A stretch of DNA of 64,000 nt from Thermococcus sp. CX2. GTDB lineage: Archaea; Methanobacteriota_B; Thermococci; Thermococcales; Thermococcaceae. A program made the translations under genes and the position numbers. How positions within the stretch are numbered: the stretch's first letter is position 1; each line of letters starts with the position of its first letter. Below are positions 1-64,000 of this stretch, piece after piece. The notes beneath the pieces were generated by a model. It searched no databases, was not told the origin of the DNA, and saw nothing but the letters and a program-made list of their open reading frames with translations. The stretch spans positions 124,001 through 188,000 of the forward strand of contig NZ_SNUQ01000002.1 in NCBI RefSeq assembly GCF_012027555.1, written 5' to 3'.

Positions 1-1
1 C

Positions 2-163
2 AGGCTTGAGACGATTCCAGGGACTGTTCCAAACCTCATAGAGCCCCCGAGCGGCTGCCGCTTCCATCCCCGTTGCCCAAGGGTCATGGGCGTGTGCAGG
101 CAGAAGGTTCCCGAGCTGAAGGAGATAGAGCCCGGTCACTTCGTTGCCTGCCACCTTTACTGA
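2..163 (+). CDS. Oligopeptide ABC transporter ATP-binding protein, C-terminal end (partial)
   Basis: Only the last 53 codons are in the window, entering at the left edge and ending in TGA at 161-163. The peptide has the oligopeptide/dipeptide transporter C-terminal signature: [12 protein letters not shown] followed by two more cysteines (VCRQKVP and FVACHLY). This is the Fe-S-like cysteine region at the end of DppD/OppD and DppF/OppF ATPases. The next gene starts 9 bases downstream and encodes a second ATPase of the same family, so the pair are the two cytoplasmic nucleotide-binding subunits of a peptide or oligosaccharide importer. The rest of the operon lies left of the window. The substrate cannot be told from this fragment. 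Confidence 0.9.
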   Translation, partial: RLETIPGTVPNLIEPPSGCRFHPRCPRVMGVCRQKVPELKEIEPGHFVACHLY

Positions 164-172
164 GGTGATAGC

Positions 173-1150
173 ATGAGCGAGCCGATACTCAAGGTTGAGA
201 ACCTAAAGAAGTACTTCCCGATCAGGGGTCTCTTCAGGACGATCGGCTACGTCAAGGCGGTCGATGGGGTAAGCTTCGAGATAAACCGCGGCGAGACCTT
301 CGGCCTCGTTGGCGAAAGCGGCTGCGGCAAGACCACGACCGGAAGGACGATACTCCGCCTGATAGAGCCCACGGACGGAAAGATAATCTTCCAGGGCAAG
401 GACGTCACCCACCTGAAGGGCGAGGAGATGAAGTGGTTCAGGAGAAAAGCCCAGATAATGTTCCAGGACCCGTACTCGTCGCTCAACCCCAGGCAGACGG
501 TCTTTGAAATCATCATGGAACCCGTCCGCTTCCACGGCATCCAGGTGAACGACCCGGAGGAGTTCGTGGTGGGGCTCCTCGAGAGCGTCGGCCTCAACGA
601 GATGCACCTCTACCGCTACCCCCATGAGTTTTCGGGCGGCCAGAGGCAGCGCATAGCCCTCGCGAGGCTCCTGGCGCTTAAACCAGAGTTCATAGTCCTC
701 GACGAGCCAACTTCAGCTCTGGACGTCTCCGTCCAAGCAAACATCCTCAACACGCTGAAGGACCTCCAGAGGGAGCACGGCTTTACATACCTCTTCATCA
801 GCCACGACCTCGGCGTTGTGAAGTACATGAGCCACAGGATGGGCGTGATGTACCTTGGCAAGCTCGTTGAGGTCGGCCCCGCTGAGAGGATATTCGAGAA
901 CCCGCTGCACCCGTACACGAAGTTCCTCCTCTCAGCCATACCTGTTCCGGACCCAGACCTCGCCAGGGAACTCAAGGAGAAGCGCATGAAGGTCGAAGGC
1001 GAGCCGCCGAGCCCGATAAACCCGCCCGCCGGCTGTCGCTTCCACCCGCGCTGTCCCTTCGCGGAGGAGAGGTGCAGGAAGGAGAAACCTCCGCTCATCG
1101 AGGTCGAGAAGGACCACTACGTCGCCTGCTGGCTCTACGCCAAGTTTTAG
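173..1150 (+). CDS. Oligopeptide/dipeptide ABC transporter ATP-binding protein (DppF/OppF-like)
   Basis: Cytoplasmic ATPase of a peptide-type ABC importer, 325 residues, a normal length for the family. Walker A is GESGCGKTT (about residue 47), the signature motif is [17 protein letters not shown] (about 154), and Walker B is [14 protein letters not shown] (about 173). The C-terminal oligo_HPY region has [10 protein letters not shown] and further cysteines near residues 303 and 320. It begins 9 bases after the partial ATPase gene, with GAGGTGATAGC ahead of the ATG, so the two are co-transcribed and probably form the heterodimeric motor. Related Thermococcales systems import peptides or oligosaccharides; the ligand is decided by a binding protein outside this window. 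Confidence 0.93.
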
Positions 1151-1716
1151 GCCTTTTCTTCCTTCTCCCATTTCAGCCACGCGAGCGCCATTCCAGCCCC
1201 GGGGTCTATTTTGAACAGCTCTCTGTAAACGGGGTCGCCCACTTCGCTCCCGTTTATCTCAACCTCCAGGAAAGCGTAGCCGTAGGGCCTCACAAAGGTC
1301 CGTTCGAGGTCCTTCGGCTTCTTCGCCCCGAGCACCTTCTGCAGTATCGCCAGCGCCAAAAGAGCCTCGCGGTTCTCCTTTGCTAGCTCTTCGTCCCTGT
1401 CAATGTGCCTCTGGTGCCCCGTAGGGATGCCGATGATGCGCCACACGTTCCAGCGCCTCATGTGGTCAGTTCGCTTCCTGAACCCCTCTCCACTCAGCTC
1501 GTAGAGGGCCAGGAAAAGCTCCCTCAAGTAGTTCTCCAAGCCGTCATCGTCAAGCAGAAGAACCGGTGGCCTGTCCATTGTCCACTCAAGGTCATCGGCC
1601 TTCCTTATCAGAGTCGCCCGCCTCTCGAGCTTCGCAACCCTGAGCGAGAAGTATGCATCGACGCCGTATTTCCCCGTCTTCGTCTCGAACAGGACGTAGG
1701 GAATCCTCACCCTCAT
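1147..1716 (-). CDS. Conserved hypothetical protein
   Basis: I do not recognise a family. The frame is open from 1749, but the ATG at 1716 (MRVRIPYVLF) has GGGGGAG just before it, and the earlier ATG lies inside a likely TATA box shared with the divergent helicase promoter, so 1716 is chosen. The 189-residue protein is soluble and charged, with no signal or membrane segment. It has a DDDG stretch near residue 56, a conserved-looking GHQRHIDRDEELAKEN segment near 100, and an acidic/lysine tail. It overlaps the end of the upstream ATPase gene by 4 bases, convergently. Divergent placement from hel308 suggests shared control but does not reveal a function. Confidence 0.7.
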   Translation of the reverse strand: MRVRIPYVLFETKTGKYGVDAYFSLRVAKLERRATLIRKADDLEWTMDRPPVLLLDDDGLENYLRELFLALYELSGEGFRKRTDHMRRWNVWRIIGIPTGHQRHIDRDEELAKENREALLALAILQKVLGAKKPKDLERTFVRPYGYAFLEVEINGSEVGDPVYRELFKIDPGAGMALAWLKWEKEEKA

Positions 1717-1744
1717 GCTCTCCCCCACAACCTTAGGGGGGATA

Positions 1745-1756
1745 AGCATATAAAAC
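1745..1756. promoter_or_regulatory. Divergent TATA region between the hypothetical gene and hel308
   Basis: The A/T run AAGCATATAAAA sits about 40 bases before the hel308 ATG at 1788 and about 30 bases before the reverse-strand ATG at 1716. A TATA box here would put the helicase transcription start near 1775-1780, downstream of the in-frame ATG at 1767. This supports the later start for hel308. Confidence 0.5.
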
Positions 1757-1787
1757 CGCCGGCGGAATGAAACCGGACGTGAGGGTT

Positions 1788-3971
1788 ATGAGAATTGAGG
1801 AGCTTCCCGTTGATGAGCGAGTTAAAAGGATCATCCGGGAGAGAGGCATAGAGGAGCTCTATCCCCCTCAGGCCAAAGCTTTGAAGAGCGGGGTGCTTGA
1901 GGGGAAGAACCTAGTCCTTGCCATCCCTACGGCCAGCGGGAAAACCCTCGTTTCTGAGATAGTGATGGTCAACAAACTCCTGCGTGAGGGCGGAAAAGCG
2001 ATCTATCTCGTCCCTCTTAAGGCCCTCGCCGAGGAGAAGTACCGCGAGTTCAAAGCCTGGGAAGTGCTGGGACTGCGCGTCGCGGTGACGACGGGGGATT
2101 ATGACTCCACTGATGAGTGGCTCGGAAAGTACGACATAATAGTCGCCACCGCCGAGAAGTTCGACTCCCTCCTGAGGCATGGTTCAAGCTGGATTAGGGA
2201 CGTCAAGCTCGTAGTCGCGGACGAAGTCCACCTCATAGGCTCCTACGATAGAGGAGCAACGCTGGAGATGATTCTCAGCCATATGCTCGATAAGGCTCAA
2301 ATCCTAGCCCTGAGCGCCACCGTTGGAAACGCAGAAGAGTTGGCAGAGTGGCTCAACGCTGAGCTCGTTGTGAGCGACTGGCGTCCGGTGGAGCTGAGAA
2401 AGGGAGTCTTCTCCCACGGCCAGCTCTTCTGGGAGGACGGTAAAATAGACCGGTATCCTTCGAGCTGGGATTCCCTTGTGGTTGATGCAATAAAAAAGGG
2501 CAAGCAAGCACTCGTCTTTGTGAACACGAGACGCTCGGCTGAAAAGGAGGCAGTTAGCCTTGCCTCCAAGGTTTACAGACTCCTCACGAAGCCCGAGCAG
2601 AGAAAGCTGGAGGAGCTGGCGGAGTCGCTGGAGAGTAACCCCACCAACGACAGGCTGAGGGAAGCACTGAAGAAGGGTGTGGCTTTCCACCATGCTGGGC
2701 TGGGGAGGAGCGAGAGGACGGTGATAGAAGATGCCTTCAGGGAAGGCCTGATTAAGGTAATAACAGCGACTCCGACGCTTTCTGCTGGAATAAACCTCCC
2801 CGCGTTTCGCGTCATAATACGGGACACCAAGCGCTACTCCAACTTCGGCTGGGTGGACATACCTGTCTTAGAGGTTCAGCAGATGATGGGGCGCGCTGGA
2901 AGGCCCAAGTACGACAAGCGCGGAGAGGCCATAATAGTGGCCAAGACCGAGGATCCAAAGAAGCTGATGGAGCGCTACGTCTTTGGAAAGCCGGAAAAGC
3001 TCTTCTCAATGCTATCTAACGAATCGGCCTTCAGGGGACAGATTCTGGCCCTAATCACCAACTTCGGCATCGGAAACTTCCGCGAGCTGATAGAGTTCCT
3101 TGAGAGGACATTCTACTTCCACCAGAGGAGCGACACCTCTCAGCTGGAGTGGAAGGCGAAGGAGATAGTCTACTTCCTCATCGAGAACGAGTTCATAGAC
3201 CTTGACCTTAACGACCATTTCATGCCCCTGCCATTCGGCAGAAGAACGTCGCAGCTCTACATAGACCCGCTCACGGCCAAGAAGTTCCGCGATGCGTTCC
3301 CAAAGCTGGAGAAGAATCCAAATCCCTTTGGAATCTTCCAGTTGATAGCCTCCACACCAGACATGGGCACGCTGAACGCGCGCAGGAAGGAGATGGAGGA
3401 CTATCTCGACCTGGCATACGAGATGGAAGAGAAGCTCTACGTCAACATCCCCTACTGGGAGGACTACGCCTTCCAGAGCTTCATCAACGAGGTAAAAACG
3501 GCAAAAATCCTCCTCGACTGGATAAACGAAGTGCCCGAGACGAGGATATACGACACCTACAACATAGACCCCGGCGACCTCTACAGAATCCTCGAGCTTG
3601 CTGACTGGCTGATGTATTCACTCATCGAGCTCTACAAGCTCTTCGAGCCGAAGGAGGAGGTTTTAGCTTACCTCAGGAATCTCCACCTCCGCCTGAGGCA
3701 CGGTGTTAGGGAAGAGCTCCTCGAGCTCGTCAGGCTACCCAACATCGGCAGGAAGAGGGCGAGGGCGCTCTATAACGCGGGCTTCAGGACGCAGGAGGAC
3801 ATAATCAGGGCCAAGGTGAGCGAGCTCCTCGCGGTCGAGGGGATAGGTATGAAGGTCATCGAAGGGCTGTTCAGGCACTTCGGCGTTGAGCTTCCAGGGG
3901 CATCAAAGAAAGGAACAGACGAGAGAAACCCCAAAAAGCGCAGGGGAACGCTCGACGACTTCCTTAGATAA
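1788..3971 (+). CDS. hel308: ATP-dependent DNA helicase Hel308 (Hjm)
   Basis: Superfamily 2 helicase that unwinds forked and Holliday-like DNA in the 3'-5' direction during replication-fork repair. Motifs: Q-like PPQAKAL, Walker A IPTASGKTLV (about residue 52), DEVH box VADEVHLIGSY (about 145), SATVGNAEE (III), TATPTLSAGINLPA (V) and QQMMGRAGRPKYD (VI). The C-terminal ratchet and helix-hairpin-helix region (LPNIGRKRARALYNAG) is present. The tail ends GTLDDFLR, resembling a PCNA-interacting peptide. Open from 1767, but the second ATG at 1788 follows GTGAGGGTT and matches the usual MRIEEL start of the family, giving 727 residues. Confidence 0.95.
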   Translation: MRIEELPVDERVKRIIRERGIEELYPPQAKALKSGVLEGKNLVLAIPTASGKTLVSEIVMVNKLLREGGKAIYLVPLKALAEEKYREFKAWEVLGLRVAVTTGDYDSTDEWLGKYDIIVATAEKFDSLLRHGSSWIRDVKLVVADEVHLIGSYDRGATLEMILSHMLDKAQILALSATVGNAEELAEWLNAELVVSDWRPVELRKGVFSHGQLFWEDGKIDRYPSSWDSLVVDAIKKGKQALVFVNTRRSAEKEAVSLASKVYRLLTKPEQRKLEELAESLESNPTNDRLREALKKGVAFHHAGLGRSERTVIEDAFREGLIKVITATPTLSAGINLPAFRVIIRDTKRYSNFGWVDIPVLEVQQMMGRAGRPKYDKRGEAIIVAKTEDPKKLMERYVFGKPEKLFSMLSNESAFRGQILALITNFGIGNFRELIEFLERTFYFHQRSDTSQLEWKAKEIVYFLIENEFIDLDLNDHFMPLPFGRRTSQLYIDPLTAKKFRDAFPKLEKNPNPFGIFQLIASTPDMGTLNARRKEMEDYLDLAYEMEEKLYVNIPYWEDYAFQSFINEVKTAKILLDWINEVPETRIYDTYNIDPGDLYRILELADWLMYSLIELYKLFEPKEEVLAYLRNLHLRLRHGVREELLELVRLPNIGRKRARALYNAGFRTQEDIIRAKVSELLAVEGIGMKVIEGLFRHFGVELPGASKKGTDERNPKKRRGTLDDFLR

Positions 3972-4046
3972 TTACATCGTCCCCAACCTTCACTGGGAGG
4001 AAAAAGCAGTGACATCAAAGACGATACCATAATCTATTCCAGAACT

Positions 4047-4080
4047 GACCTCCTTCCCGCCCTGAAGAGCGAGGCTTGAA
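4047..4080 (-). repeat. Solitary IS200/IS605-type end-like sequence
   Basis: Read on the minus strand this stretch is AAGCCTCGCTCTTCAGGGCG followed by GGAAGGAGGTC. It closely resembles the sequence beyond the tnpB gene at 24846-24870 and another solitary copy at 12394-12420. No transposase gene is beside it, so it is best read as a relic end of a lost element or a non-autonomous copy. It lies in the spacer between hel308 and the UPF0200 gene, just upstream of that gene's TATA box. Confidence 0.45.
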
Positions 4081-4107
4081 AAAGAGAAAAGTCACTGAAC
4101 GTGGATT

Positions 4108-4119
4108 AAATTTTTAAAC
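4108..4119 (+). promoter_or_regulatory. Promoter TATA box of the UPF0200 gene
   Basis: AAATTTTTAAAC lies about 32 bases before the ATG at 4148, putting transcription start near 4138-4142 and giving a very short leader. This is the usual Thermococcales arrangement. Confidence 0.5.
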
Positions 4120-4147
4120 TCCCATCTTTTACGTTGGCGTGGGCACT

Positions 4148-4705
4148 ATGATAATCATCGTAACTGGAATGCCGGGTTCTGGAAAGAGCAAAATCGTCTG
4201 GGAGTTCGCCAGGAGAGGAATCCCTCACGTTTCTATGGGAGACGTCGTAAGGGAAGAGGCGGAGCGCAGGGGAATCCCCAAGACCAAGGAGGGCATGGCG
4301 AAGGTTAGCATCCGCCTGAGGCAGGAGCTCGGACAGAATGCAGTAGCAAAACTCACTGTTCCGAAGGTAAGGGAGCTCCTTGAGAAGCACCGGGTGGTAA
4401 TCATCGACGGCGTCCGCTCGCTCGACGAGATAGGAACCTTTAGGAGCGCCTTTCCCGATGAGGAGATCGTTATCGTTGCCGTCCACACCCCGCCGAAGCA
4501 GCGCTTCGAGAGGCTCAGAGAGAGGGGAAGGAGCGACGACCCGCAGAGCTGGGAGGACTTCGAGGAGCGCGATTGGAAGGAGCTCAAGTTCGGCATAGGC
4601 AACGTCATAGCGATGGCCGACTACATGATAGTCAACGACGGACCGAAGGAAGAATATGAGAAAAAGGTCAAGGAGCTCGTGGAGAGGATTTTAGCCGAGC
4701 ATTGA
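4148..4705 (+). CDS. UPF0200 P-loop protein, nucleotide/dephospho-CoA kinase-like
   Basis: A 185-residue P-loop NTPase of the UPF0200 family. Walker A is GMPGSGKSK at residues 7-15. An internal VVIIDGVRSLDE segment (about 80) looks like Walker B, and a lid-like stretch HTPPKQRFERLRERGRSDD (about 115) is rich in arginines. The fold is that of nucleoside monophosphate or dephospho-CoA kinases, but the substrate is not established. GTG at 4139 is also in frame; the ATG at 4148 (MIIIVTGMPG) matches family N-termini as I recall them. The 3' end overlaps the convergent ZIP transporter gene by 15 bases. Confidence 0.85.
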   Translation: MIIIVTGMPGSGKSKIVWEFARRGIPHVSMGDVVREEAERRGIPKTKEGMAKVSIRLRQELGQNAVAKLTVPKVRELLEKHRVVIIDGVRSLDEIGTFRSAFPDEEIVIVAVHTPPKQRFERLRERGRSDDPQSWEDFEERDWKELKFGIGNVIAMADYMIVNDGPKEEYEKKVKELVERILAEH

Positions 4706-5500
4706 GTCAAGGAACAGCATCACGTAGAAGCCCACAAAGAAACCAAGGGTTACGAGTATGTCGTTCTCTTCTCTTTTGTATATCTCGGGAATCATCTCCT
4801 TGACAGTAACGTAGAGCATCGCCCCTCCCGCGAGTCCGAGACCGTAGGGTAGAGACCACTCGAAGGCCGTGAAGAAGACCGCCCCAATGATGACCATCGC
4901 CATCTCGGCCAGTCCGCTGAGGATGCCTATGAGGATTGGCTGGAGGCGCTTCTTCTGGATGACCGCGAGGGGAAGGGAAACCACAGTCCCCTCCGGGAAG
5001 TCCTGGATGCCTATCGCTATGGCCGTCACGAGGCCAACCTCAAGGTTGTAGATGAGAGAAGTGCCGATAGCCAAGCCCTCGGGAAGGTTGTGGATTACGA
5101 GTGCGAAGACGAGGAGCCAGGCCTTTCTGAGCTTGTTCTCCAAATCGCTGGGCCCCTCATAGCCCTTAACCATGTGCTCGTGGGGAATGATGCGGTCTAT
5201 CAGGAAGACCAGCAGCACACCGAGGGCTATACCAATCCCGGCAGGGGCAAAGCTACCCGTGCTATCTATCGCCGGGAGGATTAAGCTCGTAAAGCTAGCC
5301 ACTATCATGACGCCGGCGGCGAAGCTGAGGCTGAAGTCCACGCCCCTCTCGGGTATGTTCTTGGCGAAGATGGCAACCATTGCGCCGAGAGAAGTCATCA
5401 CGGCCACGAACAGGCCCGCGTAGAAAGATACCCAGAGAATGCTACCCCCAGAGATTCCAAGCAGCCACTCGGCCAGGTTCGTGATGGAGTTCTCTAACAC
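4691..5500 (-). CDS. ZIP-family divalent metal transporter (ZupT-like)
   Basis: Polytopic membrane protein of 269 residues with about eight hydrophobic helices. Helix IV carries HNLPEGLAIGTS (about residue 137) and helix V carries IQDFPEGTVV (about 166), the paired metal-site motifs of ZIP transporters. The second His of the classical HxxPEG pair is replaced by Gln-Asp, as in several GufA-type members. Expected to move zinc or iron into the cytoplasm. The start codon is GTG, preceded by GGTGACC. The gene is monocistronic and convergent with the UPF0200 gene. The metal specificity is not shown by the sequence. Confidence 0.9.
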   Translation of the reverse strand: MLENSITNLAEWLLGISGGSILWVSFYAGLFVAVMTSLGAMVAIFAKNIPERGVDFSLSFAAGVMIVASFTSLILPAIDSTGSFAPAGIGIALGVLLVFLIDRIIPHEHMVKGYEGPSDLENKLRKAWLLVFALVIHNLPEGLAIGTSLIYNLEVGLVTAIAIGIQDFPEGTVVSLPLAVIQKKRLQPILIGILSGLAEMAMVIIGAVFFTAFEWSLPYGLGLAGGAMLYVTVKEMIPEIYKREENDILVTLGFFVGFYVMLFLDSMLG

Positions 5501-5570
5501 AGTTAGGTCACCCTAATTAATTCGTGGGTTGGTTTTATAAGCTTTGGGTAGAGCCAATAGCGGTGGGAAC

Positions 5571-5978
5571 ATGTTTGAGGAAGTCGAAGTTGAGGCTTAC
5601 GTTTATCCAACTGAGGATATCGAGAAGGTCAAAAAGGCCATGCTGAACCTCGTTCCAGAACTGGAGTTCGAGGCCTTCGATAGGGGCGACTACATCATTC
5701 TGACGGGCAGAACCAAGAGCAAGAAAGCCCTCCAGAGGCTTTACGAGCTCTTCCGCGGGCAGGCCATACTCGACACGGCGCGCTCTTTCCTTGAGGAGGG
5801 CTACTTTGGTGAGGAGATCATAATAAAGGTCAACAAGCAGGCGGCATACGCCGGGAAGGTGAACTTCAACGAGGAATCTCCCCTCGGCCCGATAACGATA
5901 ATCATCCGCACGAAGGATCCCCACAGGCTGATGAAGTGGCTCGCCCCGAGGACGAAGGACGGAGTACCGATAGAATAA
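5571..5978 (+). CDS. UPF0201 RNA-binding-domain protein
   Basis: A 135-residue soluble protein of the archaeal UPF0201 family, whose fold resembles ribosomal protein L5/RNA-binding domains. The function is not established. Start at [13 protein letters not shown] was chosen because GGTGGGA lies just before it and a TATA box (TTTTATAAG, 5531-5540) stands about 35 bases upstream; the frame is open for nine more codons. Visible features are [19 protein letters not shown] near residue 60 and the C-terminal [20 protein letters not shown]. It is divergent from the ZIP gene and convergent with the ABC permease gene 13 bases away. Confidence 0.85.
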
Positions 5979-5990
5979 AAAAGAAATAGT

Positions 5991-7268
5991 TCACTCTCTT
6001 TTCTTCCTCCCCCAGCTTATCTTCGCCGTCAGAACCTTCTCGGTTGAGAATATCCAGGCAGTAACGTAGAGCGTCAGCCCGGCCATAAGGGCGAGGTAGG
6101 CCACGCTGGGTAGCACGGGGGCGTAATCCCCAAGGAGTATGTGGCGGTAGTCCACTATGGGGTGCGTGAAGGGAATCGCCAGCAGGAGGTATTTGACGGC
6201 CACGGGCAGATCGTTGATGCCCGTGTACATCAGGAGGAAGGCCGGGAAGGCCAGTGGCATTATGACGGCGCTTACAACGGTGGTGGCGCTCTGGACGTCT
6301 TCGGCAAAGATAGCCAGTATCATCGCCAGGCTGAGGGCAAATATTATGGTCAGGAAGACCACAAGGGAGAATAGGAGCATGCCCGTCGGAGTAACCTGGA
6401 GTCCGATGTCTTCAAGGGTTATGCCAACAGCGCCCAGTCCAAAGGAGCCGAGGTAGCTGCGCATTCCAATCATATAGGCTAAAGCCGCGACTAGGCCCAT
6501 CACGGCGGTACCGAATATCTTCGCGCCGACTATCTTCGTCCTCGCCACCGGAAGCGTCAGGAGGGTCTCAAGGGTCTTGTTCTCCTTTTCAGCCGCCATC
6601 GCCCCTGCGGCCATCTGGGAGGTTATCATGACCATGAGGAAGACTATCATCGGTATCGAGAACGCCTGAGAGGCTATGACGTTGGAAACCAGACTTGGAG
6701 AGACGTCAACGACCTTGCCGTTGATTACCGACCTGCTCTCCGTCTCTATCGGCTGGAGGATGGCATCGGGATTCTGGGCACCGAGCTGTTCTACCTTTAT
6801 CTTGGCTATCTCGTCTCCGAGAAGCCCTATAACCGCGTTTATCCTGCCCTCGCTGACGCTTTCCTTTATTCCTGCACCTATGGACGTAAATATCCCGTAA
6901 ACCTGCACAGTAGCCTTCTCGTTGCCTTCCAGTTTAGCCGAGAAGTCCGGAGGAATTACAACCAAAACGTTCTGCTTCTCCACAACAGCCTTCCTGAGAG
7001 CCTCGTCGAGCGAGGTGGCGTTAATAACGGTAACGGTCACGTTTGGGGTAACCTCAAGGGCCTTTATGAGGACCTCCCCGTACTTCCCCTCATCGAAGTT
7101 CACTATGGCGACCTTAGTCTCGCCCTGGGCCTGCTCTATGCCGACGTTTATCACCTTACCCATGATGGGAAACAGGATGAGGGGAATCACCACGAGGCCA
7201 AAGAGAAGCTTCCTGTCCCTGAAGAGGTTCTTAAGCTCCTTCTTTGCCATCACCCAGAAGTCACTCAT
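5991..7268 (-). CDS. ABC-2 type transporter permease (NatB-like)
   Basis: Membrane subunit of an ABC exporter, 425 residues. One transmembrane segment near residues 18-38 (LLFGLVVIPLILFPIMG) is followed by a large extracellular domain of about 180 residues. Five or six more helices follow from about residue 205, including the SQMAAGAMAAEKENKTLETL turn that marks this permease family (coupling region before ARTKIVGAKIFGTA). It overlaps the upstream ATPase gene by 4 bases (ATGA), so the two are translated together. The substrate could be sodium, a drug or a peptide; the sequence does not decide it. Confidence 0.88.
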   Translation of the reverse strand: MSDFWVMAKKELKNLFRDRKLLFGLVVIPLILFPIMGKVINVGIEQAQGETKVAIVNFDEGKYGEVLIKALEVTPNVTVTVINATSLDEALRKAVVEKQNVLVVIPPDFSAKLEGNEKATVQVYGIFTSIGAGIKESVSEGRINAVIGLLGDEIAKIKVEQLGAQNPDAILQPIETESRSVINGKVVDVSPSLVSNVIASQAFSIPMIVFLMVMITSQMAAGAMAAEKENKTLETLLTLPVARTKIVGAKIFGTAVMGLVAALAYMIGMRSYLGSFGLGAVGITLEDIGLQVTPTGMLLFSLVVFLTIIFALSLAMILAIFAEDVQSATTVVSAVIMPLAFPAFLLMYTGINDLPVAVKYLLLAIPFTHPIVDYRHILLGDYAPVLPSVAYLALMAGLTLYVTAWIFSTEKVLTAKISWGRKKRE

Positions 7269-8023
7269 GAGCCCTCACCCCCGACGGGCTCGTTGATTTC
7301 AGCACCGACAGCCCTCATGAAGACCTCCTCAAGGTTTTTAGCGCCGTACTTATCCTTCAGCTCTGCTGGAGTGCCCATTTCAACTATCCTGCCCTGGTTG
7401 ATGAGCGCCACTCGGTCGCAGAGGTACTCGACCTCCAGCATGTTGTGGCTCGATATGAGGAAGGTAACGCCCTCGTTCCTCGCGAAATCCCTTATGGTCT
7501 TCCGTATGGTGTAAGCATTGACTATGTCCAGCCCGCTCGCGGGCTCGTCTAGGATGGCCAGCTTCGGCTTCACCATCAGGGCCCTCGCGAGGAGGAGCTT
7601 CCTCGTCATGCCCTTGGAGTAAGTGGAGACCTTATCGTGGAGCCTCTCGCCGAGGTCTGAAATCTTGACACCGAGCTCAAGCATTTCCTCCACCTTTCTT
7701 CCACCCTTCGCGTATAGCCTCGCCATGAATTCGAGGTACTCGATGCCAGTGAGGTTTTTGTAAGCCCCTGCCTCCTCCGGCAGGTAGCTTATCAGCTCCC
7801 TCACCTTCGGGGCATCTTTGACAACATCGTAACCAGCTATGATCGCCTTCCCAGCGGTTGGCTTCAATAAGGTGGCGAGTATTTTCAGCGTAGTGCTCTT
7901 ACCTGCGCCGTTTGGCCCTATCAGACCAAATATCTCACCCTCTTTAACCTCAAAGCTTATCCCCTTTAGGGCTTTAACCTTCCCATAGTCTTTTTCGAGG
8001 TTTTCAACTTTTATGACCGCCAT
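7265..8023 (-). CDS. ABC transporter ATP-binding protein (NatA-like)
   Basis: Cytoplasmic ATPase of 252 residues. Walker A is GPNGAGKSTT (about residue 37), the signature is STYSKGMTRKLLLARAL (about 136), Walker B is LAILDEPASGLD (about 155), and the switch His is in LISSHNMLEVE. It pairs with the permease encoded directly downstream. The gene overlaps the small membrane protein gene upstream by 13 bases, so the chain XRE regulator - small membrane protein - ATPase - permease is one operon. Drug/sodium/lantibiotic-type exporters share this design. Confidence 0.92.
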   Translation of the reverse strand: MAVIKVENLEKDYGKVKALKGISFEVKEGEIFGLIGPNGAGKSTTLKILATLLKPTAGKAIIAGYDVVKDAPKVRELISYLPEEAGAYKNLTGIEYLEFMARLYAKGGRKVEEMLELGVKISDLGERLHDKVSTYSKGMTRKLLLARALMVKPKLAILDEPASGLDIVNAYTIRKTIRDFARNEGVTFLISSHNMLEVEYLCDRVALINQGRIVEMGTPAELKDKYGAKNLEEVFMRAVGAEINEPVGGEGS

Positions 8024-8187
8024 TTAGCAACCCTCCTGTCGTATTCAAGGAGTATCACTCCAAACGTTGCAAACAGTGCTCCAACGATGATCATGGGGTT
8101 GAAATGCATGTAACTCCCTGAAAATGCAAAAAGAAGTCCAATGAAGACCGACCACCACGCTCTTTCCCTATATTTGCCCCGGAACAT
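8011..8187 (-). CDS. Small membrane protein of the XRE-ABC operon
   Basis: A 58-residue protein with two hydrophobic helices (WSVFIGLLFAFSGSYMHF and MIIVGALFATFGVILLEY) and basic ends. The reading frame is open further upstream, but GGTGGTGGG stands directly before the ATG at 8187, which is chosen. It lies between the XRE regulator (10-base gap) and the ATPase (13-base overlap). Two-helix proteins of this kind accompany many XRE-regulated exporter operons. It may be an accessory subunit, but no function is shown. Confidence 0.75.
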   Translation of the reverse strand: MFRGKYRERAWWSVFIGLLFAFSGSYMHFNPMIIVGALFATFGVILLEYDRRVAKWRS

Positions 8188-8197
8188 CCCACCACCC

Positions 8198-8395
8198 CTA
8201 ATCACCTTCATACACAAATATATCCTCAATCTTAACGCCAAAAAAGCGCGCTATCCTGAAGGCTAGCTTAAGGGAGGGGTCGTATTTCCCCCTTTCAATA
8301 GCTATTATCGTCTGCCTCGTGACGCCTAAGGCTTTAGCGAGTTCCTCCTGGGTTAAGCCTCCGGCTTCCCTAAGCTCGCGGAGGCGGTTTTTCAC
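8198..8395 (-). CDS. XRE/Cro-family transcriptional regulator
   Basis: A 65-residue protein that is almost entirely one helix-turn-helix domain: [20 protein letters not shown] then [19 protein letters not shown], ending [15 protein letters not shown]. This compact YozG/HTH-3 type usually represses its own operon. Start is GTG at 8395 behind GGTGATGTGA. A perfect 7-base-arm inverted repeat lies just downstream of the TATA box (8464-8481), well placed as its operator. It heads the operon with the small membrane protein and ABC exporter. Confidence 0.88.
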
Positions 8396-8463
8396 TCACA
8401 TCACCCGCTCGTAGTAGTACCCGAATCCCAGGCGAAGGATTGAAGTAACACGTTCATAACCGG

Positions 8464-8481
8464 TGTAAAGCTTCCTTTACA
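8464..8481 (-). promoter_or_regulatory. Inverted repeat in the XRE-ABC operon promoter, likely operator
   Basis: TGTAAAGCTTCCTTTACA has 7-base perfect arms and a 4-base spacer. On the minus strand the TATA box GATTATAAGG (8483-8492) is directly upstream, so the repeat covers the region between TATA and the transcription start. That is where an archaeal repressor blocks RNA polymerase. The regulator gene begins 68 bases further on. The binding protein is inferred. Confidence 0.55.
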
Positions 8482-8506
8482 TCCTTATAATCCTTGTTCC
8501 CTCAAA

Positions 8507-8516
8507 GTTTTTAAAG
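8507..8516 (+). promoter_or_regulatory. TATA box of the tRNA-Leu gene
   Basis: GTTTTTAAAG is centred about 28 bases before the first base of the tRNA. Confidence 0.6.
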
Positions 8517-8539
8517 AGAGAACGAGAAGGTATCTCCGC

Positions 8540-8627
8540 GCGGGGGTTGCCGAGCCTGGCCAAAGGCGCGGGATTTAGGGTCCCGTCCCGCAGGGGTTCC
8601 GGGGTTCAAATCCCCGCCCCCGCACCA
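8540..8627 (+). tRNA. tRNA-Leu (anticodon TAG)
   Basis: An 88-base class II tRNA with a 7-bp acceptor stem GCGGGGG/CCCCCGC, an anticodon stem CGGGA/TCCCG around the loop TTTAGGG (anticodon TAG, reads CUA), a long variable arm, a T loop GTTCAAATCC, and an encoded CCA. No intron is seen. Confidence 0.95.
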
Positions 8628-8631
8628 TAAG

Positions 8632-8653
8632 AAACTTTTCTGAGGAAAAGTTT
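8632..8653. repeat. AAACTT-family hairpin, copy 1
   Basis: Perfect 9-bp stem AAACTTTTC / GAAAAGTTT with a TGAG loop, 5 bases after the tRNA-Leu CCA, followed by CATCAAAG. Three further copies in the window keep the stem with different base pairs. Confidence 0.7.
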
Positions 8654-9413
8654 CATCAAAGTTCGTGATTCCTGTTTGCAGGTTTCTCGTGAAGGGATTT
8701 CGTTTCAATGGGCGCTTTTCGAAGGAATGCAGTCGTATTGATATACTTTTGAGTGGGTTTTTACTCCACCCGCACTCCTCCGGAGCGCTAAAGAAAGCAA
8801 ACCCTCGACAAGTTAAACTTCAGAATTGCATTCCATCAGCAACTTGCCGTTCAAACGTGAAATCTCCAAAATTGGATGTGCACTGAAAAAGAATCACGAG
8901 CCTTTCGCCAGCCTTTCCCAAAGGCTGAGCGTTGACTGAAAAATCGCGTGCAATTCTAAATTGGTCTCTTGTGAAATAGGTTTACTCACCAGTTGCCAAC
9001 TCTTCAGGGTTTCACTCTCCTCAAGGCGTCCGAAGGACGCCAGAATAAGGGCATAAACCTCTCAAAAAGCTTACTTTTGTACAAACCCCTTAAATCCGGG
9101 GTATTTGGTAGTGCACGCTTGATTTTCCGTCCTTGAGCAAGAAAGGAACACTTTGGTCAACCTTTGCTAGACAAAACTTGATAGCAAGAAGTTTGAATGT
9201 TTGGCTGGTAGAATTGGGTCAAGATGAGTTTGTACGTCCATTATTTATTGCCATTTATGATGGGACTCCGTTTAAATTCAAAGACTTTGACGTTTGTTCC
9301 TTTCTTCTGCGCCCGTAGGGCGCTAAATTGAGTTGAACACTCTAAACTTGCCCGTTAAAGAGCGAGTCCACTTGTAAGGTTGGCAGTTCAGAAGAGACGT
9401 ACGAGCCTTGATC

Positions 9414-9435
9414 AAACTTCGCCTTCGCGAAGTTT
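9414..9435. repeat. AAACTT-family hairpin, copy 2
   Basis: Perfect 9-bp stem AAACTTCGC / GCGAAGTTT with a CTTC loop, preceded by GATC. It lies 7 bases beyond the tRNA-Val 3' end. Confidence 0.7.
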
Positions 9436-9442
9436 GTAGAAC

Positions 9443-9520
9443 TGGTGGGCCCGCGGGGCTTTGAACCCCGGACCTCCGCCGTGTGAGGGCGGCGTCATAA
9501 CCAGGCTAGACCACGGGCCC
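9443..9520 (-). tRNA. tRNA-Val (anticodon CAC)
   Basis: A 78-base tRNA on the minus strand with acceptor stem GGGCCCG/CGGGCCC, anticodon arm CCGCC-CTCACAC-GGCGG (anticodon CAC, reads GUG), T loop GTTCAAAGCC, and an encoded CCA. No intron. Its TATA box (CTTTATATTT, 9547-9556) lies just before the end of the diphthine synthase gene. Confidence 0.95.
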
Positions 9521-9546
9521 GTCCCGGGAATAGTGGAAGGGAACGG

Positions 9547-9556
9547 AAATATAAAG
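9547..9556 (-). promoter_or_regulatory. TATA box of the tRNA-Val gene
   Basis: CTTTATATTT on the minus strand, centred about 30 bases before the tRNA start at 9520. Confidence 0.6.
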
Positions 9557-9563
9557 CTTTCGC

Positions 9564-10358
9564 CTAGACTTCGTCGAGTATATCCCTCGGCGCACCGGCG
9601 AAGGCCACTAAGTATTCCGCCTCAACAATGTGCAGCCTTCCCGGAACGACCATAACGTGCGGCTGCCTTCCGAAGTCTTCCTTTAGCATGTCCTTAACGT
9701 AACCGGCTTTAAGCGTCGGCGTTAGCGAGCCGGCCCTGGCCAAAACGACTACCAGCGTATCAGGCGTGAAAACACCCTCCCCCTTCATCTCCTCAACCTG
9801 AAGGAGAATCTCCATCGCCTCGTTAGCCGTCATGTAGCGATTCTGATCGGCCTTTATGTCGAGGAAGAGCATCGTGTGAAGCCCTCGCTCTTTGTTCTCC
9901 TTTATCACGTCGTAGTGGCTCGTTGGAAACCAGTTCTTCTCTGGGTAAGCCACGGTTGCGCTCTTGCCGAACTTGTATATCTGGAGGCCGGTCATGGCTA
10001 TGGCGGAATATATGCTCGGCGCGTGGATTACGTAGCTCTCAATGCCCAGCTCCTTCGCCCTTATGCGGAGGTCGGAGTGGGTGGTTGCCACCATAGGATC
10101 GCCAGCGGTTAGAAAGGCGACGTCCTTATCTTTTGCCTCACTCAAAACGATCCTCTCGAAGTGGAGCTCGACTTCCTCCCTGCTGAGTCTCCTGATGGGC
10201 TTCCCTATGAGCTCTTCAATTTTATCAAGCGTCGTCCCTGCCAAAAGCGAGGTGTAGAACTCGGCAAAGACGAGGTCGCATTTTCTGGCCATCTCAAGGC
10301 CCTTGAGCGTGATGTCTTTTTCGTCGTAGAGTCCCAACCCAATGAAGTATATCGCCAT
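9564..10358 (-). CDS. dphB: Diphthine synthase (EF-2 diphthamide methyltransferase)
   Basis: SAM-dependent methyltransferase that methylates the modified histidine of elongation factor 2 during diphthamide synthesis. The protein starts MAIYFIGLGLYDEKDIT and has the tetrapyrrole-methylase fold signatures: GLGLYDEKD at the N-terminus, FLTAGDPMVATTHSDL near residue 90, and IHAPSIYSAIAMTGLQIYKF near 120. The frame is open to 10433, but GGTGGGGAAA stands before the ATG at 10358, giving 264 residues, the usual size. Monocistronic, followed closely by the tRNA-Val promoter. Confidence 0.95.
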   Translation of the reverse strand: MAIYFIGLGLYDEKDITLKGLEMARKCDLVFAEFYTSLLAGTTLDKIEELIGKPIRRLSREEVELHFERIVLSEAKDKDVAFLTAGDPMVATTHSDLRIRAKELGIESYVIHAPSIYSAIAMTGLQIYKFGKSATVAYPEKNWFPTSHYDVIKENKERGLHTMLFLDIKADQNRYMTANEAMEILLQVEEMKGEGVFTPDTLVVVLARAGSLTPTLKAGYVKDMLKEDFGRQPHVMVVPGRLHIVEAEYLVAFAGAPRDILDEV

Positions 10359-10716
10359 TTTCCCCACCGGCCCAGCGTAGGATAGGAGGTTTTTAAGGTT
10401 GACCTTCAAACGTGGGCAACTCTGAAACTGCATTTAATCTCCCAATTACTGTTAAACCGGGATTCAACTTAAAATGACTGGTTTAACGCGGGTTCACCTT
10501 GTTTTAGATGCCAGTAGGGCGTCAGGGTAGAGAGAACTCGCATAAATACTGCCATTCGGTGAATGAACCCCTCAACAAGCAAGCCAAGTAAGGAGAATGC
10601 ACTGTAAAGCTGCAATCTTGGGAAGTTGATTACTTTTAATCAAACTTTCCTTGAGAAAAGTTTACTTGTTAGGCAATTGCCGAAAGGTTTATAATGATTG
10701 ACGAATATCTTTCACT
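10359..10716. other. Intergenic region with one AAACTT hairpin and no gene
   Basis: Between the divergent dphB and COG1709 regulator genes. No reading frame is supported. It holds the hairpin at 10642-10663 with a second small stem TTGATT/AATCAA overlapping its left side, and a TATA box GGTTTATAATG (10686-10696) for the regulator gene, which would be leaderless. Confidence 0.5.
10642..10663. repeat. AAACTT-family hairpin, copy 3
   Basis: Stem AAACTTTCC / GAAAAGTTT with one mismatch and a TTGA loop, preceded by AATC. It belongs to the same family as the copies at 8632, 9414 and 29822. Confidence 0.6.
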
Positions 10717-11448
10717 ATGCTTGAAAAGGAGAAAGAAGCTCTCGCCAAGAGGATAGCAGGGGAAATAACCCTCTCCTCCGACCCCGGAAAGACCATGCGC
10801 AAATGGAGGGAGATATTCGGTATAAGTCAGACGGAGCTCGCCGAATATCTCGGCGTCTCTTCTTCCGTCATAAGCGACTATGAAGGCGGGAGGAGGAAGA
10901 GTCCTGGTGCCTCAACCATAAGGAAGTTCGTAGAGGCCCTCCTGGAAATAGACGAGCGCAGAGGCGGCAACGTCATAAAAGCCTTCAGCAAGACTCTCGG
11001 GAACGAGCTTCCAACCAACGCTATTCTGGACATAAGGGAATTCGCACTGCCCGTCACGATAAAGGACCTTGTGAGTGCCGTCAAAGGCGAGGTAGTGGCG
11101 AACATGCACCTCCTCGACAGGAGGATATACGGCTACACAGTCGTTGACAGCATCAAAGCGATCCTCGAGATGAGCGCCGAGGAGTTCCTAAAGCTCTACG
11201 GATGGACGACGGAGAGGGCGCTCATATTCACCCGCGTCACCACAGGGAGGAGCCCAATGATAGCGGTGAGGGTTCAGGGATTAAAGCCGGCGGTTGTGGT
11301 GCTTCACGGCGTCAAGAAGCTCGATGAGCTGGCGGTAAAGCTTGCCGAGCGCGAGCGCGTTCCCCTCATAGTATCCCACGCGGAAACCGAGGCAGAGCTC
11401 ATAACAAGCCTTAGAAAACTTGTGGAAAAGACAGAAAGGGAGCTTTAA
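10717..11448 (+). CDS. HTH transcriptional regulator (COG1709-type)
   Basis: A 243-residue predicted regulator. Residues about 28-75 form an XRE-type helix-turn-helix ([20 protein letters not shown], then [14 protein letters not shown]). The rest is a larger domain with [17 protein letters not shown]-like strands and a lysine/glutamate-rich C-terminus, probably for ligand binding or dimerisation. This matches the archaeal COG1709 family, whose targets are unknown. A TATA box GGTTTATAATG lies about 25 bases ahead, so the mRNA is leaderless. It is convergent with the phosphopantothenate synthetase gene (4-base overlap). Confidence 0.82.
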
Positions 11449-12230
11449 TCGAGTTTTTTCTTTCTCCAAATCCCACCTTCCGCGAGCTTAGTTAGTCTGT
11501 CCCTTATGTGGAGAAGAACATCGTTCAGAACTTTTCCGTTGTCGTACTCCTCTATGATCCTGAGAAGCTCCTCCCTGCTGTAGTCCTTCATTTCACGGGC
11601 GAGCTCCGTCATCCTCGGATAAGCCCTGACGATGTTGTCAACTATCGTTATGTCTGCCATCCTTGCCGAGCGGGAGAGTGGATTCAGGTCGATAGTTATC
11701 ACAAACTTGCCCATCTTCACAAGAGCTTCTGTTCTGTCACCGTCCTCCAAGGGAACAACTACCACGTCGGCCTTCCAGATACCATTCTCATCGACTTTGC
11801 CACGTTCGTGCTCCAGGCCGGGAATCCTCTTCGTCGGGTTTATACCAAGGAGCTCTATCTCAGGGTCGTATTTGCGAAGTTCTTCTGCTATCGCTTTAAC
11901 GCGCTCCTCCGTGCGGTAGAAGAGGTTTATCTCGAGCTTCGCGTTTAAAGCCTTAGCGAGCTCTATGGTTTCCTTCGGCACCAGAGCGGCAACGTTACCG
12001 TTCACGGAGATAACAGGGTGCTCAGCCAAGATGAGCTTTGCAACCGCAGCCCTCATGGCCCTCTCAGCTGGTTCGATTGTCCTCTCACCGATGAGGTAGT
12101 CAAAGGCCTCTCCCCTGCCGTGGGCTATCAGACCGGCTTTGGCCGTCATGCCCTTCTCCATGCCCTCTATTATCTTCTCCCGGTAGTATAGGCTCCAGTA
12201 ACGTGGGTGGCTCTTCGGTATCTTGACCAT
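11445..12230 (-). CDS. 4-phosphopantoate--beta-alanine ligase (phosphopantothenate synthetase)
   Basis: Archaeal enzyme that joins 4-phosphopantoate and beta-alanine with ATP, the step that replaces bacterial pantothenate synthetase on the route to coenzyme A. Start [19 protein letters not shown] is the family N-terminus and gives 261 residues. It is preceded by GGTGGAAGGTT. The frame runs open another 58 codons upstream, but that part crosses an element-end remnant and is not conserved in kind. Conserved-looking stretches are [14 protein letters not shown] (about 48), [15 protein letters not shown] (about 75) and [20 protein letters not shown] (about 180). Confidence 0.93.
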
Positions 12231-12393
12231 AACCTTCCACCATTCTTCAATCGCTATCGGTCGTAAAAAGCCTTTCTCCTTGAGCCTATGAAGATAATAA
12301 GCGAAGAAACCGACCTCAAGATGAACCGGATGAGGTGCTCGTGATGACGAGAACTCAATGGCAAGCACTTCAGGAGTTTTACATTTTCTCTTT

Positions 12394-12426
12394 GAAAGCC
12401 TCACCCTTCAGGACGGGAAGCGTCAT
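12394..12426 (+). repeat. Solitary IS200/IS605-type end-like sequence
   Basis: AAGCCTCACCCTTCAGGACG followed by GGAAGCGTCATC resembles the sequence after tnpB at 24846-24870 and, inverted, 4047-4080. No transposase is adjacent. It lies about 165 bases upstream of the phosphopantothenate synthetase start, in the region where that frame is open but apparently non-coding. Confidence 0.45.
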
Positions 12427-12520
12427 CTGAGGAAATGCGATAAGAGATAAGCGAGGGCGATGGAAGGGCGTCTCAAGGCCACCACGAGTACATCCAGGCC
12501 AAAAGGTGAGCGCCTGATTT

Positions 12521-12985
12521 TTACCACTGCCTCTTTCTGTCGCCGAAGAAGAACTTCATGAAACCCGAGAAGTCCTCGCCCCTAAAGGCCGCGTAGAGGC
12601 TCTGGGTTTCCTCCGGTGAGAGCCATTCAATCCTTTCTGGAATGCCTTCCTCAAGGAGGTATAGAATCTCGTCGCCCTTTCTGGCCACATCGAGGGTGTA
12701 TATCTTCTTTCCCTGCTCCTGGGCGATTTTTATCTCCCTAGTAACGAGGGAGGTGAACTTGCCCACTATGGCTATAGCCACAAATATCTCCGCGTCCTTT
12801 ATCATGTGATCTGTGCTCCTGAGTCCATAGTCTGAAGGAACTATGAAGTTGTTCGAGCCGAACTTTTCCTCGAGTAGCTCAAGGATGACCTTCTCTGTGT
12901 GAGTGTGGTAGAGTATCGTGGGCTCGCTGAGATAGACGAGCGGCCCGTACTTTTCTCTCTTTTTCCTCCTGAAAAATCCAAGCAT
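12521..12985 (-). CDS. Conserved hypothetical protein
   Basis: A 154-residue soluble protein of no family I recognise. It has a basic N-terminus (MLGFFRRKKREK), then alternating strands and helices: VYLSEPTILYHTHTEKVILE near residue 17 and AEIFVAIAIVGKFTSLVTREI near 66. A KKIYTLDVARKGDE segment follows near 93. The YLSEP...D/E-IFVAIA...EI pattern is reminiscent of nucleoside deoxyribosyltransferase-like or TIR-like Rossmann folds, but this is only an impression. GAGGTGGT precedes the ATG. Single gene; no neighbour suggests a role. Confidence 0.7.
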   Translation of the reverse strand: MLGFFRRKKREKYGPLVYLSEPTILYHTHTEKVILELLEEKFGSNNFIVPSDYGLRSTDHMIKDAEIFVAIAIVGKFTSLVTREIKIAQEQGKKIYTLDVARKGDEILYLLEEGIPERIEWLSPEETQSLYAAFRGEDFSGFMKFFFGDRKRQW

Positions 12986-13233
12986 GAGACCACCTCAGGT
13001 GGGGATAATGTCCTCATCGTCTCCTCGGGAGGGATGACACTCATCATCGGTTTGCGGACGGAAACGGCGTTTAAGGGCCTTTATTCCGGGAACAGAGTCA
13101 ATTCCACGGACTTCTTTTCATCGCCCTACAGCACCATTCATCGTCCACTTGCTTTGACCTCTCTTTTTGAGGCCCCTAAGAGGATAACTAACCTTGGTAT
13201 TCAAAGCCTTTTTGGTCGTTCATCGCTTTTTAG

Positions 13234-14043
13234 TTATTGTCTTGATCTATTAATCAAGTGAAAAACCATCACCCTCTGGAACATCGGGATGAACGGAAGC
13301 CTTACGATCAGACCTTTTAGTATTTCTCCCTCTCGGTAGACCATAATAGATTCCCTTCCATCTCTAATAAAGATCCCCTCCACGCTGTAAGACATCTCGC
13401 TTGTGAATAGTGCTTTCGTGAGTAATTCAAAATCCCCCTGTTCCTCATCTAGAGCCTTTTCTATGGATATAAGAAACACCTCCCCAAACTGACTTAAAGC
13501 GTTGATGTAGCGTTTGTTTCTCTTAGGTTTGGGGAGGACTATTTTTGTATCCAGTCCTTTACGCTTTGCAATTTCGAACGCTTTCTTGAACTTAAACCCC
13601 AGTTTCCAGTCAACAAGTGCTGAGATGAACTCCTCCTCCGCCCTCTCTGCTAAATCCTCAACGTTACGTTTTATGTTCCACTCGCCCTGTAAATACCAGA
13701 TTGGAAACCATTCTTGTCTCTGTTCCTTTTGATAACTCTTCAGCTTGATTATGACATCCTCTGCCGATTTAATGTACATATCCCTAAGAGAGGCAACCAC
13801 CTTTTCAGGATCAACAGCTTTAAAGTAAGTGGGGCTCCCCTCGCTTATATCCACAAAACCCTTCTTATGAAGCTCTTTTAAGACATCGTAAACCTTTGGC
13901 CTCGGAACTTCACTTTCCTTAGCTATCTCGCTCGCTTTCGAAGGCCCAAGGATTACTAAAGCGGCATAGACTCTCGCCTCGTACTCCTTAAGACCAAGAA
14001 GCTTAAGCTTCTCAATAATCTCCTGCTCAATCACCGTAATCAC
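13234..14043 (-). CDS. TrmB-family transcriptional regulator
   Basis: A 269-residue regulator. The N-terminal TrmB winged helix has LLGLKEYEARVYAALVILGP then SKASEIAKESEVPRPKVYDV and LKELHKKGF (residues about 13-70). A coiled segment follows (DMYIKSAEDVIIKLKSYQKE), then a C-terminal sensor domain. Start is GTG behind GGGGGTGT. A TATA box lies in the perfect palindrome AGATATATATCT about 35 bases upstream. It follows the MFS and phosphotransferase-like genes on the same strand with its own promoter, so it probably controls them. The gene is A/T-richer than its surroundings, which may mean transfer. The ligand is unknown. Confidence 0.85.
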   Translation of the reverse strand: MITVIEQEIIEKLKLLGLKEYEARVYAALVILGPSKASEIAKESEVPRPKVYDVLKELHKKGFVDISEGSPTYFKAVDPEKVVASLRDMYIKSAEDVIIKLKSYQKEQRQEWFPIWYLQGEWNIKRNVEDLAERAEEEFISALVDWKLGFKFKKAFEIAKRKGLDTKIVLPKPKRNKRYINALSQFGEVFLISIEKALDEEQGDFELLTKALFTSEMSYSVEGIFIRDGRESIMVYREGEILKGLIVRLPFIPMFQRVMVFHLINRSRQ

Positions 14044-14135
14044 ACACCCCCAATTCCTGTACCTCCACAGCTAGATATATATCTTTGCTTGGGCCACTGG
14101 CGTTTGCATAAGCAAAAATAAAAAGAAAGTTCATT

Positions 14136-15512
14136 TTAATCCTTCATAACTTCTTCTGCAAAAAATATCGGGATGAGCACTATCAGAAACATCGCAATCA
14201 CTATTGAGAAATTCACATAGTATGCTGTGGGCGAGGGTGCAGTACCAGTACGGTATATCGTGAGAATCGCTCCGCCCACGGGAGGAGCTATGGAGGAGCC
14301 TATGTTTCTAAAAGTGGTAAAAAGGCCCGTTGTTAATCCCAGTCTCTCCCTGGGAGCAGAGAACGTTAACAGGTTAATTAGGGACACGTTCAGGAGAGCC
14401 ATTCCCATAGAGCCCACACTCATAAATCCCAGCACATACGTAACTCCATCATAGAGGTGGAGAACGGCCAGCGAGTATCCCAACACTGCCGTTAAGATTC
14501 CAAAAACGGAGAGGGTCTTCGCCCCAACCCGGAGTATAACGCGACCTGCTATAGGAGCGGTTATCAGATATGTCAAAACAAGAGGTGTCATATAAAGGCC
14601 GGCCTTAAACACGGGGAGCCCGTATCCATGGGGTTCGGGCATCTGCAGCAAATACGTCAAGGTTAGCGAGTTTATCTGAAATGCAAATGCCACGACAAAA
14701 GTCGCAAAGACAGCGGCCTTAACATTCCTGTTAAAGATCTCACGAGGAATGAAAGGATGCTCAGTTTTGGCCTCATGGAAAAGGAATGCAAAAAGGGAAA
14801 CGGCGGAGAAGGTTATCAGAAAGATAACCTTTTCAGATGTCCATCCCCACTGAGGACCTTTTGATAAGGCTATCAAAATGGACACCAGGAAGGCCGCGAA
14901 AAGAGGTACACCAGCCAAGTCTATCTGCTTGTCGTGCTGGATGAACCTGCTTTCCCTTACGTATAGAGCGATTAATACAACCAGCAGAATCGCAAAAGGA
15001 GCAACTGTGTGGAAAGTGGCCCTCCATCCGTAGTTTTGCGCAATCCACGCCCCTACCGGAAACGCAATGATGATGCCCACTCCATTCATGGCGGAGATGA
15101 GTCCCTGAGCCATAGGTGCAAGCCGCCGGGGGAACTGCTCCCGGACTAAAGAGTAAGCGAGTGGCAGCATAGCCATGCCCACGCCTTGTACGGCCCTTGA
15201 GAGAAGCAACGCTCTAAAGGTGGGGGCGTATCCATTAAGTATCAGGGCGAGGGTGTAAAGAGAAAGGGCCGTTAAGAGGAGCTTCTTTTTTCCGTACATA
15301 TCACCCAAGGTACCAAAGATCAGCGCACAAATTGTCCCTGTGATCAAATAGGCCGTGAGGATCCATGACACATCGGCCTGCGTTATGTTGAATTCTTGCT
15401 GAATATAGGGTAGGCTGGGTATTAACATTGCCTCGGTATAAAGAACAAGGAGGGATGCAAGACTAAGGAGGGGAGTGACTCTCCAGGCGTACTTGGTATC
15501 ATAGTCCGTCAT
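14136..15512 (-). CDS. MFS drug exporter, 14-helix (DHA2/EmrB) type
   Basis: A 458-residue membrane protein with about 14 hydrophobic helices. Family marks: DVSWILTAYLITGTICALIF (helix 2), motif A GTLGDMYGKKKLL (about residue 66), the helix 5 stretch MNGVGIIIAFPVGAWIA, and GPQWGWTSEK before the extra helices, a typical DHA2 feature. It would expel a drug-like compound using the proton or sodium gradient. Start at MTDYDTKYAW is supported by GAGGTGGT; it lies 14 bases after the stop of the rifampicin-phosphotransferase-like gene, so the two form an operon. Confidence 0.88.
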   Translation of the reverse strand: MTDYDTKYAWRVTPLLSLASLLVLYTEAMLIPSLPYIQQEFNITQADVSWILTAYLITGTICALIFGTLGDMYGKKKLLLTALSLYTLALILNGYAPTFRALLLSRAVQGVGMAMLPLAYSLVREQFPRRLAPMAQGLISAMNGVGIIIAFPVGAWIAQNYGWRATFHTVAPFAILLVVLIALYVRESRFIQHDKQIDLAGVPLFAAFLVSILIALSKGPQWGWTSEKVIFLITFSAVSLFAFLFHEAKTEHPFIPREIFNRNVKAAVFATFVVAFAFQINSLTLTYLLQMPEPHGYGLPVFKAGLYMTPLVLTYLITAPIAGRVILRVGAKTLSVFGILTAVLGYSLAVLHLYDGVTYVLGFMSVGSMGMALLNVSLINLLTFSAPRERLGLTTGLFTTFRNIGSSIAPPVGGAILTIYRTGTAPSPTAYYVNFSIVIAMFLIVLIPIFFAEEVMKD

Positions 15513-15526
15513 TTGCTTACCACCTC

Positions 15527-18037
15527 TCACTCGGTCTCAACGGAAAAGACCAACCCCCTGTTGCCGTCGACCCGGATGTACTGCCCGTCCTTGAGCACTT
15601 TCGTTGCTACGCCGGTTCCCATAACTGCAGGAATGCCGTACTCGCGTGCAACAATTGCGGCGTGGGACAATGGTCCGCCAGTATCAACCACCACCGCTAC
15701 CGCCAGCCGGAAGAGGGGTGTCCAGGCTGGAGTTGTGTAAGGTGCAACTAGCACATCTCCAGGCCGGAGCTTGTGGAATTCTGAACTGTCTCTGATTATA
15801 CGAGCAGGACCCTCTGCCACTCCTGGACTGCCAGGTATGCCGACCAGCAGAGCCCTCTGTGCATCCTCAGAGGTATCTTGGACGTACAACAGCCGCGGGT
15901 CTATGAAGGGCTTGTCCTTTAGGCTCGCCCATTTTTCCTTCCTCCGAGACACGAGAGCACGGAGTTTCTCTGCAGTATCTTCTGAGAGTGGCCACTTCTT
16001 TATCTGCTCTATTTCACTTAGCTTTAGGTAGAAGATGTCCTGAGGAACCTCCAGTACTCCGGCATCTACTAGGCGTTTGCCCATTGTCAATAGAGCGCGT
16101 CTTAGTATCGGTATTGGCATCATAGCGTAAAAGCGCCCGTCCTCGCGGAGCCTGTGGAGCTGACGCGCTTCTTCAAGAACGCTCAGGAACATGGAGCGGA
16201 AAGGCCTTAAACGCAGCAGTGGATGGGCCAGGACCTGATCGAGGGCCTCTCTAAATCTCGCACAGGAGTCTCCATGTTTCACCTCCGAGGTGGCGAGACT
16301 TGCGACTATTCCAAGCACAACCTCCGGCTCCTCTTTCCACGTTCCATGGGAAATCAACGCCGAGCCCCTGGCTTCACGATGGCCGTATTTTTCGAGGAAT
16401 GCCTCGAATTCGGATAGGAATTCTTGACCTGCTGGCGTTTTTTCAAGAACAGAAATCAGCTGTTTCGGCTCATATTTACGGAAGAGCTCCATGAGTTCAG
16501 GATTTTTCCTTACCATCTCTGCGAGCTTCTCCAGTTCAGCATTTGCCTCGGTAACTTTTGTGTTGATGCACGTGAATAGGAGGGTTGAGAGCAGGTGCCT
16601 GCGCCTAAGCGTCCGCAGTGAGAGGGCTATTATCCCAGCAGATATCAATGCTCTGGGAAGGTAACGCTTACGTATTTCACCCGCTAATGACGGTATTGAG
16701 AGCGCCTCGTGCACCGTATCAAGAAGCTCCTCCCACGTGCTTCCTTCCGGATCGCGCTTTTTCAGCGAATCAATGCGGGCTTGAATCTCGGAGAGGAGCG
16801 GGTCGGATTCCCATTTTGCTGAGTCGTACCGTAAGGCCAGCCATATCAGCCGGAAGGGTGCCAGCAACACCCCCAATGAGGGACGTATGGAGAAGTCAGG
16901 ACGAACTTTTACAGCTATACCGTCTTCCTCCACGAAGATCTGGTCCAAAGCTGGCACCTTGATGCCGAAATAACGTGCAATCTTCCCTACTGCATTGGAG
17001 AAAATAGTCTCAATCCACACCATGTCCAGCGGATAGGGCCTCTCCGGGATTATCTCTGCTAGAGTCCTTATGAGCATCCCATTAAGTTTACCCACTCTTG
17101 GCAGGGGCTCGGGGAGTGTGGTAATGGGACGCGCCTGAAGTATGAATATTTTCCCGTTGGCCAATGCCCACTCGATGTCCTGCGGCCTGCCAAAATAGCT
17201 CTGGATTTTAACGCCGAGGTCTGCGAGCTTTTTTAAAATATCGTCCGACACAACGGGTTGAGTGACATTCGATGTTTTGATCTCTTCAACTCCCCCCTCG
17301 GCCTTGGGCTTAACAACAACTTCTCTCCGACCAAGACGTCTCTCTACAATGCGCCAGCCAAAACGGGTTTTGCGAAGGACGTAGTGATCAGGTGTCACCA
17401 AACCAGATACAACGGCCTCGCCGAGTCCAACGTTCACGTCTATGACCACTTCGTCCCGTGCCCCGGTGATGGGGTTGGCCGTGAACATAACGCCCGAAGC
17501 CTCAGCCGGCACCATTCGTTGAACTATAACGGCCATTTTTGCCAGTCTGTGGTCTATTCCCATCTTCTCACGGTAGGCTATTGCACGGTCGTCCCATAGA
17601 GAAACCCAGCACCGGCGTACGGCCTCTACAACGGCATCGGCACCGACTACGTTAAGAAAAGTCTCATGCTGTCCAGCAAACGCAGCATTAGGCATGTCTT
17701 CAGCCGTTGCAGTCGAGCGCACGGCAACAGGGCCAGACCCCATAGTTTGGTAAGCAGTACGAATAGCTTGCGCCACCTCTTCTGGTATTGGGGCGCTTAG
17801 GAATGCCTTTCTAATGGCCTCACCATCAACGGGTCTCTCTTTCAGGGCGCGCTCAATGACTTCGTCCAGATGGTTCCTTGAGACAAAGAGATCATAGGCA
17901 AGAGTCGTTACAACGAAACCAGGTGGAACTGGAAAACCTGAAGCCAACAGCTCGCCAAGGACGGCAGCCTTGCCGCCTACAAGAGGTATATCTTTTCTGC
18001 TAATTTCTTGTAGATTCAAGACATAACGCTTGTTCAT
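15527..18037 (-). CDS. PEP-synthase-like / rifampicin-phosphotransferase-like enzyme
   Basis: An 836-residue dikinase-family protein. Residues 1-310 are the ATP-grasp/PPDK N-terminal domain (VGGKAAVLGELLASGFPVPP; AVRSTATAEDMPNAAFAGQ; DIEWALANGKIFILQARP). Residues about 315-745 are a variable middle domain with FLEKYGHREARGSALIS. The C-terminal swivelling domain has GGPLSHAAIVAREYGIPAV, where the phosphohistidine should be His792. The protein ends there, without the TIM-barrel PEP/pyruvate domain of true PEP synthase. This order (ATP domain - substrate domain - His domain) is that of rifampicin phosphotransferases. Paired with a drug-type exporter; the real substrate is unknown. Confidence 0.85.
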   Translation of the reverse strand: MNKRYVLNLQEISRKDIPLVGGKAAVLGELLASGFPVPPGFVVTTLAYDLFVSRNHLDEVIERALKERPVDGEAIRKAFLSAPIPEEVAQAIRTAYQTMGSGPVAVRSTATAEDMPNAAFAGQHETFLNVVGADAVVEAVRRCWVSLWDDRAIAYREKMGIDHRLAKMAVIVQRMVPAEASGVMFTANPITGARDEVVIDVNVGLGEAVVSGLVTPDHYVLRKTRFGWRIVERRLGRREVVVKPKAEGGVEEIKTSNVTQPVVSDDILKKLADLGVKIQSYFGRPQDIEWALANGKIFILQARPITTLPEPLPRVGKLNGMLIRTLAEIIPERPYPLDMVWIETIFSNAVGKIARYFGIKVPALDQIFVEEDGIAVKVRPDFSIRPSLGVLLAPFRLIWLALRYDSAKWESDPLLSEIQARIDSLKKRDPEGSTWEELLDTVHEALSIPSLAGEIRKRYLPRALISAGIIALSLRTLRRRHLLSTLLFTCINTKVTEANAELEKLAEMVRKNPELMELFRKYEPKQLISVLEKTPAGQEFLSEFEAFLEKYGHREARGSALISHGTWKEEPEVVLGIVASLATSEVKHGDSCARFREALDQVLAHPLLRLRPFRSMFLSVLEEARQLHRLREDGRFYAMMPIPILRRALLTMGKRLVDAGVLEVPQDIFYLKLSEIEQIKKWPLSEDTAEKLRALVSRRKEKWASLKDKPFIDPRLLYVQDTSEDAQRALLVGIPGSPGVAEGPARIIRDSSEFHKLRPGDVLVAPYTTPAWTPLFRLAVAVVVDTGGPLSHAAIVAREYGIPAVMGTGVATKVLKDGQYIRVDGNRGLVFSVETE

Positions 18038-18072
18038 ACAGCAACCCCCGCGAGAACGTGAAAAAAGTCCGA

Positions 18073-18103
18073 GATATAAAATTTGTGTAACTATAGTAGT
18101 TAC
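18073..18103 (-). promoter_or_regulatory. Promoter with inverted repeat upstream of the phosphotransferase-like gene
   Basis: On the minus strand GTAACTACTATAGTTAC (18087-18103; 6-base arms, 5-base spacer) is followed 4 bases on by the TATA box TTTTATATC (18073-18082). A palindrome abutting the upstream side of TATA is typical of an archaeal activator site or a repressor that blocks TBP. The TrmB-like protein encoded downstream is the obvious candidate to bind it. Confidence 0.5.
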
Positions 18104-18266
18104 AGTTTTTGATTCTTAACTAAAACCGTAGAAGGAGTTTAGTTTTCTCACAGACGAACGAATAGCTTTTGTGTTACCGTAAGTCCCCTCGTCGTCCTAA
18201 AAATCAAAATGTCTCAAAGTGTGAGCACGAGAAACAACCTTTAAAGGAAAACCTCGAACTAATACC

Positions 18267-19169
18267 ATGCGCGTCCTCCCACTCGCGTCGGAGAGCCTCG
18301 GCGTTAGAAGTCTGGCGACGTTCGTGGAAGCCGGAGGAATTAAAATTCTCATCGACCCAGGTGTCGCCCTCGGGCCGAAGCGCTACGGCCTTCCACCGGC
18401 GAAGGCTGAAATGGAGGCGCTCCAGAAGATGAGACGGAAGCTTCAGGGCTACGCGCGGAGGAGTGACGTCGTCGTTATCTCCCACTACCACTATGACCAC
18501 TACACACCGTTCTTCGAGGGACTCTACGAGAGCTCAAGCGAGAGCTACGCGAGGGAGATATACGAGAGAAAGCTCCTTTTCATAAAGCACCCACGGGAAA
18601 ACATAAACTTCAGCCAGAAAAAGAGGGCCTGGGTCTTCCTCAAAAACGCCGAACCGATAGCGAAGAAGATTGAGTTCGCCGATGGCAAATCCTTCGACCT
18701 CGGCGGCGTTGAGTTGGAGTTCTCTCCAGCCGTTCCCCACGGAAGCGAAGGTTCCAGGCTCGGCTTCGTTGTGATGACGCTCATCGACGACGGCTCTGAG
18801 AGAGTAATCCACGCGAGCGATATTCAGCTCCTCAACAGGAAATCTGTGGAGTGGATAATCGAGAAGGTTCCAGATTTGCTCATAACTGGGGGACCACCGA
18901 CATACCTCGGTAAGCGCGCTGAGGGAAGCTGGGAGGCGGGCATTAAAAACCTCAACGAGATAATCCGCGAAACAGGAGCAGAGATAATACTCGACCACCA
19001 CATCATCAGGGATAAGAACTATCCGAGGTTCTTCGACGAGCTCGAGGATAGACCAAAGACATTCGCGGGCTACCTGAAGGTTGAAGACCGACCGCTGGAG
19101 GCTTACAGGCGGGAACTTCACAAAATCGAGAAAGGTGAGGAGGTAGAGGTACCGTTCAAACTAAGGTGA
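18267..19169 (+). CDS. UPF0282 metallo-beta-lactamase-fold protein
   Basis: A 300-residue putative metal-dependent hydrolase of the UPF0282 family. The metal motif is VVISHYHYDHYTPFF (about residue 72), with later ligands probably in AVPHGSEGSRLGF (about 156), IHASDIQLL (about 185) and ILDHHIIRDKNY (about 242). The fold is that of metallo-beta-lactamases; its substrate is not known. A TATA-bearing palindrome CCTTTAAAGG (18239-18248) lies about 20 bases before the ATG, so the leader is very short or absent. Single gene, divergent from the phosphotransferase-like gene. Confidence 0.88.
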   Translation: MRVLPLASESLGVRSLATFVEAGGIKILIDPGVALGPKRYGLPPAKAEMEALQKMRRKLQGYARRSDVVVISHYHYDHYTPFFEGLYESSSESYAREIYERKLLFIKHPRENINFSQKKRAWVFLKNAEPIAKKIEFADGKSFDLGGVELEFSPAVPHGSEGSRLGFVVMTLIDDGSERVIHASDIQLLNRKSVEWIIEKVPDLLITGGPPTYLGKRAEGSWEAGIKNLNEIIRETGAEIILDHHIIRDKNYPRFFDELEDRPKTFAGYLKVEDRPLEAYRRELHKIEKGEEVEVPFKLR

Positions 19170-19404
19170 GGGGAAGCCGCCGTCCACGGGGATAGCCACT
19201 GGTCGAGTGCGTGGAAGAGCAGTGCCTTGGTGAGATCATGCTTCGGGGAAAAGTGGTGGAAGAGGCCTCCTTTCAAAGACCCGCCTTTATTGCTATCCCA
19301 TCCATCGTAACCTCGTTGTAGGCCTGTCGCTGAAGAGTTCAAAGCCACTTCAATTATTCTCCTTTCATTTTTTCGCCATTCACATCCACTACCCCAATCA
19401 AAAC

Positions 19405-19878
19405 TCACGGGTGCTCGATTCCATCAATAATCTCCCCTTTTTGAAACGCCCTGAGAACGCGCTTTATCCAGTCCTGTACAAGGGGCCTCAGGTCGATGTT
19501 CTCCCTGAGGATCCAGCCGTCAAAGACCCTCTTCGCTATTATTTCCCCTTTAATAGGCTCGGTCATCAGGCGCATGTATCTGGCCTCAGTGTATTTCTTG
19601 CCGAGTTTCCCGAACTTGTCGGCTATGCACAGAATGAAGACGGCCACTCCCTTACCATCAAAGCCGTTTCTGGAGCGGATGAATTCTATAACACTCGGCA
19701 GGGGTCTCTCGTAGTAGATGGGAGCGCCTATGACCACCAGATCGCAGTCGTCAACGTTGGGGCTTTCGGTGACCCTGGCTACTTTTACCTCCGCTACGTC
19801 TCTTATCGCCTCCGCCATCCAGTGAGCGACCTTCTCCGTTGAGCCTCGCTTGGTGTCGTATATTATGCAGACCCTCAC
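19405..19878 (-). CDS. Flavodoxin-domain protein
   Basis: A 157-residue flavodoxin-like protein. The FMN phosphate loop is YDTKRGSTEKVA at residues about 7-18. VVIGAPIYYERPLPSVIEFI (about 50) is the second FMN-contacting segment. It resembles the flavodoxin domains of protoporphyrinogen-oxidase-like (HemG-type) proteins. Start chosen at GTG 19878 (MRVCIIYDTKRG), with GGTGA before it; the earlier in-frame ATG lies within the promoter. A 6-base-arm palindrome spans the likely transcription start. The redox partner is unknown. Confidence 0.85.
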   Translation of the reverse strand: MRVCIIYDTKRGSTEKVAHWMAEAIRDVAEVKVARVTESPNVDDCDLVVIGAPIYYERPLPSVIEFIRSRNGFDGKGVAVFILCIADKFGKLGKKYTEARYMRLMTEPIKGEIIAKRVFDGWILRENIDLRPLVQDWIKRVLRAFQKGEIIDGIEHP

Positions 19879-19888
19879 GATTTCACCT

Positions 19889-19902
19889 ACCGACTGGTCG
19901 GT
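19889..19902 (-). promoter_or_regulatory. Palindrome at the flavodoxin-gene transcription start
   Basis: ACCGACTGGTCGGT has perfect 6-base arms around a 2-base centre. The TATA-like GGTTTAAGTAG (19909-19919) lies about 10 bases upstream on the minus strand, so the palindrome covers the expected start of transcription. The sequence resembles operators of TetR-family repressors, though no such gene is next to it. Confidence 0.5.
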
Positions 19903-19977
19903 TTTGGTACTACTTAAACCTTTCAAACGAGGAAAGCCTTAAATCGAGGGAGGAGAAAGTTGTTTCAGGTGAGGGAG

Positions 19978-21150
19978 ATGAGGGATTTCTATATCGCCCA
20001 CGAGGAGGATATAAAAGCCGGAAAGACCACTGACGTTTACTTCATCAGGACAAAGAAGATCCTTGAGGAAAAGGGCATCCACAAGAAGGTTTTCGCCGAC
20101 GTAACCACGACTGGACTTCCGAAGGGCTGGAAGTGGGGAGTTCTGGCCGGAATCGAAGAAGTTGCCAAGCTCCTCGAAGGTCTGCCGGTGAACGTCTACG
20201 CCATGCCAGAGGGGACGATATTCCACCCCTATGAGCCGGTTCTTCAGATTGAGGGATACTATGAGGAGTTCGGCATCTACGAGACTGCTCTAATCGGCAT
20301 GCTCAGCCAGGCGAGCGGTATAGCCACCGCAGCATTGAGGGTTAAGATCGCCGCCAACTTCAAGCCAGTCTATTCCTTCGGCATAAGGCACCTGCATCCA
20401 GCCATAGCACCGATGATTGACCGCTCGGCATTCATAGGCGGCTGCGACGGGGTTTCTGGTGTTCTAGGGGCGGAGATGATAGGTGAAAAGCCCGTTGGAA
20501 CGATGCCCCACGCACTGATTCTCACCGTAGGCGACCAGGTGAAGGCGTGGAAGTACTTCGACGAAGTTATCGAACCAGAGGTGCCGAGGACGGCTTTAGT
20601 GGACACCTTCTGCGACGAGAAGTTCGAGGCTCTGATGGCGGCTGAAGCTTTGGGAGAACGCCTGACCGCGGTGAGGCTCGACACACCCGGCTCGAGAAGG
20701 GGCAACTTCAGGAGGATAATCGAGGAGGTTCGCTGGGAGCTCGATTTGAGGGGCTATGACCACGTTAAAATCTTCGTCAGTGGTGGGCTGAACGAGGAGA
20801 GCATAAAGGAAATAGTGGACATAGCAGATGCTTTCGGCGTTGGCTCGTCCATAGCCAGTGCGAAGCCCATAGACTTCTCTCTTGACATAGTCGAGATTGA
20901 AGGAAAGCCCTTCACCAAGCGCGGCAAGCTGAGCGGGAGGAAGCAGATTTACCGCTGTGAGAACGGCCACTATCACCGCGTCCCAGCAGACAAAAAGCTC
21001 GAACGCTGTCCTGTTTGTGGTGCCAAAGTCGAGCCTCTCCTAAAGCCGCTCATCAAAAACGGAGAAATTGTCGCCGAGCTCCCGAAGGCGAGGGAGATAA
21101 GGGAGTATGTCTTGGAGCAAGCAGAGAGGTTTAAGCTGGACCTCGAATGA
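19978..21150 (+). CDS. Nicotinate phosphoribosyltransferase
   Basis: NAD salvage enzyme that joins nicotinate to PRPP, 390 residues. Visible family segments: VNVYAMPEGTIFHPYEPVLQ (about 75), FGIRHLHPAIAPMIDRSAFI (about 130), DTFCDEKFEAL (about 208), VRLDTPGSRRGNF (about 237), IFVSGGLNEESIKEI (about 264) and GVGSSIASAKP (about 288). A zinc-ribbon-like C-terminus has RCENGHYHRVPADKKLERCP followed by VCG, as in archaeal versions. The ATG at 19978 follows GGTGAGGGAG; the frame also opens at TTG 19960. Its stop overlaps the next small open frame. Confidence 0.93.
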   Translation: MRDFYIAHEEDIKAGKTTDVYFIRTKKILEEKGIHKKVFADVTTTGLPKGWKWGVLAGIEEVAKLLEGLPVNVYAMPEGTIFHPYEPVLQIEGYYEEFGIYETALIGMLSQASGIATAALRVKIAANFKPVYSFGIRHLHPAIAPMIDRSAFIGGCDGVSGVLGAEMIGEKPVGTMPHALILTVGDQVKAWKYFDEVIEPEVPRTALVDTFCDEKFEALMAAEALGERLTAVRLDTPGSRRGNFRRIIEEVRWELDLRGYDHVKIFVSGGLNEESIKEIVDIADAFGVGSSIASAKPIDFSLDIVEIEGKPFTKRGKLSGRKQIYRCENGHYHRVPADKKLERCPVCGAKVEPLLKPLIKNGEIVAELPKAREIREYVLEQAERFKLDLE

Positions 21151-21161
21151 AGGGTGGTTCG

Positions 21162-21311
21162 ATGGGCATTCCAAATAAGGAGATAATCGATTCCGATTTT
21201 ATCTTCCTTGCCATATTCTTTCTCGCCATATTTCTGACCATTAAAACCCTCGAAATGAAGGCGGAGAAAGCGCTTAAGGAGCTTGAAAAGGGCAAATCGA
21301 ATGAAGAATGA
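21162..21311 (+). CDS. Small single-helix membrane protein
   Basis: A 49-residue protein missed by ordinary length cut-offs: MGIPNKEIIDSDFIFLAIFF continues through one transmembrane helix to a charged, lysine/glutamate-rich tail ending KSNEE. AGGGTGGT precedes the ATG at 21162. An ATG at 21147 in the same frame overlaps the phosphoribosyltransferase stop codon. It is therefore translationally linked to that gene. Function unknown; the composition (one helix, amphipathic tail) is typical of small bitopic membrane proteins. Confidence 0.6.
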   Translation: MGIPNKEIIDSDFIFLAIFFLAIFLTIKTLEMKAEKALKELEKGKSNEE

Positions 21312-21330
21312 GAGGAAAAAAGAAGAGACT

Positions 21331-21540
<210 letters not shown>

Positions 21541-21567
21541 TCACCGGGGTTAGATGCACCTCTGGGA

Positions 21568-21580
21568 ATATAAACTTTTT
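21568..21580 (-). promoter_or_regulatory. TATA box of the Asp-type ferredoxin gene
   Basis: AAAAAGTTTATATT on the minus strand, about 35-45 bases before the ATG at 21534. It is nearly identical to the box of the neighbouring ferredoxin gene. Confidence 0.6.
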
Positions 21581-21657
21581 GTTGGAATTCCCCGGCGTGT
21601 GGATTATGGAACGGGCCGCCGGCGCCCGGGCTGGATGGGAAAAGAAGAAGGAGGCAT

Positions 21658-21855
<198 letters not shown>

Positions 21856-21880
21856 TCACCAGGTTTGGGTGAATTTCTTC

Positions 21881-21893
21881 TAATATAAACTTT
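21881..21893 (-). promoter_or_regulatory. TATA box of the all-Cys ferredoxin gene
   Basis: AAAGTTTATATTA on the minus strand, about 35 bases before the ATG at 21849. Confidence 0.6.
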
Positions 21894-22025
21894 TCGACAG
21901 ATGAACTTTTTGGCATATATAAATGGGCGTGTAAAAGGGTACTGGGAGAAGCTTTGATGTACAGAAGACGCTAGCCCGTGGGTATTCCAAGTTTCATAGA
22001 AGGGACAAAGTTTGAAAAGAGGACA

Positions 22026-22556
22026 TCAGAATATGCCCAGCCTCTTCTTGTACTCATCACTTATCCTGTCCGGCGTCCACGGCGGGTCAAAGGTGAGCTC
22101 GATCTCGGCGTCCTTAACCCCTGGAATCTCGAGTATCTTGTCCTCAACGGCCCTGAGAATCCACATCGTCAGCGGGCAGCCGGGGGTGGTCATCGTCATC
22201 TTGACGTAGACGGTCTTGTCGGGCCTGATGTCCAGCTCATATATAAGACCCAGATTAACGACATCAACGCCGATTTCCGGGTCGATGACTTCCTTGAGCT
22301 TTTCGAGTACGATCTCTTTGGTGACTTCGGCGTCCTCATCAACGGTCTTCTCGCGCTCTCGGTTTATCGTTATCGTACCTATACCCTCTATTTTCTGAAG
22401 CTCGGCGTTGAGCCTTATGAGAACGTCATCTATGTTAGGAGTGTCCTTGGCGAGTGTAATCGTTATGGAATTATCTTCCCCTATTTCAAGTCCCTTAACG
22501 TACTTCTCATCAACCACCGCTTTAACCTTCTCCATTACCTCTTCCTTGGTTACCAT
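22026..22556 (-). CDS. MIP18/DUF59-family iron-sulfur assembly protein
   Basis: A 176-residue protein whose second half is a classical MIP18 (SufT/PaaD-like) domain: EVIDPEIGVDVVNLGLIYEL (about 90), MTTPGCPLTMWILRAVE (about 124) with its single reactive Cys, and LTFDPPWTPDRISDEYKK at the end. The first 75 residues look like a second, degenerate copy (IGEDNSITITLAKDTPNIDD). Family members help deliver or mature Fe-S clusters in target proteins. GGTGGTGAATT precedes the ATG. Location near two ferredoxins fits a link with Fe-S proteins but proves nothing. Confidence 0.87.
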   Translation of the reverse strand: MVTKEEVMEKVKAVVDEKYVKGLEIGEDNSITITLAKDTPNIDDVLIRLNAELQKIEGIGTITINREREKTVDEDAEVTKEIVLEKLKEVIDPEIGVDVVNLGLIYELDIRPDKTVYVKMTMTTPGCPLTMWILRAVEDKILEIPGVKDAEIELTFDPPWTPDRISDEYKKRLGIF

Positions 22557-22619
22557 AATTCACCACCTAAGCGAAGTTCAGGATGACAAATTTAAACCTT
22601 TTGGGTCAGAAATGAGTAG

Positions 22620-23360
22620 TCAGCGGGATAGGATGTCAGATATCAATGTCTCCGCTATTCCAGGGGTTATAGCCCTCGCCCTGAGCTCACGGAGAACCCT
22701 CTGGATGGCGAATCGCTTTACGCTGGGCGCTTTCCTAAAGGTCTCCCACAGAAGGGGACAGCCGAACTTGAGGTCGTACTTTCCACCTATGAGCTCGATT
22801 ATCTCGGCCTTGTCGAGGGCAAGAAAAGCCGGGAGGTTCAGCGTTACCATGTCTCCGTTCTTGTAGATGGAAATAAGGCCAGAGCTCAGCAAGTCGCCGC
22901 TGGCTACGATTTTGGCACCTATCTCTCTCGCGTAGTCCTCAACGGCCTTTATGACCATCGAATGGCACCGGCCGCAGATTGGGGCACCCTTGTTCATCTG
23001 CTCAGCCATCGCCTCAAGATAACCAGGAATTTCAACAAAAACCGCGCCGTAGCTTTTAGCCTTATCTACAACCTTCTCGTTCATCTGGGGAAGCTTTGCC
23101 GTAACGGGGACAACCTCGAAGCCAGCCCAGCGGAGGATTTTGAGAGTCGAGGTGCTGTCAGAGCCGGCAGAAAAAGCCAGGGCTATTTTTTCACCAACGG
23201 GTGAGCGGTCGAAGTCTTTTCCAGTCAGACGATATTCAAGGAGGGCCTTAAGACGGGAGTAGGATCTCTCGCCAATGTAAGGCCTAACCTGCTCAAGGGC
23301 CTCGCGGTTGTACTCAAGGCGGTATCGCTTGACGGAGTCGTCTCCAACAACTCTCAGCAT
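22620..23360 (-). CDS. PP-loop (adenine nucleotide alpha-hydrolase) ATPase
   Basis: A 246-residue ATP pyrophosphatase-type enzyme. The PP-loop is ALAFSAGSDSTSTLKIL at about residue 58. GAPICGRCHSMVIKAVEDY (about 130) has a CxxC pair, and IVASGDLLSSGL (about 155) is the second nucleotide segment. Enzymes of this fold activate a substrate by adenylation, for example in tRNA thiolation or NAD synthesis. The particular reaction is unknown. Start chosen at MLRVVGDDSVKRY (23360), which lies about 25 bases from a TATA-like GTTAATAAG; the longer frame to 23468 runs into the neighbouring insertion element. Confidence 0.82.
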   Translation of the reverse strand: MLRVVGDDSVKRYRLEYNREALEQVRPYIGERSYSRLKALLEYRLTGKDFDRSPVGEKIALAFSAGSDSTSTLKILRWAGFEVVPVTAKLPQMNEKVVDKAKSYGAVFVEIPGYLEAMAEQMNKGAPICGRCHSMVIKAVEDYAREIGAKIVASGDLLSSGLISIYKNGDMVTLNLPAFLALDKAEIIELIGGKYDLKFGCPLLWETFRKAPSVKRFAIQRVLRELRARAITPGIAETLISDILSR

Positions 23361-23506
23361 CAAAGACCCGAAAGTTGCAGAACTTATTAACCTTACTCCC
23401 TTGAAAGCCTCGCTGTTCATGGTGGGGATGCAATAAACAAAGAACCGACCCATCGAGAAGGTAGGCAATACTCTTTTAAAACCTAAAAATCATACCATAC
23501 TTTAAG

Positions 23507-24823
23507 ATGAAGAGAACTGTAACAGTAAAACTCCAACCGAGCAAAGAACAAGAAAAACTCCTCACAGAGTTAGCTGATACTGGAGCAAAAGTCTGGAATG
23601 AAGTAAACTACCTTAGGAGAAGACAATTCTTTGAAGGCAAAGGAGTGGATTATGGAGCAACAGAAAGGACCATTTACGAGAAATACAAGGCTGAAATAGG
23701 TTCGGCAACAGTCCAACAAATCTGCCGAAAGAACGCCGAGAGCTGGCGGAGTTTCTTCGCCCTCTTGAGGAAACACAGGAAGAGAGAACTCCCCTACTGG
23801 CTTGGAAAACCATCACCGCCCGGTTACCAGAAGGAGGACGGCAAGAGAAAACCCATAATCATCTTCAGAAACGACCAATACAAAATTGAGGGAAACAAAC
23901 TGATTCTCAAAGGCATTGGTAAATACGGGAGGCTGGAAATCCAGTTCAAGGGGAGGATACACCTGGAGGGCAAGCAGGGGCGTTTGGAGATAGTTTACGA
24001 CGAGGCCAAAGGCAAGTGGTATGCTCATATCAGCATTTCAGAAGTCAGGGAGAGACTGGAAGGCAAGGAGTGGGTTAGCATTCCGAAAACACCAAAAGGG
24101 AACCTAACGGCTGGAATTGACTTGGGAGTGAACAATCTTTTGGCCGTTTATGTTGGAAACGGCCAAAGTTTTCTCGTGAATGGAAGACCACTAAAGAGCA
24201 TTGCCTTTTATTGGCAGAAGAGGATTACCAATTACCAGTCAAAGCTCAATAAAAACGGCAAGAAGACGAGTAAGAAACTGAAAAGAATGCATCAAAAGTG
24301 GAAACTTCAGGCTAAGGACTACGTGAATTCGGCGGTTAGACAAACGGTTAGGAAACTCTACGAACTCGGAGTTTCGAGAATCGTCGTTGGTTACCCGAAG
24401 GGCATCAGTAGGAACTCCGACAAGGGTAAACGCCAGAACTTTCTTCTCTCAAGAGTCTGGCTGTTCAACTACACCATTCAGCGTCTCAAAGAAGTTGCCG
24501 AAGAGTATGGTATTGTTGTTGAGGTTGTTGATGAGGCCTACTCTTCCATCACTTGCCCCTTCTGTGGACAGCCCCATTATGGGGCTCGCTTTGTTAGAGG
24601 ATTGTATTTATGTCCACGGAAGGGGCTGGTTTTGAATGCCGACCTTGTTGGAGCGTTTAACATTTTGAAGAAGGTTGTTAGAACGATAACCCCGACTCTG
24701 GAGGGTCTTATGGCCTTCCAGAGGAGGGGTAATGGGCCTAAGACCGGGCCTGAGGGGTTGAATGACCCGAAACTGGTGACGGGAGTAGGGAAGACCCCTC
24801 AAACCTCTCCAGCCCTTGGTTAG
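23507..24823 (+). CDS. tnpB: RNA-guided nuclease TnpB of an IS200/IS605 element
   Basis: A 438-residue TnpB, full length. RuvC-like catalytic acids are Asp205 (TAGIDLGVNNLLAV), Glu343 (EVVDEAYSSITCPFCG) and Asp379 (LNADLVGAFNILK). The zinc-finger has Cys350 and Cys353 but only Cys369 on the other side (YLCPRKG), so one usual ligand position is a Lys or is supplied by another residue. TnpB proteins use the RNA of the element's right end as guide and cut DNA at the element's target site, favouring its retention. C-terminal 50 residues are low in structure and overlap the region expected to give the guide RNA. Confidence 0.92.
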   Translation: MKRTVTVKLQPSKEQEKLLTELADTGAKVWNEVNYLRRRQFFEGKGVDYGATERTIYEKYKAEIGSATVQQICRKNAESWRSFFALLRKHRKRELPYWLGKPSPPGYQKEDGKRKPIIIFRNDQYKIEGNKLILKGIGKYGRLEIQFKGRIHLEGKQGRLEIVYDEAKGKWYAHISISEVRERLEGKEWVSIPKTPKGNLTAGIDLGVNNLLAVYVGNGQSFLVNGRPLKSIAFYWQKRITNYQSKLNKNGKKTSKKLKRMHQKWKLQAKDYVNSAVRQTVRKLYELGVSRIVVGYPKGISRNSDKGKRQNFLLSRVWLFNYTIQRLKEVAEEYGIVVEVVDEAYSSITCPFCGQPHYGARFVRGLYLCPRKGLVLNADLVGAFNILKKVVRTITPTLEGLMAFQRRGNGPKTGPEGLNDPKLVTGVGKTPQTSPALG

Positions 24824-24870
24824 GGGGTTCCTCGTTGGAACCCCCACCCTTCAGGGCAGAGAGGAAGTCA
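24823..24870 (+). ncRNA. Right-end structure of the tnpB element (guide-RNA scaffold candidate)
   Basis: Starts at the last base of the tnpB stop codon. A perfect stem GGGGGTTCC-TCGTT-GGAACCCCC (24823-24845) is followed by ACCCTTCAGGGCAGAGAGGA, a segment also found alone at 4047 and 12394. In TnpB systems the 3' part of the tnpB transcript and the right end form the omega RNA, with the flanking host DNA as guide. Here the guide would read into the bpsA promoter. RNA boundaries are inferred. Confidence 0.5.
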
Positions 24871-24945
24871 GTCCGGTGGAAAACCTTTAAAAGCGCCTTA
24901 CCTTAACCCCGTCCACGAACAAAAATCCTTCTGGAGGTGCTTGAA

Positions 24946-25998
24946 ATGAGGGAAATAGTGGAGAGGGTTAAGGAGAAGACGAGCATTCCCGTTTACGAGA
25001 GGACCGTCGAGAACGTTCTGAGCGCGGTTCTCGCGAGCAGCGACGTCTGGCGCATAGTTGACCTCAGTGAGGAGCCGCTCCCGCTGGTCGTCGCGGTGAT
25101 AACGGCCCTCCACGAGCTCGGCTACATCGCTTTCGAGGAGAACGGCGTGAGGCTCACCGCCAAGGGCAAGGAGCTGGTGGAGAAGTATGGAATCGGGTCA
25201 AGAAAGGACTACACCTGCTCCCACTGCGAGGGCAAGACCGTCGAGCTCGACGCCTTCAGCGATTTACTTGAGCAGTTCAAGGAGATCGTCAAGGACAGGC
25301 CCCAGCCGCTCCACGACTTCGACCAGGCCTACGTTACGCCAGAGACCACCGTGGCGAGGATTGCCCTGATGCACACGAGGGGCGACCTTGAGAACAAGGA
25401 GGTCTTCGTCCTCGGTGACGACGACCTGACGAGCGTTGCACTCATGCTCTCGGGCCTGCCCAAGAGGATAGCCGTTCTCGACATAGACGAGCGCCTGGTT
25501 AAGTTCATCGAAAAGGTCGCCGACGAGATAGGCTTCAGCAACATTGAGATATTCACCTTCGACCTCAGGGAGCCGCTTCCAGACTACGCCCTCCACAAGT
25601 TCGACACCTTCATCACCGACCCGCCCGAGACTGTTGACGCCATAAGGGCCTTCGTCGGAAGGGGAATTGCCACCCTCAAGGGCCCAGGCTGCGCCGGCTA
25701 CTTCGGCATAACGAGGCGCGAGAGCTCTCTCGACAAGTGGCGCGATATACAGAGGGTTCTCCTCAACGAGTTCAACGTCGTCATAACGGACATCATCAGG
25801 AACTTCAACGAGTACGTCAACTGGGGCTACGAAGAGGAGACGCGCGCCTGGAAGCTCCTTCCGGTTAAGGTCAAGCCGTCCTACAACTGGTACAAGAGCT
25901 ACATGTTCAGGATTCAGACCCTGGAGGGCTCAAAGGGCTACGAGGAAAAAATAGAGAACTGGGACATCTACAACGACGAGGAAGCCTCGACTACCTGA
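24946..25998 (+). CDS. bpsA: N4-bis(aminopropyl)spermidine synthase (branched-chain polyamine synthase)
   Basis: Aminopropyltransferase that adds two aminopropyl groups from decarboxylated SAM to the same nitrogen of spermidine, giving the branched polyamine hyperthermophiles need at high temperature. 350 residues. N-terminal winged-helix-like domain, CSHC zinc-type pair (YTCSHCEGK, about 90), then the Rossmann domain with FVLGDDDLTSVALML (about 150; the GDDD motif), IAVLDIDERLVKFIE (about 172) and FITDPPETVDAI (about 220). The ATG at 24946 follows GGAGGTGCTTGAA. TATA box CCTTTAAAAGC at 24883-24893, just outside the tnpB element. Confidence 0.95.
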   Translation: MREIVERVKEKTSIPVYERTVENVLSAVLASSDVWRIVDLSEEPLPLVVAVITALHELGYIAFEENGVRLTAKGKELVEKYGIGSRKDYTCSHCEGKTVELDAFSDLLEQFKEIVKDRPQPLHDFDQAYVTPETTVARIALMHTRGDLENKEVFVLGDDDLTSVALMLSGLPKRIAVLDIDERLVKFIEKVADEIGFSNIEIFTFDLREPLPDYALHKFDTFITDPPETVDAIRAFVGRGIATLKGPGCAGYFGITRRESSLDKWRDIQRVLLNEFNVVITDIIRNFNEYVNWGYEEETRAWKLLPVKVKPSYNWYKSYMFRIQTLEGSKGYEEKIENWDIYNDEEASTT

Positions 25999-26344
25999 GC
26001 TTCTTTTTCCTGATTCTCTCCAGTTCTTTCTTCTCCTTGCCGTGCTTTTGGACGACGTATCCAGTTATAACCAACAGGACAACGCCGAGGACTAGGGCAG
26101 CATAAGCCGTTCTGCTCTCCTTTCAAGGGCTCGAGACGTTGAAGCCAGTGACTGCAGAGGCCCATATTACAAGGGGATTCTCGGCGGTGTAGATGACGAC
26201 GTAGCCGTCCAAGTCGTCGGTGTTCAGTATCTCCGCCGTGTTGCCGATGTAGCTGGTGCTTGCAATCTTAGTAGTGTTGCCACGAGATCTAACAAACTTA
26301 ACATAGATGTGAAAAGTCCAACACACTGCGCACTCATAAGACAT
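25991..26344 (-). pseudogene. Surface-protein remnant with in-frame TGA and C-terminal membrane anchor
   Basis: On the minus strand one frame runs from an ATG at 26344 through 73 codons (including TKIASTSYIGNTAEILNTDD and YVVIYTAENPLVIWASAV) to TGA at 26125-26123. The same frame then continues 43 codons to TAG: KESRTAYAALVLGVVLLVIT, then GYVV and a lysine-rich end (KKELERIRKKKLR). Extracellular beta-rich segment, one membrane helix and a basic cytoplasmic tail together look like the C-terminus of an anchored surface protein. No signal peptide is visible, so the 5' part is missing too. It overlaps the end of bpsA by 8 bases. Either a decayed gene or a sequencing error at one base. Confidence 0.55.
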
Positions 26345-26393
26345 GAACCGCCAGAGGATTCAACAGAATGTTAAAAGGATAAGAAGAGAAAGT

Positions 26394-28211
26394 TCAGAAC
26401 TCGTCAAGACCGAGCTCCTTGAGCTTCTCCTCGGGTATCCTTCCATCCTCGGTCCAGCCACGGAGTGCATAGTACCTCGGAAGCATCTCCTTGAGCCTGA
26501 CGACCCTTCCCTTGTTCGGACCCTGCTTGACGGGCTCCTCGAGGAGCCTCTTGGGCAGGGTGTCCTCCTTGAGCGGGTCGAGGCCGGCCTTGAGGTTGAA
26601 GAGTCTCTCTGCGTTCCAGATGCGCTCTCCGATCTTGAGGTATTCTTCGGTAGTGAGGTCCCATCCGAGGGCTGCATTAAGCATGTCGCGGTAGTCGTCC
26701 GCACCAAGTCCGAAGGTTGTGAATACACACAGGCCCGCAGCGTCTATCAATGCGGTGAGGTCCTGGAAGGTTATGACCATCTTGACCTTCTCGTCGCTGA
26801 TGTCGTGCGGATCCATCTTGTACGGATAGCCGAGAATCTCCGGGCTTATCATGTACTGCTTGATGTGGCAGCCACCGCGGTTGTTGGTGGCGTAACCGAG
26901 GCCGTGTCCCTCCGCACCCCTCGGGTCGTAAGCCGGAAGCTCCTGCTTCTTGACGCCCATGAAGTACTCGGTTCCGTTGTACATCTCGGCAAGCCTGTAG
27001 CCACCCTCGGCGAGCTTGTCACCGAAGCCCTCTCTCCTCGCTATCTTCTCGATGTAGTAGTGCAGAACCTCAGTGTTGCCCCACCTGAAGGGCGGAGCAT
27101 CCTCACCAATGTCCTCCTGCTTGAGCAAGCCTTTCTCGTAGAGCTCCATGGCGGTGGCAAGGGTTCCACCGGTTGAGATGGTGTCCATGCCGAGCTCGTC
27201 TATCAGGTGGTTGGCCTCTATGATGCTTGCCAGGTCGTTTATTCCGAGGTGCGCTCCGAGCGCCCAGATGCTCTCATACTCGGGACCTTCAGTGACGCCG
27301 ACGGTTGGAAGCTTGTTGACCCTTCCACAGCCGATCGGACAGGCGTAACAGGGCTTGTTCCTGATGAGGTATTTGGCGGTCATGGCCTCACCGCTCTGCT
27401 CTTCGGCGTACTCAAACTGGCTTTCCTGGAAGTTCCTGGTCGGGTAGAGACCGTTCTGGTTGATTATGTTGACAAGAACCGCGGTACCGTAGTTCGGCAG
27501 TCCACCGCCGGCAGTCGGGTCTTTCCTGAGTTTGTCGGTCTTCTCCTTGACGACGGTGGTGAACTTGGCCCTGTCGGCGACCTCAACCCTATTGTGGCCG
27601 CGAACGACTATGGCCTTGAGGTTCTTGCTTCCCATTACAGCACCGACACCACCCCTTCCAGCGGCGCGGTGCTCGTCGTTCATGACCGCGGCAAAGCGGA
27701 CGAGATTCTCACCTGCCGGACCGATTGAGGCTATGCGAACTCTCTTGTCGCCGATTTCTTCCCTGAGTTTCTCTTCGGTCTCACTCACGAGCTTGCCCCA
27801 GAGATGGCTCGCATCCCTGATTTCAACCTGGTCATCGTTGATGTATATGTAGACCGGGTGATCAGCCTTGCCCTCGACTATTATAGCGTCCCAGCCAGCG
27901 AACTTCAGCTCGGCTCCGAAGAAGCCACCGGAGTTGGCCATGGCTATATAGCCGGTCAGCGGGCTCTTGGTTATAACCATATATCTGCCGCCAGTTGGGG
28001 CAGTGGTTCCGGTCAGGGGACCGGTGGCGTAAATTATTTTGTTTTCTGGGCTGAAGGGATCCACCGTGGGATCCATCTCCTTCAGAAGATAGTAGATACC
28101 AAATCCTCTGGTTCCAAGCCACTTCTGGGCAAACTTCTCGTCGAACTTCTCCTCACTTATTTTGCCCGTACTCAAATTCACCCTCAAAATCTTTCCCCAG
28201 TACGCAAACAT
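26394..28211 (-). CDS. aor: Tungsten-containing aldehyde:ferredoxin oxidoreductase
   Basis: Oxidises aldehydes from amino-acid fermentation to acids with ferredoxin as electron acceptor; cytoplasmic homodimer with a tungsto-bispterin and one [4Fe-4S] cluster. 605 residues, the same length as the P. furiosus enzyme. Cluster ligands: NKPCYACPIGCGRVN (about residue 288) and DAAGLCVFTTFG (about 494). Pterin motifs: AAGRGGVGAVMGSKNLKAI (about 180) and YDPRGAEGHGLGYATNNRGG (about 430). The frame is open to 28244, but GGGGGAGTCGAAAC precedes the ATG at 28211 and a TATA-like box (AATTTATTA) lies about 50 bases upstream. The radical-SAM partner gene lies directly upstream. Confidence 0.97.
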   Translation of the reverse strand: MFAYWGKILRVNLSTGKISEEKFDEKFAQKWLGTRGFGIYYLLKEMDPTVDPFSPENKIIYATGPLTGTTAPTGGRYMVITKSPLTGYIAMANSGGFFGAELKFAGWDAIIVEGKADHPVYIYINDDQVEIRDASHLWGKLVSETEEKLREEIGDKRVRIASIGPAGENLVRFAAVMNDEHRAAGRGGVGAVMGSKNLKAIVVRGHNRVEVADRAKFTTVVKEKTDKLRKDPTAGGGLPNYGTAVLVNIINQNGLYPTRNFQESQFEYAEEQSGEAMTAKYLIRNKPCYACPIGCGRVNKLPTVGVTEGPEYESIWALGAHLGINDLASIIEANHLIDELGMDTISTGGTLATAMELYEKGLLKQEDIGEDAPPFRWGNTEVLHYYIEKIARREGFGDKLAEGGYRLAEMYNGTEYFMGVKKQELPAYDPRGAEGHGLGYATNNRGGCHIKQYMISPEILGYPYKMDPHDISDEKVKMVITFQDLTALIDAAGLCVFTTFGLGADDYRDMLNAALGWDLTTEEYLKIGERIWNAERLFNLKAGLDPLKEDTLPKRLLEEPVKQGPNKGRVVRLKEMLPRYYALRGWTEDGRIPEEKLKELGLDEF

Positions 28212-28411
28212 GTTTCGACTCCCCCGGACAGTTGTCGAAGGCATTTTTGTACATTAGTACTAATAAATTTGACGAAAGCAAAAAGAGAAGCATGAAATAG
28301 GCAAGATAAGTACATTTGTTTAACATGGCCATAGTGATTAGCAAAATAGCTAGACCCTTTTCCGAACATTTAAGTTAGAAAAACACACTGCCAATTTCCA
28401 AAATATATGTA

Positions 28412-28423
28412 AATACATGTATT
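28412..28423. promoter_or_regulatory. 12-base palindrome between the cmo and aor genes
   Basis: AATACATGTATT is a perfect palindrome inside a very A/T-rich stretch of the 233-base spacer between the radical-SAM gene and aor. It could be a control site or part of transcript termination of the upstream gene. No binding protein is suggested by the neighbours. Confidence 0.25.
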
Positions 28424-28444
28424 GAAAAATATATATTTGGAAAG

Positions 28445-29572
28445 TCACCAGAAGCCCTTCATGCCTTTCTCTGGTATCGGGCAGAGGGCTATGCGTCTTG
28501 ACCAGAGGCAGTCGGCACAGCTTGGGATGTTGCCCCAGCAGTCAGACTGCGTATCCTGTACAAAGGAGCAGGACTCGTTGAGCGAGCAGTCGGTACAGCT
28601 TGGATAGAGGGAGTTCTTGACCACAAAACGGAACCAGGCGTAATCCCTGCTCGTCCATATGTCAGCTATGCTCCTCTCCCGGACGTTGCCGAAAGAGTAG
28701 GCGAGGACCATTTTCTCCCTGCCGAAGACTATCTCCGGGTATGTGTGCAGGAAACGATAGCAGGGAGCAACCTCTCCGTCCCAGCGTACGACGGCGACTT
28801 TCTTTTCCACGAACTCGCAGTGACGCTCGGTTTTCAGCGAGAATTCGGCCGTCTTGTGCAGGTAGCCATGGTATATGGCCTGGAGCTTGTTCACTATCGG
28901 CTTCATATCTACGCTGCCGTCATAGACTATCATATCAGCGTGCTCCTTGGTTATGGGAATGATGTTCGAGATGAGCAGTGTATCGATGCCCAAAGAGCCA
29001 ACGTAGTGCGCTATCTCGGGGAGCTCTTTGTAGTTCTCCTTTGTCGCCACAACCTCAACGCCTATGTGGGGAACGTCGCTCCCAAGCTTTTTCTTGACCT
29101 CCTGTATCTTCTTTATCCTGGCGCCCGTGTAGTCTGGCTTTATGTGGCCGATGTCAACCGGCTGGGTTGGCACGGAGTCCACCGAGAAATATATCAAATC
29201 CACCCCAAGCTTTACAAGTTCCTCTATGCGCTTGTCCGTGAGTAGAAAGCCGTTGGTGCTTATACCAAGGGCGAAGCCGCGCCTCTTGACTTCCCTGACC
29301 ATGTCCATGAAGCGGGGGTGAACGGTGGGCTCGCCTATGCCTCCAAAGTATATCATCTCGAGCTCTGGGAGTTCCTCGGCGTCATCGAGTATCTTGATGA
29401 AGAGATCCCAGTCCATGTCTCCTTCTCCGTCCTCCCAGTACTGCTTGAAGCACATCTCGCAGCGGAGGTTGCAGCGGTTGGTTATCTCGATGTATAGATA
29501 TCTCAGATCCGGCTTCTTGGGGATTAAAACGAATGCACCATCAAGATCGAACTTATGAGCGTTGTTTTCCAA
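28445..29572 (-). CDS. cmo: Radical-SAM cofactor-modifying protein of the aldehyde oxidoreductase (Cmo)
   Basis: A 375-residue radical-SAM/SPASM protein. The SAM-cluster motif is TNRCNLRCEMCFKQ (about residue 32), followed by FGGIGEPTVHPRF (about 76) and GISTNGFLL (about 103). The C-terminal region has SPASM-type cysteines: GEVAPCYRFLH (about 270), then PSCTDCSLNESC and SDCWGNIPSCADC near 330-360. In Pyrococcus the same gene precedes aor and is named for modification of the tungsten cofactor; the chemistry is not proven. TTG start behind GGGTGATTTAAG; TATA box GGTTATAAAG at 29608-29617. Confidence 0.92.
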   Translation of the reverse strand: MENNAHKFDLDGAFVLIPKKPDLRYLYIEITNRCNLRCEMCFKQYWEDGEGDMDWDLFIKILDDAEELPELEMIYFGGIGEPTVHPRFMDMVREVKRRGFALGISTNGFLLTDKRIEELVKLGVDLIYFSVDSVPTQPVDIGHIKPDYTGARIKKIQEVKKKLGSDVPHIGVEVVATKENYKELPEIAHYVGSLGIDTLLISNIIPITKEHADMIVYDGSVDMKPIVNKLQAIYHGYLHKTAEFSLKTERHCEFVEKKVAVVRWDGEVAPCYRFLHTYPEIVFGREKMVLAYSFGNVRERSIADIWTSRDYAWFRFVVKNSLYPSCTDCSLNESCSFVQDTQSDCWGNIPSCADCLWSRRIALCPIPEKGMKGFW

Positions 29573-30110
29573 CTTAAATCACCCGACTGCGAAGTACAGC
29601 CGAGAACTTTATAACCTTTAGTGGGCATTATTGGGTAATAGGAAAGTGAGTCATTCAGGGACACACGTTTGAGTGGACTCTCGTCAACGGACCTGCTTAG
29701 AAACGAGCATTTTCATTTCAGCACTCGGAGAACGCCACCAGCGGCAAACACCACAAGGACAGCACGTCAAAAACAGGTTCACCCAAAATTAGCGATTTAA
29801 CAGGACATACGAGCCCCGATCAAACTTTGCAAGGCAAAGTTTGGCCTGTGCGAAGTTTGATCAAAGGTTAGTTACTGTAAAGCCAGATGGATTATTGGCA
29901 GGTATCCTCCCTTAAGCAAAGAGCTCTTTTGGAGGGTTTGACTCACAATCGTGCCCCAAGGGTACTTACAAGGTAAACCCCTCAAAGAAAGCCATCTCCC
30001 ATGGAATTCAACATGAGAAATTATACTTGAAAGGGGATACCCACACAAAAACGAACACCTCCTAGAACAGCCCATCACTTTTCGCCAGTCTTTACTTGCA
30101 TAAAGGCTGC
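29573..30110. other. Untranslated spacer beside tRNA-Arg, related to the spacer at 8.6-9.4 kb
   Basis: About 540 bases without a supported gene. The right-hand part holds the hairpin 29822-29842 and, 15 bases on, GCGAAGTTTGATCAAA, its inverted partner. GACATACGAGCC then CCGATCAAACTT (29803-29826) matches GACGTACGAGCC then TTGATCAAACTT at 9396-9419. TTTCGCCAGTCTTT...AAAGGCTG near 30078-30110 matches TTTCGCCAGCCTTT...AAAGGCTG near 8902-8930. The left end contains the cmo promoter. The shared pieces mark a repeat family confined to tRNA-side spacers in this window. Confidence 0.55.
29822..29842. repeat. AAACTT-family hairpin, copy 4
   Basis: Perfect 9-bp stem AAACTTTGC / GCAAAGTTT with an AAG loop, preceded by GATC and followed at 29851 by a further inverted half (GCGAAGTTTGATCAAA). 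Confidence 0.7.
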
Positions 30111-30188
30111 TGGCGGGCCGGGCGGGATTTGAACCCGCGACCTTCGGCTCCGGAGGCCGACGCTCTGTCCTGGCTAAGCCACCGGCCC
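30111..30188 (-). tRNA. tRNA-Arg (anticodon CCG)
   Basis: A 78-base tRNA on the minus strand. Acceptor stem GGGCCGG/CCGGCCC, discriminator G, encoded CCA, anticodon arm TCGGC-CTCCGGA-GCCGA (anticodon CCG, reads CGG), T loop GTTCAAATCC. A TATA box GGTTTTTAAG lies at 30215-30224. Confidence 0.95.
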
Positions 30189-30214
30189 GCGCCCATAATT
30201 ACTCGAGGAGTGGA

Positions 30215-30224
30215 CTTAAAAACC
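30215..30224 (-). promoter_or_regulatory. TATA box of the tRNA-Arg gene
   Basis: GGTTTTTAAG on the minus strand, about 27-36 bases before the tRNA start. Confidence 0.6.
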
Positions 30225-30332
30225 TAATTCCAAAATACGCAGAACTAAAGAGTACATGGAGGTACTACAACGCACAAAAACTTTTTAGACCGAGCACCCT
30301 ACATAGAGTAAGAGATTAGAAAGGTGGTACCT

Positions 30333-30698
30333 ATGGAGCCCCACGAGTTCAAGCTCACCGAGGAAGGAATAAAGGCTGTTCTGCCCCCTCTCGAGGCGGA
30401 GATAATGGAACACATGTGGAAGGTTAAAGTCGCCACGGCTGGCCAAGTCTATGAGTACATGAAGGAGAAGCACCCTGACATAAGACGCTCCACCATAAGC
30501 ATCCTCATGAACCGCCTCTGCGAGCGCGGTCTCCTTAAGAGGAGTGTTGAGAAGGGAAGGGGGGGTATGAGATACGTCTACTCAATAACCACTACGAGGG
30601 AAGAGTTCGAGGAAAAAGTGGTGAAAAGCATTCTCGACGCCCTCATGACGAACTTCAGGGAGGCAACGTACGCTTACCTCTCCAAAATTAAGAAGTGA
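30333..30698 (+). CDS. BlaI/MecI/CopY-family transcriptional regulator
   Basis: A 121-residue winged-helix regulator. The DNA-binding part runs PPLEAEIMEHMWKVKVATAG through HPDIRRSTISILMNRLCERG to LLKRSVEKGRGGMRYVYSI (residues about 18-90); the C-terminal helix (EKVVKSILDALMTNFREATY) is the dimerisation region. GGTGGTACCT precedes the ATG at 30333. It is followed 6 bases later by an M48 membrane metalloprotease. In bacteria BlaI repressors are inactivated by proteolysis through a membrane metalloprotease (BlaR1, family M56), so the pairing is suggestive. The targets are unknown. Confidence 0.88.
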   Translation: MEPHEFKLTEEGIKAVLPPLEAEIMEHMWKVKVATAGQVYEYMKEKHPDIRRSTISILMNRLCERGLLKRSVEKGRGGMRYVYSITTTREEFEEKVVKSILDALMTNFREATYAYLSKIKK

Positions 30699-30704
30699 TG
30701 AAAG

Positions 30705-31481
30705 ATGCTCTTCATCATCATATCCCTTGAGGTCCTGCTGGCAGTCATAGCCTTAAAGGAACTGGGCCTCAAGATAGCGCTGGCAGCGTTCGGCATCATA
30801 TTCGCCTTCTACCTCTGGGTCTCGACCCACGACATCAGGGGCAACTATATCACCCTTGAGAGGAACGAGATCCCATGGCTCTACGATGGCATAGCCGAGA
30901 TGGCAAAGAAGGCAAAGCTCTCAATGCCAAGGGTGTACATCCTCGATGACTACATACCCAACGCATACTCCTTCAAGGACACCATAGTCCTATCCCTTGG
31001 GCTGTTTGAGGTTCTCGACCAAGACGAAATTCTCGCGGTTGCCGCTCATGAGCTCGGCCACATAAAGAATGGCGACACCAAGACCTTCCCGCTCATAGCT
31101 TATGGAAGGTACCTGATGATAGTCTTCACAGCAATCTTGATCCTGCTTGCCCACAGCACGGGGGTGACGATAGCCGCGCTGGGTCTTTACGTCCTCTACG
31201 AGGTCACCCGTGCCGATTTCCTCAAAAAGAGGGAGTTCCAGGCAGACGAGACGGCACTCAGGTTGCTGGATATCCCAATGAGTCTGAAGCGCGCCCTCGA
31301 GGAGCTAAAGTACTACGAAGATCTTAGAATAGGGGTCAGACATACCTCTCTGCCGAGCATCGAGCCTGCTATAGAGAGAAAGCAAAGGGTAACGCTTATA
31401 GACACCCACCCGAGCTACGATGAGAGGATATTCAGAATTCTCGCCGAGATAAACGGCAACATGTTCAACAAGCGTATATAG
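30705..31481 (+). CDS. M48-family (HtpX-like) membrane zinc metalloprotease
   Basis: A 258-residue protease. Two N-terminal hydrophobic segments, then the zinc site VAAHELGHIKNGD (HExxH at about residue 113). A further hydrophobic pair follows (YLMIVFTAILILLAHSTGVT), and the third ligand region is KKREFQADETAL (about 178). HtpX-like proteases cut misfolded membrane proteins, with the active site facing the cytoplasm. Transcribed with the BlaI-like regulator 6 bases upstream and with the deaminase gene 9 bases downstream. A role in responding to membrane stress or in clearing the regulator is inference. Confidence 0.9.
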   Translation: MLFIIISLEVLLAVIALKELGLKIALAAFGIIFAFYLWVSTHDIRGNYITLERNEIPWLYDGIAEMAKKAKLSMPRVYILDDYIPNAYSFKDTIVLSLGLFEVLDQDEILAVAAHELGHIKNGDTKTFPLIAYGRYLMIVFTAILILLAHSTGVTIAALGLYVLYEVTRADFLKKREFQADETALRLLDIPMSLKRALEELKYYEDLRIGVRHTSLPSIEPAIERKQRVTLIDTHPSYDERIFRILAEINGNMFNKRI

Positions 31482-31490
31482 TGATGGGCT

Positions 31491-32030
31491 ATGGGGGTTG
31501 AAATATTCCTCGACAGGGAAAAGGCGGAGCGCATAAAGCAAATCAGGCCGACCAAGGACGAGTACTTCATGCTAATAGCGAAGCTCGTGAGCCTTAGAGC
31601 GACCTGTCCGAGGCTCCGCGTTGGCGCTGTTGCAGTTAAAGACGGGTACATCCTTGCGACAGGCTACAACGGCGCCCCCAGGGGCATGGAGCACTGCATA
31701 GATGTCGGCTGCCTCATAGTTGGCGGCCACTGCCACAGAGCGGTTCATGCCGAGCAGAACGTCATAGCGATGGCTGCCAGAAAGGGCATAAGCCTCGAGG
31801 GGGCAACGCTCTACGTCACCCACTTCCCCTGCGACACCTGCTTTAAGTTAGTCATCAACGCCGGAATCAAGGAGATAGTCTACGAGGAGATGTATCCCAA
31901 CGAGGCCACGGAAATTCTCCTGAGGGAAGCGCAGGAAAAGGGAATTGTCAAAATAAGACAGTTCAAGCTCCCGAAGGAGCGCGTCAGGCTCTTCCTAGAG
32001 GAGCTCTTTGGGGAGTTCGTGGAGGATTAA
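31491..32030 (+). CDS. dCMP deaminase-family protein (ComE-like)
   Basis: A 179-residue cytidine/deoxycytidylate deaminase. Zinc and catalytic motif: HAEQNVIAMAA (His and Glu at about residues 84-86) and PCDTCFKLVINAG (about 110). Also typical are LRVGAVAVKDGYILATGYNG (about 42) and APRGMEHCIDVGC. It would turn dCMP into dUMP for thymidylate synthesis. The last gene of the run with the regulator and the M48 protease; it ends overlapping the convergent DUF2304 gene by 4 bases. Nothing ties it functionally to the two upstream genes. Confidence 0.9.
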   Translation: MGVEIFLDREKAERIKQIRPTKDEYFMLIAKLVSLRATCPRLRVGAVAVKDGYILATGYNGAPRGMEHCIDVGCLIVGGHCHRAVHAEQNVIAMAARKGISLEGATLYVTHFPCDTCFKLVINAGIKEIVYEEMYPNEATEILLREAQEKGIVKIRQFKLPKERVRLFLEELFGEFVED

Positions 32031-32392
32031 AGCTTCTCCTCTATTTTCTCCAACCTCTTGTTCATTTCCTCAAGCTCTATGGCGAGTTTCCTGGTGAGTT
32101 CCGTTATCTCACGCTCGGTCTTGTCAACGGCTAGGTAGACCCTGAATATGAGGATGTATCCTAGGCCGATGCCTATAACGAAGAGGGCGTCAAAACCCCT
32201 TCCAAGGCCAAGGATGCGCTTTATCTCGTTGGCTATCTCCACGGGAAATATCGCGACTATCAGGAGGCCAAGCAAGAGTGCCTCCCAGAAGAGAAAGTCT
32301 TCCCACTCAAACTCCCTGCGCCCGTACCTGCCGAGCACATAGACCATCGAAGCCAGGACAACAACTATCGTTATGTACTGAATCGCGTACAT
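32027..32392 (-). CDS. DUF2304 membrane protein
   Basis: A 121-residue protein with three hydrophobic helices (IQYITIVVVLASMVYVLG; ALLLGLLIVAIFPVEIA; ALFVIGIGLGYILIFRVYLA) and a C-terminal coiled coil (ITELTRKLAIELEEMNKRLE). DUF2304 proteins commonly sit beside polyisoprenyl-phosphate glycosyltransferases, as here: the gene overlaps the end of the HAD-glycosyltransferase fusion. It may form part of that enzyme's membrane complex. The ATG at 32392 is spaced 5 bases from GGTGA; the frame is also open three codons earlier. Confidence 0.85.
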   Translation of the reverse strand: MYAIQYITIVVVLASMVYVLGRYGRREFEWEDFLFWEALLLGLLIVAIFPVEIANEIKRILGLGRGFDALFVIGIGLGYILIFRVYLAVDKTEREITELTRKLAIELEEMNKRLEKIEEKL

Positions 32393-32397
32393 ACCCA

Positions 32398-33720
32398 TCA
32401 CCTCAGTTTGTCAAACAGCAGGTTAAGAGCTATCTTAACTCCCTCCAAAATGTTCGTACCCTTCTTCATGGAGTACTCGGTATAGACGGCCTTTATGGGA
32501 ACCTCCACAATCCTGCAGCCGTTCTTCGAGACCTCTATGATTATCTCGCTCGAAACCGCATAGCGGTCGCAGGTTATCGTTATTTTTGACGCACACTCAC
32601 GGTTGAAGCACCTAAGCCCGCTCTGGCTGTCGCTGACGTACTTCCTCGCGAAGACCGCGGTTATGGCGTCGAGAACGAAGTTGCCGAAGCGCTTGACAAA
32701 GGGCATCTGACTTGTATCGCCCTTGAGCCTTGAACCCACCGCAAAGTCCGCTTTGCCTTCAGCGACTGGCTTCATGACGCGAAGGGCGTCACTAACAAGA
32801 TGCTGGCCGTCGGCGTCGAAAGTCAGGATTAACCTCGCGCCCCTTCTGAGAGCGTATTTAATGCCCGTACCTAATGCCCCCCCGAGTCCGCGGTTGACGA
32901 GATGAGTGAGCACGTGGACATTCTTTGAGCGGGCTATCTCGGCAGTCCTGTCCCTGCTACCGTCGTTGACGACGACTATCTCCTCTGCCCGGAAGTAGCG
33001 CAAAAGGTCGTCGAGAACCGCACTGATGGTTTTTTCTTCGTTGTAGGCCGGAACCACGACGTAGGTGCTCAATATGTTCTCCAGCAGTCGAGGGAGCTCT
33101 TTAATCGTCTCAACCTCGAAGCTCGGCTCTGCCTCGACGCTGAAGCTCATCCTTCCGGCGTCGTGGTCAGTTATCATAACGCTCAGGGCACCGAGCTCAT
33201 TAGCGGGGATTACATCGTAACCGTGATCCCCAACGACGAGAACCTTCGTTGGCTCGACGCCGAAGGCTTCAATTATTCCCCTGAGCTGACCGGAGTTGGG
33301 CTTCAGATCCTCGGGAGGAACGTCGTCTCGGGTGGAGATGAGGGAAAAGTAATCCCTAATACCGTGCATCTCAAGAGCCTTTAGAGTGGCCTCACGGGAG
33401 CTTCTAGTCATTATGGCCAAAGGAATGTTTTTGCCCTTAAGAAGCTCCAGAACATCCATGACTCCCTCGAAGAGAAAGCTCTTCTCCATCCGCTCCACTT
33501 CAAGCTCAACCATTATTGAGTAGAGCTCCTCAAAGCTCCTCCCGGTTTCCCTCGCTATCCTGTGGAGATTCTCGTACATTGGGGTTAGATCCCCTATTAT
33601 CTCCTTTGGGATACCCATCTGGAGCAATCTTGATTTCAGTTCCTCCTTCACCTCAGAGAAGGGCTTTGGGGCCCCTATTAGCGTTCCGTCCAGATCAAAG
33701 ACCACCAGCCTTATGTCCAT
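32398..33720 (-). CDS. HAD phosphatase - GT2 glycosyltransferase fusion (dolichol-phosphate mannose synthase-like)
   Basis: A 440-residue fusion. Residues 1-220 are a HAD-superfamily hydrolase: VFDLDGTLIGAPKP (nucleophile Asp near residue 8), AIMTRSSREATLKAL (about 107) and VLVVGDHGYDVIPANELGAL (about 168). Residues about 225-440 are a GT2 domain: VVVPAYNEEKTISAVLDDL, IVVVNDGSRDRTAEIARS, ILTFDADGQHLVSDALRVMK (DxD-type) and VGSRLKGD. The transferase half resembles dolichyl-phosphate mannose/glucose synthases, which charge lipid carriers on the inner membrane face. The phosphatase may hydrolyse a sugar phosphate or a side product. GGTGGAAGCT precedes the ATG at 33720. Confidence 0.87.
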   Translation of the reverse strand: MDIRLVVFDLDGTLIGAPKPFSEVKEELKSRLLQMGIPKEIIGDLTPMYENLHRIARETGRSFEELYSIMVELEVERMEKSFLFEGVMDVLELLKGKNIPLAIMTRSSREATLKALEMHGIRDYFSLISTRDDVPPEDLKPNSGQLRGIIEAFGVEPTKVLVVGDHGYDVIPANELGALSVMITDHDAGRMSFSVEAEPSFEVETIKELPRLLENILSTYVVVPAYNEEKTISAVLDDLLRYFRAEEIVVVNDGSRDRTAEIARSKNVHVLTHLVNRGLGGALGTGIKYALRRGARLILTFDADGQHLVSDALRVMKPVAEGKADFAVGSRLKGDTSQMPFVKRFGNFVLDAITAVFARKYVSDSQSGLRCFNRECASKITITCDRYAVSSEIIIEVSKNGCRIVEVPIKAVYTEYSMKKGTNILEGVKIALNLLFDKLR

Positions 33721-33762
33721 AGCTTCCACCGAAGGATTTATTTTTAGGCAGCCGTAACACCT

Positions 33763-34686
33763 GTGGGTGTGCTTAGTATGATGTGGGCCGCTCCTCTTAT
33801 AGGTTTAACCCTAACTCTCATCCTCACGCCGTACGTTGCCAGGAGAATGAAGAAGGCGGGGATAACCGGACGGGATATCCACAAACCCGACCAGCCAGAC
33901 GTGGCCGAGATGGGGGGAATCGCCATCCTTCTGGCGCTTCCTGTGGCGCTCTCGCCCTTCATGAACGAAGAGCTCGCAATGGCCTTAGTGGTTTTCCTTC
34001 TCTTCGGGATCGTTGGAGTTATAGATGACCTGACGAACCTCAGACAGCTCCACAAGGTAATCTTCTCGCTCTTCGTCTCTATCCCCGTCATGTTCCTTGG
34101 GGTTTCATCGGAGGTGGACGTCTTCGGCTTTTCGCTCAATCTCGGGGTTCTTTATCCAATCTTCACGGTGCTCTTCGTAACCGGTTCCGCGAACCTTGTG
34201 AACATGCTCGCCGGCTTCAACGGGCTCGAGATTGGCGCCTCGGCGGTAGCGCTCTTCTTCCTAGCCCTAATAACCGAGGGAAACGCTAGACTGCTCGCAC
34301 TGGCTGGAATGGGTGCTGCCCTTGGCTTCCTGTGGTGGAACAGATACCCCTCAAGAGTCTTTCCCGGGGATACTGGAACACTAAGCGTCGGGGCTCTCAT
34401 AGGATTAATAGGAATTATAGGGAAAGTCGAGGCCTACGCAGCGGTACTCCTCATACCCCATTTCCTAGACTTCATCATAAAAGCTATGGGGGTGCGTTTT
34501 GGAGTCCGCAGGCGCGGAAGAACGACCGTCCTCCCCGATGGGACCCTTCAGGCTCCCCCGTATCCAAGCTTTTTGGGGATGATAATGAGAAAAGTCAAAG
34601 TAACAGAGCCAAAGCTGGTCGCTATAGTATGGTTCATTGAGGCTATTCTTGGTCTTCTCGTCTTGGTTTTTCGTCTATCACTTTAA
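33763..34686 (+). CDS. Polyprenyl-phosphate GlcNAc-1-phosphate transferase (GT4, MraY/WecA/ALG7-like)
   Basis: Multi-pass membrane enzyme of 307 residues that moves a sugar-1-phosphate from UDP to dolichyl phosphate, the first step of N-glycan synthesis. Marks: KPDQPDVAEMGGIAILLALP (about 41), FGIVGVIDDLTNLRQLHK (Asp pair about 87), NLVNMLAGFNGLE (about 146) and YPSRVFPGDTGTLSVGAL (about 195). About nine or ten helices. GTG start at 33763 lies about 23 bases from the TATA-like TTTATTTTTAGG; an ATG at 33778 is the alternative. Convergent with cas6, overlapping it by 44 bases. Confidence 0.88.
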   Translation: MGVLSMMWAAPLIGLTLTLILTPYVARRMKKAGITGRDIHKPDQPDVAEMGGIAILLALPVALSPFMNEELAMALVVFLLFGIVGVIDDLTNLRQLHKVIFSLFVSIPVMFLGVSSEVDVFGFSLNLGVLYPIFTVLFVTGSANLVNMLAGFNGLEIGASAVALFFLALITEGNARLLALAGMGAALGFLWWNRYPSRVFPGDTGTLSVGALIGLIGIIGKVEAYAAVLLIPHFLDFIIKAMGVRFGVRRRGRTTVLPDGTLQAPPYPSFLGMIMRKVKVTEPKLVAIVWFIEAILGLLVLVFRLSL

Positions 34687-35392
34687 CCATGCCAAAGCCA
34701 TACCTCGTTTTCTCTCCAAAGCCATTTTCGTAGCCAAAGCGAGCTATTTCAAGGGAACCGCGGTAGCGGAATATCATCAGAGAGCCGCGGTAGTAGGTAT
34801 CCTTGACGAGTATCCTAACGGGCTTGAACTTGACGACATCTATTGTGAAATCTTTGTTCTCAGGCATCGCCCCCATTATGGCCGAATAGCGCATCAGCAT
34901 AACCTTCCTGAGCTTCTCGAAGAAGGCCTCCTCATTTGGATAAAGATCCCATATCTTCATCTTGTTACTGCTCAACTTGACCGTCCTGACCATGATTGGG
35001 CTGAGGGTCGAAAAAAAGGCTTCATTCTTTATTTTGGGCTCTTTAAGCACCTTTATATCATCAGCTATGAAGGCAGCATCTCCTAGTTGAAGAATGGGAC
35101 TGTCAATGAAACCCTCGACCACTGCTTTTATGATTTCATTCGATGAAGAGGATATGTAGAGTGAGACATCATCTGAGAGGACTCTTATTCCCTTGTCAGG
35201 TATCAGCTCGCGCTTTCTCACCATTATGCGGGAGAAGGTGAAATAGTCAACATGACTGACCTCGACCTCACGAGCAAGCTCGGGAGAAACAACTGCCATT
35301 TTTTCGATGAGCTGAGCATAAACATCATAGTTGTAGTTGAACGGAAGAACAGTGCCTTCTTCAGCGGGCCTGAACTTTATCTCAACCCTCAT
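34643..35392 (-). CDS. cas6: CRISPR-associated endoribonuclease Cas6
   Basis: A 249-residue Cas6 that would cut CRISPR precursor RNA within the repeats. The glycine-rich C-terminal motif is GFGEKTRYGFGMVKV (about residue 222); ALSPIMVRTVK-like core and the N-terminal ferredoxin fold are recognisable. Compared from memory with P. furiosus Cas6, the place of the catalytic Tyr31 looks like Glu30, while a His is present at residue 47. No other cas gene or CRISPR array is in the window. GGTGATGTA precedes the ATG. The end overlaps the convergent transferase gene. Confidence 0.9.
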   Translation of the reverse strand: MRVEIKFRPAEEGTVLPFNYNYDVYAQLIEKMAVVSPELAREVEVSHVDYFTFSRIMVRKRELIPDKGIRVLSDDVSLYISSSSNEIIKAVVEGFIDSPILQLGDAAFIADDIKVLKEPKIKNEAFFSTLSPIMVRTVKLSSNKMKIWDLYPNEEAFFEKLRKVMLMRYSAIMGAMPENKDFTIDVVKFKPVRILVKDTYYRGSLMIFRYRGSLEIARFGYENGFGEKTRYGFGMVKVIDEKPRREDQE

Positions 35393-35593
35393 TACATCAC
35401 CCCGCGGTATAACCTACCACTAACAAAATTAACGCTTAAAGTTAATAAGAATTTCGTAGAGAAGTTCCTGCATATCGTTTTGAATCACCATCCAATCAAA
35501 AAGTATATGAAATGGTACATCCAATATAGCCCCATAATGGATAGAGTTAAAAAGGCTCTTCTACACAATTGAACCCGGAGAGAGGTGAAACTT

Positions 35594-36790
35594 ATGAGTG
35601 TTGAAGACGTTGAGATTAAACCCTCAGAGGAGTACGATGACTACGTCATGTATCTCAAGCGCAGGATTAGGCAGCTTGAGCTCCAGGTGAGAACGCTTGA
35701 GGCCGACAAGGAGAGACTGGAGAGGGAGCTTTCACGCTTACGTATGGAGATGTCGAGGTTAAGGCAGCCTCCTGCCTTCGCGGGGACGCTGATAGAGCTC
35801 CTCGACGAGGACAGGGCAATAGTCCAGAACTACAACGGACCCCGCTTCGTCGTTAGAATCGCTCCGTGGGTGGAGCGGGAAAACCTGAAGCCTGGAGCGA
35901 GAGTTGCCCTTGACCAGAGGACAATGGCCATCGTAGAGCTCCTTCCAAGCCAGAAGGATCCAAGCGTTCTCGGCTTCGAGGTCATCGAAAGGCCAACGGT
36001 CAGCTACAAGGACGTAGGCGGCCTCGAGAAGCAGCTCCAGGAGCTGAGGGAGGCTGTAGAACTCCCGCTCAAGCATCCGGAGCTCTTCGAAAAGGTCGGA
36101 ATAGAGCCACCTAAGGGCGTTCTCCTCTACGGCCCGCCGGGATGTGGAAAGACCCTCCTAGCAAAGGCCCTTGCCCACGAGGTCAACGCGACCTTCATCC
36201 GCGTTGTCGGAAGCGAGTTAGTGAGAAAGTTCATTGGAGAGGGTGCAAGGCTTGTCCACGAGCTCTTCGAGCTGGCCAAGGAGAAGGCTCCAACTATAAT
36301 ATTCATCGACGAAATAGATGCCATTGGAGCAAAAAGGATGGACGAGACCACCGGTGGCGAGAGGGAGGTCAACAGGACTCTCATGCAGCTCCTTGCAGAA
36401 ATGGACGGCTTCGATCCGAGGGGCAACGTCAAGATCATTGCAGCGACCAACAGGCCAGACATCCTTGACCCAGCACTGCTCAGACCAGGAAGATTCGACA
36501 GGCTCATAGAGGTTCCGTTGCCAGACTTCAAGGGCAGGCTCGAGATACTCAAGGTGCACACGAGGAAAATGAACCTCAAGGACGTTAGCCTTAGGACAAT
36601 CGCGGAGATGACCGAAGGGGCGAGCGGTGCAGACCTGAAAGCCATAGTCACTGAAGCGGGAATGTTCGCCATAAGGGACAGGCGCGAGTACGTTACTCAG
36701 GAGGACTTCCTCAAAGCTATCGAGAAGGTCTTTGGCTCGGAGCAGAGGCTCGCCCAGCAGATAGCCATGCACGAGGTCATGTACGGCTGA
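35594..36790 (+). CDS. pan: Proteasome-activating nucleotidase (PAN)
   Basis: Hexameric AAA ATPase that unfolds substrates and feeds the 20S proteasome. 398 residues, usual size. N-terminal coiled coil ([20 protein letters not shown], about 20-60), OB domain, then Walker [15 protein letters not shown] (about 183), Walker [16 protein letters not shown] (about 237), and the second region of homology [18 protein letters not shown] (about 288). The C-terminus MYG corresponds to the HbYX docking motif. GAGGTGA precedes the ATG at 35594. Monocistronic. Confidence 0.96.
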
Positions 36791-37910
36791 CGCCGCTTTC
36801 TTCCATTTTCTCCAGTTTTCCTTCCACTTTGATTATCGCCCAAGCGAGAAGATACATGATCGGGATCGAAAGAAAAGCATTCTCATAGCCGAAACTATCG
36901 ATTAACAGGCCAAGGAGATAAGGACCCACCGTCGCTCCAAAGAAGCCGACCATGTTAACAAAACCCATCACTGAGCCCAGGTTCGCCCCACTGGCCTTTT
37001 CGGATGTGTAAGCGGTGACTATCGCCCCCACAGAGTAGAAACTCAGCCCGAGAGGAAGTACAACCCATGGAGATGCCGTAATGGCTAGGATGAAGGTTAA
37101 GAGGGCGTTGAGACCGAACACTATTGCAATACTCCTCTTTCCAACTCTGTCGTAGAGCCCACCACCAAAAAGTGAGCCGGCTATCCCAACAACAGACAGC
37201 AAGGAAAAGAATAGTGAGGCTGTCTCAAGCGAAACACCAGAGTTTATGAGGAATGAGACGAGAAATGTGAGCAGGCCAAAGAAAGCCGCGAGGACTATAA
37301 AGTTCGCCACACTGAGAAGGAAGACGTTCTTGGGGATAGAGAAACTGACCTTGCTCGGCCTTGAGACTTCACCCCTAATAGCGAAAGCCAGGGCGAGACC
37401 GACGGCGAGGCTCATAGCCGAGAGGACAAGGAACGCATAGCGCCACTCCAGGTTAATGGCTATAGGAACGACTATCAGGGGTGCCATGCCGCTCCCGATG
37501 GGTGGGCCCACCATAAAGACTCCCAAGGCAGACCCCTTCCTCTCGCGGTAGACCTCACTTATCAAAGCTGTAGCTGGGGCGTAGTAGAGGCCTGAGAAGA
37601 GACCGTAGACCGCCCTAACCGCGAGAAGTTCCCAGTAATGCCTGGCAAAGATTATGAGTGCGGACGAGACCGAGTAGCCGATTATGCTTATCACGAGGAG
37701 GCGTTTCCTCCCGATTCTGTCACCTATGTAACCGGCCGGAACTTGGATGAGGGCATAGGGAAGGAGCAGGGAGGTCATCAGAAGGCCAGCCTCGGCGTTG
37801 TTTATCCCTAATTCTCCTTTTATCATTGGTATGAGGGGTGGAATCGCCATTCTGTGCGCGTAGTTGAATATCCAGCCAAGGGATAGAAGGAGCAGGAGCC
37901 TTCGGCGCAT
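36777..37910 (-). CDS. MFS transporter
   Basis: A 377-residue, 12-helix carrier. It begins [20 protein letters not shown], with motif [16 protein letters not shown] near residue 62 and [18 protein letters not shown] in the second half. Many relatives transport organic acids or sugars; the substrate is not apparent. The frame is open to 38048, but a start at 37910 lies about 25 bases from TATA-like CTTTTAAGC and gives the family N-terminus. The 3' end overlaps pan by 14 bases convergently; the 5' end is divergent from rio2. Confidence 0.85.
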
Positions 37911-38026
37911 GGTTTCGATAAAGAACTGAGCGCTTAAAAGATTGTCGGCAGATTGCCCACTCAATGGACGGAAATGCCGACTAACGTTTATAAAGTCCTG
38001 TTCCCGAGCGATTTTAGGGAGAAGAG

Positions 38027-38959
38027 ATGGTAAGCAAACTGTTGGCACTTGAGGCTTATCCGAACCTGCGAGACCTGGACTTCCGCATACTCAGAGGGGT
38101 AGAGCTAAACATGCGCCACCACAAGTGGGTGCCGCTCGAGGACGTGGCAAGGTTCGCTAGGGTTGATGTCGAAACTGCATCCTTCCGCCTCGGAAAGCTC
38201 GACAACTGGGGGCTGGTGAGGAGAAGGAGCGACATAGGTTACATCGGCTACCAGCTCACGATCCACGGCTACGATGCCCTAGCCATCAGAACTTTTTCAA
38301 AGAGGGGAGTTATCGAGGCCATCAGCACAACGCAGATAGGCGTTGGAAAGGAGGCCGACGTTTACGTGGCCCTAACCCCGAGCGGCGAGAAGGTTGCCGT
38401 AAAGTTCAACAGGATTGGAAGAACGAGCTTCACGAGAGTAAAGCTCTACCGGAGGGACTTCATAGACAAGCACCACATAAGCTGGCTCTACGTTTCGCGC
38501 CTCGTTGCGCAGAGGGAGTATGAAGCTTTGCAGCTCCTCTCGCCAATCGCAAGGGTTCCACGGCCCATAAGCTGGAATAGACATGCCATAGTGATGGAGT
38601 TCATCGAGGGAACCGAGCTGGCCGAGCTGAGAGACACTGACCTGACCACCGAGGAAGCCTCACGCATACTTGACCGGGTTCTAGAGGAATACCTCAAGAT
38701 AGTCCGCTTCGGCATGGTGCATTCAGACATGAGCGAGTTCAACATAGTTTTAACCGACGATGACGACATCCTAATCATAGACTGGCCACAGTACCTGCCG
38801 ACAGCCTATCCAGAGAGCCTCGAATACCTAAAAAGAGACATAACCGTACTGCTCAACGCCTTCAGAAGGAGATGGCGGGTTGAGAGAGATTTTGACGAGA
38901 TATGGAGGGAATTTTATGAGGCATGGCTCATGAGCAGAGGTGATAAAAATGGTAATTAA
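38027..38959 (+). CDS. rio2: RIO2-family serine/threonine kinase
   Basis: Atypical kinase/ATPase for maturation of the small ribosomal subunit, 310 residues. N-terminal winged helix (residues 1-90: VPLEDVARFARVDVETASFR, VRRRSDIGYIGYQLT), then the RIO domain: GVGKEADVYVALTPSGEKVA (about 108), the Lys of VAVKFNRIG (about 127), YREY-like ...QREYEALQLLSPIARVPRPI (about 165), catalytic loop VHSDMSEFNIVL (about 234) and metal-binding IIDWPQYL (about 252). It overlaps the next gene by 11 bases. Confidence 0.95.
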   Translation: MVSKLLALEAYPNLRDLDFRILRGVELNMRHHKWVPLEDVARFARVDVETASFRLGKLDNWGLVRRRSDIGYIGYQLTIHGYDALAIRTFSKRGVIEAISTTQIGVGKEADVYVALTPSGEKVAVKFNRIGRTSFTRVKLYRRDFIDKHHISWLYVSRLVAQREYEALQLLSPIARVPRPISWNRHAIVMEFIEGTELAELRDTDLTTEEASRILDRVLEEYLKIVRFGMVHSDMSEFNIVLTDDDDILIIDWPQYLPTAYPESLEYLKRDITVLLNAFRRRWRVERDFDEIWREFYEAWLMSRGDKNGN

Positions 38960-39440
38960 ATTCGAACCGCTGAACCGGCGGGAGAAGATAGTTAAACTCT
39001 TCCGAGAGGCCATAGAAGCCGAGAACGCTAGGGATTTGAAGACCGCCAAAAGAAAGCTGGATGAGATAATGGAGCTGGCTCGCAAGACCGAGCCGGAGTT
39101 CTACTTCGAGGCCTGCTTCAGGATGGCAGACATATTCGTCCAGGAGGATAACTACCGTGGAGCCGTTAAGTGCGCGATAAGGGGAATATACAACGCCCCA
39201 AATAGGGACCTCTATCTCTTCGGTATCAAAAGGCTTGGGGATATCCTCTTCATTATGAAAAGGCAGAACCGCCTGGGAGAACTCACCGAGAATATGGACA
39301 TTACCCTCAGCCTCGTGAAAGACGATGAAGAGCTCCACTCCTTCGTGAGTGCCCTCGTGAGGCTCGCGAGGGGCGAAGAAGTGGAGGAAGACTTCAAGCT
39401 GAAGGAGTTCAGAGAGATAATTGAGGCCCTCAAAGAATAA
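38949..39440 (+). CDS. Hypothetical helical-repeat protein downstream of rio2
   Basis: A 163-residue, almost all-helical protein, probably TPR-like: AIEAENARDLKTAKRKLDEI, FYFEACFRMADIFVQEDNY, GAVKCAIRGIYNAPNRDLYL and so on. No catalytic motif. GAGGTGA before the ATG at 38949 overlaps the end of rio2, so translation is coupled. It may be a scaffold protein acting with the kinase or in ribosome assembly, but that rests only on position. Convergent with the radical-SAM gene, overlapping it by 11 bases. Confidence 0.75.
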   Translation: MVIKFEPLNRREKIVKLFREAIEAENARDLKTAKRKLDEIMELARKTEPEFYFEACFRMADIFVQEDNYRGAVKCAIRGIYNAPNRDLYLFGIKRLGDILFIMKRQNRLGELTENMDITLSLVKDDEELHSFVSALVRLARGEEVEEDFKLKEFREIIEALKE

Positions 39441-40377
39441 GGTCCAGGGATCTCTTCACGTACTCTCTTTCCGGAAGGAACGGGAAGTTGTAGGGCTCTT
39501 TTTTCGGCCTCTCGTTGTAGTAGGGCCTGTTGCAGCCGGGGCAACCGTGAGTAGTGAAAACTTCCACCGGAAGGATCTCAGCCAGTTCATCCTTTGAGAT
39601 TCCGAAACCTATGAGGCCACCATCTCGATCAAATTCAAGGTCATGAAACTTGACTATTCCCTCCTTCAGAAGGTAGTGGGCCACTTGAATGCGTCTGTAA
39701 CGCTTGAAGTTCGGCGGTTCAACGTTTTCAAGGCGTGTTCCCCTGATGGGCGTGAATGCAAAAAGGGAAACCTCCGCGTCCATCGAATAAGCCCTTGCTA
39801 TCGTTTCAAGGGCTTCCCTATCCGTCTCACCGAGGCCTACAATGATGTGCACAAAGGCCTTGCCCTCGCCGAAGATACTTATGACATCCTCGGTGAAGCG
39901 CCACATATCGTCCCAGGAATAGACGGAGTCCTTTATCTCAGGATAAAGCCTCTCGCTCGCGACGTCGAGGCCGACGCCGATGTAATCCACTCCAAGCTCC
40001 CTAAACTTCTCAAGGGTTTCTTTATCAACGGGGGTTATCGAGAGGGAAATTGGAAGGCCGAGGGGCTGGAGACCTTCGAGGATTGTGAAAACGTCATCGA
40101 CCAAACCGGGATAGTCAATGGTCTGGAGGCATATTCGAGCGAAGTTTCCATCGCGAAGTTTTTCCACAATGGTTTCCAGCTCAAAGGCCGGCCAGGTTAC
40201 GCGGGAGAGCCTGTTTAAATCTGCATTACTTTCCCTCGCCTGGGGGCAGAAGGCGCAGTTGTTTCTGCAACGGCCCTCGTGATACGTCATCAGATAAGCA
40301 GTATGGGGCCTTGCGAGCATTTTAGCCTTGATTAAACCCATAGCTACAGCCGTGCCGTACGAGACCCTTATCAGCAT
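39430..40377 (-). CDS. Radical-SAM protein (biotin-synthase-like / archaeal lipoyl-synthase-like)
   Basis: A 315-residue radical-SAM enzyme. The SAM-cluster motif is GRCRNNCAFCPQARES (Cx3Cx2C, about residue 37). A second cysteine set, THGCPGCNRPYYNERPKKEP (about 285), could hold an auxiliary cluster. The sequence resembles the biotin-synthase/lipoyl-synthase group. Thermococcales possess an unusual two-protein lipoyl synthase of radical-SAM enzymes, and this could be one of its subunits; I cannot confirm. Its start overlaps the MFS stop, forming an operon asparaginase - MFS - radical SAM. Confidence 0.85.
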   Translation of the reverse strand: MLIRVSYGTAVAMGLIKAKMLARPHTAYLMTYHEGRCRNNCAFCPQARESNADLNRLSRVTWPAFELETIVEKLRDGNFARICLQTIDYPGLVDDVFTILEGLQPLGLPISLSITPVDKETLEKFRELGVDYIGVGLDVASERLYPEIKDSVYSWDDMWRFTEDVISIFGEGKAFVHIIVGLGETDREALETIARAYSMDAEVSLFAFTPIRGTRLENVEPPNFKRYRRIQVAHYLLKEGIVKFHDLEFDRDGGLIGFGISKDELAEILPVEVFTTHGCPGCNRPYYNERPKKEPYNFPFLPEREYVKRSLDLIL

Positions 40378-40379
40378 GC

Positions 40380-41564
40380 TCATCCCCCACTGGCCTCTCC
40401 ATCAGTCCTTAAAAACCTTGGCAGCTGGGCTATGAGGAGGGACAGCAACATTATGGGCGGCAACAGCGGGAAGATCGCGGCGTACCCTTTGAGCTGGGCG
40501 ATGTAGCCGAGGACTATCGGGCCGGTAAGGTAGCCGAGGTCAAAGAACATCGTGTAGATGCCAGAGCCAAAGGTCCTTATCCTCCTCGGCAGGTTCGCGA
40601 GAGCCATCATCTGGAGTGAGGGGACCGCCAGGCCAAACCCCGCGCCGAGAAGGGCAGCGCTGACGTAAGAAACGGGAGGGCTAGTGTAGAAAGTGAGGAT
40701 GACGTACGCAACAAGAACACCGCCGAGGCCAACGGTCGTCACGGGAAGAGGACCGCGTCTGTCGGCCTCTTTGCCCCCAATGACTCTCGTCAGAAGGCTA
40801 GCGCCACCCATTATGCTGGCGTAAATGCCAAAGACGCGAGTTCCAAAGCCGAGGGACTTGTAGAGGGCTGGAAGGAATGTGTTCAGCCCGCCGTAGGCGA
40901 GGGACATGAAGAACAGGGCAAGCGAAGCCGCCACGAAGAAAGGCCTTAGGAGAGCTCTGTAGCTCGGCTTTTCATGCCTCTCGTGGGACCTTAGACTTAC
41001 CTCTCCCTTGATCCGAGAGTGGGCGATGAGAACAAACCCAATAGCAAGGAGCGAGAGGATTACGGTCAATACGAAAGCCGCCTGGAATCCAAGTAAATCA
41101 GCGACAAAACCGCCCAATGCCGGCCCCATGAGGTTGCCAAAGGAGAACATCATTCCACGCCAACCAAGGGTCTCGCCGACCCTGCCCTCTGGAGCCATGT
41201 CTATGGCGGTGGATAGGGAAGAGGGGAAGAAGAGGGCCATTGCAAAGCCGTGAAGAGCCCTACCGAGGGCGAAGATCGTTAGGCTGCCCAAGAAAATGGA
41301 AGCGACGTAAAAACCGCCAGCGAGCGCCCCAAAGAATGATCCGAGCGCCATAACCTGGAAGCGCAGTCCCCTATCGCCCAAAACTCCCCCGAAGGGCTTG
41401 AAGACGAGCGCCACTATCGATGAAATTGCCGCTAGGGTTCCGACGATGAAAGGATCCGCACCGAGGTTCATGGCGAGGGGCGAGATTAGAGGGTTCACTA
41501 CCGCCATGCCGAGGAAGAAGAAAAACGTCGAAGCGTGGAGGAACCATATGTCCCACTTGCCCAT
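40380..41564 (-). CDS. MFS transporter
   Basis: A 394-residue, 12-helix carrier. Motif A-like GGVLGDRGLRFQVMALGS near residue 58, GRALHGFAMALFFPSSLSTA near 96, and GGKEADRRGPLP near the centre. It begins directly after the asparaginase stop codon with GGGTGT in the end of that gene, and its own end overlaps the radical-SAM start, so the three are co-transcribed. Amino-acid or dipeptide-product export would fit the asparaginase neighbour, but this is a guess. Confidence 0.86.
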   Translation of the reverse strand: MGKWDIWFLHASTFFFFLGMAVVNPLISPLAMNLGADPFIVGTLAAISSIVALVFKPFGGVLGDRGLRFQVMALGSFFGALAGGFYVASIFLGSLTIFALGRALHGFAMALFFPSSLSTAIDMAPEGRVGETLGWRGMMFSFGNLMGPALGGFVADLLGFQAAFVLTVILSLLAIGFVLIAHSRIKGEVSLRSHERHEKPSYRALLRPFFVAASLALFFMSLAYGGLNTFLPALYKSLGFGTRVFGIYASIMGGASLLTRVIGGKEADRRGPLPVTTVGLGGVLVAYVILTFYTSPPVSYVSAALLGAGFGLAVPSLQMMALANLPRRIRTFGSGIYTMFFDLGYLTGPIVLGYIAQLKGYAAIFPLLPPIMLLSLLIAQLPRFLRTDGEASGG

Positions 41565-42485
41565 TCAGACACCCGCTTGAGGCTCGTTCATGCCGTCTTT
41601 CATGTAGGCGTAGCTCATGTGCCGGGTGTTCTTGGCGAAGCCAATGTTTCCGCGGGAATCAACCATTATGATGCCCATAGTATCAGCGCCGAAATATTTC
41701 GTGGCGAGGCTTATAGCGGCATCGCTGGCGGCCTGAGCGTTCATGCCGAGACGGACGAAGTCGGTGGCGCTTTTGGCCAGGGCGAGCTTTATTGCCACCT
41801 CCCCGAGGCCGGTGCACGAAGCCCCAGCGACCTCGTTGGCGTAGGTTCCACCGCCGATTATAGGAGTGTCCCCAACGCGGCCAAACATCTTGAGGAAGAC
41901 CCCACCCGTTGAAGTCCCCGCAACTACCTCATCTCCGTCGAAAGCGACGGCACCAACGGTGCTCCTCAGCACCTCAGGATATTCCTTGATGAGCTCGCCC
42001 AGCTTCTTCCAGTGCTTAACTTCCCCAGTCTCGAGGAGCTTCTTCTTCAGCTCCTCCCACTGCTTCAGCCTCTCGTCGGTTCTTGGGTCGTACTCCTCGA
42101 AGCCCATAAGGCGGGCAAATTTGACTGCCCCCTCCCCACTGAGGATGACGTGGTCAGTCTTCTCCATGACCTTCCTCGCGACGCTTATCGGGTTCTTGAC
42201 TCCCCAAATTCCAGCGACGGCACCGGCTTCGAGAGTCTTCCCACGCATTATTGCAGCGTCCATCTCGACCTTTCCATCGAGGGTCAGAACGGAGCCAGTT
42301 CCGGCGTTGAAAATCGGGTTGTCTTCGAGGACCTTAACCGCTTCCTCAACGGCATCGAGGGCAGAGCCGCGCTTGAGCTCGCGCCAGCCAGCAAGAACAG
42401 CCTCTCTAACACCCTCGATGACCTTTGGGATACGATCCTCCTTCTTAATCGTACCGGCACCGCCGTGAACTATTATTGCGACCAT
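41565..42485 (-). CDS. Plant-type L-asparaginase / isoaspartyl peptidase
   Basis: N-terminal-nucleophile (Ntn) hydrolase, 306 residues. It is made as a precursor that cuts itself before the threonine of RSTVGAVAFDGDEVVAGTST (Thr near residue 182). N-terminal marks: VAIIVHGGAGTIKKE, and NPIFNAGTGSVLTLDGKVEM (about 57), MDAAIM. Substrate segment RVGDTPIIGGGTYANEVAGA (about 208) and CTGLGEVAIK. Hydrolyses asparagine or isoaspartyl dipeptides, the latter important for protein repair at high temperature. GGTGGTTTTC precedes the ATG at 42485. Confidence 0.94.
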   Translation of the reverse strand: MVAIIVHGGAGTIKKEDRIPKVIEGVREAVLAGWRELKRGSALDAVEEAVKVLEDNPIFNAGTGSVLTLDGKVEMDAAIMRGKTLEAGAVAGIWGVKNPISVARKVMEKTDHVILSGEGAVKFARLMGFEEYDPRTDERLKQWEELKKKLLETGEVKHWKKLGELIKEYPEVLRSTVGAVAFDGDEVVAGTSTGGVFLKMFGRVGDTPIIGGGTYANEVAGASCTGLGEVAIKLALAKSATDFVRLGMNAQAASDAAISLATKYFGADTMGIIMVDSRGNIGFAKNTRHMSYAYMKDGMNEPQAGV

Positions 42486-42551
42486 GAAAACCACCGTAGG
42501 TAATGGGCCTCGAACGGTTAAAAGGGTTATGGAAACGAAAAGATTGAAACC

Positions 42552-43466
42552 TCAGCTCAGGGCCATGTTGATTATCGTTTCCCCTATGTTCTCAAGATAT
42601 TCGAGGATCCTGCGGTAGCTCTCGAGGGCTATGGACTGACGGTAGTCGATGGAGCTTATTTCCTCCTTCAGCTCAAGCATCAGCTTGTCTATCTTGCCTA
42701 GGTCCCTCTCCTCGATCTGTGCCATCATCTGACTGAACTTCTCTTTCAGGTAAGGAACGTTGATTTCACTGGGGTTCTCCGCTATGCGCATTATGTGGTC
42801 GCCTATGCGCTCGATGTTGCGAACTATGAAGAGTATGCCAAGCAAATCGAAGGTGCGCTTGATTATGCCGCTCTCCTCAGTGACGCCGCGCTTCGTGAGG
42901 AGCCTGTTCACTGCGCGTATTATGAGGAAGTAAAAGCGATCCAGCTCGTTCTCCAAATCGTTTATGTCCCTCAGGATCTCTTCCTCGCTGGGGGAAGATA
43001 TTAGAAGCTCGAGGTCTCCAAGCATTGAGATTATCAACGAACGAATCCTGCTAAGCAGTTCCGCAAGGTTAACCTCTTCCTCATCGAGCAGGCTCTTGGC
43101 GACCATCCTCTGGGGCTCGTCAAGGATTATCTCAACCCCTGGAAGGCTCTGGAGCACTTTCCTTATCTTGACCTTGTAGATGGGCATCTCCTCGGCGAAG
43201 TGAATTTCAAGGACATCATAGCCTTGAATGTAGGCAGAGATGACCAAACGAACGGCCATGTCAGGGGAGTATTCTTTGGACATGTACAAGATTTTCTTCT
43301 CGCTTACCTCCTTTGGCTCCTTTGGAAAGATGGTTATGCTGCCGTCAGGATTCAGGGTAAGGGGAACGACATCGCCCTGCTTTAGACTGTGTTCTTTAAC
43401 CCACTTCTTTGGCAGCGAGATTATGTATGAGCTCCTGCCGGTAAATTGAATCTTTCTGAACTCCAT
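42552..43466 (-). CDS. AbrB-PhoU domain protein (phosphate-signalling type regulator)
   Basis: A 304-residue protein. Residues 1-45 are a SpoVT/AbrB-like DNA-binding fold (RKIQFTGRSSYIISLPKKWV, then KEHSLKQGDVVPL). The rest carries PhoU-type helical bundles, e.g. INDLENELDRFYFLIIRAVN (about 175) and VRNIERIGDHIMRIAENPSE (about 213), the second holding the E/D-x3-D metal motif. Archaeal members are thought to control phosphate uptake genes. No pst genes are nearby. Start at MEFRKIQF is supported by GGTGATCTCT. Confidence 0.9.
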   Translation of the reverse strand: MEFRKIQFTGRSSYIISLPKKWVKEHSLKQGDVVPLTLNPDGSITIFPKEPKEVSEKKILYMSKEYSPDMAVRLVISAYIQGYDVLEIHFAEEMPIYKVKIRKVLQSLPGVEIILDEPQRMVAKSLLDEEEVNLAELLSRIRSLIISMLGDLELLISSPSEEEILRDINDLENELDRFYFLIIRAVNRLLTKRGVTEESGIIKRTFDLLGILFIVRNIERIGDHIMRIAENPSEINVPYLKEKFSQMMAQIEERDLGKIDKLMLELKEEISSIDYRQSIALESYRRILEYLENIGETIINMALS

Positions 43467-43556
43467 AGAGATCACCTGCCAATATATAGTCGGCTGGATA
43501 TGTATAAAACGCTTCACTTCGATAATCTTATAAACGCTAAGATTCACATTTCGACC

Positions 43557-44726
43557 ATGCTCAAGGGATACAGCAGGGACGCAAAGATACTCATAGGAGC
43601 CAACGCGGCTGGACAGCTGTTCCTACAGTTCTCGATTTTCATAATGCCCTTTTACTTAGCGGCACTCGGGTATGACATGGCACAGATGGGAACGTTCTTT
43701 TCGATCCAAACGCTGGTCGGGGGGCTTTTCTTCCTCACTGCCGGCCAGATTTCATTAAGATTGGGCTACAAGAAAACCCTCATATTGAGCGCCATCCTTG
43801 GATTAGTGGGGCGGCTTCTCCAGGTGCTTGCAATTAACGATTACGTCCTCGCCCTCGGCTTTTTCTTGGTTGGCGCCAACATGGGTCTCAGACAGCCCAA
43901 CTTCTCGGCACTCCTAAGCGAGGAGGTAAGCGATGAACAGAGGCACCACGCATTCTCCATAAGCTTTGGCCTGGGAACCCTCTTCAACGCAGTGGGAGTT
44001 TTGATAGCGGGATTTGCTCCAGATTTTCTCATTAACAGCCTTGGCATAACTGAGGACATCGCCTACAGGCTTGTGGTTTCCCTCGCGCTCCTGCAGTTCG
44101 TACTCGTCATACCAGCACTCGTTATTATTCACGACGTTCCCGTGAGGAACCCCAAGATAAACTGGAACCGCGAGCTGGTCGTCAAAATACTCAAGTTTTC
44201 CCTGCCCAGCGCCCTGATAGGCCTTGGCGCGGGAATAACAATTCCATATATGAGCCTGTACTTCAAGCTCCGCTTCGGGACAACACTCGCATCAATAAGT
44301 GGGGTGTTCTTCATCCAGCAGCTCACCATGAGCCTTGGCTCCTTCGGACTGCCGAAACTCGTTGAAAGGATAGGTCCGGTAAAGGTCATAAGCCTCTTTC
44401 AAAGCACGGCAGCCTTTCTGTTCGTTATATTCCCTTCAATAGAGACGTTCCTCCTGGCGGCGTCACTCTACATCCTCCGTTCTATACTGATGAACATAGT
44501 CTGGCCGATAAACGACTCCTTCATGATGGGCTTTTTCAACACCGAAGAAAAAGCCACCGCTGCGGGCATAAGGAGGGCTTTCTCCACGTTCATGAGAGGA
44601 GGTGGGAATTACTTAGGAGGCATTTTATTCGGCATGTCGTTAAGCTATCCGTTCTACGCTACAGCTTTCCTGTACATCGTTGCAACGGCAATCTTCTACT
44701 CATTCTTCATCAAGCACAATAAGTAG
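43557..44726 (+). CDS. MFS transporter
   Basis: A 389-residue, 12-helix carrier beginning MLKGYSRDAKILIGANAAGQ. Motifs: GQISLRLGYKKTLILSAILG (motif A region, about 65) and FTEEKATAAGIRRAFSTFMR-like FNTEEKATAAGIRRAFSTF near residue 322. A TATA box ATCTTATAAAC (43526-43536) lies about 25 bases before the ATG at 43557, so the mRNA is leaderless; the longer frame to 43446 is promoter DNA shared with the AbrB-PhoU gene. Substrate unknown. Confidence 0.86.
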   Translation: MLKGYSRDAKILIGANAAGQLFLQFSIFIMPFYLAALGYDMAQMGTFFSIQTLVGGLFFLTAGQISLRLGYKKTLILSAILGLVGRLLQVLAINDYVLALGFFLVGANMGLRQPNFSALLSEEVSDEQRHHAFSISFGLGTLFNAVGVLIAGFAPDFLINSLGITEDIAYRLVVSLALLQFVLVIPALVIIHDVPVRNPKINWNRELVVKILKFSLPSALIGLGAGITIPYMSLYFKLRFGTTLASISGVFFIQQLTMSLGSFGLPKLVERIGPVKVISLFQSTAAFLFVIFPSIETFLLAASLYILRSILMNIVWPINDSFMMGFFNTEEKATAAGIRRAFSTFMRGGGNYLGGILFGMSLSYPFYATAFLYIVATAIFYSFFIKHNK

Positions 44727-44731
44727 AAAGC

Positions 44732-45313
44732 TCAGCGGGAGAGTTCTATACCCCTTTCGAGGGCCTTGAAGTTTATCTCCCAGAGCTTCTCCCTGAGGGT
44801 CTCCCTTATTCCGTCCATGATGCTCTCCTTCTTGAGGGGAATCAGGCCCTTTCCGTAAGCATAGCCGAGCATTAGGACGCCAAGGGTTCTCGGGTTGATT
44901 TTGTCAGCTTCCTCCTGAAAGTTCCTCACGTCTACTGGGCATACCCTTCTTAGGGCAGCCTCTATCTCCTCAAGGGAGGGATACTCCTCCTTGCCTACGA
45001 GGGTTGTCGCGGTGTGAATCGGGTAGGCGTTGATTATCGCGTAGCTCTCTTTACCGAGGAAGCGGGCGTTCCTCAAAGCTTCGGCCGGCTCAAGGGCGAG
45101 CATGAGGTTGGCATTCCCTTCCTCAATTAGGGGGGAATAAACTTCCTCACCAAAACGCAGGTATGAGAGAACGCTACCATAACGCTGGCTCATTCCAAGG
45201 GTTTCTCCAATTCTAACGTTATAGCCTTCTTTCATCGCGGCGTTTCCAATTATGCGCGAGAGGGTCAATCCCCCCTGACCGCCCACGCCAGTGATGATAA
45301 GGTTGAACTCCAT
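44732..45313 (-). CDS. Indolepyruvate:ferredoxin oxidoreductase beta-subunit-like protein (IorB-like)
   Basis: A 193-residue gamma-type domain of 2-oxoacid:ferredoxin oxidoreductases. NLIITGVGGQGGLTLSRIIG at the N-terminus, then VRIGETLGMSQRYGSVLSYL (about 35) and the C-terminal helix REKLWEINFKALERG. In the usual operon iorB follows iorA, the TPP- and cluster-bearing subunit for aromatic 2-oxoacids. Here no iorA lies on either side; the gene stands alone behind its own GGTGATCCAA. It may be a paralogue working with an unlinked alpha subunit. Confidence 0.85.
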   Translation of the reverse strand: MEFNLIITGVGGQGGLTLSRIIGNAAMKEGYNVRIGETLGMSQRYGSVLSYLRFGEEVYSPLIEEGNANLMLALEPAEALRNARFLGKESYAIINAYPIHTATTLVGKEEYPSLEEIEAALRRVCPVDVRNFQEEADKINPRTLGVLMLGYAYGKGLIPLKKESIMDGIRETLREKLWEINFKALERGIELSR

Positions 45314-45441
45314 TTGGATCACCTAATGCTGTACTATCTTGACGTTTTTAAAGATTAAGCCTGGCAATGTTGACGGTCAAACAGTCCCAGCGCAGGAAAG
45401 CAGTAGAAAAGTGGCGGGACTCAACAAAAGGGGAGAAAAAA

Positions 45442-47022
45442 TCAGGCCTCCATGCGGAGGCGCCTAATCACGAATTGTCTGTCGAGTGAAGCCAGGAAGC
45501 TGGCAAGTCTGGGACCGCGATCCTTACCGATGAAAACGTTGTAGAGCGCCTTGAACCACTCCTTGCTGTTTATGTTCCTCTTCTTAGCTACATCGAAGAT
45601 GACGTTGTTAAGCTCGTCGACGGTGAACTCCTCGTGGGCTTCGAGCCATGCCGCGACTTCCTCCATCGCTTCAAGGATATCCTGGTTAAGCTCAAGCTCG
45701 GGGACTTTTTTGAGGATTGAGAACTTAACGTTCTCCGGCGCGTACTTCTCGACCCAGTTCTTGGCCAAGCGGATTCTGAGTCTAATTCTCTCGAGATCTT
45801 CCTCGGTGAGCCTATCTGGGAGGTGGCCCTGCTTCTTGAGGACCTCGATGATGCCGTTTTCGTCGAGATGTGGCATTTGAACGAGGTTAACGAGGAACCT
45901 GAACGGTGCCTGCGCGACCAGCCTCTCGGGAACCTTCGGCATCGAAAGCTCGTAAGTTCTCTTTAGCTCCTCTTCTTCCTCAGGATTCTTGGCCTTCTCA
46001 AGGCCGAAGTAGATGCGCTCAACCTTGTCGAACTCGTCGTAGAGGTTGAGCAGACCGAGGCCAAGGTCTATCTTGAGCTCCTTGTTGGGTCTGTGCTTGG
46101 CGTAGATGAAGCGAATTATTCCTGGCTCGAGCACCTCGTAGAGGTCGCTAAGGAGGATAACGTTGCCCTTGCTTCCACTCATCTTGCCCTTCTGACCCTT
46201 TATGCCCACGAACTCGTACATGAGCGTTAGGGGGGCAGGCTTTCCGAAGACCTTCTCCACTATTTCGCTGCCCGTGTCGTAGGAGCTCCCAGCCGCAAGG
46301 TGATCCTTCCCAGCGGGCTCGAAATCAACGCCAAAGTGGGCCCAGCGCATCGGCCAGTCAACGCGCCAGCGGAGCTTGACGTTGCCCTCGCGGATGTCCG
46401 TTTCTCCCTCGCTTCCGCAGTGGGAACACCTGTAGGCTACCTTCCACTCGCCGTCCCAGGAGATGAACTCCGCCTCGCGCCTGCACTTCGGGCAGTAGAC
46501 CATAACGGGCTGCCAGTCCTCTTCGAGGGGCGGCTGCTTGGCCCTCTCGCGGTACTTGTCGAGTATGGCCTTTATCTCGCCGCGCTTTTCAAGGGCCAGG
46601 CGTATGTCCTCGGCGTACTCGCCGGACTTGTAGAGGTCGCTGGCGTATAGGAAATCCACCTCGATGCCCAGCCTGGCCACCTCTTCCTCGAAGAGGCTCA
46701 TGAAGTGCTCGGCGTAGCTGTCGTGGCAGCCCCAGGGGTCTGGAACCTCACGGACAGGCATGGTGAGGTATTCCTTCCACTCGCTCGGAACGTTCTTGGG
46801 AACCTTCCTAAAGCGGTCGTAGTCGTCCCACATGTGAATGTGTCTGACCTTCTTCCCCCTGTCCCTGAGGGCATGACCGACAATGTAGGCGGTGAAAAAC
46901 TCCCTGAAGTTGCCTATGTGAACGTAACCGCTCGGGGTTATGCCGCTCTCTACCACGTACTCCTCCTTATCTCCCATCTCTTGGATAATCTTTTCAGCCA
47001 TGTAGTCAGCCCAGTGCACCAT
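45442..47022 (-). CDS. lysS: Lysyl-tRNA synthetase, class I
   Basis: Class I lysine-tRNA ligase typical of Euryarchaeota, 526 residues. HIGH motif: [20 protein letters not shown] (about residue 35). KMSKS loop: [16 protein letters not shown] (about 275). A zinc-finger insertion has [12 protein letters not shown] and [12 protein letters not shown] (about 175-200). The frame is open for 21 more codons, but the ATG at 47022 follows GGGTGAAGAAA and gives the standard start [12 protein letters not shown]. Single gene. Confidence 0.95.
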
Positions 47023-47159
47023 TTTCTTCACCCGAGGTAGCTTGGTGGAGGGGCTTTTAAGTTTAAGCTCGCCAGATAATAACAACTTCTAGACGGAAAA
47101 ATTTAAAAGCTTTGGTGGTAAACAACTTTGGGACGTAAAAATAATGGAGGGGTCTTTAG

Positions 47160-48035
47160 ATGGAGTTTGAGCTGGAACGAATGCAGGTTTTCTTTCCGGC
47201 CTCGCTGGAGATACAGGAAGAACTGCTCAAAGCAGGATTCAAGGTGCCCTACGATAAAGAGAGCGGCATAAGAACGCCCCTTCCTGTTGCGTCGGCTTTT
47301 TCCATGGGAAGAAAGATCAGGAAGTCTAGGCTCCTCATGGCGAAGGAGTTTCCTGGGAGTGGAAAGTTCGTGGAGCTTCCGCCCGAGAGGAGTATCTTAG
47401 GGGCGGACGTCAACGAAAAGGGCTTTGTCAGGATGACGGTAAAGCCGCTCGAATACCATCTGGAGGACATGGGCTTCGTCTCAGTGCCCCCTAGAGTATG
47501 GGGAACGTGGGCAAGCTTTTCAATGCCGTTCTCAGCCTACGAGGAGCTCATGGAGTTTCTGGGGGAGCTCAAGGGTGAGGAGCCGAAAGGGTTCTACCTG
47601 GCGTCAAAGGGTTCAGGAAGGAGAATAGAAGTCTACGCCTACAAGGGGAGAAGCCGAAAAGACATCGGAATTCCCGTCTTCGGCTACGCCCTCGGCCTCC
47701 ACGGGCTAACCCTGGCGGAGGAGTATCTCCGAGAGAAGGCAGAAGAAAACGGCGTGGATTCCGAGAGACTGCGTTATCTGAAGCTTGGCCTCAGAAAGAG
47801 GAAGGAAACGAGGGCAGGTCTGAAAGTCGGAATAGTCTGGGAGGACGGGAAGCCCGTGGAGATAACGATGAAACTCTCGACGACCGCGCCCCGAGTCAGG
47901 ATTCAGGGACTCTACGGCGAGCTGGTAGGAAAATCTAGAGGAGAGCTTGTTAAAACTGATGAGTGGTACTTTGTGGTGCACGCGAGCGACCTATATTGGG
48001 GTCTCAGGAGAGTCCGCTCGGCTTTCGGCAGCTAG
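47160..48035 (+). CDS. Conserved hypothetical protein
   Basis: A 291-residue soluble protein that I do not recognise. No membrane segment or catalytic signature. Some stretches look conserved in kind: LEYHLEDMGFVSVPPRVWGT (about 98), SMPFSAYEELMEFLGEL, and VFGYALGLHGLTLAEEYLRE (about 172), followed by a basic segment LKLGLRKRKETRAGLKVG. GGAGGGGTCTTTAG precedes the ATG. A TATA-like TTTAAAAGC lies at 47102-47110. Divergent from lysS. Confidence 0.72.
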   Translation: MEFELERMQVFFPASLEIQEELLKAGFKVPYDKESGIRTPLPVASAFSMGRKIRKSRLLMAKEFPGSGKFVELPPERSILGADVNEKGFVRMTVKPLEYHLEDMGFVSVPPRVWGTWASFSMPFSAYEELMEFLGELKGEEPKGFYLASKGSGRRIEVYAYKGRSRKDIGIPVFGYALGLHGLTLAEEYLREKAEENGVDSERLRYLKLGLRKRKETRAGLKVGIVWEDGKPVEITMKLSTTAPRVRIQGLYGELVGKSRGELVKTDEWYFVVHASDLYWGLRRVRSAFGS

Positions 48036-48105
48036 CTAAAAACACTAAGGCATTGAGCGAAAAGCATATTAACATTCTTTCATTTTTAACTTCAGGTGGA
48101 ATCAA

Positions 48106-48714
48106 ATGGCCTCGTGGCCCATCTACACAATAATCGCCGCGACGTTTATACTCGCCGCGATATGGCTAACACGGCATCTCGGAGAAGACTACGCATGGAT
48201 AAATAGGAAAATCATCCACTTCAGCATCGTTCCAGCTGTTCTGATGTACTACCAGGGCTTGATCCCGAAGGAAGTCTTTAGCGCCGCAGCCTTTATCTTC
48301 GGCGCCTTTCAGCTCTGGCCGCACCTGAAGAACAGTGAGTTTTCGTGGTACCAAATCAAGCACAACTACGGGGAGGTCTTCTTCGCATTCTCCGCTTCAG
48401 CTGTTGCGTTTTTCCTGCCCAAAGAGTATGCAACGGCCCTGCTTTTGGCCATGGCAGTAAGTGATGGGGTTACAGGAATCATCAGGCATTACTATTTCAA
48501 ACGGCATGGTTTCAACGTTAAACTCAAGAAGCACTGGACCGGAAGCCTCGGCTACGTAGTAACTGCCGCGATAATAGCCTTCGCACTGCTCGATGCGGGA
48601 ACAATAATGAAAATAGCGTGGGCGGGAATTCTGATGCTTGCAGAGTACCAGCCCTACGTGGATGACAACTTGGCCGTTCCACTCGTGGGAAGCGTCCTCT
48701 TTTTAGCGTTTTAG
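48106..48714 (+). CDS. Dolichol kinase-like / CTP-dependent lipid kinase membrane protein
   Basis: A 202-residue protein with about six hydrophobic helices and the conserved points of the SEC59/DGK1/VTE5 group: NRKIIHFSIVPAVLMYY (about 30), MAVSDGVTGIIRHYYFKRHG (about 120), LKKHWTGSLGYVV (about 143) and VDDNLAVPLVGSV (about 186). Such enzymes phosphorylate isoprenoid or diacylglycerol-type alcohols with CTP. A polyprenol kinase would feed the lipid carriers used by the glycosyltransferases elsewhere in the window; this is inference. Confidence 0.82.
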   Translation: MASWPIYTIIAATFILAAIWLTRHLGEDYAWINRKIIHFSIVPAVLMYYQGLIPKEVFSAAAFIFGAFQLWPHLKNSEFSWYQIKHNYGEVFFAFSASAVAFFLPKEYATALLLAMAVSDGVTGIIRHYYFKRHGFNVKLKKHWTGSLGYVVTAAIIAFALLDAGTIMKIAWAGILMLAEYQPYVDDNLAVPLVGSVLFLAF

Positions 48715-49277
48715 CTCGCCCACCTGACCTTCAGACTGTCCTTCTTTACCTTTTTGAACTCCTCGACGAGGGCCTTTCCGGTTCTATCCATGAAGCCATC
48801 GACATCGTTGATTCCAATCTCCTTTAGGCCGATGGCATCGACGCCCTTGGGGATCCCCTTCGCCTCGACGTTGATGCCGATGTGAATCTTGATGCTGACA
48901 GGTGAAACCGTGGCTATAGAGATGCTGAGCTTCTTACCGTTCACGTAGATGTCATCACCTTTCCTAACGGTTTTGATGCCGTAATCACCAAGAACCTCGC
49001 ATAGCTTGGCTATGAAGAGCTTCTGAAGTGTTGAGGCCAAGAGGACGTTGGGAAAGTCAAAAACCTCAATGATGTAGTGCACCATGTCGTCGCTCCTGAT
49101 CTCTTTCTTTGCCCTTAAATCTTCAATGTCTATCATCTCCTCGACCTTGACGTCGCACTTCCCCCTGAAGACGACGAGTGAGTTGCCAAGTATTCCAAAG
49201 TTCCTGTAGGCCCAGTGGCTCTGGATTGCAGAGCCGTCGTAGTCAATACGCTTGTCCTTAACTATGAGCAGCTCCAT
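48711..49277 (-). CDS. DUF366 family protein
   Basis: A 188-residue soluble protein of the DUF366 family, of unknown function. Visible segments: DYDGSAIQSHWAYRNFGILG (about 12), SDDMVHYIIEVFDFPNVLLA (about 62), and LSISIATVSPVSIKIHIGIN (about 115). It starts by overlapping the stop codon of the 89-residue gene upstream (TGATG), with GGAGGG before it, so the two are co-translated. Convergent with the kinase-like gene with a 4-base overlap. Confidence 0.82.
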   Translation of the reverse strand: MELLIVKDKRIDYDGSAIQSHWAYRNFGILGNSLVVFRGKCDVKVEEMIDIEDLRAKKEIRSDDMVHYIIEVFDFPNVLLASTLQKLFIAKLCEVLGDYGIKTVRKGDDIYVNGKKLSISIATVSPVSIKIHIGINVEAKGIPKGVDAIGLKEIGINDVDGFMDRTGKALVEEFKKVKKDSLKVRWAS

Positions 49278-49546
49278 CACGAACCCTCCAGCAGTTTTTT
49301 CAGCTCGTCAAAACCCTCAACATCCACCCACATATGGATGAAATCAACGTTATGAACCTTTAAAAGGATTTTATCGGCATAGAGTGTTCTGTCGTCTATG
49401 CAGATCACTCCCTCGATTTCGTGGCCAATCGATGGGAGCTCTTTTGGGAAAAGAAAGTAGCCCCACAACCCGAGGCCCTCGAGAACAGGCAGGACTTTTT
49501 CTTCGAGGTTCCAGCTGGCTATACTCAGAATAAAGCGCTCGCTCAT
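49277..49546 (-). CDS. Small hypothetical protein upstream of DUF366
   Basis: An 89-residue soluble protein: RFILSIASWNLEEKVLPVLE, GYFLFPKELPSIGHEIEGVI, DFIHMWVDVEGFDELKKLLE. No known family. The mixed strand-helix layout suggests a small alpha/beta domain. It is translationally coupled to the DUF366 gene, so the two products may interact. It begins about 190 bases downstream of the rRNA operon end. Confidence 0.68.
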   Translation of the reverse strand: MSERFILSIASWNLEEKVLPVLEGLGLWGYFLFPKELPSIGHEIEGVICIDDRTLYADKILLKVHNVDFIHMWVDVEGFDELKKLLEGS

Positions 49547-49739
49547 TCGAGAAAATCACGGATACCAGGAAAAAGGTGGAGTTCTTCACATGGGCATCAA
49601 TGAGATAATCACCATAGAACTCGCAGGGCGGAGTCAGAAGGGAGGCATCCCCACGATCCTGTAGCCGAGGTTAGAATCCACAGGCAAGTTTTAATGATTG
49701 CAACTGAAGTGCACAGAAGCACGAGAAGTTAAGGGCTTT

Positions 49740-49784
49740 GAGGACCGTGCATAGGCGGATTGACCTATCAAATGCCCAGCCCTC
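49740..49784 (-). other. 3' half of the 23S rRNA processing stem
   Basis: GAGGACCGTGCATAGGCGGA and the following TTGACC (49740-49765), plus AATGCCCAGCCCTC (49771-49784), are the reverse complement of 52845-52871 and 52827-52840. Together they close the long helix around precursor 23S rRNA, with an unpaired bulge suited to the archaeal splicing endonuclease. Confidence 0.8.
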
Positions 49785-49794
49785 CTTTCGAGGG

Positions 49795-52815
<3,021 letters not shown>

Positions 52816-52826
52816 CCCTCTACTTA

Positions 52827-52871
52827 GAGGGCTGGGCATTTTTTGGGTCAATCCGCCTATGCACGGTCCTC
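52827..52871 (-). other. 5' half of the 23S rRNA processing stem
   Basis: Complement of 49740-49784: GAGGGCTGGGCATT and GGGTCAATCCGCCTATGCAC with GGTCCTC following. It lies between tRNA-Ala and the 23S start. Confidence 0.8.
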
Positions 52872-52939
52872 ATCGTGACCCCTGTTCGGGGCCTAGGACC
52901 CTTCCACCCCGAGCTGTGCTCGGGATGTGCACCTCTTCG

Positions 52940-53016
52940 TGGTGGACCGGCCGGGATTCGAACCCGGGGCCTTCGGCTTGCAAAGCCGACGCTCTCCCAG
53001 GCTAAGCTACCGGCCC
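52940..53016 (-). tRNA. tRNA-Ala (anticodon TGC) in the rRNA spacer
   Basis: 77 bases including CCA. Acceptor stem GGGCCGG/CCGGTCC with a G-U pair, anticodon loop TTTGCAA (anticodon TGC), T loop GTTCGAATCC. Placement between 16S and 23S is standard in Euryarchaeota. Confidence 0.96.
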
Positions 53017-53022
53017 ACGGAT

Positions 53023-53052
53023 GGCAGGCCCGACATCCCTTAAACCCCCCGG
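53023..53052 (-). other. 3' half of the 16S rRNA processing stem
   Basis: GGCAGGCCCGACATCCCTTA and the following AACCCCCCGG pair with 54611-54640 apart from a small internal loop, closing the helix around precursor 16S rRNA. Confidence 0.75.
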
Positions 53053-53068
53053 ACGGATTTCCGGCGAT

Positions 53069-54555
<1,487 letters not shown>

Positions 54556-54925
54556 TGAGCAAGGAGTACGGCCGGTGGGACTTCCCATGGCGGGAAGTAC
54601 CAAATTCCGTCCGGGGTTTAGTCGGGATGTCGGGCCTGCCTTACCCCCGAGGGGTCCGCCTTTCGGCGTTTCCTCGGGAGCGCACATTGCTGTGCCCATG
54701 GCTGGAGGGCGGGGTTCATCTTGGGTGCTTTGCACCCGTTCCCCCCGACGCCGCCGTCTTGGCGCCTGGGCTTCGTCGCGCCCTGTTCGGGCGCTCCACC
54801 CAATAGGGGTGAACCCCAGCAGTGAAAAATTTTTGCAAAACCTTTGAGGGGGCAGATTTTTGAAAAAGAAGATGTTAAAGAGCGCTTCAAAAATTTGGAA
54901 ATTTTAACATAAAAATGATAAACCC
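54556..54925 (-). other. rRNA operon leader with processing stem and promoter region
   Basis: No gene. From the 16S start it holds a hairpin ACTTCCCATGGCGGGAAGT (54579-54597), the 5' half of the 16S processing stem (54611-54640), a G/C-rich leader to about 54815, then an A/T-rich zone. TATA-like stretches on the minus strand are TTTTTATGTTAAAATTTCC (near 54894-54912) and CAAAAATTTTTC (54824-54835). Which one is the rRNA promoter cannot be settled by eye. Confidence 0.6.
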
Positions 54926-54986
54926 TTGGAAAGCCCCATCCATTCCCTCAACTCCCAAAGTTATGTGGTGAAGCATCATGGAGTGA

Positions 54987-55250
54987 GGGGGAAGCCAGCA
55001 CTTATGGCATCACTCATACTCATCCTGATGGCCGAGTTGGTAGTCCTGCTGTTGCTTACCTACGGGAGCCTCGGCCACCGGATACTGAACTTTCTGGCAC
55101 TCGTCTCACTGACCATCAAAAAGTATCCTCCTGACAAACTGAACGACGTGCGTTTACGTTGAGGAGTATCTCACAGGCTACCGTTGCATACCGAAGGTTT
55201 TCGAGGGAAAATGCAAAGAGAAAGTTGAAAGGGTTGTGGGGAAGAGTTAA
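54987..55250 (+). pseudogene. Small membrane-anchored protein gene, apparently frameshifted
   Basis: A first frame from about 55005 (MASLILILMAELVVLLLLTY, then GSLGHRILNFLALVSLTIKK) has a membrane helix and ends at TGA 55160-55162. A different frame then reads VYVEEYLTGYRCIPKVFEGK followed by [12 protein letters not shown] to TAA at 55248-55250, with protein-like composition and two cysteines. That second frame is open only after a TGA near 55138, so a shift near 55140-55160 would join the two into one protein of about 80 residues. The end overlaps prs convergently by 3 bases. Could also be two unrelated short frames. Confidence 0.4.
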
Positions 55251-56086
55251 AGCGCCAGTATATCAGGCACGATGCTTATCCTCGAAACCGGCGTCGGTAT
55301 GGTGTTCGTAACCGCAAGCTCGTCAACGGCTCTGCTGACGCGCTCAATAGCACCCTCGGCAAAGACACCGTGGGTTGCCGCAACGAATATCTTTTCGGCC
55401 CCCATCTCCCTGAGCAGGTTGGCTGCCTTAACCATCGTCCCGCCCGTGCTGATGATGTCATCAACTATGAGGACGTTCTTCCCGGCCACGTCTATATCTA
55501 CGGGCCACATCTTCACTTCCGTCGGCGAAACGCGCTTCTTCTCAAAGTGGCTGTACTCAAGGCCGAGCTTTTCCGCCACAGCTCTGGCCCTCTCGCGCGC
55601 GCCCTTATCGGGGGCAAGGACTACACCGTCGCCGAGCTTATCCTTGAAGTACTCGGCTATTGCCCTCGCCGGAGAGAGGTTAACGGCCTTTCCAGGGAAG
55701 AACCTCAGGGTTTCGGGATTGTGTAGGTCGAAGACGTAGAGCTCGTCGTAGTAGAGACCTATCGCCCTCATTATTGCCCTAACGCTTATCGGCTCGCCCT
55801 CCTTGGTGACCCTGTCCTGCCTCGAGTATGCCAAGTAAGGAACAACGGCCCTAAGCTTGGTGAACCCCCTCTCGCGGAGGGCATCACCGATAAGAAGGAG
55901 CTCGATGAGGTTCTCGTCTTGGGGCTTAAAAGTGGACTGCACCACCAAAGCCTCATCACCAGAGCCAAGGACTCTGACGTATTTTTCCCCATCTGGGAAC
56001 TTCTTTATCTCAACCTCAACGAGTTCCCCGCCGAGAGCTCTAACCTCTTCCTCAAGGTGCCTCGCACCGCTTCCAACGACGATCAT
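55247..56086 (-). CDS. prs: Ribose-phosphate pyrophosphokinase (PRPP synthetase)
   Basis: Makes PRPP from ribose 5-phosphate and ATP for nucleotide, NAD and amino-acid synthesis. 279 residues, the short archaeal form. Marks: [20 protein letters not shown] (about 63), [20 protein letters not shown] (about 93; flexible loop), [12 protein letters not shown]-like [20 protein letters not shown] (about 153) and the PRPP-binding loop [20 protein letters not shown] (about 205). The ATG at 56086 follows GGGGTGATTGAT; the longer frame is not family-like. It supplies the substrate of the nicotinate phosphoribosyltransferase also encoded in the window. Confidence 0.95.
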
Positions 56087-56153
56087 ATCAATCACCCCGT
56101 AACCGTGAAATCTTGCCGTTTCCATGTTTAATCTCTGCTTTATAAATCCACCG

Positions 56154-56858
56154 TCATGCTAAAAGAACGGCAATTATTCCTGCCAGGAAGATGCCGTCGA
56201 AGGTTCCAGCACCGCCGATGCTCACCATCGGTGCGCCGAGGTTCTTGATTTTATTCCAGTTCATCAAATCAGCGCCGATTAAAACTCCCATCGTTCCACT
56301 CGCGTAGGCCACCAGCGGGGGATTGCCGTCTCCCAAGAAAAGTGCCAGAATCACTGCCATTAGTGGTGGGAGCAACATCGGCATCGCTATTCCAAGGCCC
56401 TTAACCGGTTTTGCAACGGCGTTGCTGAACAGCGAGGCGATTGCTATGGCGACTAATGTGTTGAAGAGTAGCCCGAACTGGCCAAGGTAGATGGTCCTTA
56501 GCAGCCCGTATATGACGACGCTTAGAGGAACCAAGGCGCCGCCGACGTTTACCGCTATTATAACCTTTCGCTCCTCCCAATCGAAGTACGGAACTGGGTA
56601 GGGTATCCCAAAGAACCTGACCTCCCTCACCCTCAAGACGGGCTCGTAGGAGGTCTCTTCAGCTATGGGGATGTTGATGAAGCTGCCAAAGAGGGCGAAG
56701 AGAAAGAGAGCATAGGCCACCTGTGGTGGGATTCCCAGCCTCTCAAAGGCGGCCGTAACGATGCTCGAGAAGAACACGAAGAGAATCACAAAGAGGAGGA
56801 ACATCACGATAAGTATGGGAATCGAGACAGGCGGAACTATAAGGCGGCGGCTATTCAT
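56154..56858 (-). CDS. DUF1614 membrane protein
   Basis: A 234-residue protein with about seven hydrophobic helices, starting [16 protein letters not shown]. The DUF1614 pattern is visible: [14 protein letters not shown] (about 60), [19 protein letters not shown] (about 95), [13 protein letters not shown] (about 152) and the C-terminal [20 protein letters not shown] then [17 protein letters not shown]. The function is unknown. GAGGGTGG precedes the ATG at 56858, within the end of the ASCH-domain gene, so the two are translationally linked. Confidence 0.85.
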
Positions 56859-57225
56859 CTTCATCCACCCTCACGTTGGCCCAGACCTGGGCCCCTTTGG
56901 CAATGTCTACCTTAATGGGCTTCTCAAACTTCTCCGCATTGCGGAGAACCCACGCGTAGAGGGCTTTTCCGTTTGAGTAATCCACCAGGAAATCCAAATC
57001 AACGAGGTGCTTGTCCCTGTGCTCAGCGAGCTCTTCGGGTGTGAAAGGCCCGAGAACCTCGACGAGTTCAGCCTTTCCCAAAGCCCTTCCTCCGTTGAGA
57101 ATGAGAATCTCACCCCTCACTTTGGTTCGGGACTTCCGTATCTCCCATGTCTTCTTCCCTTCAACGATTAAGCTCGCGAAGGGCTCCCGTACTATGAGAC
57201 CTTTCTTGAGGTTCGGCTCACCCAT
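56851..57225 (-). CDS. ASCH-domain RNA-binding-like protein
   Basis: A 124-residue PUA-like ASCH protein. LIVREPFASLIVEGKKTWEI (about 10) with RKSRTKVRGEILILNGGRAL is the ASCH signature; the EGKKTWEIR lysine/glutamate cluster is the suggested active or binding site. Some ASCH proteins hydrolyse acetylcytidine or act as RNA-binding regulators; this one is not assigned. Start at the second ATG (57225, MGEPNLKKG) follows GGATGCCT. It overlaps the DUF1614 gene. Confidence 0.85.
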   Translation of the reverse strand: MGEPNLKKGLIVREPFASLIVEGKKTWEIRKSRTKVRGEILILNGGRALGKAELVEVLGPFTPEELAEHRDKHLVDLDFLVDYSNGKALYAWVLRNAEKFEKPIKVDIAKGAQVWANVRVDEDE

Positions 57226-57354
57226 AGGCATCCAAAGGAATAGCGAAGCGGCAGTTTATAAAACCAACGTCAGCCCTTGAAATCCCCAAAGAAAAGTGAA
57301 CAATGAAAAACTTTAAGTTTACCTTACCGAACCCACTCTCTGGAGGTATTACCG

Positions 57355-57990
57355 ATGAGGATCATCTGGTACGGACACGCGTGCTTTTGGGTCGAGACCA
57401 ACGGCGTGAGACTGCTCATCGACCCCTACCCTGAGGTTGACGATGACCGAATTGGTGAGGTTGACTACATCCTCATAACCCACGAGCACAGTGACCACTA
57501 CGGAAAGGTCGAGCTGCTCTCAAGGCTCCGCAATGCGACGGTCATAGGGCCAAAGCCAGTCTACCTTATGGCCATCAGCGATGGCGTAACCAGGGTAAAG
57601 GAGATTGAAGAGGGTCAAACCCTCGAACTTGACAACGGGGTTAAAGTTACGGCGATCTACATGGAGCACCCCTCGAGCCAGTACCCGCTTGGATACCTGA
57701 TAGAGGGCGACAAGACGGTATTCCACACTGGAGATACCTACTCAGCTCCAGCCCTTCAGAGACTCCGAGGAAATATCGATGTGCTGATGGTGCCCATAAG
57801 CGGCCGTTCAACGGCAAATGAGCGAGAAGCCGCACAAATCATCGAGGACATCAGGCCAAAGATAGTTATTCCAATGCACTACGGGGTTTACGGCGGGGGC
57901 AGCGTCGAGAAGCTTCAGGACGAGCTGAGAAAGAGGCGTGTTTGGGCTGTAGTAAAACCCCTCCAGCTCTACGAGGAGCTCTCACTTTAG
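57355..57990 (+). CDS. Metallo-beta-lactamase-fold hydrolase (UPF0173/UlaG-like)
   Basis: A 211-residue metal-dependent hydrolase. [20 protein letters not shown] at the start, the metal motif [17 protein letters not shown] (about 43), [19 protein letters not shown] (about 102), [11 protein letters not shown] (about 123) and [10 protein letters not shown] (about 174). It shares the fold of the UPF0173 family; the substrate is unknown. GGAGGTATTACCG precedes the ATG. RadB starts 11 bases downstream, so they are co-transcribed. Confidence 0.88.
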
Positions 57991-58001
57991 CGGTGACCCT
58001 G

Positions 58002-58706
58002 ATGCTGACCACGGGGGTCAAATCACTCGACGAGCTATTAGGAGGCGGCATAGCCTCCGAGGTTCTAACCCAGGTTTATGGTAGCTTTGCAACTGGCAAA
58101 ACTACGCTGGCGCTCCAGGTCGGACTTCTGAGTGGAGGGAAGGTCGCATACATTGATACAGAGGGAGGTTTTTCTCCAGAGCGGCTCGCTCAAATGGCCT
58201 CAGCGTGGGGTCTTGATCCCGACGAGACTCTTCATAGATTCATCCTATTCACACCGAGTGACTTCAAGGAGCAGAGACGAACGATAGGCAGCCTGAAGAG
58301 GATTATTGACAAAACGTTTTCCCTCATCGTCGTTGATTCCATAACCGCCCACTACCGCGTAGAGGAGCAGAGGAGGAACCTGACAGCTGAATTAGGGAAG
58401 CAGTTACAGGTTCTCCTCTGGCTCGCGAGGAAGAACAGAATTCCAGTCATCGTCATAAACCAGGTGCACTTCGACTCCCGCGCCGAGAGGCTCAAGCCGG
58501 TGGCCGAGCACACCCTCGGTTACCGCTGCAAGGACATACTGAGGTTGGACAAGCTGAACACGCCGGGGCTAAGGGTTGCAATCCTTGAGAGGCACCGCTT
58601 TAAGCCAGAGGGCGGGATAGTCTACTTCAGGATAACGGAGAAGGGCATAGAGGACGCGCTTGAAACTGGGGAGGTCAAGAAAGAGGACAACATCACTCCA
58701 TTCTGA
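58002..58706 (+). CDS. radB: DNA repair and recombination protein RadB
   Basis: A RecA/RadA paralogue of 234 residues lacking the N-terminal helix-hairpin-helix domain of RadA. Walker A is YGSFATGKTTLALQV (about residue 27), Walker B is FSLIVVDSITAHYRVEE (about 107), and the conserved loop is IPVIVINQVHFDSR (about 148). RadB proteins modulate homologous recombination and bind RadA or Hjc. Start MLTTGVKSLDELLGGG follows GGTGACCCTG; upstream codons in frame lie inside the preceding gene. Confidence 0.95.
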   Translation: MLTTGVKSLDELLGGGIASEVLTQVYGSFATGKTTLALQVGLLSGGKVAYIDTEGGFSPERLAQMASAWGLDPDETLHRFILFTPSDFKEQRRTIGSLKRIIDKTFSLIVVDSITAHYRVEEQRRNLTAELGKQLQVLLWLARKNRIPVIVINQVHFDSRAERLKPVAEHTLGYRCKDILRLDKLNTPGLRVAILERHRFKPEGGIVYFRITEKGIEDALETGEVKKEDNITPF

Positions 58707-58792
58707 CTTCATGAACCCTTCCGTCGCCATTTCTGGGGATTATTACTTGCACTGCGGTTTATAATAAAAAGAGAGACATCAAAAGCTCACGC

Positions 58793-60208
58793 TCAGACCT
58801 TCTCAAAGACCTCCTGCGTTATCCTCAGAACGGCCCGATAGAGCTTCTCCGTGATGATGCCCTCCTCGTAGTGCTCCGTGAGCTTCTCCTTGTCTATTAT
58901 CTCCTTCTTGCCGTCGGGCCACTTGACGATGTCCACCTCGAGGTCCACGTAGCGCGCCCTGTCCGGGTAAATCTCAACTGGAGTGTTGATGTTGTAGTAC
59001 TCGCCCTTCAGGTTGCCGTTCCTGTCGTAGTACCTGTGGACGAACCACCACTTTCCGGCCTCTATCTCGGTGATCACGTAGTCGCCGAACTCTATCGGCA
59101 GGTCTAGGCCGTCGTAGACCTTACCCGGCTTTAGATGGCGCTTCATGGTCACTTTCAGGGGGTTCATTGAGACCTCCAGTATCTCGCCCGGTCCGATTCT
59201 TATCCTCTGGCCGTCGGGTTTGTAGTGTTCAAGGCTGAAGAGCCAGCCCTTCTTCGGACCCTTGTTGGCTATCAGCGCCTCCCAGAAGCCCTGCTTCACC
59301 CTCTCCCTCTGGGACGGGACTTTGCTCAGAATACCCTCGGCTATCTCGACGGCGAAGCTCAGCTCGGGATCGTATGCCTTGAGCTGGTGGTGGCCCTCGA
59401 CCGTCGGAACGACCTTGTTCCTTATCTCGTCCAGCTTTTTCTTGGCTCCTCCACCGAACTCGACCTCGTAGATGTTCCTTCCCTCGATTATAACGGACGG
59501 GGCTGTGTATGAATCGGCCTTCTTGAGCCTGTCCGCGAGCTTTGAGAGCCTTATTATCTCGTCCCTGAGGGTGTTCCAGTCTTTGTAGGCAGCGGCCGTC
59601 CTCCAGAGGATACCCCACTCACCGAGGTCTATGCTCAGCCCGAGGATCCTCAGCCTCTCCCTCTCACCCTGGTCGCGTATTTTCCTTGAAATCTTGACGT
59701 GCCTCTGTGCCCCTATCGGCTTCGGAATCAGCACGGCGTAGTCGCCGGGGATGGTCAAGGTAACGCTCAGGTGCGGCAGGAGGTTGTGCTTCTTCACTTG
59801 AACGAGAACCTCATCGCCCTCCATAACGTTCGGAAGTTCCTCTGCAACGACGGTTCCGATGGCGCTCCCTATGTCGATATAGACGTAGCGCTCATCCCGT
59901 TTAACCACCATGCCCTTGTAGATGCCGTAGAGCTGGTAGGGAAGCCTTCTAAAGAAAACGTCTATTAGTTCCTCTTCCAGAACTTTCCTAACTTCCTCAA
60001 CCTTTGTTCCGACGAGAATAACACCATGGTGATCCTTCTTGTCGTATATGTCAACATCAAACTCGTCGTAGGTTCTGTCGAGGTTGAAGCGCTCGACGAT
60101 CTTCTGGCTCGGCTGGGAGATACCAAAGCCCCTGTCAAGGAGCACTTTGGTCAGGGCCGTGCTGTAGATGCCCCTAATCCGAACTGAAACTCCTGTGTCT
60201 GTAGACAC
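58793..60208 (-). CDS. FAU-1-like RNase E/G-type RNA-binding protein
   Basis: A 471-residue protein of the FAU-1 family (AU-rich RNA-binding protein of Pyrococcus; probable ribonuclease). S1-like domain [20 protein letters not shown] with [13 protein letters not shown] (about 98-125), RNase E/G core with [14 protein letters not shown] and [20 protein letters not shown] (about 250), and a C-terminal DUF402-type domain with [20 protein letters not shown] then [18 protein letters not shown] (about 400-430). The GTG at 60208 is best spaced from GAGGGGTG; GTGs at 60214 and 60217 are alternatives. It overlaps the upstream gene. Confidence 0.9.
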
Positions 60209-60920
60209 TTTCACCACCCCTCATCTTCTTTTCCACTACCCCTATGAGCGTGAGTCCCTCGAGTATCTCTCCAGCGTTCACGACGCCGCTGAGCTTCTCA
60301 ACGTTTCTCGCCTCAACCCAGAGCAGGCCCCTCGAATGCCAGTCCTTCAGGGCCTCTTCAACCTTATGGACGTCACCGGGATGATAGTAAAGCCGGAATA
60401 TGAAGCGCCTCATGACTCCGAGCTCAACCTCAAGCTCCTCAATTTTCCTAAGCTTGTCCATTATACTCATCGGCACCTTTTTCTCTTTTTCGCCTTCGGT
60501 TAGAAGGGCCAGTCCCTCAACCTCGGTAGCAAGTTCCTGGAGCGCTTTGCTCACCGCGTAGTCATAAATCCTGTGAAAGTGAACCAGCCTGTCCAGAGCA
60601 GTGTTCAATCTAAGCCTGGCGTCATAATCGGTCGTTTTCGCCAGCAGAGACAGAACCTCCTCGAGGCGAAACTTCATCTGGTGCTCGTTCCTGTGAATCT
60701 CCTTTGCCAGCTCCTCGGCATTTCCACCAATGTATGCAAGCTCACGGTAGAGTGCCGAGGCTATCTCCAGCTTCTCCCTGGACAGTGCGTAGAGCCCCTT
60801 GATCCTCTCGAGAAGAGCCGCATAATCCTTCTCCTCATAGATGGAAGGAAACTGACGCTCAAATTCGGCGTGAAGGGCTTCAAGACGGGACAGCTTATCC
60901 CTAAGTTCCTCAACGTTCAT
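60174..60920 (-). CDS. Coiled-coil / winged-helix hypothetical protein upstream of FAU-1
   Basis: A 248-residue protein. The first 160 residues are long helices ([32 protein letters not shown]-like [20 protein letters not shown]), ending in [20 protein letters not shown]. The last 70 residues look like a winged helix ([40 protein letters not shown]). No family is recognised. It overlaps the FAU-1 gene by 35 bases and is read just before it, so a partnership in RNA metabolism is possible but unproven. Confidence 0.72.
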
Positions 60921-61049
60921 GCGGAAAACCCCCTGGGATTATCTTCCCATTTCACCTACTTGTAGTTTTCGATGAGAGTCTGTTAAACGAAAGTACTTAC
61001 CCAAAATCTTTTTTTAAGCCCGGTGGTTAATTATCCCGGGTGCTTAAAG

Positions 61050-61976
61050 ATGGTGCTCTTCGACCGTTTCGGCAGGCCAGTGACTAACCTCAGGATTTCC
61101 CTCACGAGAGACTGCAACTTCCGGTGCTTCTTCTGCCATAGAGAGGGCCAGCACTTCAACGCGAGGTTAGAGCTCACTCCAGCTGAAATCGAGAGATTGG
61201 TTAGAATAGCCTCCCGCCTGGGGATAAAGAAGGTGAAACTCACCGGAGGCGAGCCAACGGTTAGGGACGACATCCTGGAAATAGTACGGCGCATAAAGCC
61301 CTATGTGGCCGACCTCTCCATGACAACCAACGGAAGCCGGCTTAAGGAGCTCTCGAAGCCCTTAGCAGAGGCAGGACTGGACAGGGTCAATGTCTCCCTT
61401 CACAGTCTAAGGCCAGAGGTTTACAAGCGCATAACGGGCGTTGATATGCTCGATACGGTTCTCGAGGGTATAGACGAGGCTGTAAAGTACCTAAGCCCGG
61501 TTAAGCTTAACATGACAGTGATGAAAGGCCTCAACGACGGCGAGATATGGGATATGATAGAGTTCGCCGCCAAAACAGGGGTAATACTCCAACTGATAGA
61601 GCTGGAAGCTCCAAAGGAGATGACCCAGACGAGCTTTTTCAGGAAGTATTTCTTCCCACTAAAACCAGTGGAGCAAAAGCTGGAGGAGATGGCCGTTGAG
61701 ACAAAGGAACGGCGGATGCACAGGAGGAAGAAATACTTCATACCAACGGACCACGGCATCGCGGAGGTGGAAGTAGTTCGCTCGATGCACAACACAATGT
61801 TCTGCGCCAACTGCACGAGGCTTAGAGTAACCTCCAACGGAAAGTTCAAGACGTGCCTACTTAGGAAGAACGACCTTATCGACTTCGCTACCGCCCTCAG
61901 AAACGGGGCCAGCGACGAGGAGCTCATTGAGATTTTCAAGAAAGCGATAAGATTGAGGGAACCATACTGGAAATAG
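61050..61976 (+). CDS. moaA: GTP 3',8-cyclase MoaA (molybdopterin/tungstopterin synthesis)
   Basis: Radical-SAM enzyme that starts pterin cofactor synthesis from GTP, 308 residues. N-terminal cluster motif [16 protein letters not shown] (about 22), [13 protein letters not shown] (about 62) and [11 protein letters not shown] (about 90). C-terminal cluster cysteines are [20 protein letters not shown] (about 247-267). The tungsten form of this cofactor is needed by the aldehyde oxidoreductase in the window. TATA box CTTTTTTTAAG (61008-61018); GGGTGCTTAAAG precedes the ATG at 61050. Confidence 0.94.
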
Positions 61977-62014
61977 TTTAATACTATTTCATCCCAAACT
62001 ATAATGGTGACTCG

Positions 62015-63929
<1,915 letters not shown>

Positions 63930-63934
63930 AAAGT

Positions 63935-64000
63935 TCACTTCTTCAGGAAGTCGAACAGAGTCGCCTGCTTGCCCTTCTTCTTGGGCTTGTCTATCTTGTC
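63935..64000 (-). CDS. rfcL: Replication factor C large subunit, C-terminal end (partial)
   Basis: Only the last 21 codons plus TGA are in the window, running in from the right edge on the minus strand. They read DKIDKPKKKGKQATLFDFLK then a final K. The basic stretch followed by QATLFDFLKK is a PCNA-interacting box, and to my knowledge this is the exact type of ending of the Pyrococcus/Thermococcus clamp-loader large subunit. Convergent with the Trm5-type gene, 5 bases apart. Confidence 0.75.
   Translation of the reverse strand, partial: DKIDKPKKKGKQATLFDFLKK

What the first reader, a model, noticed from the sequence alone, without database searches (positions are those of the whole stretch)
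23462..24912. tnpB-only element whose guide would match the bpsA promoter
TnpB is full length with all three catalytic acids (Asp205, Glu343, Asp379), but there is no tnpA. A perfect 9-bp stem starts at the last base of the tnpB stop codon and is followed by a sequence that also occurs alone elsewhere. In known TnpB systems the guide is the DNA just beyond the right end; here that is the region just ahead of the bpsA TATA box. The zinc finger also seems to lack one cysteine (CPRKG).
Basis: partly seen in the sequence, partly recalled or inferred. Interest (0 to 1): 0.5.

Follow-up and report, generated by a model that had tools for sequence, protein, structure and literature searches.

The report
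Lone tnpB element with guide RNA
A transposon fragment in a heat-loving archaeon carries a probably intact RNA-guided DNA cutter whose guide simply copies the spot where it sits, and its RNA resembles HgcC, an archaeal RNA family whose function was reported as unresolved.

Summary
Window 23397-24871 is a 1475-bp IS200/IS605-type element with tnpB only, in a Thermococcus-like genome. Three close relatives keep the empty site (joint exact in G029): TTAC on the left, TCAG on the right, no duplication. No tnpA was found in the assembly. D205, E343 and D379 are invariant in 50 of 50 aligned sequences (window included). E343 is the known 'alternative' glutamate; the fourth cysteine is absent in all 50, a lineage trait. 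The right end encodes a covarying RNA structure.

The guide does reach the bpsA promoter, but only because the element landed there. The guide DNA is preceded by GTCAG, not TTAC, and no exact TTAC plus first eight guide bases occurs in the assembly, so cutting or regulating bpsA is not expected. Homing or retention at the empty allele is the likeliest function.

The wider lead: this RNA matches Rfam HgcC (39.4 bits, below gathering 50). HgcC's model itself contains the element's right end plus about 13 more positions. Of 30 HgcC loci examined, 25 have tnpB sequence beside them. For the top one, eight of eight compared empty sites carry TCAC followed by its 3' tail (six exact, two with one change). 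HgcC looks like TnpB guide RNA.

The parts
23393..23396 (+). TTAC, target motif (TAM) in the left flank
   Evidence: TTAC is present at the empty site in G029, G039 and G026; five identical tnpA+tnpB copies of G076 all share TTAC with different flanks beyond it.
23397..24871 (+). the whole element (tnpB-only IS200/IS605-type); edges may shift by up to 3 because TCC follows both TTAC and TCAG
   Evidence: Empty sites in L042, L043, L044.
23408..23427 (+). left subterminal palindrome CCTCGCTG-TTCA-TGGTGGGG, weakened (4 Watson-Crick and 4 G-T pairs of 8, read by eye in the canonical register); the terminus before it is about 5 bases shorter than in most solo copies listed
23474..23481 (+). TATA-like box of tnpB (TTTTAAAA)
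   Evidence: Read from the sequence; inference.
23507..24823 (+). tnpB, 438 aa, RuvC D205/E343/D379, C350 C353 H357 C369
24682..24871 (+). predicted omega RNA scaffold (right-end RNA), overlapping the last ~45 codons of tnpB; 5' end not determined
   Evidence: Fold z -5.37; covariation; 26 of 26 tested pairs kept in the window copy.
24804..24864 (+). long-range RNA stem CCTCTC (24804-24809) with GAGAGG (24859-24864); one pair is changed on both sides against the family (CG to TA)
24842..24861 (+). right subterminal palindrome CCCCACCC-TTCA-GGGCAGAG, weak as a DNA hairpin (5 of 8 Watson-Crick)
24872..24887 (+). predicted 16-nt guide; genomic flank, 5' neighbour is GTCAG (no TAM)
   Evidence: Empty-site comparison; 16-nt guide length as for ISDra2 (PMC8612924, passages).
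24732..24884 (+). full-length match to Rfam HgcC RF00062, 39.4 bits, below gathering score 50; ends 13 nt beyond the element
24886..24893 (+). bpsA TATA-like box TTTAAAAG, intact to the right of the insertion
   Evidence: promoter reading is inference.
24946..25998 (+). bpsA (branched-chain polyamine synthase; ATG at 24946, longer ORF from GTG 24937)
   Evidence: Pfam BpsA_C 400.4 bits.
22620..23360 (-). divergent gene; ATG at 23360, so the ORF listed to 23468 runs falsely into the element
   Evidence: function not assigned (no Pfam family at E 0.001; only sub-cut-off NCBIfam matches).

Best explanation
This is a non-autonomous IS200/IS605-type element that carries only tnpB. A TnpA supplied from elsewhere inserted it, 3' of a TTAC in the short gap between two divergent promoters, in the lineage of this genome after it split from the three sampled close relatives. 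TnpB is probably an active RNA-guided nuclease. It uses an RNA made from the 3' end of tnpB and the right end, plus about 16 nt of flank (24872 onward) as guide. Its target is TTAC + guide, that is the empty allele: in a sister copy after excision, or in incoming DNA from a relative. Cutting there and repairing from the filled copy would keep or spread the element. It does not cut or regulate its own bpsA promoter, because the motif there is GTCAG. Shown: ends, empty sites, intact frame, conserved acids, conserved RNA structure, no TAM at the guide. Inferred: expression, processing, cleavage, homing, and the donor TnpA.
For: Empty sites in three close relatives, the joint exact in G029 and diverged by a few bases in G039 and G026. 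Five identical tnpA+tnpB copies in G076 share 1895 bases from TTAC to TCAG with different flanks. Strong family and fold matches: NF040570; Foldseek to AsCas12f 8j12, ISDra2 TnpB 8h1j/8exa and Fanzor2 9b0l (model mean pLDDT 73.8, below 50 in parts of the zinc-finger region). D/E/D each 50 of 50. Median pairwise dN/dS 0.115. RNA: 116 cells with changes on both sides against 45.0 in shuffles, 0 of 500 as high; weaker measure, 14 such pairs against 10.8, 16 of 500 as high. Window copy 26 of 26 tested pairs, as in 30 of 57 others. TTACTCCRGTGG has no exact match in the own assembly. Related RNAs are transcribed in T. kodakarensis from start sites inside transposase genes, same direction (PMC4247193, passages).
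Against: No RNA or nuclease data exist in these calls for this copy. The left terminus is about 5 bases short and both DNA palindromes are weak, so the element may no longer move. TnpB has the longest end branch of 50 (0.59, median 0.14) and the most private departures from conserved columns (19, next 14), so some loss of function cannot be excluded; its pairwise dN/dS is third highest of 50, though dS is near saturation. The assembly has 25 contigs, so a missed tnpA is possible. Which relative is nearest depends on the measure: G029 by flank DNA (95.5%), G039 and G026 by BpsA (99% against 98%).
Confidence: 0.78

Rival explanations
1. A decaying relic: the element can no longer move, and TnpB is drifting towards a pseudogene without yet having a stop codon.
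For: Short left end and weak palindromes; longest branch and most private changes; no tnpA found in the assembly.
Against: Frame intact over 438 codons; median dN/dS 0.115, near the family; catalytic and Cys/His positions kept; 26 of 26 tested RNA pairs kept, four of them with both sides changed against the family's commonest pair. Both dN and dS are high, which fits an old unsampled lineage as well as drift.
Confidence: 0.15
2. A domesticated RNA-guided regulator of bpsA (in the manner of TldR): the TnpB-RNA complex sits on the bpsA promoter.
For: The guide would span the sequence just ahead of, and the first bases of, the bpsA TATA-like box.
Against: No TAM next to the guide; catalytic residues intact, while TldR is catalytically dead (recalled); no copy at this site in the three close relatives; the match follows from insertion alone.
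Confidence: 0.03
3. Read-through only: transcription from the tnpB promoter runs through the right end into bpsA on the same strand and alters its expression, with no role for the guide.
For: Same orientation, 74 bases between the element end and the bpsA ATG.
Against: No transcript data; compatible with the main explanation rather than exclusive of it.
Confidence: 0.04

Closest known systems
IS200/IS605 tnpB-only elements (IS1341 group; name recalled)
   Same: Solo tnpB, TTAC target on the left, TCAG right end, no target duplication, subterminal palindromes, guide from the right flank.
   Different: Single copy, divergent protein (best relatives 74-75%), short left terminus, weak palindromes.
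SisTnpB1 of Sulfolobus islandicus (PMC10640517, part 1 of 2 of the text read)
   Same: Archaeal, hyperthermophilic, IS605-type, right-end RNA with two hairpins, TAM equals the left target.
   Different: TAM TTTAA there, TTAC here. SisTnpB1 itself was not compared; the best plasmid relatives of the window protein, Saccharolobus/Sulfolobus TnpBs, are 42.5-43.3% identical.
TnpBs with the alternative RuvC-II glutamate and D-Phi-G motif (PMC10711439, passages)
   Same: Six residues lie between E343 and C350 (ExxxxxxCxxC), and RuvC-I is DLG.
   Different: The second CxxC is broken here (position 372 is T, E, M, K or A); invariant H357 may replace a ligand (inference).
HgcC RNA, Rfam RF00062
   Same: Full-length match, same right end, then flank; related copies pass the gathering score (4 of 20 loci).
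   Different: The window copy scores 39.4 against gathering 50. The four top-listed loci are shorter, have a TATA-like stretch upstream, and lie divergent to a canonical tnpB.

Membership tests
IS200/IS605 element (tnpB-only) | TnpB with OrfB_IS605 and TNB domains | tested here: met
   Pfam 104.9 and 55.3 bits; NF040570 185.7 bits.
IS200/IS605 element (tnpB-only) | insertion 3' of a short motif without target duplication | tested here: met
   Empty sites; G076 copies.
IS200/IS605 element (tnpB-only) | subterminal palindromes at both ends | tested here: inconclusive
   Present in register but weak in this copy; right end 5 of 8, as low or lower in 9 other rows listed.
IS200/IS605 element (tnpB-only) | mobilised by a Y1 TnpA | tested here: inconclusive
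   None found in the own assembly; tnpA-bearing relatives share the ends.
RNA-guided TnpB nuclease | D-E-D RuvC triad | tested here: met
   D205, E343 (alternative position), D379, each 50 of 50.
RNA-guided TnpB nuclease | zinc finger with two CxxC (common, not defining: 'many TnpBs' in PMC10711439, passages) | tested here: not met
   Second CxxC broken in 50 of 50; C350, C353, H357 and C369 invariant. Zinc binding not testable here.
RNA-guided TnpB nuclease | structured right-end RNA | tested here: met
   Predicted structure only.
RNA-guided TnpB nuclease | guided cleavage next to the TAM | not testable with these tools
   Needs biochemistry.
HgcC RF00062 | Rfam gathering score 50 | tested here: not met
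   39.4 bits, E 8.3e-8, positions 1-130 of 130; the window RNA is therefore not filed as HgcC.
TldR (RNA-guided repressor) | dead RuvC (recalled) | tested here: not met
   Triad intact.

The most novel reading that the evidence does not exclude
Rfam's orphan archaeal RNA family HgcC is the guide (omega) RNA of Thermococcales TnpB elements. Its 3' tail is not part of the RNA proper but the guide, different from copy to copy. It occurs in three layouts: inside the 3' end of an alternative-glutamate tnpB (as in the window), as a separate RNA gene divergent to a canonical tnpB, and free-standing. Free-standing copies, one of them in this genome, could load a single TnpB with further guides in trans. 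Odds lowered from 0.7 to 0.65 on checking: the model contains the right end by construction, and some matches are bare hairpin elements.
Probability: 0.65. Interest if true: 0.55.

Novelty: new member of a known kind. Interest (0 to 1): 0.42.

Why it matters
The element itself is an ordinary, well-resolved tnpB insertion, useful because the empty site fixes its ends, motif and guide. The wider point is HgcC: a paper of 2017 still calls its function unresolved (PMC5732400, passages), while T. kodakarensis transcripts of it were mapped inside transposase genes in 2014 (PMC4247193, passages). If HgcC is the TnpB guide RNA, those data already show expression of TnpB guides in T. kodakarensis, and each copy's target can be written down from its flank and tested.

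Tried and rejected
Guide matches to viruses: six exact 16-mers in viral contigs, none preceded by TTAC; not pursued, chance level not computed. Viral contigs with close TnpB relatives: one distant hit at 34%. Plasmid source: 237 records, each best place under 60% identity. Flank of the free-standing copy at G000:C2:506534-506660: no match in three relatives (no positive control). Zinc ligands from the model: pLDDT under 50 in parts of that region, so undecided. A left-motif count by pattern was discarded because the pattern itself required AC; 33 of 56 rows fitted it. The pair count uses a register taken from the window copy and flatters it; the 26-pair set (20 pairs of the consensus plus 6 outer pairs of the long stem, the latter from the window fold) is given instead. 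Four further consensus pairs that compete with the long stem were left out of that set; the window forms those 4 of 4 as well.

Rows dropped: of 69 rows (output cut in the middle), 50 distinct full frames were aligned, the window's among them; L017, L026, L071 and L089 were left out for early stops, the rest as short or identical. For the RNA alignment 6 repeat contigs and 4 identical copies were dropped to leave 59; 58 were aligned (L159 left out as a near-copy of L158). Of the HgcC matches only the 30 given as loci (one per genome, best first) were examined. Of six tnpB matches in G024 three were fetched.

Full report
What is there. The window lies in a Thermococcaceae-type genome of 1.8 Mb in 25 contigs, 99.92% complete. 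Genus by name is indirect: a same-genus contig, G064 contig 134, has the same length (10,296 bases) as JAMONK010000134.1, titled Thermococcus sp.. TnpB is 23507-24823, 438 aa, with the two Pfam domains of the family and NF040570. The only other TNB-domain match in the genome is below cut-off, inside a 1234-residue open frame, and the protein search finds one place. Of 94 family genomes 80 have a match to the protein, the best 75% identical.

Ends. In three close relatives, G029 (98% BpsA identity), G039 and G026 (99%), the site is empty. G029 reads AACCTTAC|TCCAGTGGAAAACC; the window reads AACCTTAC|TCCCTTGAAAG on the left and GGAAGTCAG|TCCGGTGGAAAACC on the right. So the element is 23397-24871, with no duplication except that TCC follows both TTAC and TCAG. 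G039 and G026 also have TTAC there but differ by a few bases just after it. Independent support for the family's ends comes from G076, where five copies share exactly 1895 bases, TTAC to TCAG, with different flanks. In most solo copies listed the left terminus is ATTTTTCTTTTGAAAG or close to it; the window copy reads TCCCTTGAAAG, five bases shorter. Its palindromes are among the weaker ones.

Protein. In 50 distinct aligned sequences, the window's included, D205, E343, D379, C350, C353, H357 and C369 are invariant, and position 372, where a fourth Cys would stand, is Cys in none. E343 is the alternative glutamate described for Fanzors and some TnpBs (PMC10711439, passages); the canonical region reads GYPK. 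A distant relative outside the 50, L101 (32%), keeps the Glu but lacks the cysteines. The model (mean pLDDT 73.8) matches Cas12f, TnpB and Fanzor structures. The window protein has the longest end branch (0.59, median 0.14; bootstrap not settled) and the most private departures (19); its median dN/dS is 0.115, third highest of 50, with dS near saturation. An old unsampled lineage under purifying selection fits best; recent relaxation cannot be excluded.

RNA. The window stretch 24682-24887 folds with z -5.37, 0 of 200 shuffles as good. Across 58 copies, with a structure taken in part from the window, 87.4% of cells pair. Cells with changes on both sides number 116 against 45.0 in shuffles (0 of 500 as high). 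Pairs with such a change number 14 against 10.8, a weaker excess (16 of 500). Sliding the partners lowers the 116 to 10-49. On 20 pairs of the consensus plus six outer pairs of the long stem, the window copy forms 26 of 26, as do 30 of 57 others; six of its pairs differ from the commonest family pair, four on both sides. The DNA hairpin at its right end is weak (5 of 8), as in several other copies.

Guide and bpsA. The guide begins at 24872. Sixteen nt reach 24887, two bases into the TATA-like box of bpsA (24886-24893). The insertion leaves that box and the divergent gene's TATA-like box (23384-23390) in place (promoter reading inferred). The 5' neighbour of the guide DNA is GTCAG. TTAC plus the first eight guide bases (pattern TTACTCCRGTGG) has no exact match in the assembly, 13 matches with one mismatch are listed, and the total within two mismatches (246) is below the backward control (301). 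Over the first 16 nt the G029 allele differs from the guide at position 4 only. The nuclease is therefore expected to act on empty alleles, as proposed for ISDra2 (PMC8612924, passages).

HgcC. Rfam at gathering scores gave nothing here. A permissive scan gave HgcC over 24732-24884, all 130 model positions, 39.4 bits, with a weak sot0042 match second. Over 94 family genomes HgcC matches 75, above cut-off in 21; it also rings in 3 of 14 control genomes. The HgcC consensus itself contains GAGGAGGUCAG followed by about 13 positions, so that matches end just past such a right end is partly by construction: 29 of 30 loci by pattern, 10-14 nt past it, and L201 with GGTCGG. Not by construction are two things. 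First, tnpB: 20 of 30 have tnpB sequence upstream in the same direction (three of them, L196, L208 and L211, broken or cut by a contig end), 5 a divergent tnpB, 5 none found. Second, the tails: 29 different among 30, the two equal ones being orthologous copies L216 and L218. The top locus L189 has a canonical guided_TnpB divergent to HgcC. Eight of eight BLASTed relatives show the empty site, reading TCAC then the HgcC tail, CCTATTATTATTCC in six and CCGATTATTATTCC in two; three more relatives printed also have TCAC, with one or more changes after it. So in this copy the tail is flanking DNA next to the target motif, exactly where a guide should be. In G024, whose length 2,088,737 equals T. 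kodakarensis KOD1 as I recall it, three fetched tnpB genes each carry a sense HgcC; the 2014 transcriptome reports HgcC1-3 from start sites inside three transposase genes, same direction, two HgcC not near transposases, and a P. furiosus HgcC antisense to a transposase gene (PMC4247193, passages). Against: much of the window match is the shared right end, the window copy is below gathering, and two free-standing G024 matches (L222, L225) look like bare hairpin elements without the scaffold. In the held library no paper holds both hgcC and TnpB; of three holding hgcC and transposase, one, PMC4247193, concerns archaea by its title. Papers outside that library were not searched.

Verdict. Ordinary kind of element, correctly spotted; the bpsA link is incidental; the HgcC assignment is the part worth following.

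Noticed in passing
window 4045-4090 (-) and about 12383-12425 (+): Tiny elements of about 46 bases: left terminus, one palindrome, right terminus, no gene. A 33-base core pattern matches in 45 of 61 genus genomes, 0 in the backward control, though many listed matches look like right ends of full elements.
   Followed up: partly
G000:C2:506534-506660 (-), L034: Free-standing HgcC-like right-end RNA, apparently left from a decayed tnpB copy, in the own genome; could in principle load the window TnpB in trans.
   Followed up: partly
L189, L190, L191, L192, L210: tnpB of the canonical type placed divergent to its presumed guide RNA; in L189-L192 the RNA is preceded by a TATA-like stretch.
   Followed up: partly
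L010 and L147; L006 and L155: Solo tnpB insertions at the same site in different genomes, diverged (dS 0.32 and 0.36) with dN/dS 0.169 and 0.152: possible selection on immobile copies.
   Followed up: partly
upstream of tnpB in L017, L023, L080, L158: A shared upstream open frame ending ...WIKKVE..., abutting the tnpB start; possible partner gene (read).
   Followed up: no
L005:22-663 (-): CRISPR-DR41 repeat array next to a tnpA-linked tnpB.
   Followed up: no
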